Source of the DNA: an uncultured Clostridia bacterium
GTDB lineage: Bacteria; Bacillota; Clostridia; Oscillospirales; Ruminococcaceae
Assembly (NCBI GenBank): GCA_944387885.1
Contig: CALXGR010000021.1
Location: forward strand, 1 to 34,581
Reading direction: 5' to 3'
DNA length: 34,581 nt
Position 1 is the stretch's first letter. The number at the start of each line of letters is the position of its first letter. Made by a program: the position numbers and the translations under genes. Below, in pieces: positions 1 to 34,581 of this stretch. Under the pieces are notes generated by a model, which made no database searches, was not told the DNA's origin, and saw only the letters and a list, made by a program, of their open reading frames with translations.

Positions 1-2
1 AA

Positions 3-305
3 CGGCACCGGCTGCTCTCTCTTTTAAGCGAATTTCTGAAAGGGAAACAGTGCGGCTGGGACTTTTGCTGGGACCTTGCAAACTTCCTTACCGCCTACCA
101 CGATCTCCTGCTCCCGCCGCCTGCCGATTCAGAAGAGGTGGAAGCGGATGGTAGCGAAAACAAGATCTTTCTCTCTGTAGAAATTACAAAGGTCTCCGAA
201 GGGACAGACGAGGATGATTCTTGCGACTGGGACGAGGAGATGGAGAAAATGGAACAGGAATGGGACGATGAAGTTGAAGAAGCTGGGCAAGAGCAAGAAC
301 CTTAA
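3..305 (+). CDS. C-terminal part of an unidentified protein (partial)
   Basis: An open frame runs in from the window edge and stops with TAA at 303-305, giving about 100 residues without a start. I do not recognise the family. The first half is hydrophobic/aromatic (cysteines and tryptophans around GWDFCWD, followed by a leucine-rich stretch and PPPAD). The last 30 residues are very acidic and rich in D, E, W and M (for example [18 protein letters not shown]). The stop lies 32 bases from the point where sbcC homology begins on the other strand, so this gene may belong to DNA that replaced the rest of sbcC. It could also be an ordinary neighbour after an old deletion. That it is coding is inferred from the open frame and coherent composition only. 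Confidence 0.45.
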
Positions 306-538
306 AACTTCTCCCGGTAACTTTGAAGAAATGGAAACCGGAGCATTTCCGGTTTCCGGTTTTCCCCGCTGGGTTCCCCGAACAGGGCAAAGGAGACAGC
401 GTCAAACAAGGTAGTCTTTCCCGCCCCGGTGTCTCCCGTAATCAGGTAGAGTCCCCCCTGCCCCAGCTGGGCCAGGTCCAGGTCCACCCGACCGGCATAG
501 GGGCCAAAGGCACTGATGGTCAATCGCAGCGGTCTCAT
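302..538 (-). pseudogene. sbcC: sbcC, truncated after the Walker A region
   Basis: The 78-residue product matches the N terminus of the SbcC/Rad50 exonuclease ATPase: [16 protein letters not shown] at 1-16, Walker [10 protein letters not shown] at 35-43, then FALFGEPSG and the family-typical NRKPEMLR to residue 67. After that it reads [11 protein letters not shown] and stops, whereas SbcC is normally around 1000 residues with a coiled coil, zinc hook and C-terminal Walker B/signature half. All of these are absent. The start overlaps the sbcD stop by 4 bases (ATGA), the usual coupled sbcDC arrangement, so the 5' end is ancestral. The stump cannot form an ATPase dimer. Alternatives are a true deletion or insertion in the genome, or an assembly join; the sequence alone cannot decide between them. 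Confidence 0.85.
333..357. repeat. Perfect 9-bp inverted repeat at the sbcC break
   Basis: GGAAACCGG at 333-341 and CCGGTTTCC at 349-357 are perfect complements with a 7-base loop. The left arm covers the place where the sbcC reading frame loses similarity to its family (about 337). It could be a weak terminator for the + strand gene ending at 305 (followed by GGTTTTCC, only four Ts), or a terminus left by a rearrangement. No second copy was noticed in the window. Confidence 0.5.
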
Positions 539-1668
539 GCTTCCTCCTCCCAGATCTCACGGATCAATTCTTTCAGATATTCCTCCTGCTGAGGGCTCAT
601 GGGTTTGTTGTTCTGGGTCTGGTACAATTCCCCGAACAGTTCCAGAGGGCTTTTTTCCTCCACCTGTTGGACTGCGTTCACCTGATTCTGGGTCTGGGTG
701 CGCAGATTATCGTATTCCAAGGCCATCAGGTTTGGATAAATCATCTGGAGCCGTCTCATCCCATCGGGAATATCCTCCTGGTCGGTAAGAGTGATTCCCA
801 GGTAGTCCTCCCGTCCCGGGGCGGCCAGGGCTGCGGGGGCGGTCAGCTCCTCAAAGCTGCCTCTCACCCGGCGCATTTCCCGCAGAGGGGTCAGGGGCAG
901 GGTGGTAACTGCCGCCTCCCCGGTTTCTCCCAGCTCCACCACTGTCACCGATTTATGGTCGTTTACCTCGGAGAAGGAGTATTTCAGGGGAGTGCCGCAG
1001 TACCGGACTTTTCCCCCCAGCATGGTCTGGGGCCGGTGGATATGGCCCAGGGCCACATAGCTGAAAGGCTCAAACACCGTTCCGTCCACTGCCTCGGAGC
1101 CGCCCAGCCAGAGTTCCTCCGACTGGGTCCGGTCTGCGCCGGTGACATACTGATGGGTCACCAGCACCCGGCGGGCTGCACCCTCCCCCAGCTCCGAAAG
1201 AGCGGCTTCCATGGCCTGGGTATAATTCTGGATGGTCCGGTCCGGGAAATACCGTCTCACCGTCACTGGTTTTACAAAGGGAAGAAGGCAGAACTCCACC
1301 GGCCCCCACTCATCCTCCAGGGTCACCCGCTCCACCCTTCCCTGGTAGACCGGGGCAATGTGGATGCCGCTGGCTTCCATCAGCCGTCCCCCGAAGGCCA
1401 TCCGCTCGGGGCAGTCATGGTTGCCGCTGATGAGAAGAACCTGGGTATTCAGCCGGGACAGGTTCCAGAGAAAATCATCCAGCAGCTGGACTGCCTCCGC
1501 CGAAGGGACTGCCCGGTCATATACATCCCCGGCAATCACCACCGCCTGGGGGTTTTCCCGGCGGACCAGTTCCAGGATCTGGTCCAGAATATAGGCCTGG
1601 TCCTCCATCATGGAGAACTCGTTCACCCGCTTGCCCAGGTGAAGATCGGAGAGATGAAAAAACTTCAT
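535..1668 (-). CDS. sbcD: SbcD, nuclease subunit of the SbcCD (Mre11-Rad50-like) complex
   Basis: 377-residue metallophosphoesterase that, with SbcC, cleaves DNA hairpins and processes double-strand ends using Mn2+. The metal-binding motifs are all visible: D8-x-H10 in DLHLGKR, G47-D48-VY-D51, GNHD at 82-85, H172 in THQY and GHIH at 208-211; the C-terminal capping region follows. I chose the ATG at 1668 because it begins the canonical [10 protein letters not shown] and is preceded by AAAGGAA at good spacing; the frame stays open further upstream to 1851 but that would run into the divergent gene. It is coupled to sbcC by ATGA overlap. Since sbcC is truncated here, this SbcD has no obvious partner in cis, so its function is uncertain although the gene itself looks intact. 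Confidence 0.95.
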
Positions 1669-1755
1669 GGCCGGTTCCTTTCCCTTTTTCAGAGGGGACA
1701 GTTCTCCATCCCCCGTATTTCCCGTATTTTTATAATAATACCATATTACAAGTCC

Positions 1756-1784
1756 ATTATATGGGATTTTTTCTTGTTTTTCCA
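1756..1784 (-). promoter_or_regulatory. Candidate sbcD promoter
   Basis: On the - strand TATAAT (1756-1761) lies 17 bases downstream of TGGAAA (1779-1784, 4/6 to the -35 consensus). It would give an untranslated leader of about 80 bases before sbcD. The -35 overlaps the 15-bp palindrome TCCAGGGGCCCTGGA at 1781-1795. Confidence 0.5.
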
Positions 1785-1820
1785 GGGGCCCTGGACTTTT
1801 CCTTTTTCCCGGGGTATAAT
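1781..1820 (+). promoter_or_regulatory. Promoter of the pseudouridine synthase gene, with overlapping palindrome
   Basis: TGGACT (1792-1797), 17-base spacer, perfect TATAAT (1815-1820). The ribosome site GGAGGAGGG follows before the ATG at 1850. A palindrome with 7-base arms (1781-1795) overlaps the -35 elements of both this and the divergent sbcD promoter, so one bound protein could affect both directions; that is inference. Confidence 0.65.
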
Positions 1821-1849
1821 CGAAAAAAGTCCAGGGAGGAGGGTGTATC

Positions 1850-2527
1850 ATGGAAATCGAAATCCTGGGGCGGGCCGCCGATTATCTGGTCTGCTGCAAG
1901 CTCCCCGGCCTGGAATCGGAACACCAGCTTCCCTCCCTTTTGGAAAACCAGCTGGGTCTCGTTCCCGGAACGGTGCGGTGCGTTCACCGGCTGGACCGGG
2001 CTGTGGGCGGGGTGATGGTCTACGCCCTCACCCCCAAAGGAGCCGCCGCCCTCTCTGCCCAGGTGCAGGATCATACCCTTCGGAAAGAATACCTGGCCCT
2101 CTGCGCCGGGGTACCGAAGCCTGCCGCAGGGGAAATGGTGGATTATCTTTATCAGGACAAGGCCAAGGGCCGTGCTTATCCGGTGAAAAAGCTCCGCCGG
2201 GGAGTGAAGGAAGCCCGGCTGGAGTACCAGGCAAAAGGCTCCCGTTCTCTGGACGGCCAGACCGTAAGCCTGGTGCAAGTAAAGCTGCATACCGGGCGGT
2301 TCCACCAGATCCGGTGCCAGTTTGCCGCCCGGAAGATGCCCATTCTGGGGGACGGAAAATACGGCAGCCGAATCAAAGCCGCAGGACCTGCCCTGTTCAG
2401 CTGCATGCTTTCCTTTTTAGACCCTGCCTCTGGCCAGCGGGTGGAGTATACCTCCCTGCCCCCGGCAGAAGCTTTTCCCTGGAATCTCTTTTATACAGAC
2501 AAAAAAACAGCGCCGGAGTCCCAGTAA
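1850..2527 (+). CDS. RluA-family pseudouridine synthase (short form)
   Basis: 225 residues. Isomerises uridine to pseudouridine in rRNA or tRNA. The catalytic motif HRLDR is at 46-50 with Asp49 as nucleophile, followed by AVGGVMVYAL; the second family signature HTGRFHQIR is at 147-155 and GDGKYG near residue 173. There is no N-terminal S4 RNA-binding domain, as in the short RluA/TruC-like and YhcT-like members, so the RNA target cannot be named. GGAGGAGGG sits 9 bases before the ATG. The 3' end lies inside the hairpin that terminates the convergent rubredoxin gene. Family assignment is secure; substrate is not. Confidence 0.92.
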   Translation: MEIEILGRAADYLVCCKLPGLESEHQLPSLLENQLGLVPGTVRCVHRLDRAVGGVMVYALTPKGAAALSAQVQDHTLRKEYLALCAGVPKPAAGEMVDYLYQDKAKGRAYPVKKLRRGVKEARLEYQAKGSRSLDGQTVSLVQVKLHTGRFHQIRCQFAARKMPILGDGKYGSRIKAAGPALFSCMLSFLDPASGQRVEYTSLPPAEAFPWNLFYTDKKTAPESQ

Positions 2528-2539
2528 TCTCCGGCGCTG
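2501..2539 (-). terminator. Terminator of the rubredoxin gene, overlapping the 3' end of the pseudouridine synthase gene
   Basis: An 11-bp GC-rich stem (CAGCGCCGGAG 2508-2518, CTCCGGCGCTG 2529-2539) with a 10-base loop. On the - strand it is followed by seven Ts (2501-2507), as for an intrinsic terminator; on the + strand the tail is poor (TCATTGG). The hairpin spans the stop codon of the convergent gene. Confidence 0.85.
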
Positions 2540-2563
2540 TCATTGGTTCTATATAATGCAGGA

Positions 2564-2722
2564 TCAAGCCTCTGCAAACTGGTCCTTGCCCACACCGCAC
2601 AGGGGGCAGACAAAGTCCTCGGGCAGATCCTCAAACTTGGTGCCGGGGGCAATTCCATGATCGGGGCTGCCTACAGCCTCATCGTACTCCCAACCGCACA
2701 CTTCGCAGACGTACTTCTTCAT
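2564..2722 (-). CDS. Rubredoxin
   Basis: 52-residue one-iron electron carrier. The Fe(S-Cys)4 site is complete: C6-E-V-C9-G and C39-P-L-C42-G, with the typical [24 protein letters not shown] and a short C-terminal tail, the normal rubredoxin length. The gene begins with ATG at 2722 behind AAGGAGG. It lies 79 bases downstream of the zinc-ribbon-like gene on the same strand and about 500 bases from the divergent flavodiiron protein gene. Rubredoxin is the usual electron donor to flavodiiron proteins that lack a fused rubredoxin domain, so the two very likely work together (inference from family knowledge and proximity). Confidence 0.96.
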
Positions 2723-2784
2723 TGCCTGAATCCTCCTTTCCTCTTGGTTCTGGATATAGGATACCCAGTTTACCCTCTTTTTTC

Positions 2785-2800
2785 TGTTGCCTGGGCAACA
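2785..2800. repeat. 16-bp palindrome ahead of the rubredoxin gene
   Basis: TGTTGCC-TG-GGCAACA: 7-base arms around two central bases. The two-base centre makes it a poor hairpin but a good dimeric operator. It is the only strong symmetry in the gap between the cysteine-rich gene and rubredoxin, 63 bases before the rubredoxin start. No matching protein is known to me. Confidence 0.45.
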
Positions 2801-2801
2801 T

Positions 2802-3071
2802 TTATTTCTTCATTTCCCCTGCTATAATATCCAGGATTTCCTGATACCGGCTGTTGACCGCCTGATAATTTTCGGGGATATGAGGGTACAGGCATCCGCT
2901 GCAGTCCTTGACTCCGTTTTTCAGGACGGTAAAATTCCCTCCGCAGTTTTTCCCCAGGCAGTAGAGGGGGCAATAGCAGAACAGGCAGTTGAACCGGTCC
3001 GGGTCCGCCCCCGGATGGCAGGGGAAAAACTCACATTCCCGGTGGGCGAAAAAGCGGTATTTATCTTCCAT
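2802..3071 (-). CDS. Cysteine-rich small zinc-ribbon-like protein (PF04071 type)
   Basis: 89 residues with nine cysteines: C13, C18, C29, C32, C34, C38, C43, C57 and C60. The strings [23 protein letters not shown] and [12 protein letters not shown] fit the cysteine-rich small domain family (zf-like), a domain of unknown biochemical role probably binding zinc or an iron-sulfur centre. AAGGAGG lies 11 bases before the ATG, and a strong promoter is 29-58 bases upstream. It diverges from the flavodiiron protein gene and precedes rubredoxin, a context that suggests a redox or metal role (inference). Confidence 0.85.
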
Positions 3072-3099
3072 TTCAGCTATGCCCTCCTTTCCCTTCCTT

Positions 3100-3129
3100 A
3101 TTATAGACGATTTCCTGGAAGAGAGTCAA
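3100..3129 (-). promoter_or_regulatory. Promoter of the cysteine-rich protein gene
   Basis: On the - strand TTGACT (3124-3129), 18-base spacer, perfect TATAAT (3100-3105). It transcribes the cysteine-rich gene and possibly rubredoxin, since no terminator separates them. Confidence 0.8.
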
Positions 3130-3136
3130 TTTTCCA

Positions 3137-3163
3137 TTGCAAAGCCGGGAAATATGGTATACT
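3137..3163 (+). promoter_or_regulatory. Promoter of the flavodiiron protein gene
   Basis: TATACT (3158-3163) with an upstream TG (extended -10) and TTGCAA (3137-3142); the spacer is only 15 bases, so the extended -10 probably does most of the work. It lies back to back with the - strand promoter at 3100-3129, leaving little room for separate control. Confidence 0.6.
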
Positions 3164-3210
3164 ATTACAGTGTGTGGATTCCATTTCAAAACAGTGAAGG
3201 AGTTTTAGAT

Positions 3211-4365
3211 ATGATGATTGCCAAGGATGTTTTTTATGTAGGTGTCAATGACCATGACATTGACCTGTTTGAGGGTCAGTACATTGTTCCCAACGGAATG
3301 GCTTACAACTCCTATCTCATTCAGGATGAGAAGGTAGCCGTTATGGACAGCGTGGACGGTCACTTTGCCGGCCAGTGGCTGGATCAGATCAAGGCTCAGC
3401 TGGGAGACCGTCAGCCTGATTATCTGGTGATCCAGCACATGGAGCCGGACCATTCCTCCAGCATTGCCGCTTTCCTGGAAGCATTCCCCCAGGCCCAGGT
3501 GGTATCCAATGCCAAGGCTTTTACCATGATGAACAACTTCTATGGCCTGGCCCTGGAAGAGAAAAAGGTAGAGGTTGCCAACGGCGGCACCCTGAACCTG
3601 GGCAGCCGGGAACTCCAGTTTATCTTTGCTCCCATGGTTCACTGGCCCGAGGTCATGTTCACCTATGACCCCGCTGACAAGATTCTCTTCAGCGCCGACG
3701 CCTTCGGCAAGTTCGGCGCCCTGGATGTAGAGGAAGAGTGGGACTGCGAAGCCCGCCGCTACTACTTTGGCATTGTGGGCAAGTACGGCGTTCAGGTCCA
3801 GGCCGTCCTCAAAAAGGCCGCCGCTCTGGACATCCAGACCATCTGCCCCCTCCATGGTCCCGTTCTGTCCGGGGACCTGTCCCATTACCTGAACCAGTAC
3901 AACACCTGGTCCAGCTACGGGGTGGAGAGCGAGGGCGTTATGATTGCCTACTGCTCTGTCTACGGCAACACCGCCAAGGCTGCCCGGGAGCTGGCCGACA
4001 AGCTCACCGCCCGGGGCTGCCCCAAGGTAGTGGTTGCTGACCTGCACCGGGAAGACATGGCCGAGTGTGTGGAGGACGCTTTCCGGTACGGCAAGTTGGT
4101 ACTGGCCAGCACCACCTATAACGGAGACATCTTCCCCTATATGCGCCAGTTCATTGAGAGCCTTAAAGAGCGCGGATACCAGAACCGGACCATCGGTCTC
4201 ATTGAGAACGGTTCCTGGGCTCCCACCGCCGCCCGCATCATGAAGGGTATGCTGGAAGGGTGCAAGAACATCACCTGGATGGAGAACGGCCTCAAAATTA
4301 TGTCCGCTCTCAAGCCTGCCGACCAGGCTGCTTTGGATGCCATGGCCGACGAGCTGATGAAATAA
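3211..4365 (+). CDS. Flavodiiron protein (FprA-type A flavoprotein, O2/NO reductase)
   Basis: 384 residues. Reduces O2 to water and/or NO to N2O with electrons from rubredoxin, a cytoplasmic defence of anaerobes. An N-terminal metallo-beta-lactamase-like domain carries the diiron ligands H76-x-E78-x-D80-H81 (HMEPDH), a later His in MVHWPEV, Asp in SADAFG and His in PLHGP. A C-terminal flavodoxin domain begins near YCSVYGNTAKAARELAD, which binds FMN phosphate. There is no extra rubredoxin or flavin reductase domain, so it is the simple class A form needing a separate donor; rubredoxin is encoded nearby. AAGGAG 8 bases ahead selects the ATG at 3211; the longer open frame to 2989 overlaps the divergent gene and is rejected. 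Preference for O2 versus NO cannot be read here. Confidence 0.95.
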   Translation: MMIAKDVFYVGVNDHDIDLFEGQYIVPNGMAYNSYLIQDEKVAVMDSVDGHFAGQWLDQIKAQLGDRQPDYLVIQHMEPDHSSSIAAFLEAFPQAQVVSNAKAFTMMNNFYGLALEEKKVEVANGGTLNLGSRELQFIFAPMVHWPEVMFTYDPADKILFSADAFGKFGALDVEEEWDCEARRYYFGIVGKYGVQVQAVLKKAAALDIQTICPLHGPVLSGDLSHYLNQYNTWSSYGVESEGVMIAYCSVYGNTAKAARELADKLTARGCPKVVVADLHREDMAECVEDAFRYGKLVLASTTYNGDIFPYMRQFIESLKERGYQNRTIGLIENGSWAPTAARIMKGMLEGCKNITWMENGLKIMSALKPADQAALDAMADELMK

Positions 4366-4372
4366 TCTTTCA

Positions 4373-4407
4373 AAAGGGTGGGCTTCAAAAAGCCCGCCCT
4401 TTGTTTT
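4373..4407 (+). terminator. Terminator between the flavodiiron and reductase genes
   Basis: AAAGGGTGGGCTT (4373-4385) pairs with AAGCCCGCCCTTT (4390-4402) across a CAAA loop, then GTTTT. The reductase ribosome site begins immediately after (AAAGGAGG), so partial read-through would still express it; I see no separate promoter between the genes. Confidence 0.8.
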
Positions 4408-4422
4408 AAAGGAGGAATCACC

Positions 4423-5271
4423 GTGTATGATGTAGCCATCATCGGCACCGGCCCTGCCGGGCTGTCTGCCGCCCTCAATCTCAAGCTCCACAACAAATCC
4501 ATTCTCTGGCTTGGCTCCCCTGCCCTGAGCCGGAAGGTCCAGCTGTCCCATGCCATTGCCAACTATCCCGGCCTGGACACCCTCTCCGGAGCAGAGCTGA
4601 ACCGGAAGTTCACCGACCAGATCAACTCCATGGGCCTTGAGATCACCGACCGGCTGGTCACCAACATCCTCCCCGATGACAGCGGATTTTCCCTGCTGGG
4701 GGGCAACGACTTTTACCAGGCCAAAACCGTGCTGCTGGCCATTGGTTCCGCCGGGCCCAAGGCCCTGGACGGGGAGGAAGCCCTGCTGGGCCGGGGGGTA
4801 AGCTACTGTGCCACCTGCGATGGTTTCCTGTACAAGGGAAAGACCATTGCCATCCTCTGCACCGATCCCCAGTATCACCACGAAGTAGAATATCTGGCCC
4901 AGATGGCCGGGAAGGTATACCTCCACACTCCCTACAAGGAAGGGGTCCCGGAAGCAGCCAACCTGGAACGGCTCAGTTCCCCCATTCGGAAAATCCAGGG
5001 GGAAAGCAAGGTGGAGTCCATTCTCCTGGGAGACGGCTCCCAGCGGGAAGTGGACGGGGTATTCTTGCTCCGGAACTCAGTCGCCCCGGCCACCCTTCTC
5101 CCCGGTCTGGAAATGGACGGTCCCCACATCCGCACCGCCCGGGACCTGACCACCAACATTCCCGGCTGTTTTGCCGCCGGGGACTGCACCGGCCGCCCCT
5201 ACCAGATCGCCAAGGCTGTGGGGGACGGAAACATCGCCGCCCACTCCATCCTGGAATATCTGGGAAAATAA
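4423..5271 (+). CDS. Thioredoxin-reductase-like flavoprotein lacking NADPH motifs (possibly ferredoxin-dependent)
   Basis: 282 residues. FAD-binding GTGPAG at 8-13, redox-active CATC at 129-132 (GVSYCATCDG) and the C-terminal FAD motif AAGDCTGRPYQIAKAVGDG at 251-269 place it in the thioredoxin reductase family. The segment that should bind NADPH (142-170) reads IAILCTDPQYHHEVEY and KVYLHTP: both GGGxSA and HRRxxxR are missing. Loss of both is the hallmark of the ferredoxin-linked flavin thioredoxin reductases known from Clostridium. The protein is also slightly shorter than NADPH enzymes (about 310). GTG at 4423 is chosen because AAAGGAGG precedes it by 7 bases; an upstream GTG at 4378 is inside the terminator hairpin. 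The partner is probably a thioredoxin, not encoded in the window. Ferredoxin dependence is inference from motif loss. Confidence 0.85.
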   Translation: MYDVAIIGTGPAGLSAALNLKLHNKSILWLGSPALSRKVQLSHAIANYPGLDTLSGAELNRKFTDQINSMGLEITDRLVTNILPDDSGFSLLGGNDFYQAKTVLLAIGSAGPKALDGEEALLGRGVSYCATCDGFLYKGKTIAILCTDPQYHHEVEYLAQMAGKVYLHTPYKEGVPEAANLERLSSPIRKIQGESKVESILLGDGSQREVDGVFLLRNSVAPATLLPGLEMDGPHIRTARDLTTNIPGCFAAGDCTGRPYQIAKAVGDGNIAAHSILEYLGK

Positions 5272-5319
5272 ACGGATATCGTTTCTACCAGACATTCAAA
5301 ACCGCCAGGAGAACTTCTT

Positions 5320-5580
5320 ATGAAAAAGCTGATTGCCCTTGTTTTTGTTCTTTTGACCGCAGGAATTGTAACGGCTACCGCCGCATTTGCCTCCGGGGCC
5401 AATCACGGTTTTGGTCCCGGGACCGGGGTATGCTCCTACACTCGGGAGGATTGCTCCGGCGGGCGCTGCGCCCGGCAGGAGGACCGTGGAGCAAACTATA
5501 CCGACCAGAACGGGGACGGAGTCTGCGACTACCGCCCCCAGGGCGGCCAGGGCCAAAGAAGGAATCGGTTCTTCCAGTAA
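5320..5580 (+). CDS. Small secreted four-cysteine protein
   Basis: 86 residues. Sec signal peptide MKKLIALVFVLLTAGIVTAT with likely cleavage after AFA (residue 24). The mature ~62 residues hold four cysteines (C38, C45, C50, C69) and a calcium-loop-like DQNGDGVCD at 62-70, ending in a basic Gln/Arg-rich tail. Small exported proteins with DGDGVCD-type loops are common in clostridia but have no assigned function that I know. AGGAGA lies 8 bases before the ATG; the gene follows the reductase gene by 48 bases with no terminator between, so they are probably cotranscribed. A link to thiol redox chemistry is only a guess from position and cysteines. Confidence 0.75.
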   Translation: MKKLIALVFVLLTAGIVTATAAFASGANHGFGPGTGVCSYTREDCSGGRCARQEDRGANYTDQNGDGVCDYRPQGGQGQRRNRFFQ

Positions 5581-5590
5581 TTCAAAAAAA

Positions 5591-5632
5591 TTCCCGGCCG
5601 GTCTCTGTAAAGACCGGCCGGGAACCTTTTTA
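5591..5632. terminator. Bidirectional terminator between the secreted protein and ABC-F genes
   Basis: A perfect 14-bp stem TTCCCGGCCGGTCT (5591-5604) / AGACCGGCCGGGAA (5611-5624) with a 6-base loop. CCTTTTTAT follows on the + strand and TTTTTTT on the - strand, so it ends both convergent units. Confidence 0.95.
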
Positions 5633-7105
5633 TAAAAGCCTTTCCACCTTCACCTGTCCGGTAGCCACCCGTTCCCTGAATTCCCGGTCGTGTTCCACAA
5701 ATACCAGGGTTGGGCAGAATTCCAGGATCAACTGTTCCAGCTGGATGCGAGAGTACAGATCAATGTAATTGAGGGGTTCATCCCACAAGTACAGATGTGC
5801 CCTCTGGGAAAGACTCTGGGCCAGAAGCACCTTTTTCTTCTGGCCTGCGGAGTAAGACTCCAACGGCTCCCGAAATTGTTCCCGCTGAAAATTCAGCTTC
5901 CGGAGGATGGTCATAAAGAGACTTTCCTCCAGCTCCCTCTCTCGGGCAAATTCCTGAAGGGAGCCAGAGAGCGTTTCCATGCCCTGGGGCAGATAAGAGA
6001 CAACCAGCCTCGAAGCCAAGGTCACCACCCCCTTATGGGGCAGAGACTTCCCGGCAAGAAGGCGGAGAATGCTGCTTTTTCCTGCTCCATTCCCCCCGGT
6101 CAGCGCCAGTCTGTCCCCTGCTTCCAATTGAAAGGTCGCCGGGCTGCAGATCTGCCTGTCATCGTATACCGGAATCACCTGGGAAAAAGAAGCCATCTTT
6201 CCTCCCCTCCAAGGCAGCGGGTGAAGTTTCAGATCCTCCGCCTTCTCCACATTTTGGAGCAGGGCGGATTTTTCCTCCAGCGCCTTCTCCCTCCGCTGCT
6301 GGATGGATTTGGAGCGCTTCATCATCTTTGCGGATTTATGTCCCAGGTATCCCCGGTCCACGGGACCCGCTCCAAACTTTTCCCGCTCCCCCCGGCAGGA
6401 CCATGCCGCTGACCGGCGGGCTGACTGTGCCAGGTGGTCTATCTCCCGTCGCAGCCGTTGGTCCCGGGCCAGTTCGAAGGATTGCTGTCGCTCAAAGTTT
6501 TCCAGCCAGGATGAGTAGTTTCCTGCCTGGACCTGGATATCCTTTCGGTTGAAAGCCAAAATATGATCTACGCATCCGTCCAGGAACCTCCGGTCGTGCG
6601 AGACCAGGATGAATCCCTTCTTTCCTTTCAGGTACCGGGAAACCAGTTCCCGTCCCTGGTCATCCAGGTGGTTGGTAGGTTCGTCAATGAGAAGAAAGCG
6701 CCCCGGGTTTAAAAAGAGAGCCGCCAACAACACCTTGGTCTGCTCCCCTTGGGAAAGAGTGGCAAAAGACCGCTCCAAAACCGTCAGGTCCACTTCCAGG
6801 CTGGAAAGTTCCCGCTGGATTTCCCAGTCCTGGGCACAGGAACAAATTTTCCCCATGACCTGCCTGACGGAAAGGGTCTCCTCCACCTGATAGGGAAAAT
6901 AGTCAAACTCCACCGAGGTCTGGATGGTTCCCTGGTAAGGGTGCTTTCCCATAAGCAGCTGGAGAAAGGTGGTTTTTCCCCTGCCGTTTCTTCCAATAAA
7001 TCCCAGCTTCCAGTCAGTGTCCAGCTGGAAGGACAGGTCTTGAAAAAGATCCTCCATCCCTGAGGGATAGGAGAAGGTAAGGTTTTTTACCTGAATCAAA
7101 GACAT
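5630..7105 (-). CDS. ABC-F ribosomal protection protein, Lsa/CplR-like
   Basis: 491 residues, no membrane segments: two fused ATPase domains of the ABC-F class, which bind the ribosomal E site and dislodge antibiotics. Domain 1: GRNGRGKTT (38-46), signature LSQGEQTK, Walker B LLIDEPTNHLDD. A charged interdomain linker follows. Domain 2: GGNGAGKSS, signature YSAGQKKK, Walker B LYLWDEPLNYID. The opening MSLIQVKNLTFSYPSG and FQLDTDWKLGFIGRNGRGKTT, and the WDEPLNYID motif, are characteristic of Lsa-type and clostridial CplR proteins, which give lincosamide, streptogramin A and pleuromutilin resistance. GGGAGG lies 8 bases before the ATG, directly after an upstream terminator (7121-7160), which points to attenuation control. 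The class is sure; the resistance spectrum is inferred. Confidence 0.93.
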   Translation of the reverse strand: MSLIQVKNLTFSYPSGMEDLFQDLSFQLDTDWKLGFIGRNGRGKTTFLQLLMGKHPYQGTIQTSVEFDYFPYQVEETLSVRQVMGKICSCAQDWEIQRELSSLEVDLTVLERSFATLSQGEQTKVLLAALFLNPGRFLLIDEPTNHLDDQGRELVSRYLKGKKGFILVSHDRRFLDGCVDHILAFNRKDIQVQAGNYSSWLENFERQQSFELARDQRLRREIDHLAQSARRSAAWSCRGEREKFGAGPVDRGYLGHKSAKMMKRSKSIQQRREKALEEKSALLQNVEKAEDLKLHPLPWRGGKMASFSQVIPVYDDRQICSPATFQLEAGDRLALTGGNGAGKSSILRLLAGKSLPHKGVVTLASRLVVSYLPQGMETLSGSLQEFARERELEESLFMTILRKLNFQREQFREPLESYSAGQKKKVLLAQSLSQRAHLYLWDEPLNYIDLYSRIQLEQLILEFCPTLVFVEHDREFRERVATGQVKVERLL

Positions 7106-7120
7106 TTTTGGTTCCTCCCT

Positions 7121-7160
7121 GAAAAAAACAGAGCCGCAGGAAATCCGTTTCCCGCAGCTC
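7121..7160 (-). terminator. Attenuator in the ABC-F leader
   Basis: On the - strand a 13-pair stem (arms 7160-7148 and 7143-7131, two G-U pairs) with a TCCG-position loop (7144-7147) is followed by TGTTTTTTTC and then immediately by the ribosome site GGGAGG of the ABC-F gene. A complete intrinsic terminator between promoter and start codon means most transcripts should end early unless the hairpin is prevented. The competing antiterminator helix was not identified with confidence. Confidence 0.85.
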
Positions 7161-7289
7161 CGCAGCCAGACCCTGCCCTCCCTTTAGAATGGAAAAGGCC
7201 GGTAATAGGCAAAAAGGTGGGTTCCGTTTTCCTGCCATGGCAGAGCAGGACCGCTCCCCACTGGGAACGACCCTGTCTCTGATACCAAC

Positions 7290-7304
7290 TTAGCAAGAAA
7301 ACAT
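7290..7304 (-). CDS. Candidate 4-codon regulatory upstream ORF of the ABC-F leader
   Basis: ATG TTT TCT TGC TAA (M-F-S-C), preceded by GGGGTGAAGAG as a plausible ribosome site, about 35 bases after the predicted transcription start and 130 bases before the terminator hairpin. Very short upstream ORFs of this kind control several antibiotic-induced ABC-F genes by ribosome stalling. A competing possibility is a 78-codon frame (ATG at 7332, stop 7096-7098) that crosses the hairpin and ends 10 bases inside the ABC-F start, but it would begin only about 5 bases from the predicted transcript start and has no ribosome site. Confidence 0.4.
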   Translation of the reverse strand: MFSC

Positions 7305-7343
7305 CCGCAATCTCTTCACCCCATTTTCTCATCTCTGCTTCTG

Positions 7344-7372
7344 ACCATACCACAAACCTTCAAAAAAGGCAA
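7344..7372 (-). promoter_or_regulatory. Promoter of the ABC-F leader
   Basis: On the - strand TTGCCT (7367-7372), 17-base spacer, TATGGT (7344-7349) with TG just upstream (GTGGTATGGT). The predicted start near 7337 gives a leader of roughly 230 bases, long for this genome and consistent with regulation in the leader. Confidence 0.65.
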
Positions 7373-7440
7373 TCTTTTTTGTCCCCGGCCTTTCAAATTC
7401 CGGTGCCGAAAGGAAAGCCGACACGGCCCGGGCCGGTCAG

Positions 7441-7473
7441 AAAAAACCAAGCCCCGGAGGAAACCTCCGGGGC
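7441..7473 (-). terminator. Terminator of the XRE-DUF3169 operon
   Basis: Perfect 10-bp stem GCCCCGGAGG / CCTCCGGGGC (7451-7473) with a 3-base loop; on the - strand it is followed by TTGGTTTTTT (7441-7450). It starts 9 bases after the DUF3169 stop. Confidence 0.92.
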
Positions 7474-7481
7474 TGTTTTGT

Positions 7482-8240
7482 TTACAGGGGATCTCCTCCC
7501 CGTTCCTGCTTGATGGCGGTAACCGTGTAGACCACTTGCAGGGTAGCCCAGATAATCAGGGGCGGAAGGGTGGCAAAGAGTCCGGTGCCCATCATAAAGT
7601 TGGACACCGCCGTGACCAGCCACAAAATGGCGGCCACCTGGGCAGTGACAAAATAAGCTTTATAGCTGGCCTGACCGATTTTGGCCCGTTCTGCCTCGTC
7701 GCAGCTTTCCAGCCATTTTTTCTGAAATTTCAGGTCATAGACACTGCCCTGCTTTTCCGGGTTCATCCGGCGGGTCAGGTCCACCACCTTCTGCTGAAGC
7801 AGGACCACCAGCACCAGATCCAGACAGTACAGTACAATGGTCAGAAACATTCCCTGGTTGGTGCTGGCCATGTGGCAGGCCGACAGGAAGAAGCAGTCCA
7901 GGATAAAAGCCAGGTTGGAGAAAAGCAGGCTGTAATTCAGCTTTTCCTCGGCCTTGCGGGGAAGTTCTTCCTCCTCCCCATCCCAGCTTTGGAACAACTT
8001 ATTGGCCTTGCGGTAGAGCAGCCAGGCCGGCAGCACCAATGTGACCATAATGACGGGGATGCCCCAGGGAACTACCACTCCCAGCACTGCGAGGATGGTG
8101 TCCTGGGCATTTTCCAGGTTCTGTATTCCCAGAATCCCTCCGCAGAAGCCCAACAAACCGCCGCCCAGAGCCGACACCAGCAAAACCAGAATAAACTTGG
8201 GAAAGGCTTTTCTGTTTTCTCGTTCAACATTATCCTTCAT
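7482..8240 (-). CDS. DUF3169-type integral membrane protein
   Basis: 252 residues from the ATG at 8240. Six hydrophobic segments appear: two in the first 75 residues (FILVLLVSALGGGLLGFCGG; ILAVLGVVVPWGIPVIMVTL), two around the middle (LLFSNLAFILDCFFLSA; MFLTIVLYCLDLVLVVLL) and two near the end (AYFVTAQVAAILWLVTAV; LPPLIIWATLQVVYTV), with an acidic cytoplasmic loop EEEELPRKAEE. This fits the DUF3169 family, usually found beside an XRE regulator; the function is unknown. GAGGAGG is too close to the ATG at 8246 but well placed for 8240. The start lies inside the 3' end of the regulator gene, so translation is coupled. Confidence 0.78.
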   Translation of the reverse strand: MKDNVERENRKAFPKFILVLLVSALGGGLLGFCGGILGIQNLENAQDTILAVLGVVVPWGIPVIMVTLVLPAWLLYRKANKLFQSWDGEEEELPRKAEEKLNYSLLFSNLAFILDCFFLSACHMASTNQGMFLTIVLYCLDLVLVVLLQQKVVDLTRRMNPEKQGSVYDLKFQKKWLESCDEAERAKIGQASYKAYFVTAQVAAILWLVTAVSNFMMGTGLFATLPPLIIWATLQVVYTVTAIKQERGGDPL

Positions 8241-8448
8241 GGTCATTTTCCTCCTCGTAACTGAATATTTCCTCCACTGTCACCCCGCAGAGTTTGGCCA
8301 GCTTCAAAGCCAGGGTCACGGAGGGAGAGTAGTCTCCCCGCTCGATCTGGCTGATGGTCTGGCGGGATACCCCTGCCAGACGCCCCATCTCCTGCTGGTT
8401 CACCCCCAAGCGGGCTCTATGTTCCTTCAATCGATTGTACAGAGGCAT
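8230..8448 (-). CDS. XRE-family helix-turn-helix regulator (72 aa)
   Basis: A single Cro/CI-type HTH with little else: RLKEHRARLGVNQQEMGRLAGVSRQTISQIERGDYSPSV, then LALKLAKLCGVTVEEIFSYEEE. Proteins of this size act as dimers. The ATG at 8448 follows GGAGGTGG by 4 bases; the frame is open further upstream to 8622 but that would cover the promoter. The 3' end overlaps the DUF3169 gene by 11 bases. Three copies of an inverted repeat sit over its own promoter (8465-8537), so it very probably represses itself and the membrane protein; the signal is unknown. Confidence 0.92.
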   Translation of the reverse strand: MPLYNRLKEHRARLGVNQQEMGRLAGVSRQTISQIERGDYSPSVTLALKLAKLCGVTVEEIFSYEEENDHEG

Positions 8449-8464
8449 GGCGCCACCTCCATTC

Positions 8465-8537
8465 TGACAACTTTCCAAGTCAACTTGACAACTATTCTTG
8501 TCATCTTTAGGATAGCATTGACAAGGAAAGTTGTCAA
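8465..8537 (-). promoter_or_regulatory. XRE-DUF3169 promoter with three TGACAA-N6-TTGTCA operators
   Basis: Promoter on the - strand: TTGACA (8532-8537), 17-base spacer, TATCCT (8509-8514). Operators: 8519-8536 (perfect, covering the -35), 8486-8503 (perfect, just downstream of the start site) and 8465-8482 (one half is AAGTCA). Centres are 21 and 33 bases apart, close to two and three helical turns, so bound dimers would face the same side. This is the layout of an autorepressor with cooperative binding. Confidence 0.85.
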
Positions 8538-8599
8538 TGCCTTTTTGAATTTTTCCCAAAAAATTTATTGGAACCAGGGGATGAAACCCGGAATTCTCC

Positions 8600-8669
8600 C
8601 GGTTGCAACCCTCGGTTGACAAAAAAGTGGGTCCGATTGGTAGCCTGCAACCGATTTTTTTGGTAGAAT
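8600..8669 (+). promoter_or_regulatory. Promoter region of the XRE-membrane protein gene
   Basis: TAGAAT (8664-8669) with upstream TG (TTGGTAGAAT) is the best -10; there is no good -35 at 17 bases. TTGACA at 8616-8621 pairs only with TAGCCT at 19 bases. CGGTTGCA (8600-8607) and TGCAACCG (8646-8653) are an inverted repeat flanking this, and GGTTGCAACC at 8601-8610 is itself a palindrome, so operator sites are likely. Confidence 0.45.
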
Positions 8670-8709
8670 CAAGCCAATGAAATCAACAAGCCAAAGGAGC
8701 TGTATCACC

Positions 8710-9690
8710 ATGACATTGGGAGAAAAAATCATAAAGCTGCGAAAGGGCCAGGGATGGAGCCAGGAAGAGCTGGCCGCCCGGCTGGATATTTCCCGCCAGG
8801 CTGTTTCCAAGTGGGAGTCCATGGCTTCCACCCCCGACCTGGATAAGATTCTGAAAATGAGCCAGCTGTTCGGGGTATCCACCGATTACCTTCTAAAGGA
8901 CGATGCTCCCCAGGAGGAAGGCTTTGCAGACCTTTCCCCCCGGGAGGAGGAGACCATTCCCACCATGTCCCTGGAGGAGGCCAATACTTATCTGGATGTT
9001 GCCGAGGCTGCCCACCGGAAGATCGCTCTGGGGGTAAGTCTTTGCATCCTCTGCCCTATTCCCCTTCTCTTTCTGACAGGCTGTGCCGAGTTCGGGTTCA
9101 TTCCCATGGGGGAAGACGCCGTTTCTGCCCTGGGAATCATTGCCCTTTTCTGCATTGTGGCTCTGGGGGTGGCTCTGATTCTGCCCAGCAGCATCAAAAT
9201 GGAGCAATACGAGTATCTGGAAAAGGAACCGTTGAACACCCAGTATGGGGTGGCCGGAATGGTGGAGAAAAAGAAGGAAGAGTTTGAGGACCGGTATCAC
9301 TCCGGGCTGGTCATTGGAATCCTTCTCTGCATCCTCAGTGTGGTGCCTTTGTTCGGCGCTGCCGCCCTGGAACGGGATTTTGCCGCAGTCTGCGGGGTCT
9401 GCCTTATGTTCTGCATGGTTTCCCTGGGCTGTCATTTCATTATTCTGGTGGCTTCCCGCTGGGGATGCTATCAGCGGCTGCTGGAGGAAGGAGACTACAC
9501 CCGGGAGCAAAAGGCTGAAAATGAACAGAACTCTCCCTTCACCGTATTCTACTGGTGTGTGACCGCCGCCATTTATCTGGCTGTCAGCTTCTATCTGGAT
9601 TCCTGGGAAACCACTTGGGCCATCTGGCCTGTGGCTGCCGTATTGTTTGTGGCCGCTCTGGCATTGAAAAAGATGATTTCCAAAAAATAA
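8710..9690 (+). CDS. XRE-family regulator fused to a membrane domain
   Basis: 326 residues. N-terminal HTH: EKIIKLRKGQGWSQEELAARLDISRQAVSKWES, then DLDKILKMSQLFGVSTDYLL (1-70). An acidic linker follows. The C-terminal half has hydrophobic stretches arranged in pairs: ALGVSLCILCPIPLLFLTG and ALGIIALFCIVALGVALIL; VIGILLCILSVVPLFGAAAL and VCLMFCMVSLGCHFIILVA; VFYWCVTAAIYLAVSFYL and AIWPVAAVLFVAALALKK. This architecture (XRE plus about six helices) is common in Firmicutes and places a DNA-binding domain at the membrane; the stimulus is unknown. AAAGGAG precedes the ATG at 8710 by 10 bases; an upstream ATG at 8677 overlaps that site and is rejected. Confidence 0.9.
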   Translation: MTLGEKIIKLRKGQGWSQEELAARLDISRQAVSKWESMASTPDLDKILKMSQLFGVSTDYLLKDDAPQEEGFADLSPREEETIPTMSLEEANTYLDVAEAAHRKIALGVSLCILCPIPLLFLTGCAEFGFIPMGEDAVSALGIIALFCIVALGVALILPSSIKMEQYEYLEKEPLNTQYGVAGMVEKKKEEFEDRYHSGLVIGILLCILSVVPLFGAAALERDFAAVCGVCLMFCMVSLGCHFIILVASRWGCYQRLLEEGDYTREQKAENEQNSPFTVFYWCVTAAIYLAVSFYLDSWETTWAIWPVAAVLFVAALALKKMISKK

Positions 9691-9710
9691 TATTCTCCTG
9701 CAACATATAA

Positions 9711-9753
9711 AGAGAAGGACCCCATGCCGGAGCATGGGGTCCTTCTCTTGCTT
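9711..9753. terminator. Terminator between the XRE-membrane gene and fruA
   Basis: 17-bp perfect stem AGAGAAGGACCCCATGC (9711-9727) / complement (9732-9748) with a CGGA loop. The tail is TTGCTTTAG on the + strand and TTATATGTT on the - strand: both are moderate, but the stem is very strong and probably serves both convergent genes. Confidence 0.85.
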
Positions 9754-9785
9754 TAGTTCTATTCAGGATTGGAGAATGTCGTTGA

Positions 9786-11702
9786 TTATTCCTGGACCGG
9801 CTTTTTCAGCAGGCTCAGGAGGAGTGCGCCCACGGCACTGCCCACAGCCAGAGCTACCAGGTAGAGGACTGCATTGCCCACCACAGGGAAGACAAAGATT
9901 CCGCCGTGAGGAGCACGGAGGGTGCAGCCGAAGAGCATGGACAGGGCACCGGCTACTGCGGAGCCTGCCACACAGCTGGGCAGGACCCGGAGGGGGTCAG
10001 CTGCTGCGAAGGGGATAGCGCCCTCGGAGATGAAGCAAAGGCCCATAATGTAGTTCACAAAGCCGTTCTTCCGTTCCTCGCTGGTCCACTTTTTGGGGCA
10101 GAAGGTGGTGGAGAGAGCAATGGCAATGGGAGGAACCATACCGCCTACCATAACGGCAGCCATTACATCGTAGGTTCCGGAGGAGAGGGCTGCAGTGCCG
10201 AAGACGTAGGCTGCCTTGTTGAAGGGGCCGCCCATATCAATGGACATCATGCCGCCGCAGATGGCGCCCAGCAGGATCTTGGAGGTGCCCCCCATGGTGT
10301 TCAGCCAGGCAGCGATGGCCTCGTTGATAAAGCCCATGACCGGGTTGACGGCGCACATGACCACGCCCATGACCAGCATACCGCCCAGGGGATAGATGAG
10401 CATGGGCCGGATTCCGTCCACACTGCTGGGAAGTTTTTCGGTAATGTTCTCCAGGAATTTCACCAGATAACCGGCTACAAAACCAGCCAGCAGAGCAGCC
10501 AGGAAGCCGCCGGAGATGCCGGAAGTCTGGCCTGCCAGAAGTCCGGAGAAACTGGTGCCGTTCATGGCCAGAACGCCACCCACAAAGCCTACGGCCAGAC
10601 CGGGACGGTCTGCAATGGACATGGCGATGTAGGCGGACAGGATGGGAAGCATATACCCGAAGGCTGCATTGCCTACCGTCTTGAAGAAGGCGGCCAGGGG
10701 GGTGTTCATACCAAAGTTGGCCGGGTCAATGGAGAAGTCGTCAAAGAGGAAGGCCAGGGCGATGAGGATACCGCCGCCCACCACAAAGGGAAGCATGTGG
10801 GAGACACCATTCATCAGGTGCTTGTAAACGGTATGTCCCAGGGTATCGCTTCCTGCGGTCTGGGCTGCGGGCTGGCCGCCCTTGGCCTGGAACACCGGCA
10901 CTTCCCCGCTCTCGATTTTCTGAATCAGTTCCTCCGGCTTGTGGATTCCGTCATCCACCCGGGTGAAGAGGACCGGCTTGCCGTGGAAGCGGGCGGTCTC
11001 CACATTCTTGTCGGCGGCTACAATAATACCGTCGCAGGCAGCGATCTCCTCAGGGGTGAGGATGTTCTTGGCTCCGCCGGAGCCGTTGGTCTCCACCTTG
11101 CAGGGCAGGCCCAGTTTTTCGCCAGCCTTGGTCAGGGCCTCGGCTGCCATGTAGGTGTGGGCAATGCCGGTGGGGCAGGCGGTAACGGCCAGGATCCGGT
11201 ATCCCTGGGGAGCCACCTGTTCCTGGGTGAAGCTCTCATCTCCGAACTGGGATTCCTCCTGAGCATCAATGAGCTTCAGGAACTCCTCAGGGGTCTTGGC
11301 TGCCCGCAGCTTTTCCACAAAATCTTCATGCATGAGCATCTGCATCATCCGGGCCAGCATATCCACATGGAGGCTGCCGTTCTCGGGAGCGGCGATCATA
11401 AAGAACAGATCGCTCTTTTCCTCGTCCTCCTGGTTATACTGCACCGGCTGGGCCAGCCGAAGGACGGCCAGGCTGGGCCGGGTGACACAGGCTGCCCGGG
11501 CGTGGGGAACGGTGATTCCGTTGTCCACATAGGTGGAAGCCTCTTCCTCCCGAGCGTAGATGGCGGCCTTGTAAGCGGCCTTGTCGGTAATGTTGCCATG
11601 GGTACACTGCAGCTCCACCAGAGTGTCAATGACCTGGTCCCGGCTAGCTGCGGCGCCGTCCAGAGCGATGGCCTGGACAGAGAACAATTCAGTAATCCGC
11701 AT
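9786..11702 (-). CDS. fruA: Fructose-specific PTS enzyme IIABC
   Basis: 638 residues. Imports fructose while phosphorylating it to fructose 1-phosphate. Domain order: IIA (1-150) with phospho-His67 in NGITVPHARA; IIB (about 167-265) with phospho-Cys176 in VTACPTGIAHTYMAAEAL; IIC membrane domain (about 285-638) opening VYKHLMNGVSHMLPFVVGGGILIAL with eight or more helices. Single-chain IIABC of this size is the usual Firmicutes FruA. GAGAGGATCACT precedes the ATG. It is the last gene of fruR-fruK-fruA, 57 bases after fruK, and needs only EI and HPr from elsewhere. Fructose specificity is supported by the neighbouring 1-phosphofructokinase. Confidence 0.96.
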   Translation of the reverse strand: MRITELFSVQAIALDGAAASRDQVIDTLVELQCTHGNITDKAAYKAAIYAREEEASTYVDNGITVPHARAACVTRPSLAVLRLAQPVQYNQEDEEKSDLFFMIAAPENGSLHVDMLARMMQMLMHEDFVEKLRAAKTPEEFLKLIDAQEESQFGDESFTQEQVAPQGYRILAVTACPTGIAHTYMAAEALTKAGEKLGLPCKVETNGSGGAKNILTPEEIAACDGIIVAADKNVETARFHGKPVLFTRVDDGIHKPEELIQKIESGEVPVFQAKGGQPAAQTAGSDTLGHTVYKHLMNGVSHMLPFVVGGGILIALAFLFDDFSIDPANFGMNTPLAAFFKTVGNAAFGYMLPILSAYIAMSIADRPGLAVGFVGGVLAMNGTSFSGLLAGQTSGISGGFLAALLAGFVAGYLVKFLENITEKLPSSVDGIRPMLIYPLGGMLVMGVVMCAVNPVMGFINEAIAAWLNTMGGTSKILLGAICGGMMSIDMGGPFNKAAYVFGTAALSSGTYDVMAAVMVGGMVPPIAIALSTTFCPKKWTSEERKNGFVNYIMGLCFISEGAIPFAAADPLRVLPSCVAGSAVAGALSMLFGCTLRAPHGGIFVFPVVGNAVLYLVALAVGSAVGALLLSLLKKPVQE

Positions 11703-11759
11703 AGTGATCCTCTCTTTCTGTATGGTCAGTGGCTTGTTTTACCGCTTTGGAAACTTGGT

Positions 11760-12665
11760 TCAGAACTGGGTCAGCAGCTGCTGGATGGTCTGGCGGTCGG
11801 CCAGTCCCAGGGAGAAGGCGGTGGCGCTGCCCGAGGCAGTTCCCAGGCGAAGGGCCCAGTCATAGTCCTTCCGCTCCATCCATCCGGCCAGGAATCCGGC
11901 CACCATGCTGTCTCCTGCGCCCACGCTGTTGATCACCTTTCCCTTTGGCACTCCTGCCCGGTGGGTATGACCTTCCTCGTCCAGAAGGAGGGCCCCGTCC
12001 CCGGCCATGCTTACCAGCACATTCCGGGCACCTTTTTCCTGGAGCTTGGCGGCGTAGTGGGCTACCTCTTCATCGTTTTTCAGCTCCACCCCGAAAATCT
12101 CCCCCAGCTCATGGTTGTTGGGCTTAATGAGGAAGGGCCGGTATTCCAGCACATTTACCAGCAGGTCCCGGGTGGCATCCACCGCCACCTCCACTCCCCG
12201 GCCTGCCAGCCGGGCCAGAATCTTCTGGTAGGTGTCCCCTGCCAGGCTGTTGGGGATGCTCCCTGCCAGCACCAGCACGTCTCCGGCTTTCAGGCCGTCC
12301 AGCTTTTCATACAACCGGTCCATATCCTCTTTCCCGATCCGGGGGCCGGTACCGTTGATCTCGCTTTCCTCGTCTGCCTTGATTTTCACATTGATCCGGG
12401 TGATGCCATCCTTGAGCCGGACAAAGTCGGTATGGATTCCCCGCTCTTTCAGGCCATCCTCCAGCCAGCGGCCGGTGGGGCCTGCCACAAATCCCAGGGC
12501 AGTGGTTTCATACCCCAGGACCCCCAGAACGGTGGAAACATTGATTCCCTTTCCTCCGAACTGGTACTCCTCCGCCACTGTCCGGTTCACCTGACCCAAG
12601 GCAAGACTGCCGGGAAGATGGACCAGGTAATCAATGGCAGGATTAAAGGTAACGGTGTAAATCAT
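11760..12665 (-). CDS. fruK: 1-phosphofructokinase
   Basis: 301-residue PfkB-family sugar kinase that converts fructose 1-phosphate to fructose 1,6-bisphosphate. The start MIYTVTFNPAIDYLV and FGGKGINVSTVLGVLG are typical of FruK/LacC; the C-terminal anion-hole motif SVGAGDSMVAGFLAG carries the catalytic Asp. Length is normal. AAAGGAGG ends 6 bases before the ATG and lies within the last codons of fruR; the genes are 2 bases apart, indicating translational coupling. Product of FruA is its substrate. Confidence 0.96.
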   Translation of the reverse strand: MIYTVTFNPAIDYLVHLPGSLALGQVNRTVAEEYQFGGKGINVSTVLGVLGYETTALGFVAGPTGRWLEDGLKERGIHTDFVRLKDGITRINVKIKADEESEINGTGPRIGKEDMDRLYEKLDGLKAGDVLVLAGSIPNSLAGDTYQKILARLAGRGVEVAVDATRDLLVNVLEYRPFLIKPNNHELGEIFGVELKNDEEVAHYAAKLQEKGARNVLVSMAGDGALLLDEEGHTHRAGVPKGKVINSVGAGDSMVAGFLAGWMERKDYDWALRLGTASGSATAFSLGLADRQTIQQLLTQF

Positions 12666-12667
12666 GG

Positions 12668-13441
12668 TTATTCCTCCTTTTCCCCTTGGCTGTCGCTTTC
12701 CTTAATGAGGGTGTAGCGGCGGTATTTTTCGTTGGGCAGATGATTGGTCACCATGGCGGCATCGGTAAGGGAGCAAATCACTGCCGGATAGACCTTGCCG
12801 AACTTGGTGTCATCCACCAAAAACCAGCTTTCCAATGCCCGGCCTACAGCCAGAGCCTTCAGGGCTGCTTCCTCCACATCAGGGGTGGTGAATCCACTGT
12901 CCAGGGACACTCCGTTGGCGCCCATAAAGGCTTTGGTAAAATTATACCGGCCAATACTGGTCATGGCGGCGGTTCCCACAATGGCCTCGGTGTTGGGGCG
13001 AATCTGCCCACCCGGCAGGTAGACCCGGCAGCCCTTCTGGGCCAGCAGCCGGGCATGGGCAATGCCGTTGGTCACGAAGGTGGCTCCAAGGGCTGGTCCC
13101 TGCAAAGCCTGCACCAGCTGAAGGGTGGTGCTGCCCGCATCCAGGTAGACAAAATCTTCCGGACCGATCAGCCCTGCTGCCAGCTTTGCAATGCTCTGCT
13201 TCTGGGCTACCGCCTGATGTTCCTTGGCAGACATGGATTCCTCACCGGTCACAAATGCGGCCTCCGGCAGGGTAGCTCCCCCGTGGACCCGGTTCACCCG
13301 CCCCTGCTGGTGGAGCAGCACCAGGTCCCGGCGGATGGTGGACTCGCTGGCATCCAGGGCTTCGCACAATTCCTGGACTGTTACCGACCGGCGGCGGGCC
13401 AGGATTCCCAGGATTTTCTCAAACCGTTCTTCCGCTAACAT
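12668..13441 (-). CDS. fruR: DeoR-family transcriptional regulator of the fructose operon
   Basis: 257 residues. N-terminal winged HTH: ERFEKILGILARRRSVTVQELCEALDASESTIRRDL, then LVLLHQQGRVNRVHGGATL, the DeoR signature region. The C-terminal sugar-phosphate sensor has the conserved DAGSTTLQLVQAL and VTNGIAHA. In this family fructose 1-phosphate commonly acts as inducer. ATG 13441 is preceded by AAAGGAG at 6 bases; an upstream ATG at 13459 has no such site. First gene of the operon; a repeated 14-bp motif in its promoter is the likely operator, so it probably autoregulates. Confidence 0.94.
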   Translation of the reverse strand: MLAEERFEKILGILARRRSVTVQELCEALDASESTIRRDLVLLHQQGRVNRVHGGATLPEAAFVTGEESMSAKEHQAVAQKQSIAKLAAGLIGPEDFVYLDAGSTTLQLVQALQGPALGATFVTNGIAHARLLAQKGCRVYLPGGQIRPNTEAIVGTAAMTSIGRYNFTKAFMGANGVSLDSGFTTPDVEEAALKALAVGRALESWFLVDDTKFGKVYPAVICSLTDAAMVTNHLPNEKYRRYTLIKESDSQGEKEE

Positions 13442-13517
13442 TTTTCGCTCCTTTCTCATTCACTCTTCCGGGTGGGGATTTGTGATTGGATTTGATTTCT
13501 TTTTCTTTGTTGACTTT

Positions 13518-13546
13518 AGAATACCACCATTTTCAGTCAAAGTCAA
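13518..13546 (-). promoter_or_regulatory. fru operon promoter with putative FruR operator
   Basis: On the - strand TTGACT (13541-13546), 17-base spacer, TATTCT (13518-13523). The motif TTTGACTGAAAATG (13528-13541, read on -) fills most of the spacer, where a bound repressor would block polymerase. Confidence 0.75.
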
Positions 13547-13611
13547 TCAAAATCATTCGAATTATCCACCAAATTCTTCCTTTCATTTTTGTGCAATCGT
13601 CCAGTTTTATT

Positions 13612-13625
13612 CATTTTCAGTCAAA
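13612..13625 (-). repeat. Second copy of the putative FruR operator
   Basis: TTTGACTGAAAATG is repeated exactly, in the same orientation, 84 bases upstream of the copy in the promoter spacer. Eighty-four bases is eight helical turns at 10.5, so both sites face the same side of the DNA and could be bridged by a looping DeoR-type oligomer. The repeat is seen directly; the protein is inferred. Confidence 0.65.
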
Positions 13626-13640
13626 TCCGGTCAGTCCATG

Positions 13641-13682
13641 ATAAAAAACAGCACCCGGGCTTTCTGCCGCCCTGGCGCTGTT
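13641..13682 (-). terminator. Terminator of the DUF3592 gene
   Basis: AACAGC-ACC-CGGGC pairs with GCCC-TGG-CGCTGTT (13647-13682) with two mismatches; on the - strand TTTTTTAT follows. It separates this gene from the fru operon. Confidence 0.8.
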
Positions 13683-13718
13683 CCTTCTTTTTCTATTGTT
13701 TTGAATGGCGTTCCCTGC

Positions 13719-14156
13719 TCAGAATACTCCTGCCACTTCCAGGATAATGAGCAGAATTCCCAATACCAGCAAAGCGGTTCCTCCCACCTTGAAGTTCAGG
13801 AAGATTTTGTCATTGGTTGCCCGGTCAGTATAAGAAACACCGGGTTTATTGGGGTCGTAGTAGATGGTCACATCTTCCCGGCTTACCTTATCCTCCTTGT
13901 GGGCGCCTTTGTTGCCCTGGCAGCGGTATTCCTCTCCATCCACGGTGTATTTATAAACAGGAAAGAAGGTATGGCCGTTTCCCATATTCCGGAAGTTCCG
14001 TGCCCCTACCACCTTTTCCACCACACCGGTTGCGGTGCTGGTGCAGCTCTGGTACAGTTCTGCATAATACTTCTGGGACACCTTGACTACCAGCCAGAAA
14101 GTCCCTCCCAAAATCATCAGAATTGCTCCGATCACAACTAAAACAGGTACGCCCAT
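13719..14156 (-). CDS. DUF3592 domain membrane protein
   Basis: 145 residues: an N-terminal helix (VPVLVVIGAILMILGGTFWLV), a central soluble region and a C-terminal helix (VGGTALLVLGILLIILEVAGVF). The middle contains TATGVVEKVV, FFPVYKYTVDGEEYRC and IYYDPNKPGVSYTDR, which match the DUF3592 pattern: a beta-rich domain between two helices ending in a YDPxxP motif. Function is unknown for the family. AGGAGG precedes the ATG by 8 bases. It has its own promoter and terminator, so it is a single-gene unit. Confidence 0.85.
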   Translation of the reverse strand: MGVPVLVVIGAILMILGGTFWLVVKVSQKYYAELYQSCTSTATGVVEKVVGARNFRNMGNGHTFFPVYKYTVDGEEYRCQGNKGAHKEDKVSREDVTIYYDPNKPGVSYTDRATNDKIFLNFKVGGTALLVLGILLIILEVAGVF

Positions 14157-14206
14157 GATTTATATTCCTCCTGCAACTTTTCGGGATTTTCCCTCATGCA
14201 GGAATC

Positions 14207-14215
14207 ATTGTACCA
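14207..14215 (-). promoter_or_regulatory. Extended -10 promoter of the DUF3592 gene
   Basis: On the - strand TGGTACAAT: TACAAT (14207-14212) with TG one base upstream. The -35 is weak (TATTCA at 17 bases), so the extended -10 carries it. Confidence 0.6.
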
Positions 14216-14257
14216 CATTTGGGAAGATTTGAATACTCTATTTTTAATTTTCACGCC

Positions 14258-15301
14258 TTAAAGGCTTTTCGCCAGGGTGCAGAAAGTCCGGCTGTTCCAA
14301 TCCTCAAAGCCGGGACAGAGAGAGAAGGTATACTCTGCCTTGGTTCCATCTGCCCCTTCAAAGCGGGCCAGGACCTGGTCCTTGCCGCTCTCATAGGTCC
14401 AGGTCCCCTCCTGGGCTTCCAAAGCGGTCAGCGCCCCCTGCCAATCCTCTTCCGTAATGGTCTCCAAAGCGGAGGGGTCCTGGGTGCTGTACCACTCATC
14501 TTCCCCGGTAAAGTCCACCGCCATAATCAGGCCGGCCATATCAGTGGTGTAATAGCCTTCCTCGTTCATCCACTCTTCCGGTTCCATGCCGAAGTCCCGG
14601 CCCCGCACCATCAGGTACCGGGCCAGTTCCTGGGCCGACCAGTCTGCCGGGGTGGAAAAATCAGTGATTCCGGCCAGCGCCAAAGCCCGGCACTGGTGGG
14701 TGAGAATATCATACTGATAGCCGTTCAGGCTCAGCTCAGCAGCCTGAGGGTCAGCGGGTCTTTCTGTCTGGACATCCTGGGTGTACCAGGCGCTGAGATA
14801 CTGGGGTTCTTTTGTCTCATCGGCGTACATCAGGAGATAGATATAGATGGCTCCATCCCCGTACTGAGGCCCCAGATAATAGGTCTCAGGCTGGTACCAG
14901 ACGGTAAAGTCCACCCGGCAGATCCCTGCCGTTCCCTCCTCCAGGGCATCGCGGTCCAGTCCTTGGGTATTCTGCAAAATTCTGGACAGTTCCTCCAGGC
15001 CTGCCCACTGATCAGGAGCAAGGTAGTATCCCTGGATGCCGCTCACCTCTTTATACCGGGTGGGCCAGTCCATGGATTCCTCCCAAAAGGCGGCTGCCCT
15101 GGTTTCCAGGGCCCGGGCCTCTTCCTGGGTAAAGGGGTCACTCCATCCCTCCCAGTAAGGCGGCTCCGCCGTGGCCTGGGCTTCGGTGGACTGGCCCTGG
15201 GGGTCCGGGGTAGTCTGGGCCGGGTCACTTTCCCGGCTGCACCCGGTCAGAATCAAGATTGCCGACAGTGCCAATGTGGGCACCAGTCTGCCTAACTTCA
15301 T
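14258..15301 (-). CDS. Uncharacterised lipoprotein
   Basis: 347 residues. Lipoprotein signal peptide MKLGRLVPTLALSAILILTGC with the lipidated Cys at 21, then a Ser/Thr/Pro/Gln-rich tether to about residue 48. The rest is a soluble, acidic and Trp/Tyr-rich domain (WEGWSDPFTQEEARAL, QVW-free core with repeated W, Y and E) that I do not recognise. It faces outward on the membrane. Start at 15301 is set by AAAGGAG 7 bases upstream and the signal peptide; the longer frame to 15388 covers the promoter. Single-gene unit; no terminator was clear in the ~100 bases after its stop. Role unknown. Confidence 0.85.
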   Translation of the reverse strand: MKLGRLVPTLALSAILILTGCSRESDPAQTTPDPQGQSTEAQATAEPPYWEGWSDPFTQEEARALETRAAAFWEESMDWPTRYKEVSGIQGYYLAPDQWAGLEELSRILQNTQGLDRDALEEGTAGICRVDFTVWYQPETYYLGPQYGDGAIYIYLLMYADETKEPQYLSAWYTQDVQTERPADPQAAELSLNGYQYDILTHQCRALALAGITDFSTPADWSAQELARYLMVRGRDFGMEPEEWMNEEGYYTTDMAGLIMAVDFTGEDEWYSTQDPSALETITEEDWQGALTALEAQEGTWTYESGKDQVLARFEGADGTKAEYTFSLCPGFEDWNSRTFCTLAKSL

Positions 15302-15344
15302 GAGAGTCACTCCTTTCCAGTTGCGGGGTTTTGTTTCTGATTTC

Positions 15345-15374
15345 AGGATAGCATACCCATCCCCCGCTGCGCAA
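15345..15374 (-). promoter_or_regulatory. Promoter of the lipoprotein gene
   Basis: On the - strand TTGCGC (15369-15374), 18-base spacer, TATCCT (15345-15350), about 45 bases before the ATG. Confidence 0.6.
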
Positions 15375-15417
15375 TCCCGTTCTCCCAAAAGTCCTTCTTT
15401 TACGAGGGTCCGGGATA

Positions 15418-15426
15418 TGATATACT
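15418..15426 (+). promoter_or_regulatory. Extended -10 promoter of the following membrane protein gene
   Basis: TGATATACT: TATACT at 15421-15426 with TG one base upstream; no convincing -35. It lies 28 bases before the ATG at 15455, divergent from the lipoprotein promoter. Confidence 0.55.
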
Positions 15427-15454
15427 GATAAAAAGCGGAAAAGGAGGCGTTTCC

Positions 15455-16045
15455 ATGCCTTTGAAAAAGATTTGGATCTCAAAAGGTCCCGGCGAAAAGA
15501 ACCGGTATGCCCTTTCCACCCTGGGCGGGATTCTGGGGATACTGGTTCTCCTCATGGTACTTACTATAGGAGGGACCTTCCTCACCCTCTATCTGTCTCT
15601 GCCCAAAGAAGCCGCCCTGGGCACTCTCTGCATTGGAGCTGTGGTCCTGGGGGTGGTTCTGGCTTTGGGCGCTGGCCGCCGTTCCCTGCGGGAGTCCCTG
15701 GTATTTTTCCTGACCCAGGATGACCGGCTGTATATGCTGGATTCCCGGACCCTGGCCTCCTACCGCCGGGGAGTGCTGGGATTTACCTCCATGACCCTGG
15801 ACACTCAGAAGGTGCTGAACCGGCTGGCTGCCTCCCCCACTCTCCCACCCCAGGCACTGGAAATTCTGACTGTGAAAAAAATTCGGGAGTACCCTGACTT
15901 TTCCCGGGTCAGCTGCCTTATCCGCCGTCCCACGGGAGAGACCGGCCGGTGGGAGTTTTGCCTGCCCTCCGGATATCCGGACGAGGACCTGCTCCGGTTT
16001 CAGCTGGAGCGGCGGCAAGGGTTTGATTTTTCCCCGGAAAAATAA
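15455..16045 (+). CDS. Uncharacterised two-helix membrane protein
   Basis: 196 residues. Short basic N terminus, two adjacent membrane helices (TLGGILGILVLLMVLTIGGTFLTLYL and GTLCIGAVVLGVVLALGAG), then about 120 soluble residues starting SLRESLVFFLTQDDRLYMLDSRTL and ending WEFCLPSGYPDEDLLRFQLER. I do not recognise the family. By the positive-inside rule the soluble part is cytoplasmic. GGAGG is 7 bases before the ATG. It stands between a divergent lipoprotein gene and an XRE regulator gene, with no overlap with either. Confidence 0.8.
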   Translation: MPLKKIWISKGPGEKNRYALSTLGGILGILVLLMVLTIGGTFLTLYLSLPKEAALGTLCIGAVVLGVVLALGAGRRSLRESLVFFLTQDDRLYMLDSRTLASYRRGVLGFTSMTLDTQKVLNRLAASPTLPPQALEILTVKKIREYPDFSRVSCLIRRPTGETGRWEFCLPSGYPDEDLLRFQLERRQGFDFSPEK

Positions 16046-16150
16046 CCGGATGTTAAAAAAACGGGCAAAAGTGACCGCTTTGGTTGGTGGAAGTTTTTCT
16101 CCTCCGCCGGTATACTTATAACCGAAAAGCCAAACAAGGAGGATTTAGTT

Positions 16151-16600
16151 ATGAGTTTAGGAAGCAGCTTGTATTCTGCCCGGAAGAAAAGCGGACTGTC
16201 CCAGGAGAATGTAGCCGAGAAGCTGGGAGTCAGCCGCCAGACCATTTCCAAGTGGGAGACCGGGGAGACCCTCCCCGACATCCGCCAGTCCAAAGGTCTG
16301 GCCCAGCTTTATCACATGACCCTGGACGAGCTGTTCGAGTATGATTTTGACGAGGCCCAGGCCCAGCAGATGATCGACTCCGTCAGCGAGAAGGCCCAGG
16401 AGAAGATCAACTGGAACAAGGTCTGGAGCAAGAAATACCCGGTACTGGCCACCTACCAGGAGAAGGTAAAGGTCAGCGATTACGCTCCCGCCCTGGAGGA
16501 GATGATGACCCGGCTCAGCGTGGAATACGGATACAACCGCACCGATTCCCTTTTGGTGCTGAAGGATATCCTGGCCCGAGTCTGGAAGGGACAGGTATAA
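16151..16600 (+). CDS. XRE-family regulator with C-terminal extension
   Basis: 149 residues. HTH at 1-65: SLYSARKKSGLSQENVAEKLGVSRQTISKWETGETLPD, then LAQLYHMTLDELFEYD. The remaining ~80 residues are charged and helical (AQAQQMIDSVSEKAQEKINWNKVWSKKYP) with no membrane segment; they may dimerise or sense a ligand. AAGGAGG lies 8 bases before the ATG. TATACT at 16111-16116 is a possible -10. It faces a second XRE gene across a shared terminator. Confidence 0.92.
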   Translation: MSLGSSLYSARKKSGLSQENVAEKLGVSRQTISKWETGETLPDIRQSKGLAQLYHMTLDELFEYDFDEAQAQQMIDSVSEKAQEKINWNKVWSKKYPVLATYQEKVKVSDYAPALEEMMTRLSVEYGYNRTDSLLVLKDILARVWKGQV

Positions 16601-16609
16601 TAAAAGATG

Positions 16610-16650
16610 AAAAAAGCCGCCGGAAGCGAATCTGCTCCGGCGGCTTTTTT
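16610..16650. terminator. Bidirectional terminator between two convergent XRE genes
   Basis: 15-bp stem AAAAAAGCCGCCGGA (16610-16624) / TCCGGCGGCTTTTTT (16636-16650) with an 11-base loop, T runs on both strands. The stop codon of the - strand gene (16649-16651) is inside it. Confidence 0.95.
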
Positions 16651-17041
16651 AGTTTTCTTTTCTCAGGGTCCAAAGAGCCAGGCAGGCAAGCCCCAGTCCC
16701 AGCATGGGGACAGCCTGTTCCTGCCCTGCCTGCCCCAGGGCAGACAGAACCGTTACGCCAATTCCCATAGCCAGGGCCACCCCTTTTAATACAAGAGATA
16801 TAAGGGCATCCAGCTTTTCTTTTTCCGGGGCTTTGCCGGCCCTTCCCTGCAGCAGTTCATCCAGGGACAGGTCCAGCTCCCGGGCCAGAGCGGGAAGTGT
16901 CCCGATGTCAGGGCAGGACAGGTCTCTCTCCCATTTGGACACTGCCTTATCGGTAACTCCCAGCTTTTGTGCCAGCTCCAGCTGAGTCATCTTTTTTTCT
17001 TTTCTTCTATCGGCAATCACGCCGCCCAGGCTTTTTTCCAT
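16649..17041 (-). CDS. XRE-family regulator with two C-terminal membrane helices
   Basis: 130 residues. HTH: VIADRRKEKKMTQLELAQKLGVTDKAVSKWERDLSCPD, then LPALARELDLSLDELLQG (to about 68); a charged linker; then two hydrophobic stretches LISLVLKGVALAMGIGVTVLSAL and AVPMLGLGLACLALWTL before a short basic end. The form is a membrane-tethered repressor. AAGGAG lies 9 bases before the ATG. A weak promoter (TTGAAA, 17 bases, TAGGCT) lies upstream on the - strand at about 17068-17096. Target genes are unknown, likely its own. Confidence 0.9.
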   Translation of the reverse strand: MEKSLGGVIADRRKEKKMTQLELAQKLGVTDKAVSKWERDLSCPDIGTLPALARELDLSLDELLQGRAGKAPEKEKLDALISLVLKGVALAMGIGVTVLSALGQAGQEQAVPMLGLGLACLALWTLRKEN

Positions 17042-17274
17042 GGCAATCCACTCCTTCGTCGGTTGTTGCTTTCAGCCTACACCAAGGCCCTGTATTTTTC
17101 AACCGCCCTGTGGTTTCCCTCTCTCGACCATCAGTTTATCTTCCGAAACAAACATTATTTTGACATTTTCTCCGACTTGCTTTTTGGATTATATTCCATC
17201 TCCTGAACGCCGGTTCTTTTTTCTACAATCAAAAGCATATTCTCCCACAGAGGTATTCTGGGGAGGTGACCTTT

Positions 17275-17997
17275 ATGCTGGAACTGTTTTTACAATTTGT
17301 ACTGGGGAAATTTCTTTTCCTGGCCCTGCATCTGGAGAGCGGCAGCTTTCCCCGTCCCCTCTCCCCCAAGCAGGAGCAGGAGGCGTTCGCCCGGTTAGCG
17401 CAGGGGGATTCCTCTGCCCGGGACCTTATCATTCAGCACAATCTCCGGCTGGTGGTGCACATGGCAAAAAAATACCGGTGCGACACGGAATCCCTGGACG
17501 ATTTGGTAAGCATTGGCACCATCGGCCTGATCAAGGCAGTCTCCACCTTCCGCCCGGAACGGGGAAGCCGTTTTTCCACCTATGCCAGCCGGTGCATTGA
17601 GAATGAAATCAAAATGTATTTCCGCCACAGCCGCCGGGGTGCAGTCACGGTCTCCCTGCAGGAGCCCATTGAAACCGGCCGGGCAGACAGTGAGCTGACG
17701 GTGGCCGACCTGTTGGCGGACGATTTTGTGCTCACCGACGGCCTGGAACACCGGGAGGAGCTGGTGCTTCTCCGCCGTGCCCTGGACCGGCTGCCCGCCC
17801 GGCTCAAGCTGATCCTCACCCTCCGGTATGGGCTGGATGGTCACAAAGCCCTGACCCAGCAGCAGACCGCCCAGCGTCTGGGAATCAGCCGGAGCTATGT
17901 ATCCCGTCTGGAGAAAAAGGGACTGCTGACCCTGGAAAAAGCCCTCTCTTCCTCCGGCAAAAAGAACTTGCAAATCTTCCGAAAAGGGATAGAATAA
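17275..17997 (+). CDS. sigK: RNA polymerase sporulation sigma factor sigma-K, with pro-sequence
   Basis: 240 residues. Late mother-cell sigma factor that drives coat and cortex genes in endospore formation. Region 2: DLIIQHNLRLVVHMAKKYRC, DLVSIGTIGLIKAVSTF, TYASRCIENEIKMYFRH. Region 4: RLPARLKLILTLRYGLDG and the HTH RLGISRSYVSRLEKK. The first ~18 residues MLELFLQFVLGKFLFLAL followed by SFPRPLS align with the membrane-inserting pro-sequence of Bacillus pro-sigma-K, so cleavage by a SpoIVFB-type protease is expected. The gene is uninterrupted (no skin element). A near-perfect ribosome site GGGAGGTGA ends 5 bases before ATG 17275; a GTG at 17266 overlaps it. I found no convincing sigma-E/K promoter in the 230 bases upstream. 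Confidence 0.93.
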   Translation: MLELFLQFVLGKFLFLALHLESGSFPRPLSPKQEQEAFARLAQGDSSARDLIIQHNLRLVVHMAKKYRCDTESLDDLVSIGTIGLIKAVSTFRPERGSRFSTYASRCIENEIKMYFRHSRRGAVTVSLQEPIETGRADSELTVADLLADDFVLTDGLEHREELVLLRRALDRLPARLKLILTLRYGLDGHKALTQQQTAQRLGISRSYVSRLEKKGLLTLEKALSSSGKKNLQIFRKGIE

Positions 17998-18061
17998 AAA
18001 TAGAGAGGGATGATATAAGGGGCGCAGGCCCGGGAGAATCCCTTCACAAGGAGGCTGAACC

Positions 18062-18652
18062 ATGAAAAAAATCATCACCATCGGCCGGGAATTCGGCGCA
18101 GGCGGCAGCACCATCGGGCGGGCAGTGGCCAAGACCCTGGGAATCGCCTATTATGACCGGGATCTGATCATCCGCACAGCGGCTGCCAGCACCAACCTGA
18201 CCCCTGAGGAGGTTCGGCAGTGGGACGAACGGGTCCCTCATGAATTCGGGCTTTCCCAGAGTCTGTTCAACTTTTACTCCAAGCCCCTCAGCGAGCAGCT
18301 GTGGCAGGCTCAGGTGGAGGCCATCCGGAACATGGCCGACCGGGAAAGCTGTGTCATTGTGGGACGGAATGCGGACTACATTCTCCGGGAGTTTGATCAC
18401 TGCCTGCGGGTGTTCCTTCACGCTGACCCCGCCTGGCGGCTGAACCACATGCTGGAGCTGCGGCCTGACAGCACCCTGGAAGAGGTCCAGGCTGAGATGG
18501 AGCGCTCCGACAAGGCCCGGGCCGGGTACTGCAAGCGGTTTACCGGCCAGTATTACGGAGACCTGCGGAACTACGATCTTTCCATCAATGTTGGAAAAAT
18601 CGGCTTTGAGAAGGCCATTCAGATGGTTCTGGATGCGGCAAAAGACCTGTAA
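18062..18652 (+). CDS. Cytidylate kinase-like family protein
   Basis: 196 residues with a P-loop GREFGAGGSTIG at 8-19 in the form typical of the cytidylate-kinase-like family (PF13189), then ALGIAYYDRDLI, VIVGRNADYIL and a lid-like RSDKARAGYCKRFTGQYYGD, LSINVGKIGFEKA. True Cmk is usually larger (about 220) and pairs with other genes, so the nucleotide substrate is uncertain. AAGGAGG lies 6 bases before the ATG. It follows sigK by 64 bases with no terminator between, so both may be on one transcript, though a sporulation role is not implied by its sequence. Confidence 0.88.
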   Translation: MKKIITIGREFGAGGSTIGRAVAKTLGIAYYDRDLIIRTAAASTNLTPEEVRQWDERVPHEFGLSQSLFNFYSKPLSEQLWQAQVEAIRNMADRESCVIVGRNADYILREFDHCLRVFLHADPAWRLNHMLELRPDSTLEEVQAEMERSDKARAGYCKRFTGQYYGDLRNYDLSINVGKIGFEKAIQMVLDAAKDL

Positions 18653-18677
18653 TTCCCTGGCTTTTCACCCTTTTCCC

Positions 18678-18706
18678 TTGACAGGAAGGGGCTAATACCT
18701 TATAAT
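18678..18706 (+). promoter_or_regulatory. Strong promoter of the amino acid transporter operon
   Basis: TTGACA (18678-18683), exactly 17 bases, TATAAT (18701-18706): a consensus sigma-A promoter, the best in the window. The start near 18713 gives a leader of about 135 bases. Confidence 0.9.
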
Positions 18707-18730
18707 ATTTAGGCATAGGGCGCATATCAA

Positions 18731-18768
18731 AGGCGATAGCAAACCGATTCGTTGCTATTGCCTTTTTC
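18731..18768 (+). terminator. Attenuator-like terminator in the transporter leader
   Basis: AGGCGATAGCAA (18731-18742) pairs with TTGCTATTGCCT (18752-18763), one G-U, followed by TTTTC. Because it lies downstream of the consensus promoter and upstream of the first gene it would cut most transcripts at about 55 nt unless relieved. A second hairpin ACGCCC/GGGCGT (18793-18809) follows. No known riboswitch or T-box motif is recognisable, and there is no ATG in the leader. It could alternatively end transcripts of the upstream gene, or make a small RNA. Confidence 0.65.
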
Positions 18769-18847
18769 TGTTTCCCCTATCATTGGTTGCTTACGCCCGG
18801 AGGGGGCGTTTGCATAAATAACATATCAAGGAAAGGAACCAAACATC

Positions 18848-19693
18848 ATGAAAAAGCTGATTGCATTTGCACTGGCTTTGGTTCTGGCTCTGTCCCTGGT
18901 AGCTTGCGGCTCCACCGCCCCTGCTACTGACGACGCTGCCAACTCCGAGGCCACCGCTGCTCCCGATGCCGCCGCTGAAGGCGACGCTGCCGAGGGTGAC
19001 GCCACCGCTTCTGACGGCAAGGTATGGGTCGTTGCCACCGATACCGTCTTCAAGCCCTTCGAGTATACCGACGAGAGCGGTAACTTCGTAGGTATCGACG
19101 TCGACATCCTGGCCGCCATCGCTGAGGACCAGGGCTTCCAGTACGAGCTGAAGAGCCTGGGCTGGGACGGCGCCATTGCTGCCTGCCAGTCCGGTCAGGC
19201 TGACGGTATGATCGCCGGCGCTTCCATCACTGCAGAGCGTCAGGAGTCCGGCTGGATGTTCTCTGACGGTTACTACACCGCCACCCAGACCATGACCGTT
19301 GCTGAGAACTCCGACATCGCTGGTTTTGAGGATCTGGAAGGCAAGACCGTTGCCGTTAAGATCGGCACTCAGGGCGCTGCTTACGCCGAGAGCCTGAAGG
19401 ACGAGTATGGCTTCACCATCCAGTCCTTCGAGGATTCCCCCACCATGTATCAGGCAGTTCTGGGCGGCCAGTGTGTTGCCTGCTTTGAGGACACCCCCAT
19501 TATGCAGGCTTCCATCAAGGACGGCGGCCTGGCTCTGAAGGTGCTGGAGAACACCGCCAACGAGGGCGGCGACTACGGCTTCGCCATTTTCAGTGAGAAC
19601 AGCCAGGAGCTGCTGGATATGTTCAATGCCGGTCTTGCCAACATCAAGGCAAACGGCAAGTATGACGAAATCCTTGCCAAGTACCTGGGCTAA
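18848..19693 (+). CDS. Amino acid ABC transporter substrate-binding lipoprotein
   Basis: 281 residues. Lipoprotein signal MKKLIAFALALVLALSLVAC with lipidated Cys20, then a 38-residue Ala/Asp/Glu/Thr-rich tether. The family 3 solute-binding domain starts KVWVVATDTVFKPFEYTDESGNFVGIDVDILAAIAE and includes SLGWDGAIAACQSGQADGMIAG, SITAERQESGWMFSDGYY and GKTVAVKIGTQGAAYAES, typical of polar amino acid (glutamine-type) binders. It captures the ligand outside and hands it to the permease encoded next. Its codons are those of a highly expressed gene. AAGGAAAGGAACC precedes the ATG by about 8 bases. The exact amino acid cannot be deduced. Confidence 0.94.
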   Translation: MKKLIAFALALVLALSLVACGSTAPATDDAANSEATAAPDAAAEGDAAEGDATASDGKVWVVATDTVFKPFEYTDESGNFVGIDVDILAAIAEDQGFQYELKSLGWDGAIAACQSGQADGMIAGASITAERQESGWMFSDGYYTATQTMTVAENSDIAGFEDLEGKTVAVKIGTQGAAYAESLKDEYGFTIQSFEDSPTMYQAVLGGQCVACFEDTPIMQASIKDGGLALKVLENTANEGGDYGFAIFSENSQELLDMFNAGLANIKANGKYDEILAKYLG

Positions 19694-19706
19694 GTAAGAT
19701 TCCACG

Positions 19707-19740
19707 GGGACGCCTGGTGTTTGCAGGCGTCCCTGCTTTT
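19707..19740 (+). terminator. Intercistronic hairpin between binding protein and permease genes
   Basis: Perfect 10-bp stem GGGACGCCTG (19707-19716) / CAGGCGTCCC (19724-19733), then TGCTTTTG. A partial terminator or 3' stabiliser here would give more binding protein than permease, a common need in ABC importers. Confidence 0.75.
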
Positions 19741-19774
19741 GTATCACCGATTTTCTCTGAAGGGAGTTTTGTCC

Positions 19775-20449
19775 TTGATCCGCATTATCACCACCTACGG
19801 CGGCCTGCTGCTGACCGCCATGGGCCAGACCTTGCTGCTGGCCCTCTGCGGGCTCTTCTTTGCCTGTATTCTGGGCCTGATTTTCGGCCTTCTCAGCGTG
19901 CTGAAAAACAGGGTCTGCAACATTGTCTCCATTATCTTTGTTGACGCCATCCGGGGCGTGCCCATGATCGTGCTGGCCTTCTATATCTACTTTGGTATGC
20001 CGGCCCTCTTCAACGGTCTGATGGGGTACAACGCCGTCACCCTTACCGCCCTTCAGGCCGGCACCATCTGCCTGTCCCTGAACTGCGGCGCTTATATGGC
20101 CGAAATCATCCGTGCCGGTATCCAGAGCGTGGACAAGGGTCAGATGGAGGCAGCCCGGAGTCTGGGCCTGCCCTACTGGAAAGCCATGTACCGGGTCGTT
20201 CTTCCTCAGGCCATCCGGACCATGATTCCCAGCATCATCAACCAGTTCATCATCACCCTGAAGGATACCTCCATTCTTTCGGTCATCGGCTTCCCCGAAC
20301 TGGTCAATACCGCCAAGAACGTTGTGGCCAACTCCTTCCGGACCTTTGAAGTCTGGACCATTGTGGCAGTCATGTATTTGATCATCATTACCGTTTTGTC
20401 CCGTGTGGCAAAGATTCTGGAAAGGAGGCTCAACCGTGGCAGAGAATAA
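19775..20449 (+). CDS. Amino acid ABC transporter permease
   Basis: 224 residues, about five membrane helices ([39 protein letters not shown] and others). The conserved ATPase-contact loop of His/Glu/Gln permeases is present: [24 protein letters not shown] followed by [21 protein letters not shown]. Start is TTG at 19775, selected by AGGGAG 8 bases upstream; a frame from 19721 exists but begins inside the intercistronic hairpin. It overlaps the ATPase gene by 14 bases. Only one permease gene is present, so the channel is presumably a homodimer. Confidence 0.93.
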
Positions 20450-21176
20450 TGTAAAAATCCATGTGAGCCATCTGAAAAAGAGCTTTGGCAACCTGGAAGT
20501 CTTGAAAGATGTTTCGGTAGATGTTACCCAGGGAGAAGTGGTGGTTGTTCTTGGCCCCTCCGGCAGCGGCAAATCCACCTTCCTCCGGTGTCTGAATCGT
20601 CTGGAGACCATCACTGACGGTCAGGTCATTGTAGACGGCTATGACATTACCGACAAGAAAACCGACATCAACAAGGTGCGGGAGAACATCGGCATGGTGT
20701 TCCAGCACTTTAACCTGTTCAACAACCTGAATGTCATGGGGAACATGATCCTGGCCCCCACTGAGCTGAAAAAGGCCACCAAGGCTGAGGCCACCGCAAA
20801 CGCTTTGAAGCTGCTCAAGCGGGTAGGTCTGCTGGATAAGGCCGAGGCTTATCCCAGCCAGCTTTCCGGCGGTCAGAAGCAGCGTGTGGCCATTGCCCGG
20901 GCTCTGGCTATGAACCCTGACATCCTTCTCTTTGACGAGCCTACCAGCGCTCTTGACCCCGAAATGGTAGGCGAAGTGCTTCAGGTCATGAAGCAGCTGG
21001 CCAGCGAGGGAATGACCATGGTGGTGGTCACCCACGAAATCGGCTTTGCCCGTGAAGTTGCCAGCCGGGTCATCTTTATGGAAGGGGGCTATATTGTGGA
21101 GGAAGGCACTCCCGAAGAAGTGCTGGACCACCCCAAAGAAGCCCGTACCATTGATTTTCTCAGCAAGGTTCTGTAA
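20436..21176 (+). CDS. Amino acid ABC transporter ATP-binding protein
   Basis: 246 residues. Walker [10 protein letters not shown] at 40-48, Q-loop Gln90, signature LSGGQ at 143-147, Walker B LLFDEP at 164-169, switch His in [10 protein letters not shown]. Strongly GlnQ-like ([19 protein letters not shown]). Start is GTG at 20436 preceded by AAAGGAGG; the longer frame from 20403 lies inside the permease gene. Last gene of the importer operon; a strong terminator follows. Confidence 0.95.
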
Positions 21177-21203
21177 ACTTGATTTCTTTCCTGATTTTAT
21201 AAC

Positions 21204-21238
21204 AAAAACTCCGGACCCAATCAGGGTCCGGAGTTTTT
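21204..21238. terminator. Bidirectional terminator after the amino acid transporter operon
   Basis: AAAAACTCCGGACCC (21204-21218) / GGGTCCGGAGTTTTT (21224-21238), 5-base loop, T runs on both strands; it also ends the convergent membrane protein gene whose stop is at 21244. Confidence 0.95.
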
Positions 21239-21243
21239 CTATT

Positions 21244-22050
21244 TTATTCTTCGCCGCCCAGGGTACTGTTTTCGTCCAGCTGCTGCTGGAGGGCTCCCGT
21301 GGGGTCATATACCAGGTCAGCGGTGGTCTCCTGGCGGATGATATCCCCTTCCTCTGCCTTCCACTCGCTTTCCTCGATTCCGGTGAGATACCATTCACGG
21401 TCCAGGCCACGTTCGAAGATATAGTCCGCATACTTCTGGGGCTTGGACTGAGTAACGCCCTGGGTGATACCATCGCTGGTGTTGCTGATATATCCCACGC
21501 TTACCCGCAGCTTGCCATCCTTGTTCTGAAGCTGGACTACGCTGGGAGAGTAGCTGTTCTCGGTACTGGTAACGGGGATGAGATATCCCTGAAGGGCTTC
21601 GTCATAGACATATTCCAGGCCGAAGTCGTCGGTGAAGGTTTCATGGGTCAGCTGGACAGAAGGTCCGTAAAGCTTTGCTGCAAAGGCGCTCACGTCCACT
21701 CCGGGAAGGATAGCCCGTTCGTCCTCAGACCGTTCCAGGCTCTCCCACTGTCCCTTTTCAATCAGTTCAAAGATGGTGCCCCAGACGGAGGTCTGCTTGA
21801 TGAAGGAGTCGCTCACATTCTCCAAACCGTTGAAATACGCCGGGTCATACATGACCACGCTGCGAAGCAGACTCTCATACTCCTTCATTTTTTCGGTGGG
21901 GTCAGTCACCTTCTTGTAAATCCCCACTGCGGTATCGATCAGGTGCAGCATTCCCAGGAACACCATGATCACCACAATTATGCCCAGGAACTGACGGCGA
22001 CGGCGGCGCTGCCGGCGCTGATGTTCCTCTCTTGTAATCAATGTGGCCAT
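21244..22050 (-). CDS. Uncharacterised single-pass membrane protein
   Basis: 268 residues. A strongly basic N-terminal tail (REEHQRRQRRRRRQ) inside, one helix at about 21-43 (FLGIIVVIMVFLGMLHLIDTAVG), and ~225 residues outside. The outer part has an acidic helical start (TDPTEKMKEYESLLRSVVMYDPAYF) and a beta-rich end (SYSPSVVQLQNKDGKLRVSVGYIS). I do not recognise the domain. AAGGAGG is 6 bases before the ATG. It is a single-gene unit with its own promoter and a 135-base leader. Position beside polysaccharide genes may be coincidental. Confidence 0.82.
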   Translation of the reverse strand: MATLITREEHQRRQRRRRRQFLGIIVVIMVFLGMLHLIDTAVGIYKKVTDPTEKMKEYESLLRSVVMYDPAYFNGLENVSDSFIKQTSVWGTIFELIEKGQWESLERSEDERAILPGVDVSAFAAKLYGPSVQLTHETFTDDFGLEYVYDEALQGYLIPVTSTENSYSPSVVQLQNKDGKLRVSVGYISNTSDGITQGVTQSKPQKYADYIFERGLDREWYLTGIEESEWKAEEGDIIRQETTADLVYDPTGALQQQLDENSTLGGEE

Positions 22051-22187
22051 CTGAGACCTCCTTCTATCGTTCTGCGGGCCTGCCCGCTTTTATCTGCTGA
22101 AATCATGCCGGGCCGTCGGGATGCTCCTGCTTTCCCTCTCTTCCCTCTTTCCTCAAAAGGGAAAGGCCCACGCTACAACTCCTTACT

Positions 22188-22216
22188 ATTGTACCACAAA
22201 AGCCCTTCCGGTGCAA
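22188..22216 (-). promoter_or_regulatory. Promoter of the single-pass membrane protein gene
   Basis: On the - strand TTGCAC (22211-22216), 17 bases, TACAAT (22188-22193) with TG upstream (TGTGGTACAAT). The ~135-base leader contains the palindrome GCGGGC-AG-GCCCGC near 22075-22088 and is otherwise featureless. Confidence 0.75.
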
Positions 22217-22240
22217 TCGGTAGGTTTTTACAAAACTGAG

Positions 22241-22278
22241 AAAGGACCCCTGCTCCCGCCGGGAGACAGGGGTCCTTT
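22241..22278. terminator. Terminator after rfbB
   Basis: AAAGGACCCCTGCTCCC (22241-22257) pairs with GGGAGACAGGGGTCCTTT (22261-22278), one bulged base. Tails are TTATAC on + and CTCAGTTTTG on -, weaker than others here, but it is the only candidate end for the rfbADB unit. Confidence 0.75.
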
Positions 22279-22296
22279 TTATACAATCAGTATAAA

Positions 22297-23361
22297 TTAC
22301 TTATTTTTGTACATTTCTTCGTAGTACTTCTGGTAGTTGCCGCTGGTCACATTCTCCATCCATTCCTGGTGCTCCAGGTACCAGTCAATGGTCAGGACGA
22401 TTCCCTTCTCAAAGGGTGTCTCGGGGTACCAGCCCAGTTCGTCCTTGATCTTGGTGGGGTCAATGCCGTAACGGCGGTCATGGCCCAGACGGTCTGCCAC
22501 ATACTGAATCAGGCCCTCGTCAATGCCGTCGTCCTTGAGGCGGTCATGGAGCTGGGCAATGATAGTCTTTACAATGAAGATGTTGGGCCGCTCGTTGTGG
22601 CCACCCACATTGTACACTTCCCCGTCCCGGCCGCCGTTGGCTACCATGTCAATGGCCTTGCAGTGGTCCTCCACATACAGCCAGTCCCGGACATTCATGC
22701 CGTCCCCGTAAACAGGGAGCTTCTTGTGATTCTTCACATTGTTGATCATGAGAGGAATCAGCTTCTCAGGGAACTGATAGGGGCCGTAGTTGTTGGAGCA
22801 GCGGGTGATATTCACGGGCATACCATAGGTATCATGGTAGGCCATAACAAACATATCGGCGCTGGCCTTGCTGCTGGAGTAGGGGCTGTGGGGGCAGAGA
22901 GGGGTGGTCTCCATAAAGTAGCCATCCTCGCCCAGGGAGCCGTACACCTCGTCGGTGGATACCTGGCAGTACTTCTTGCCTTCTGCCCAGGTCTTGGTCT
23001 CGCTGTTGTACCAGGCGTTCTTGGCGCACTGGAGCAGGTTGACAGTACCCATCACGTTGGTCTCTACAAAAATCTCAGGGTTGGTGATGGAGCGGTCCAC
23101 ATGGCTCTCGGCGGCGAAGTTGATCACATAGTCGAAGTCATATTTCTCAAACAGGCTGGTGACCAGCTCCCGGTCACAGATGTCGCCCTGGACAAAGATA
23201 TGCCGGGGGTCACCCTCGCAGTCCTTCAGGTTTTCCAGATTTCCTGCATAGGTCAGCTTATCCAGGTTGACCAGCAGAATCTCGGGGTACTTCTTGAGCA
23301 TATAGTAAACAAAGTTGGTGCCAATGAATCCGGCACAGCCGGTAACAAGATATTTTTTCAT
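22297..23361 (-). CDS. rfbB: dTDP-glucose 4,6-dehydratase
   Basis: 354-residue short-chain dehydrogenase of the RmlB type; second step of dTDP-L-rhamnose synthesis, making dTDP-4-keto-6-deoxyglucose. NAD-binding GCAGFIG at 8-14, catalytic T136-D137-E138 in STDEVYG, and Y161-SSS-K165. NFAAESHVDRSI and RCSNNYGPYQFPEKLIPL are signature stretches. Normal length. The start is 3 bases after the rfbD stop. It is the last gene of rfbA-rfbD-rfbB. Confidence 0.97.
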   Translation of the reverse strand: MKKYLVTGCAGFIGTNFVYYMLKKYPEILLVNLDKLTYAGNLENLKDCEGDPRHIFVQGDICDRELVTSLFEKYDFDYVINFAAESHVDRSITNPEIFVETNVMGTVNLLQCAKNAWYNSETKTWAEGKKYCQVSTDEVYGSLGEDGYFMETTPLCPHSPYSSSKASADMFVMAYHDTYGMPVNITRCSNNYGPYQFPEKLIPLMINNVKNHKKLPVYGDGMNVRDWLYVEDHCKAIDMVANGGRDGEVYNVGGHNERPNIFIVKTIIAQLHDRLKDDGIDEGLIQYVADRLGHDRRYGIDPTKIKDELGWYPETPFEKGIVLTIDWYLEHQEWMENVTSGNYQKYYEEMYKNK

Positions 23362-23364
23362 GGT

Positions 23365-24267
23365 TCAATTACCGTCCCAATTCTCAAAAAATGTTTTCAG
23401 TGCTTCCTGCCAGGGGCGCATCTCATCCCCCACGGTCACCCGGAGCATCCGGTTTTCCAGTGCGCTCCAGGCCGGGCGGTCTGCGGTGGCCGGGTGTTTG
23501 GCGGCGTACTCGGCGCTGGTGCAGGGGGCCACAGTGGCCTGGACCCCGGACAGCCGAATGATCTCCGCCGCAAAATCATACCAGCTGCAGATCCCGGTTC
23601 CGGTGCAGTGGTAGGTGCCGTACTCGTGGCTTACGGCCAGTTTCAGAATATGATGGGCCAGGTCCACGGCGTTGGTGGGGTTGCCCAGCTGGTCGTTGAC
23701 CACTTCCAGATGACCGAACTTCTTTCCGGCGTCCACAATGGTTTTCACAAAGTTCTTGCCCTCACAGCCGTAAAGCCATGCAGTCCGCACGATCATGTGA
23801 CGAGGGCAGAACCGGGCCACATACTCCTCCCCCAGCAGCTTGGTAGAACCGTAAGCGCTTTTGGGGTTGGGCAGAGCGGTCTCGTCCAGAGGAACCCCTC
23901 CGTTGGGCTGGCCGCTGAACACATAGTCGGTGGACACATGGATCAGGCGGGCGCCCACCTTCCGGGCCGCCTGGGCCAAGTTCCGGGGTCCAATGGCGTT
24001 GGCCTTGAAGGCATCGTCGGTCTGCTTCTCGCAGCCGTCCACGTTGGTGAAGGCTGCACAGTTGATGATGGTGTGAGGCTTTTCCTTTTCAATAAAGGCA
24101 ATGGTCTGATCCCGGTCCGAAATATCCAGCTGGGGCAGATCCACCGCCACCACAGTGGCCCCCTGCAGACGGGCAGGGATAGGGCCCAGCTCACTGCGTC
24201 CGGCTGCCAGCTGCTTCTGCAGTTCCCGGCCCAGCTGACCATTGCACCCTGTAATCAAAATCTTCAT
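23365..24267 (-). CDS. rfbD: dTDP-4-dehydrorhamnose reductase
   Basis: 300 residues; last step of dTDP-L-rhamnose synthesis. GCNGQLG at 7-13 binds NAD(P)H, VSTDYVFSG at 111-119 and Y139-GST-K143 supply the catalytic residues, and ARFCPRHMIVRTAWLYG is family-typical. It lies 27 bases after rfbA and 3 before rfbB in one transcription unit. The order A-D-B with rfbC elsewhere is a split rml set. Confidence 0.96.
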   Translation of the reverse strand: MKILITGCNGQLGRELQKQLAAGRSELGPIPARLQGATVVAVDLPQLDISDRDQTIAFIEKEKPHTIINCAAFTNVDGCEKQTDDAFKANAIGPRNLAQAARKVGARLIHVSTDYVFSGQPNGGVPLDETALPNPKSAYGSTKLLGEEYVARFCPRHMIVRTAWLYGCEGKNFVKTIVDAGKKFGHLEVVNDQLGNPTNAVDLAHHILKLAVSHEYGTYHCTGTGICSWYDFAAEIIRLSGVQATVAPCTSAEYAAKHPATADRPAWSALENRMLRVTVGDEMRPWQEALKTFFENWDGN

Positions 24268-24294
24268 AAAACAGTGTTCCTTCTTCCCGGGCTA

Positions 24295-25179
24295 TCAGTA
24301 CTTTACCTTGTTGTCAGCTACATTTTTCAGATGCTGGCCATAGGGGCTCTTGCCGTACCGCTGAGCGCTCTCCAGCAGCTTTTCACGGGTGATCCAGCCA
24401 TACTTGTAAGCAATCTCCTCGGGAGCGCTGATCTTGATTCCCTGACGCTTTTCAATCATCTGGATAAAGTCGGCAGCTTCCACCAGGCTGTCCATGGTAC
24501 CGGTATCCAGCCAGGCAAAGCCCCGGCCCAGCAGCTTGACTCCCAGGGTTCCCTCCTGGAGATACATGTCGTTGAGGGTGGTGATCTCCAGCTCTCCACG
24601 GGCGCTGGGCTTCACCTGACCCGCCTTTGCAGAAACGCCTTTGGGGTAGAAGTAAAGGCCGGTAATGGCATAGTTGCTCTTGGGATTCTGAGGCTTTTCT
24701 TCCACGCTGACCACATTGCCGGCTTCGTCGAACTCCACGATTCCGAACCGTTCCGGGTCGTTGACGTAGTAACCGAAAACGGTGGCCTTACCGTTGACGG
24801 CGGCTTCGGCAGCGTCCTTGAGGATGCGGCTGAATCCGTTTCCGTAGAAGATGTTATCCCCCAGGATCATAGCGCAGGGCTCGTCTCCGATAAATTCCTC
24901 ACCCAGGATAAATGCCTGGGCCAGTCCGTCGGGGCTGGGCTGCACCTTATAGCTGAGGCGTACCCCATACTGGCTGCCATCCCCCAGAAGGTTCTCAAAC
25001 CGGGGAGTATCCTCCGGGGTGGAGATAATCAGGATATCCTGAATCCCTGCCAGCATAAGGGTGGACAAAGGATAGTAGATCATGGGTTTGTCATACACCG
25101 GCAGCAGCTGCTTGCTGGTGACCATGGTCAGAGGATACAGTCTGGTTCCGGCGCCGCCGGCCAAAATGATACCTTTCAT
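24295..25179 (-). CDS. rfbA: Glucose-1-phosphate thymidylyltransferase
   Basis: 294 residues; first step, glucose 1-phosphate plus dTTP to dTDP-glucose. The nucleotide-binding [11 protein letters not shown] (8-18) and lysine in [17 protein letters not shown] are intact, with [25 protein letters not shown] and the GDNIFYG metal site. AAAGGAGCTAAGCA precedes the ATG. It heads the unit; TATAGA with upstream TG (TGATATAGA, near 25211-25219 on -) is a possible -10. Confidence 0.97.
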
Positions 25180-25299
25180 TGCTTAGCTCCTTTTCTGCGT
25201 TTTTATCTATATCATTGGGCTAAGTACCGCCCACCACTTACAATATAAAAGCCATTTTTCCCTAAAAAAGGGACAGTTTTACACAGATAATAGTATACA

Positions 25300-25333
25300 A
25301 TAAAAACCCGCCCGGGGCAACCCCCAGACGGGT
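25300..25333 (-). terminator. Terminator of the single-domain glycosyltransferase gene
   Basis: ACCCG...GGGG / CCCC...CGGGT (25306-25333) with two mismatches; on the - strand TTTTATT follows. The remaining 120 bases to rfbA hold only its promoter region and an AT-rich stretch. Confidence 0.75.
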
Positions 25334-25350
25334 GAAAGACTGGTTTTCGC

Positions 25351-26121
25351 TTAAAAAAGGGAGAATCCCCACTTTTTCCAGTACCGGAACATACTCTTGA
25401 GCTGCATTTTGAAATGGCTGGAATCCCGCATGGGGTTCCGGTGCCAGGCATGGACCGCCCGGAACTGAGGGACCAGGCAGACCTTCCCGTATTGCAGGGC
25501 TTTCTGTGTAATGTCAGCGTCCTCCACATACATGAAGTAGCCCTGGTCAAAGCCTCCCATCTTCCGGTAAACCTCGGTGCGGATGCAGAAAAAGCTGCCG
25601 GTGCAGAACTGAATTTCCTGAGGCTGGGTCAAGTCCCGGTCCTGCATGGTGTACCGCCGGTCAAACCAGGCCAAAGGCCCCGCATGGGAGAACTGACGAG
25701 CCAGCAGCCCCATGAAGTTGGGCTTGCGCCGGGGCAGGTGCTGAATCCTGCCATCCGGGAAATAAAGCTGGGGGGTGGCCATGACCACCTGAGGGTGAGC
25801 ATCCATCCATTGGGTCAGCTGGGACAGCACCGGGCTGTCCACCAGAATATCCGGGTTGAGGACAAAGTGATACCGGGAGTCCAGCAGGGGCAGGACTGCG
25901 TTATGGCCGCCTCCGAAGCCCAGGTTCTTTTCCAGGCAGATAAGCTTGACCCGGCCATCCCAGTTTTGTTCTGCCAGCCGGGCGGCAGTGTCGTCCGGGC
26001 TGTGGTTATCTACCAGATAGAGGAGGAAATCCTCCGGGGCGTGTGCCAGAATGCTGTTGACAGCGGCGATGATTTCATCTGCTCCCCCGTAAGCCACAAT
26101 GGTTGCGGTAATGGCCGCCAT
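25351..26121 (-). CDS. Family 2 glycosyltransferase (rhamnosyltransferase-like)
   Basis: 256 residues, GT-A fold: ITATIVAYGGADEIIAAVNSIL, LYLVDNHSPDDT, NLGFGGGHNAVL, the DxD equivalent NPDILVDS, and FCTGSFFCIRTEVYRKMGGFDQGYFMYVEDADIT, the string seen in bacterial rhamnosyltransferases of the WbbL/RfbF group. It probably transfers a sugar, likely rhamnose, to a growing surface glycan on the inner face of the membrane. Start at 26121 follows AAAGGGGAG; an upstream ATG at 26184 would include the promoter. It is a separate single-gene unit between the two rfb groups. Confidence 0.92.
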   Translation of the reverse strand: MAAITATIVAYGGADEIIAAVNSILAHAPEDFLLYLVDNHSPDDTAARLAEQNWDGRVKLICLEKNLGFGGGHNAVLPLLDSRYHFVLNPDILVDSPVLSQLTQWMDAHPQVVMATPQLYFPDGRIQHLPRRKPNFMGLLARQFSHAGPLAWFDRRYTMQDRDLTQPQEIQFCTGSFFCIRTEVYRKMGGFDQGYFMYVEDADITQKALQYGKVCLVPQFRAVHAWHRNPMRDSSHFKMQLKSMFRYWKKWGFSLF

Positions 26122-26155
26122 GGCAGATTCTCCCCTTTCCCTTTGTAATCGTTTT

Positions 26156-26184
26156 ATTTTACCACATCCGTCTCCAAAAGGCAA
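26156..26184 (-). promoter_or_regulatory. Promoter of the single-domain glycosyltransferase
   Basis: On the - strand TTGCCT (26179-26184), 17 bases, TAAAAT (26156-26161) with TG nearby (ATGTGGTAAAAT). Confidence 0.7.
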
Positions 26185-26201
26185 TTGTTCTCCCTTCGCC
26201 G

Positions 26202-26230
26202 TTGAATTTTCCCCTCAAATTTTTTATAAT
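26202..26230 (+). promoter_or_regulatory. Promoter of the DUF554 gene
   Basis: TTGAAT (26202-26207), 17 bases, TATAAT (26225-26230), divergent from the glycosyltransferase promoter 17 bases away. Confidence 0.8.
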
Positions 26231-26275
26231 AATATTCACGGCAAAGTGCGGTTTGCCAGGGAAAGGAAAGATAAT

Positions 26276-26983
26276 ATGGGTATTTTATTGGGAACGCTGG
26301 TCAACACCGCCACGGTGCTGCTGGGCAGCTCTGTGGGGCTGGTATTCAAACGGGGCATCCCCCAGCGGATGACCGACAACCTTATGAAGGGTCTGGGACT
26401 TTGCACCCTGTATCTGGGGGTAAACGGCGCTTTCCAGGGAGAGAACACCCTGGTTATGATTCTGAGTATGATCCTGGGCACCGTGATAGGAGAAGGGGTA
26501 GACATTGACCGCCATGTAAATGACTTTTTTCACAGGCTGGAAAAGAAGGTTTCCCTGCCCGGGCAGACCGGTCCCGGCGTTGCCGACGGCTTTATCAACG
26601 CCTGTCTCCTCTTCTGCATTGGCAGCATGACGGTAGTGGGTGCCCTCAATGCAGGGCTGCAGAATGACCAGACCATGCTTCTCACCAAAAGTATGCTGGA
26701 TTTATGCAGCAGCATGGTTTTTGCCAGCACCATGGGGATCGGGGTGCTTCTCAGTGCCGGATTTGTGCTGGTCTACCAGGGAGCCCTTACCCTTCTGGCC
26801 AGCCTGCTGGCCCCGGTCCTGACCACCTCGGTGATCGCAGAGATGACCTGCGTGGGCAGTCTCATCATCATTGGAACCGGCCTTAACCTTCTGGGTGTCA
26901 CCCGGCTGAAACTGATGAATTTTCTGCCGGCCATGTTCCTGCCTATCCTTCTCTGCCAGCTGAATTTTCTTTACATTGCCTGA
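26276..26983 (+). CDS. DUF554 family membrane protein (YdfK-like)
   Basis: 235 residues, about seven hydrophobic segments. MGILLGTLVNTATVLLGSSVG, GLCTLYLGVNGAF, MILSMILGTVIGE, CIGSMTVVGALNAGL and GSLIIIGTGLNLLGVTRLKLMNFLPAMFLPILL match DUF554, which is described as a putative membrane transporter; the substrate is unknown. AAAGGAAAG precedes the ATG at 26276. It is the only + strand gene within the 11-kb polysaccharide region and has its own promoter and terminator, so it is probably unrelated to it. Confidence 0.92.
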   Translation: MGILLGTLVNTATVLLGSSVGLVFKRGIPQRMTDNLMKGLGLCTLYLGVNGAFQGENTLVMILSMILGTVIGEGVDIDRHVNDFFHRLEKKVSLPGQTGPGVADGFINACLLFCIGSMTVVGALNAGLQNDQTMLLTKSMLDLCSSMVFASTMGIGVLLSAGFVLVYQGALTLLASLLAPVLTTSVIAEMTCVGSLIIIGTGLNLLGVTRLKLMNFLPAMFLPILLCQLNFLYIA

Positions 26984-26988
26984 GATAT

Positions 26989-27027
26989 AAAAACCCCGCT
27001 CCACCAAACCGGTGAAGCGGGGTTTTT
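26989..27027. terminator. Bidirectional terminator, DUF554 gene and glycosyltransferase unit
   Basis: AAAAACCCCGCT (26989-27000) / AGCGGGGTTTTT (27016-27027) with an inner CACC/GGTG stem; T runs on both strands. It ends the DUF554 gene and the five-gene unit rfbC to 27030. Confidence 0.95.
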
Positions 27028-27029
27028 GT

Positions 27030-28844
27030 TCAGATTTCCTGTAAGTTTCTCAGGTCGGGGCTTTCGCTGAAATCCTCCCGGTCCTTGGTCAGGCTGGGAT
27101 TGTAGAAGGGGTCGGCCAGGATACCCTCCCGGGTATGCTTGTCATACAGCCGCTTCCGCTCCCCGTTGAACCGTTCCAGCTTGGCCGGGTCTTTCTCGTC
27201 GCTGCCCCGGCTCTTGCTCTCGTAATGGTAGAGGGTAGCGTAGGGGGTCCAGACCACCCTGTATCCCGCATCCCGGATCCGGAGGCAGAAATCCACATCG
27301 TTGAAGGCCACGGTGAACTCCTCGTCCAGCCCGCCCATCTCATCGTAGACGGAAGCCTTCACCATAAGGCAGGCAGCGGTGACCCCGCTGAAATCCTGGA
27401 CGGTAGCGGCCCGGAACATATATCCGCTGCCTCCCCGCTTATGGTATTTGTGGCTGTGGCCTGCGTATCCTCCCAGTCCGGTGATGATACCCGCATGCTG
27501 GATGGTATCGTCGGGGTAATAGAGCATGGCCCCGCAGCACCCCACCCCGGGGCGGGAGGTCTGACGGACCATCTCGGTCAGCCAATCCGGATCGATGGCC
27601 TCCACATCATTGTTCAAAAGCAGGAGATATTCTCCCTTGGCTTCCTTCCGTCCAAAGTTGTTGATGGCACTGAAATTGAAGGGGCCCTCATAGTTGACCA
27701 CCCGGCAGTTGGGATAAACATCCTGCAGCTGGTGGTAATAGGCAAAGGTGAGGGGATCGGTGGAGTTGTTCTCAATAATGATCCCTTCCCAGTTTTTGTA
27801 ATTGGTATTGTCCCGAAGGGAATCCAGGCATTTTTTCAGTTCCCCGATATGGTCTTTGTTGGGGATCAGGATGGAAACCAGGGGTTCCTCCTCCAGTTCC
27901 CATACCACCCGGTAGGTGCTGGGGAAAAGCCCTTCTTCCACCCGGCCCTTCTGGCCGGTCCGTTCCAGATGGTCACTGATGGCTTTGATGGCGCTCTTGG
28001 TCACATATTCCTTGGCCGCCACTCCGCCGCTGGTGCTTCCCTCATGGACCCGCCAATAATAGAGAACATGGGGGATATGTACCGGAGCCTTTCCGCTGGC
28101 TTCAATGAGCCGGAGGAACAGGTCATGGTCCTGGCTGCCGTCACATTCCGGCCGCTCTCCCCCGATTTCCCGGAACAGGTCTGCCCGGAACACCGCCAGG
28201 TGGCAGATATAGTTGCAGCAGAGGAGATAGTCGTAGGCGTAATCCGGCTTGAAATGTCCCACCATAGGCTTTTGAATGCTGGTGGAGAAAAGGGCTTCAT
28301 CGCTGTAATAGAAGTCCCCGGGCCGGTCCTGGATGGCTTTCTGGACCATGTAAATGGCATGAGGTGCCAGAATATCATCATGGTCCGCCAGGGCCAGATA
28401 CTCTCCCCGGGCCAGCTGAGCGGCCTGGTTGGTATTCTCTGCGATTCCCTTATTTTCAATTCGGGTGTACCGGATCCGGCTGTCCTGGTAGCTTTTTACG
28501 ATTTCCTCCACCTGGGGGTGGTCCCGGTCGCTGGCATCCGCCAGGCAGAGCTCCCAGCAGGGGCTGGTCTGCCCTTCCAGGCTGTCCAGCAAATCCCGAA
28601 GGTAGTTTTCAGGGGTGTTGTAGAGGGGGACCAGCACACTGATAAGGGGAAGGGTCTCTCCCTTTGCCTTCTGCCGCTGAGCCTCCAGTACCTCCTTTTT
28701 AGGCAGATACCGGGCCCGCTTGCCCAGGAACCGGCGGCGGAAAAATCCCGCCCCCCGCTTGACCATGGTGGGCAGTCCCTCCTCCCGGGTAAGGGTAACG
28801 GCATACCCTCCCAGCTCCCGGATTCGTTTCAAATTTTGATTCAT
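27030..28844 (-). CDS. Two-domain family 2 glycosyltransferase
   Basis: 604 residues. A basic N-terminal region (to about 66), then two GT2 domains in tandem. Domain 1 begins ISVLVPLYNTPENYLRDLLDSLEGQ with its metal site in LALADHDDILAPHA. Domain 2 begins VSILIPNKDHIGELKKCLDSL with ENNSTDP, YEGPFNFSAINNFGRKEA and LLLLNNDVEAIDPDWL. No membrane helices. Such tandem enzymes often add two different sugars or linkages in one repeat. Adjacent to its paralogue (27 bases away) and the ABC exporter, so it probably builds the exported chain. Sugar and linkage are not predictable. Confidence 0.92.
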   Translation of the reverse strand: MNQNLKRIRELGGYAVTLTREEGLPTMVKRGAGFFRRRFLGKRARYLPKKEVLEAQRQKAKGETLPLISVLVPLYNTPENYLRDLLDSLEGQTSPCWELCLADASDRDHPQVEEIVKSYQDSRIRYTRIENKGIAENTNQAAQLARGEYLALADHDDILAPHAIYMVQKAIQDRPGDFYYSDEALFSTSIQKPMVGHFKPDYAYDYLLCCNYICHLAVFRADLFREIGGERPECDGSQDHDLFLRLIEASGKAPVHIPHVLYYWRVHEGSTSGGVAAKEYVTKSAIKAISDHLERTGQKGRVEEGLFPSTYRVVWELEEEPLVSILIPNKDHIGELKKCLDSLRDNTNYKNWEGIIIENNSTDPLTFAYYHQLQDVYPNCRVVNYEGPFNFSAINNFGRKEAKGEYLLLLNNDVEAIDPDWLTEMVRQTSRPGVGCCGAMLYYPDDTIQHAGIITGLGGYAGHSHKYHKRGGSGYMFRAATVQDFSGVTAACLMVKASVYDEMGGLDEEFTVAFNDVDFCLRIRDAGYRVVWTPYATLYHYESKSRGSDEKDPAKLERFNGERKRLYDKHTREGILADPFYNPSLTKDREDFSESPDLRNLQEI

Positions 28845-28871
28845 AGCGGCACAGTCCTTCCTCTTCCCCGG

Positions 28872-30749
28872 TCATTTCAGGCCGAAATTTTCAAACAGAT
28901 TGTTGAAATGGGGATTGTAGTAGGGGTCGTAGTTGTCAATATACCGGTGATACTTGGCGTAGAAGTTGGCCTTCTCCCGGGCGTACCGCCGGGCATTTTC
29001 CCCGGTGGTGTCCAGGCCCCGGCTCTTGCTCTCATAGTGGATGGCCTGGGCATGGGGAGTGAACACATTGAGCAGTCCCTTTTCCCACAGTTTCAGGCAG
29101 TAATCAATATCGTTGTAGGCCACGGCAAACTGTTCCTCATCCAGTCCGCCCATCTCATCATAGAGGGAAGCCTTGGTCATAAGGCAGGCTCCGGTGACCG
29201 CCATATAGTCCTGGGTGGTCACCAGCCGGTACATATCCCCTACTTTGCCCCGGGGATATCCCTTATGGCTGTGTCCGGCACTGCCGTTGATTCCCATAAT
29301 TACCCCGCCGTGCTGGAGGGTCCCGTCCGGGTACCAGAGCTTGGCTCCCACCGCCCCCACATCCGGGCGCTGGCTGTAGCTGAGCAACTCTTTCAGGAAG
29401 TTATCGCTCTCCAGTTCAATGTCGTTGTTGAGCAGGAGAAGCTGTTCTCCCTGAGCAAACTTCCGGCCAAAGTTGTTGACCGCGCTGAAGTTGAAGGGTC
29501 CCTCATACTTCACCACCCGCACCTTGGGGTACCGCTGGGGCAGGGTCTCGTAGTAGGCAAAGGTCTCCGGGTCGGTGGAGTTATTTTCAATGACGATGAT
29601 TTCAAACCGGTCATATCCTGCCTTGGCATGGAAGCTGGACAGGCACCGTTCCAGGTCGTCAATATGGTCTTTGCTGGGGATGAGAGCACTGACCAGGGGC
29701 TGGCCGGTCAGCTCATATTCCACCCGGAATGCTCCGGGCGCCTTTTCCAGAGGGGTGACGGTCCCTGCCAGTCCCACCCGGTCCAGGTGTGCCTGGATGG
29801 CCCGGGCTCCGGCGGCCACAGCGTAGGGCTTGGCCTCCATACCGGCGGCCGTGCTTCCCTGCCCTGCCCGCCAGATATACATGACCTTGGGAATATGGGT
29901 GATTTTTTCCGCCTTCTCGGTGAGACGGAGAAGCAGGTCATGGTCCTGGGCACCGTCAAATTCCTTATACTGGGCGGCTCCTGCCTTTTCCAGCAGTTCC
30001 CGGGTAAACACAGCCAGGTGGGTGATGTAGTTGCACCCCCGCAGGTTATCCGGGGCCCAGTCCGCCTTAAAGTGGTATCCCCCCAGCTCTTTCAAATTGT
30101 CAGAGAGGACAATTTCGTCGGTATAGACCAGGTCGGCCCCTGTCTCTCCGGCCCGTTCCATACATTCATAGAGGGCATTGGGATAAATCAGGTCGTCATG
30201 GTCCAGCAGGGTGACCCAATCGCCGGTTGCCAGGGCAAAGCCGGCGGTGGTGTTGAGGGCGATTCCCCCGTTTTCCACTTTCCGGTAGGTGATGCGGGAG
30301 TCCTTCTCCCCCTGCTCTTTGGCATATCTGCTGAATGTGCTATGGGCCTCATCCGAGGCATCCACCAGCACCAGCTGCCAATGAGGGTAGGTCTGCTTTT
30401 TCACGCTGGCCAGCATCTGGTCAAAGTACTTTTTGGGGGTATTGTAGAGGGGGACCACAATGGACACGGTTCCCTGGTTCAGGGGATTTTCCCTCTGCCG
30501 TTTCAGCTGACGGCGGGTGGGCAGGTCGGCCCGGTGCTGCCAGCTGTCGTGGTGGAAGGCCAGTCCCACCCGAAAGGTCACATCCCGCCAAAGCTGTTCA
30601 GCGCCCTCCTCCCGAAGGGTCCTGACACTCCGGTTCCATAGGTCAGCCAGATGGGCCGGATTGGCCAGCCGGCGGGCCATACCGCCCACGCTGTCCGCCC
30701 GGGCCACATCGGCGGGCAGGGATTGGTTTTTATCCTTGGTGTCTGCCAT
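28872..30749 (-). CDS. Two-domain family 2 glycosyltransferase (paralogue)
   Basis: 625 residues with the same plan as its neighbour: domain 1 VSIVVPLYNTPKKYFDQMLASV, WVTLLDHDDLIYPNA; domain 2 VSALIPSKDHIDDLERCLSSF, ENNSTDP, YEGPFNFSAVNNFGRKFA, LLLLNNDIELESDNFL, then MTKASLYDEMGGLDEEQFAVAYNDIDYCLKLWEKG. Shared strings with the neighbour show duplication, while differing acceptor regions suggest different linkages. The N-terminal ~130 residues are longer and basic. It lies 15 bases after the exporter ATPase gene. Product is inferred to act on the same glycan. Confidence 0.92.
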   Translation of the reverse strand: MADTKDKNQSLPADVARADSVGGMARRLANPAHLADLWNRSVRTLREEGAEQLWRDVTFRVGLAFHHDSWQHRADLPTRRQLKRQRENPLNQGTVSIVVPLYNTPKKYFDQMLASVKKQTYPHWQLVLVDASDEAHSTFSRYAKEQGEKDSRITYRKVENGGIALNTTAGFALATGDWVTLLDHDDLIYPNALYECMERAGETGADLVYTDEIVLSDNLKELGGYHFKADWAPDNLRGCNYITHLAVFTRELLEKAGAAQYKEFDGAQDHDLLLRLTEKAEKITHIPKVMYIWRAGQGSTAAGMEAKPYAVAAGARAIQAHLDRVGLAGTVTPLEKAPGAFRVEYELTGQPLVSALIPSKDHIDDLERCLSSFHAKAGYDRFEIIVIENNSTDPETFAYYETLPQRYPKVRVVKYEGPFNFSAVNNFGRKFAQGEQLLLLNNDIELESDNFLKELLSYSQRPDVGAVGAKLWYPDGTLQHGGVIMGINGSAGHSHKGYPRGKVGDMYRLVTTQDYMAVTGACLMTKASLYDEMGGLDEEQFAVAYNDIDYCLKLWEKGLLNVFTPHAQAIHYESKSRGLDTTGENARRYAREKANFYAKYHRYIDNYDPYYNPHFNNLFENFGLK

Positions 30750-30764
30750 TGGTCTCCCCTTTTC

Positions 30765-31529
30765 TCAGCCGCCCTTTTTGGCGGGCATGGCGTCCTTCTT
30801 TTCAAAATGCCGGTATTCCCGGGTCACATCCAGGGTCTCTCCCTGCCGCCGCAGGTTGCCGTGGTCCAGCCAGGCTACCTTGTTGCACATCCGCTCGATC
30901 TGCTCAATGGAGTGGCTGACCAGGATTACGGTAGTGCCGCCGCTCATCAGCTCAGCCATCCGCTTTTCGCACTTCTGCTGGAAGAGGAAGTCACCTACCG
31001 ACAGAATTTCGTCTGCGATGAGGATGTCCGGCTTGGTGATGGTGGCTACTGCAAAGGCAAGCCGGGCCACCATGCCGCTGGAAAAGTTTTTCAGGGGCAC
31101 ATCCAGGAAGTCCTTCAGCTCGCTGAAATCCACGATCTCGTCAAACCGGGAGGCGATATACTTGGGGGTATATCCCAGTACCGTACCGTTCAGGTAGATG
31201 TTCTCCCGGGCGGTCAGGTCCATGTCAAAACCGGCGCCCAGCTCAATGAGGGGGGCGATGGTTCCCCGGACCGTGACCTTGCCGCTGCTGGGCTTGTACA
31301 CCCCAGCAATGGTTTTCAGCAGGGTGGATTTGCCGCTGCCGTTCAGGCCGATGAGGCCATAAAAGTCCCCCGGCATAATGTCCAGAGAGACATCATTGAG
31401 GGCATAAAATTCGTCAAAGCGGATTCCTCCGTGGAGGAGGGCCACAAAATATTCTTTCAGGCTTTCGTGTTTTTCCTTAGCCAGGTTAAACCGCATGGAC
31501 ACATGATCCACACTGATAATGGGTTCCAT
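30765..31529 (-). CDS. Polysaccharide ABC exporter ATPase (Wzt/TagH-type)
   Basis: 254 residues. Walker A GLNGSGKST at 61-69, signature FSSGMVARLAFAVA, Walker B ILIADEILSVGD, H-loop ILVSHSIEQIERMC. The N-terminal insertion before LNDVSLDIMPGDFYGLIG and ELGAGFDMDLTARENIYLNG are typical of O-antigen/teichoic acid exporters (ABC-2 subtype). There is no long C-terminal carbohydrate-binding domain as in some Wzt proteins, so chain-length or cap recognition must come from elsewhere. It is 11 bases after the permease gene. Confidence 0.94.
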   Translation of the reverse strand: MEPIISVDHVSMRFNLAKEKHESLKEYFVALLHGGIRFDEFYALNDVSLDIMPGDFYGLIGLNGSGKSTLLKTIAGVYKPSSGKVTVRGTIAPLIELGAGFDMDLTARENIYLNGTVLGYTPKYIASRFDEIVDFSELKDFLDVPLKNFSSGMVARLAFAVATITKPDILIADEILSVGDFLFQQKCEKRMAELMSGGTTVILVSHSIEQIERMCNKVAWLDHGNLRRQGETLDVTREYRHFEKKDAMPAKKGG

Positions 31530-31540
31530 CCAGTTCCTCC

Positions 31541-32329
31541 TTACATATACAGCACAAACTTATCCTGGTTTGCCTTGAATACCATGACACCCACCCCCAG
31601 GCTGAGCAGAGAGCAGCCAGCACAGATGACCAGCCGCCAGGGGTCCAGTCCGATCCCCCAGAGCACGCACTCACGGACAGCGGTGATGTAATGGTAGATG
31701 GGGTTGAACTTGATCACCATCTGGACCCAGCCCTCCATCTGGGCAGGGTCGTAGAAGATGGCGCTGCCGTAGACCAGCAGGGTGCAGAACACTTCCCAGA
31801 TGTGCATGATATCCCGTACAAAGACATACATAGCGGAAAGCAGCAGGCCGATCCCCAGGCTGAACGCAAAGAGCAGCAGCATGGGCACCACTGCCAGAGG
31901 GGCCGTCACGGAGATGGGAGTCCAGGTGACCAGCAGCACCAGCACCAGGGCAATCAGGCTGAAAAAGCAGTTGACCAGAGCAAAGCAGACCTTCTCCAGG
32001 GGGAAGATATATTTGGGAATATACACCTTCCGGAGAAGGGGAGCATTTTTCAGAACGCTCTCCATGGCCATGGTGGTGCTTTCCCGGAAGAAGCTGAACA
32101 TAAGCTGGCCGATGATCAAAAATGCAGGGAAGTTTTCTATCCCGGAGCCACGGGCATTGAACAGGCTGCCGAACACTGCCCACATGACCAGGCAGGTGAG
32201 CAGGGGGTTGAGTACGCTCCAGGCCACGCCCAGAACGCTGCGGCGGTATTTCAGTTTGAAATCCCTGGTAATAAGATTCTGGAGCAGATACCGATACTTC
32301 CAGAAGGCTTGGAATGAATTTTTAACCAT
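31541..32329 (-). CDS. Polysaccharide ABC exporter permease (Wzm/TagG-type)
   Basis: 262 residues with six hydrophobic segments. LITRDFKLKYRRSVLGVAWSVLNPLLTCLVMWAVF is the amphipathic entry and first helix of ABC-2 O-antigen permeases; ENFPAFLIIGQLMFSFF, PKYIFPLEKVCFALVNCFF, YVFVRDIMHIWEVFCTLLVYGSAIFY and FNPIYHYITAVRE also fit. Together with the ATPase it moves a lipid-linked glycan across the membrane. Second gene after rfbC. Confidence 0.94.
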   Translation of the reverse strand: MVKNSFQAFWKYRYLLQNLITRDFKLKYRRSVLGVAWSVLNPLLTCLVMWAVFGSLFNARGSGIENFPAFLIIGQLMFSFFRESTTMAMESVLKNAPLLRKVYIPKYIFPLEKVCFALVNCFFSLIALVLVLLVTWTPISVTAPLAVVPMLLLFAFSLGIGLLLSAMYVFVRDIMHIWEVFCTLLVYGSAIFYDPAQMEGWVQMVIKFNPIYHYITAVRECVLWGIGLDPWRLVICAGCSLLSLGVGVMVFKANQDKFVLYM

Positions 32330-32362
32330 GGGTTGTAGTTTCCTTTTTCCGTTGTTTTACCC

Positions 32363-32932
32363 TTACAGATATTTTTTGAAATATTCAAACTCCTGCTGGG
32401 CAAAGGGAGTATGCTTCTCGTCCTTGGCGCTCAGCTTATGGGGGCAGCCGCAGTCCGGCCATTCCACCCCAATGGTGGGGTCATCGTAAGGGATGCCGCC
32501 CTCGGCATTGGGGTTATACACATCAGTGCATTTATAGCAGAATTCCGCCTCATCACTGAGGACCAGGAAACCATGAGCAAAGCCTTCGGGGATATAGAAC
32601 ATCTTCTTGTTTTCCTCGCTGAGGGTCACCCCTACCCATTTCCCATAGGTGGCGCTGCCGGGGCGGCAGTCCACTGCCACATCGTAAACCTCACCCTTGG
32701 TCACCCGGACCAGCTTGCCCTGGGTATTCTCTTTCTGGAAATGGAGGCCCCGCAGCACGCCCCGGCTGGACTTGGACTGGTTATCCTGGACAAACTCCTT
32801 GTCAATACCGGCGGCGGCAAACTCTTCTTTATGATAAGTTTCCATAAAATAACCCCGGGCATCACCAAACACGGTAGGTTCGATAATCATGACGCCGGGG
32901 ATCGCAGTTTCAGCAAAATGAAATTTTCCCAT
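32363..32932 (-). CDS. rfbC: dTDP-4-dehydrorhamnose 3,5-epimerase
   Basis: 189 residues, cupin fold; third step of dTDP-L-rhamnose synthesis. Catalytic base His64 in SRGVLRGLHFQ, Tyr133 in FCYKCTDVYNP and Asp84 region EVYDVAVDCR are in place, with IPEGFAHGF. Normal length. First gene of the unit rfbC-permease-ATPase-two glycosyltransferases; the other three rhamnose genes are 7 kb away. The ribosome site GGGAGAG ends 7 bases before the ATG. Confidence 0.97.
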   Translation of the reverse strand: MGKFHFAETAIPGVMIIEPTVFGDARGYFMETYHKEEFAAAGIDKEFVQDNQSKSSRGVLRGLHFQKENTQGKLVRVTKGEVYDVAVDCRPGSATYGKWVGVTLSEENKKMFYIPEGFAHGFLVLSDEAEFCYKCTDVYNPNAEGGIPYDDPTIGVEWPDCGCPHKLSAKDEKHTPFAQQEFEYFKKYL

Positions 32933-32971
32933 GAGAAATCTCTCCCGTATCTATCAAATATAATTATTCTT

Positions 32972-33000
32972 ATTGTAACTGATTTCCCCTGATATTGCAA
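32972..33000 (-). promoter_or_regulatory. Promoter of the rfbC-led polysaccharide operon
   Basis: On the - strand TTGCAA (32995-33000), 17 bases, TACAAT (32972-32977). Just upstream (33004-33018) is CCCGG-CAT-CCGGG, a short inverted repeat. Confidence 0.75.
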
Positions 33001-33072
33001 TCCTGTCCCGGCATCCGGGAAATTTCTTTTTCAAAAACTGACAATCATTCCGCTCTTTTGTTGTTTCTTCCC

Positions 33073-33101
33073 TTGACGAACAGATTTTTACCTCCTATAA
33101 T
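33073..33101 (+). promoter_or_regulatory. Promoter of the cyclo-ligase gene
   Basis: TTGACG (33073-33078), 17 bases, TATAAT (33096-33101), about 55 bases before the ATG. Confidence 0.85.
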
Positions 33102-33155
33102 AAAGTTGTTTTTGTTTGTGCTTTTTTTATTCAAGAGGATACAAGAAGATAAGAA

Positions 33156-33716
33156 ATGATGGAAAAAAATCAACTGCGTACCCTGGCGCGTGAGAGGCTG
33201 AGCGCGCTTACCCAGGACCAGTACAAGGAAATGGGGCTGTCCATGCTGGAGCAGCTTCGCAGCCTTCCCGAGTATCAGCAGGCCCGGCGGGTTTTCTGCT
33301 TTGTAGGAGCAGAAAACGAACCCGACACCATTCCCATCCTGAAAGCAGTGGTGGCAGACGGAAAGGCTCTCTGTGTTCCCAAAATCGTGGGAAAGGGAGC
33401 CATGATTCCCATGGAAATTCCCGATTTTTCTTCCCTGATGCCGGGACTGTACGGGATTCCTGAACCCCTTACCGGCCGTGCCCGCACCGCCGAAGAGATC
33501 GACCTGACCATCCTTCCCTGTCTGGCCTGTTCCCGGTCGGGTCACCGTCTGGGCCACGGCTGGGGCTGTTATGACCGGTTTATCCAGGAATACCAGGGGC
33601 CCAGTCTCGCCCTTTGTCCCTCCGTTGTTCTCTATGATGAGATTCCTCTGGAGGGCCACGACCAGCCGGTTCACCGGATCCTCACCGGTGAAGAGCTTCT
33701 CTCCCCCGGCTTGTAA
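33156..33716 (+). CDS. 5-formyltetrahydrofolate cyclo-ligase
   Basis: 186 residues. Converts 5-formyl-THF to 5,10-methenyl-THF with ATP, returning the stored folate to one-carbon metabolism. N-terminal basic helix EKNQLRTLARERLSAL, then VFCFVGAENEPDTIPIL and the signature RLGHGWGCYDRFI (a variant of RLGxGGGYYDR, with W and C where G and Y are usual) near residue 134. The N-terminal start is uncertain by one codon (ATG at 33156 or 33159); GAAGATAAGAA is a weak ribosome site. Divergent from the rfbC unit; single gene with its own terminator. Confidence 0.93.
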   Translation: MMEKNQLRTLARERLSALTQDQYKEMGLSMLEQLRSLPEYQQARRVFCFVGAENEPDTIPILKAVVADGKALCVPKIVGKGAMIPMEIPDFSSLMPGLYGIPEPLTGRARTAEEIDLTILPCLACSRSGHRLGHGWGCYDRFIQEYQGPSLALCPSVVLYDEIPLEGHDQPVHRILTGEELLSPGL

Positions 33717-33734
33717 ACCACCTGCCCAACCTGC

Positions 33735-33773
33735 AAGTGCCTTCGGACGAAATGTCCGGGGGCGCTTTTCTTT
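33735..33773 (+). terminator. Terminator of the cyclo-ligase gene
   Basis: AAGTGCC/GGCGCTT outer stem with an inner CGGAC/GTCCG stem (33735-33767), then TTCTTTATC. Confidence 0.8.
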
Positions 33774-33783
33774 ATCTTTAACA

Positions 33784-33823
33784 GCAAAAAGAACCCCTCA
33801 CCCAATCAGGGTGAGGGGTTCTT
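33784..33823 (-). terminator. Terminator of etfA
   Basis: 15-bp perfect stem AAGAACCCCTCACCC (33789-33803) / GGGTGAGGGGTTCTT (33809-33823), 5-base loop; on the - strand TTTTTGCTG follows. It is 12 bases after the etfA stop. Confidence 0.9.
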
Positions 33824-33835
33824 GATACTTGGGAA

Positions 33836-34581
33836 TTACTTGGAGGCGTTGACAGCCTTGATCTCAGCGATCATCTGGGGAACGACCTTGAACAGATCCC
33901 CTACAATGCCGTAGGTAGCCACACCGAAGATGGGGGCAGAATCGTTCTTGTTCACAGCGATGATGGTCTCAGAGTCCTGCATACCAGCGGTGTGCTGGAT
34001 AGCGCCGGAAATGCCCAGAGCAACATAGATCCGGGGATGGACGGTCTTGCCGGTCTGGCCGACCTGGTGGTCAGCGCTCATCCAGCCGGCATCCACAACG
34101 GCACGGGAAGCGCCGACAACGCCGCCCAGAACACCAGCCAGTTCCTCAGCCAGGGCAATGCCCTTCTCAGGATCAGCGCTGATGCCACGGCCCACGGAAA
34201 CGATCACGTCGGCACCGATCAGGTCAACCATCTTCTTGGTGGACTTGACGATCTCCAGGATCTGAACCTTGATATCGTCAGCGGTGAGCGCTACGGGAAC
34301 TTCCTCTACCACGCACTTCTCAGCACCGGCAGCATCGTACTCCTGGGTCTGCATAACGCCGGGACGAACGGTGGACATCTGGGGACGGAACCGGGGGCAG
34401 ATAATGGTAGCCATCAGGTGACCGCCGAAAGCAGGACGGGTCATCTTCAGGTTGGTGGTCTCCTCGAACTTGGTGTTCTCCACGTCGATGGTGGAGCTGT
34501 TCTTCAGGAACTCAATGTACTTGCCGGTATCCACGTCCAGATGGGTGGCATCGGCAGTCAGACCGGTGTGGAGACGGGCAG
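33836..34581 (-). CDS. etfA: Electron transfer flavoprotein subunit alpha (partial, 3' end)
   Basis: The frame is open to the window edge; about 248 C-terminal residues are visible, beginning ARLHTGLTADATHLDVDTG, which is internal, so the start is missing. The FAD-binding domain is complete: VSVGRGISADPEKGIALAEELAGVLGG, SRAVVDAGWMSADHQVGQTGKTVHPRIYVALGISGAIQHTAGM, INAV-like ETIIAVNKNDSAPIF and YGIVGDLFKVVPQMI. With EtfB it carries electrons between acyl-CoA dehydrogenases and other flavoenzymes, in clostridia often in a bifurcating Bcd-Etf complex for butyrate formation. etfB and the dehydrogenase are expected just beyond the window. Confidence 0.95.
   Translation of the reverse strand, partial: ARLHTGLTADATHLDVDTGKYIEFLKNSSTIDVENTKFEETTNLKMTRPAFGGHLMATIICPRFRPQMSTVRPGVMQTQEYDAAGAEKCVVEEVPVALTADDIKVQILEIVKSTKKMVDLIGADVIVSVGRGISADPEKGIALAEELAGVLGGVVGASRAVVDAGWMSADHQVGQTGKTVHPRIYVALGISGAIQHTAGMQDSETIIAVNKNDSAPIFGVATYGIVGDLFKVVPQMIAEIKAVNASK

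What the first reader, a model, noticed from the sequence alone, without database searches (positions are those of the whole stretch)
7105..7372. Attenuated leader of an Lsa/CplR-like ABC-F gene
A good promoter (7344-7372), a 4-codon ORF M-F-S-C with a ribosome site (7290-7304), then a full intrinsic terminator (7121-7160) followed at once by the ABC-F ribosome site: the order expected for antibiotic-induced antitermination by ribosome stalling. A second, 78-codon frame crosses the hairpin and ends 10 bases inside the ABC-F gene, which would offer a different, coupling-based mechanism. The sensor peptide and antiterminator appear specific to this lineage.
Basis: partly seen in the sequence, partly recalled or inferred. 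Interest (0 to 1): 0.7.

Follow-up and report, generated by a model that had tools for sequence, protein, structure and literature searches.

The report
Drug-sensing RNA switch before resistance gene
In front of a gene that looks like an antibiotic-resistance factor of the Lsa group (ABC-F proteins that likely free ribosomes from drugs) lies a leader with a six-codon reading frame, a matching RNA strand and a transcription-stop hairpin, a layout that recurs before this gene in many related bacteria and is predicted to let the gene be copied only when a drug-stalled ribosome sits on the tiny reading frame.

Summary
The observed parts are there: promoter-like site, short ORF, strong intrinsic terminator (7163-7128, T-run to 7122), ABC-F gene (7105-5630, minus strand). 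The gene is Lsa-like, not CplR-like. The 4-codon ORF is most likely the tail of a six-codon TTG-started uORF, MRMFSC (7310-7290). It is not lineage-specific: matching uORFs precede Lsa-like genes in 11 of 15 families of the order, in other orders of the class, and plasmid lsa(E). In 64 of 64 M-x-x-x-S-C leaders Cys is UGC, so the conserved "peptide" end is mainly an RNA pairing strand. Strand 2, the uORF's partner, is also the best partner of the terminator's 3' arm in 64 of 105 leaders (17.6 expected); in vmlR and CplR-like leaders it fits the 5' arm instead. Energy scans open a window for this antiterminator in 57 of 63 leaders with a ribosome on the uORF, 1 of 63 without. I read it as ribosome-mediated transcription attenuation with a reversed antiterminator, a new variant of a known kind. 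Weak points: in the window itself the terminator is very strong, and most leaders with very short uORFs do not show the 3'-arm match. Drug response is untested.

The parts
7344..7372 (-). promoter-like site TTGCCT-17-TATGGT (TG before the -10)
   Evidence: sequence; 8 of 12 consensus matches, below the threshold of the scan; inferred
7316..7322 (-). uORF ribosome-binding site GGGGTGA
   Evidence: sequence; aligned with the GGAGGTGAAA consensus of 57 leaders
7290..7310 (-). uORF TTG CGG ATG TTT TCT TGC TAA, MRMFSC
7293..7301 (-). strand 1, TTTTCTTGC, within the uORF
   Evidence: pairs with strand 2; covariation of 1:2
7224..7236 (-). strand 2, GGCAGGAAAACGG (core GCAGGAAA 7235-7228): partner of strand 1 and of strand 4
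7148..7163 (-). strand 3, 5' arm of the intrinsic terminator
7128..7143 (-). strand 4, 3' arm of the terminator, holds TTTCCTGC complementary to strand 2
7122..7128 (-). T-run of the terminator
   Evidence: sequence
7114..7119 (-). ABC-F ribosome-binding site GGGAGG, outside the terminator
   Evidence: sequence
5630..7105 (-). Lsa-like ribosome-protection ABC-F gene, 491 aa
   Evidence: NF000355 444.8 bits (cut-off 380), NF000167 Lsa 663.8 (cut-off 750); best PDB sequence match 7nhk, Lsa(A)

Best explanation
The leader 7372-7105 is most likely a transcription attenuator that senses ribosomes stalled by drugs of the peptidyl-transferase centre and would then let transcription run on into the Lsa-like ABC-F gene. 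Proposed steps: (1) Without drug, ribosomes finish the six-codon uORF and leave; its RNA (strand 1, UUUUCUUGC) pairs with strand 2 (GCAGGAAA), terminator arms 3 and 4 pair, and transcription stops at the T-run [complementarity and covariation shown; the event inferred]. (2) With a lincosamide, pleuromutilin or streptogramin A, a ribosome is predicted to stall at or just after the uORF start codon; its footprint (to about +16) covers strand 1 [inferred from published uORFs]. (3) Strand 2 is then free and would pair with the terminator's loop and 3' arm (strand 4) as these emerge, before arm 3 can close the hairpin [2:4 complementarity shown; order of events predicted from energies]. (4) Transcription continues; the ABC-F ribosome site lies outside the hairpin, so no second, translational lock is expected [sequence]. 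The conserved S-C end of the uORF is mainly an RNA strand placed under the footprint of a start-codon ribosome, not a stalling peptide [supported by codon use].
For: Conservation: uORF in 106 of 116 leaders against 25 of 116 shuffled; terminator in 105 of 107; covariance model R1 hits 43 of 392 class genomes at E<=1e-4, 37 of them outside the window's order and so independent of the sequences it was built from; in the order it hits 93 of 394 at E<=0.01, but many of these are its own source sequences and hits above about 1e-4 are probably chance. RNA not peptide: 64 of 64 Cys codons UGC, Ser only UCU/UCC, against UGC 202: UGU 129 in 50 ABC-F genes, P = 6e-13 for 57 distinct uORFs; strand-1 letters kept beyond an earlier stop in 9 of 22 leaders listed as short (by eye). 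Pairing 1:2: 8 pairs, 5 with changes on both sides. Pairing 2:4: strand 2 is the best partner of strand 4 in 64 of 105 (expected 17.6; 50 of 65 in MxxxSC leaders, expected 10.1), of strand 3 in 10 of 105; one leader per group, 13.0 of 23 against 3.8; native against swapped duplexes -16.0 / -12.3 kcal, 0 of 400; covariation p = 2.7e-6, and p = 0.0023 where strand 1 does not change; 2:4 reaches 3.4 pairs into the terminator loop, 2.3 with swapped loops, 0 of 200. Energy scan: antiterminator favoured at some length in 57 of 63 with a ribosome, 1 of 63 without, 16 of 63 with strand 2 shuffled.
Against: No transcript, drug or reporter data. In the window itself the terminator is very strong: at equilibrium it wins in every state, and the ribosome-dependent opening is small (best -2.2 kcal; terminator ahead by 11.2 at full length). 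With another windowing the window's best partner of strand 4 was a different stretch. 41 of 105 leaders do not have strand 2 as best partner of strand 4, among them 17 of the 21 with uORFs of at most four codons, so that part of the family may switch otherwise, and the leaders that best argue for RNA over peptide are mostly not those that show 2:4. 1:3 duplexes also beat all 400 swaps, though only by 0.8 kcal. Leaders are related by descent; the one-per-group draw and the swaps lessen but do not remove this. The scan is of energies, not kinetics, and ignores the RNA hidden inside RNA polymerase; at full length the terminator leads in 46 of 63 even with the ribosome. The window's uORF starts with TTG and its promoter match is modest.
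Confidence: 0.7

Rival explanations
1. Ribosome-mediated attenuation of the vmlR/cplR sort: strand 2 pairs with the terminator's 5' arm, and the 2:4 match is a by-product of a duplicated hairpin.
For: An anti-antiterminator/antiterminator/terminator scheme is published for vmlR and a two-state scheme for cplR (PMC9226507 and PMC10201436, passages and one section each); in 11 of 15 resolved CplR-like leaders and in a vmlR leader the 5' arm is the one that fits strand 2.
Against: In Lsa-like leaders strand 2 is the best partner of the 5' arm in only 10 of 105, below the 17.6 expected; 2:3 duplexes are barely better than swapped ones (-7.5 / -7.2, reached by 19 of 400); 2:4 covaries even where strand 1 is fixed.
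Confidence: 0.11
2. A true arrest peptide: the nascent F-S-C stops the ribosome at the stop codon in the presence of a drug, as MsrDL (MYLIFM) does with erythromycin.
For: S-C-stop or S-C-K/R-stop is strikingly conserved; MsrDL stalls at its stop codon (PMC10314930, passages).
Against: Cys only UGC, Ser only UCU/UCC; 9 of 22 short-uORF leaders keep the RNA but not the peptide; [quoted passage not shown]
Confidence: 0.1
3. Coupling by the 78-codon frame: a ribosome on that frame melts the terminator and delivers ribosomes to the ABC-F start.
For: The frame is open and ends 10 bases inside the gene.
Against: No ribosome site by eye; only about 5 bases from the presumed transcription start; frames that start upstream of the uORF and stay open through the terminator occur in 16 of 105 leaders, at differing positions; such translation would defeat the terminator all the time.
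Confidence: 0.02
4. A plain terminator-controlled low-expression leader without drug response, the uORF being a relic.
For: In the window the terminator outweighs the antiterminator by far.
Against: uORF, strand 2 and terminator are kept together in the window and in over a hundred relatives.
Confidence: 0.07

Closest known systems
vmlR leader of Bacillus subtilis (uORF MIN; SL-1 anti-antiterminator, antiterminator, SL-3 terminator; PMC9226507, passages and section 22)
   Same: very short uORF inside an anti-antiterminator hairpin, intrinsic terminator, ABC-F gene; a ribosome at the start codon is the trigger
   Different: strand 2 fits the terminator 5' arm (read from the B. tequilensis locus L083, taken as vmlR by its MIN uORF) and a further hairpin partly hides the gene's ribosome site (paper); here the 3' arm fits and the ribosome site is free; model R1 does not match L083 at E<=1
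cplR leader of Clostridioides difficile (uORF MR[I/M]; PMC10201436, passages and section 20)
   Same: short uORF, hairpin over the uORF, terminator, ABC-F gene against pleuromutilins, lincosamides and streptogramins A
   Different: the terminator hairpin holds the gene's ribosome site (paper); in CplR-like leaders the 5' arm fits strand 2 in 11 of 15, the 3' arm in 0 of 15
lsa(E) leader on plasmids, mostly of Enterococcus (L107)
   Same: same leader by eye and alignment: MYNFSC uORF, strand 2 GCAAGAAAG, terminator; protein 53.5% identical. R1 scores it at E 3.3e-16, but it was among the model's source sequences
   Different: followed by a second leader element before lsa(E); I found no paper describing this leader
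lsa(A) of Enterococcus faecalis (uORF MAGN per PMC10201436, passages)
   Same: related ABC-F protein (7nhk)
   Different: different uORF consensus; its leader was not fetched here
msrD leader (MsrDL MYLIFM; PMC10314930, passages)
   Same: six-codon uORF and transcription attenuation of an ABC-F gene
   Different: peptide-dependent macrolide arrest at the stop codon

Membership tests
ARE ABC-F, Lsa family (NCBIfam NF000167) | score over the curated cut-off of 750 bits | tested here: not met
   663.8 bits, the best-scoring family, cut-off 750; so 'Lsa-like', not filed as Lsa
Ribosomal-protection ABC-F (NF000355) | score over the curated cut-off of 380 bits | tested here: met
   444.8 bits
CplR (NF043038) | score over the curated cut-off of 780 bits | tested here: not met
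   137.7 bits
Ribosome-mediated transcription attenuators of ABC-F genes | short uORF with ribosome site upstream of an intrinsic terminator upstream of the gene | tested here: met
   105 of 107 leaders with a uORF also have the terminator
Ribosome-mediated transcription attenuators of ABC-F genes | mutually exclusive anti-antiterminator, antiterminator and terminator | tested here: inconclusive
   for the family: 1:2, 2:4 and 3:4 share strands and native duplexes beat swapped ones in all three; for the window alone 2:4 is weak against the terminator
Ribosome-mediated transcription attenuators of ABC-F genes | drug-dependent stalling on the uORF and rise in read-through | not testable with these tools
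   needs RNA or reporter data
vmlR/cplR sub-type | antiterminator strand fits the terminator 5' arm | tested here: not met
   10 of 105 Lsa-like leaders (17.6 expected) against 11 of 15 CplR-like and one vmlR leader
cplR sub-type | gene's ribosome site sequestered in the terminator hairpin | tested here: not met
   GGGAGG 7119-7114 lies after the T-run
MsrDL-type arrest peptide | peptide sequence, not RNA, is what is kept | tested here: not met
   UGC 64 of 64, Ser UCU/UCC only; 9 of 22 short-uORF leaders keep the RNA past the stop. Codon 2 Arg with five codons hints that the first residues may be kept as peptide

The most novel reading that the evidence does not exclude
A widespread attenuator class with reversed wiring: a ribosome stalled on the start codon frees one RNA strand, which seizes the terminator by its loop and 3' arm as they emerge, a race decided base by base during transcription. 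Its 'leader peptide' is a disguise for a pairing strand. The module travels: it rode with lsa(E) onto Enterococcus plasmids, and single copies stand before another ABC-F subfamily and before an MsbA-like ABC exporter.
Probability: 0.5. Interest if true: 0.75.

Novelty: new variant of a known kind. Interest (0 to 1): 0.6.

Why it matters
If right, one leader class governs when a resistance-type factor is made in many bacteria of this class (the gene is in 98 of 394 sampled genomes of the order), and it explains the leader carried by the known mobile gene lsa(E). It separates two things usually merged in short leader ORFs: where a drug stalls the ribosome (start codon) and why the following codons are conserved (RNA pairing). 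It also offers a natural comparison of two antiterminator wirings, 5' arm in CplR and VmlR against 3' arm here, for the same kind of gene, which makes the question of how antiterminators win against terminators directly testable.

Tried and rejected
Rejected: the 78-codon coupling frame; the inner ATG as sole start; CplR affiliation; a peptide-arrest reading; a 1:3 antiterminator (1:3 native -8.6 against swapped -7.8; it too beats all 400 swaps, but by far less than 2:4). Rfam: no family at gathering score in the window. The named genome scan used patterns common to ABC-F proteins, so only L025-L035 were close relatives; of these L025, L028, L034 and L035 were left out of the leader set (contig start, Bacilli, or no leader seen). 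From the order search (98 of 394 genomes) G363 and G193 were not fetched and L148 was dropped because the contig ends; L106 and L108 were fetched but not counted. From the automatic uORF list (106 of 116) I dropped L139 and L174 as spurious and added L007, L032 and L152 just below the score, 107 in all; left without a uORF: L012, L119, L126, L133, L137, L138, L140 and the two dropped. Equilibrium folding did not show an antiterminator in the window in any state. One search used slightly different windows and gave 15 of 30 where one search gave 18 of 30. First CplR-leader pass resolved 7 of 27 loci (5' arm 3, 3' arm 0) because its ribosome-site rule was too strict; the second resolved 15 of 27. 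Weak model hits L230-L234 look like chance; about 20 further weak hits and one (G645:C159) were not read. In one search all 8 truncated uORFs keep strand 1, but model and search motif both contain that strand, so this is no frequency. In the genus of the exporter genome 11 of 71 genomes have a leader hit: besides the exporter itself, 8 lead to Lsa-like ABC-F, L304 was not resolved and L310 is the leader L178 already in the set; the exporter protein itself was not searched for.
Full report
1. What is there. On the minus strand of the window a promoter-like site (7372-7344) is followed by the ribosome site GGGGTGA (7322-7316), the uORF TTG CGG ATG TTT TCT TGC TAA (7310-7290), a stretch GGCAGGAAAACGG (7236-7224), a 16-pair terminator hairpin (7163-7128) with seven T (7128-7122), the site GGGAGG (7119-7114) and the ABC-F gene (7105-5630). 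The leader folds 5.6 sd better than its shuffles.

2. The gene. 491 aa; over the cut-off of the ribosomal-protection ABC-F model (444.8, cut-off 380); best family score Lsa, 663.8, below its cut-off of 750; CplR only 137.7. Best sequence match among solved structures: Lsa(A), 7nhk. I call it Lsa-like. A homologue at E<=1e-120 occurs in 98 of 394 genomes of the order.

3. The leader in relatives. I assembled 116 leaders: 22 loci (window included), 7 named loci, 2 plasmid loci, 26 loci and 59 of 60 regions. A uORF of 2-8 codons with ribosome site and antisense partner is found in 106 of 116 (25 of 116 after shuffling). After dropping two and adding three by eye, 107 remain; 105 have a terminator between uORF and gene. 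64 uORFs read M-x-x-x-S-C. The window's TTG start aligns with their starts. MxxxSC leaders (Ser or Ala at position 5) occur in 11 of 15 families of the order in the set. A covariance model R1 of 57 leaders hits 93 of 394 genomes of the order at E<=0.01, many of them its own sources, and 43 of 392 of the class at E<=1e-4, of which 37 lie outside the order.

4. Peptide or RNA. In 64 of 64 MxxxSC uORFs Cys is UGC, and Ser is UCU (47) or UCC (17) only. In 50 related ABC-F genes Cys is UGC 202 and UGU 129 times and Ser uses all six codons. Of the 22 leaders that one search lists as short, 9 keep UUYYUGC-like letters after the early stop (by eye: L006, L017, L023, L105, L151, L159, L161, L163, L172) and 13 do not. 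Eight class loci with truncated uORFs also keep them, but they were found through a model and a motif that contain this strand. On a protein tree of 84 of 141 loci, 12 of them truncated with the strand kept, the state took 9 parsimony changes. So the second half of the uORF is kept largely as RNA. The first half may still matter as peptide: codon 2 is Arg with CGC 28, CGT 15, AGG 4, AGA 3, CGG 1 among 95 distinct uORFs.

5. The switch. Name the uORF strand 1, its partner 2, the terminator arms 3 and 4. 1:2 covaries (5 of 8 consensus pairs with changes on both sides). The best partner of strand 4 between uORF and terminator is strand 2 in 64 of 105 leaders (17.6 expected, p 1e-24 if leaders were independent; 50 of 65 for MxxxSC); the best partner of strand 3 is strand 2 in 10 of 105. 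Of the 21 leaders with uORFs of at most four codons only 4 show it. Drawing one leader per group (14 families and 9 single named loci): 13.0 of 23 on average, at least 8, against 3.8 expected, and 2.7 for strand 3. Native duplexes beat swapped ones for 1:2 (-18.0 / -12.7), 3:4 (-21.0 / -12.7) and 2:4 (-16.0 / -12.3), 0 of 400 shuffles each; 1:3 gains 0.8 kcal (also 0 of 400) and 2:3 gains 0.4 (19 of 400) (68 SC-like of 98 distinct leaders; with all 98, 2:4 is -14.6 / -11.0, 0 of 400, and 2:3 -7.7 / -7.3, 4 of 400). The 2:4 octamer is fully paired in 40 of 57 and in at least 7 positions in 51 of 57; its variable pair covaries (p 2.7e-6), also within the 38 leaders whose strand 1 has U there (p 0.0023). 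The 2:4 helix reaches into the terminator loop by 3.4 pairs on average, 2.3 with loops swapped (0 of 200).

6. How it could win. Comparing, base by base as loop and strand 4 emerge, the best structure without 3:4 and the best without 2:4 (63 of the 68 SC-like leaders, those with strand 2 within 100 bases of the uORF start): with bases -15 to +16 of the uORF covered, 2:4 is favoured by at least 1 kcal at some length in 57 of 63 (median best -5.4; at full length the terminator leads by 1.8 at the median, 2:4 still level or ahead in 17 of 63); without a ribosome in 1 of 63 (terminator leads by 13.5). With strand 2 shuffled 16 of 63, median 0.0. In the window the effect is small: best -2.2, terminator ahead by 11.2 at full length. 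These are energies, not rates.

7. Comparison. In a vmlR leader (L083) strand 2 is the best partner of the terminator 5' arm; in CplR-like leaders so in 11 of 15 resolved of 27 loci, and of the 3' arm in 0 of 15 (only 3 of the 27 loci, in 2 genomes, are over the CplR cut-off). The cplR terminator also hides the gene's ribosome site (PMC10201436, passages and section 20); here that site is outside. Published uORFs: VmlR MIN, VmlR2 MK[L/Q], CplR MR[I/M], LsaA MAGN (same paper). I saw no paper with these peptides (its 5 listed papers are unrelated by title) or on an lsa(E) attenuator; supplementary files and most subscription journals were not searchable.

8. Spread of the module. lsa(E) on an E. 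faecalis plasmid carries the leader (MYNFSC); the 400 bases before lsa(E) match in 111 plasmid records, 102 of them over at least 80%. Its nearest protein in my set is a class genome with the same uORF, L245, 75%. lsa(B), vmlR, Lysinibacillus and Paenibacillus leaders do not match R1 at E<=1. Of 25 class loci read all lead, by their N-terminal sequence, to Lsa-like ABC-F; of 12, 11 do and one (L263) leads to another ribosomal-protection ABC-F (424.9 bits against cut-off 380, nearest CplR 322 and Msr 319). Of 10 regions fetched for R1 hits away from a known ABC-F, L225 ends with the leader at a contig end, L226 shows an ABC-F start, L229 reads as a broken ABC-F, L228 precedes an MsbA-like ABC exporter (301 bits, cut-off 602), L227 has no fitting gene and L230-L234 look like chance. 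The exporter case is single: among leader hits in 70 other genomes of that genus no second one was seen.

9. Verdict. The finding is real and of a known kind, a ribosome-sensed attenuator of an ABC-F gene, but it belongs to a large class, undescribed in the papers I could search, whose antiterminator fits the terminator's 3' arm. Drug induction, start-codon stalling and read-through are inferred.

Noticed in passing
L107:622-1000 and L106, L035, L226: Before lsa(E), lsa(B), a Lysinibacillus lsa-like gene and one ABC-F of genome G115 there is, by eye, a second, different leader element with a longer ORF and a ...CTCCGTATA...TATACGGAG... pairing close to the gene (clearest in lsa(B), Lysinibacillus and G115); in lsa(E) and G115 it follows the attenuator.
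   Followed up: no
L228:1272-2987 (minus): The same leader (MIYVSC, terminator with T7) stands before an MsbA-like ABC exporter in one genome; single case.
   Followed up: partly
L263:794-2323 (minus): The same leader stands before an ABC-F of another subfamily (nearest CplR/Msr).
   Followed up: partly
L227: A well-scoring leader (MHKFSC) with no ABC-F behind it; the next long frame starts about 480 bases on and looks unrelated: orphan or relic.
   Followed up: no
L031 and L033 leaders: In these MRK/MKK leaders the hairpin over the uORF extends to its own ribosome site (GAGAGGUG with ACCUCU) and is followed by a T-run, so the uORF hairpin itself looks like a terminator.
   Followed up: no
L229: Leader before an ABC-F gene that reads as broken.
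   Followed up: no
window 7482-8622: Upstream, on the same strand, a DUF3169 gene (7482-8246) and an HTH_3 regulator (8230-8622), followed by a terminator-like hairpin at 7474-7450.
   Followed up: no
window 5591-5624: Strong palindromic terminator-like hairpin between the ABC-F gene and a convergent small secreted-looking protein (5320-5580).
   Followed up: no
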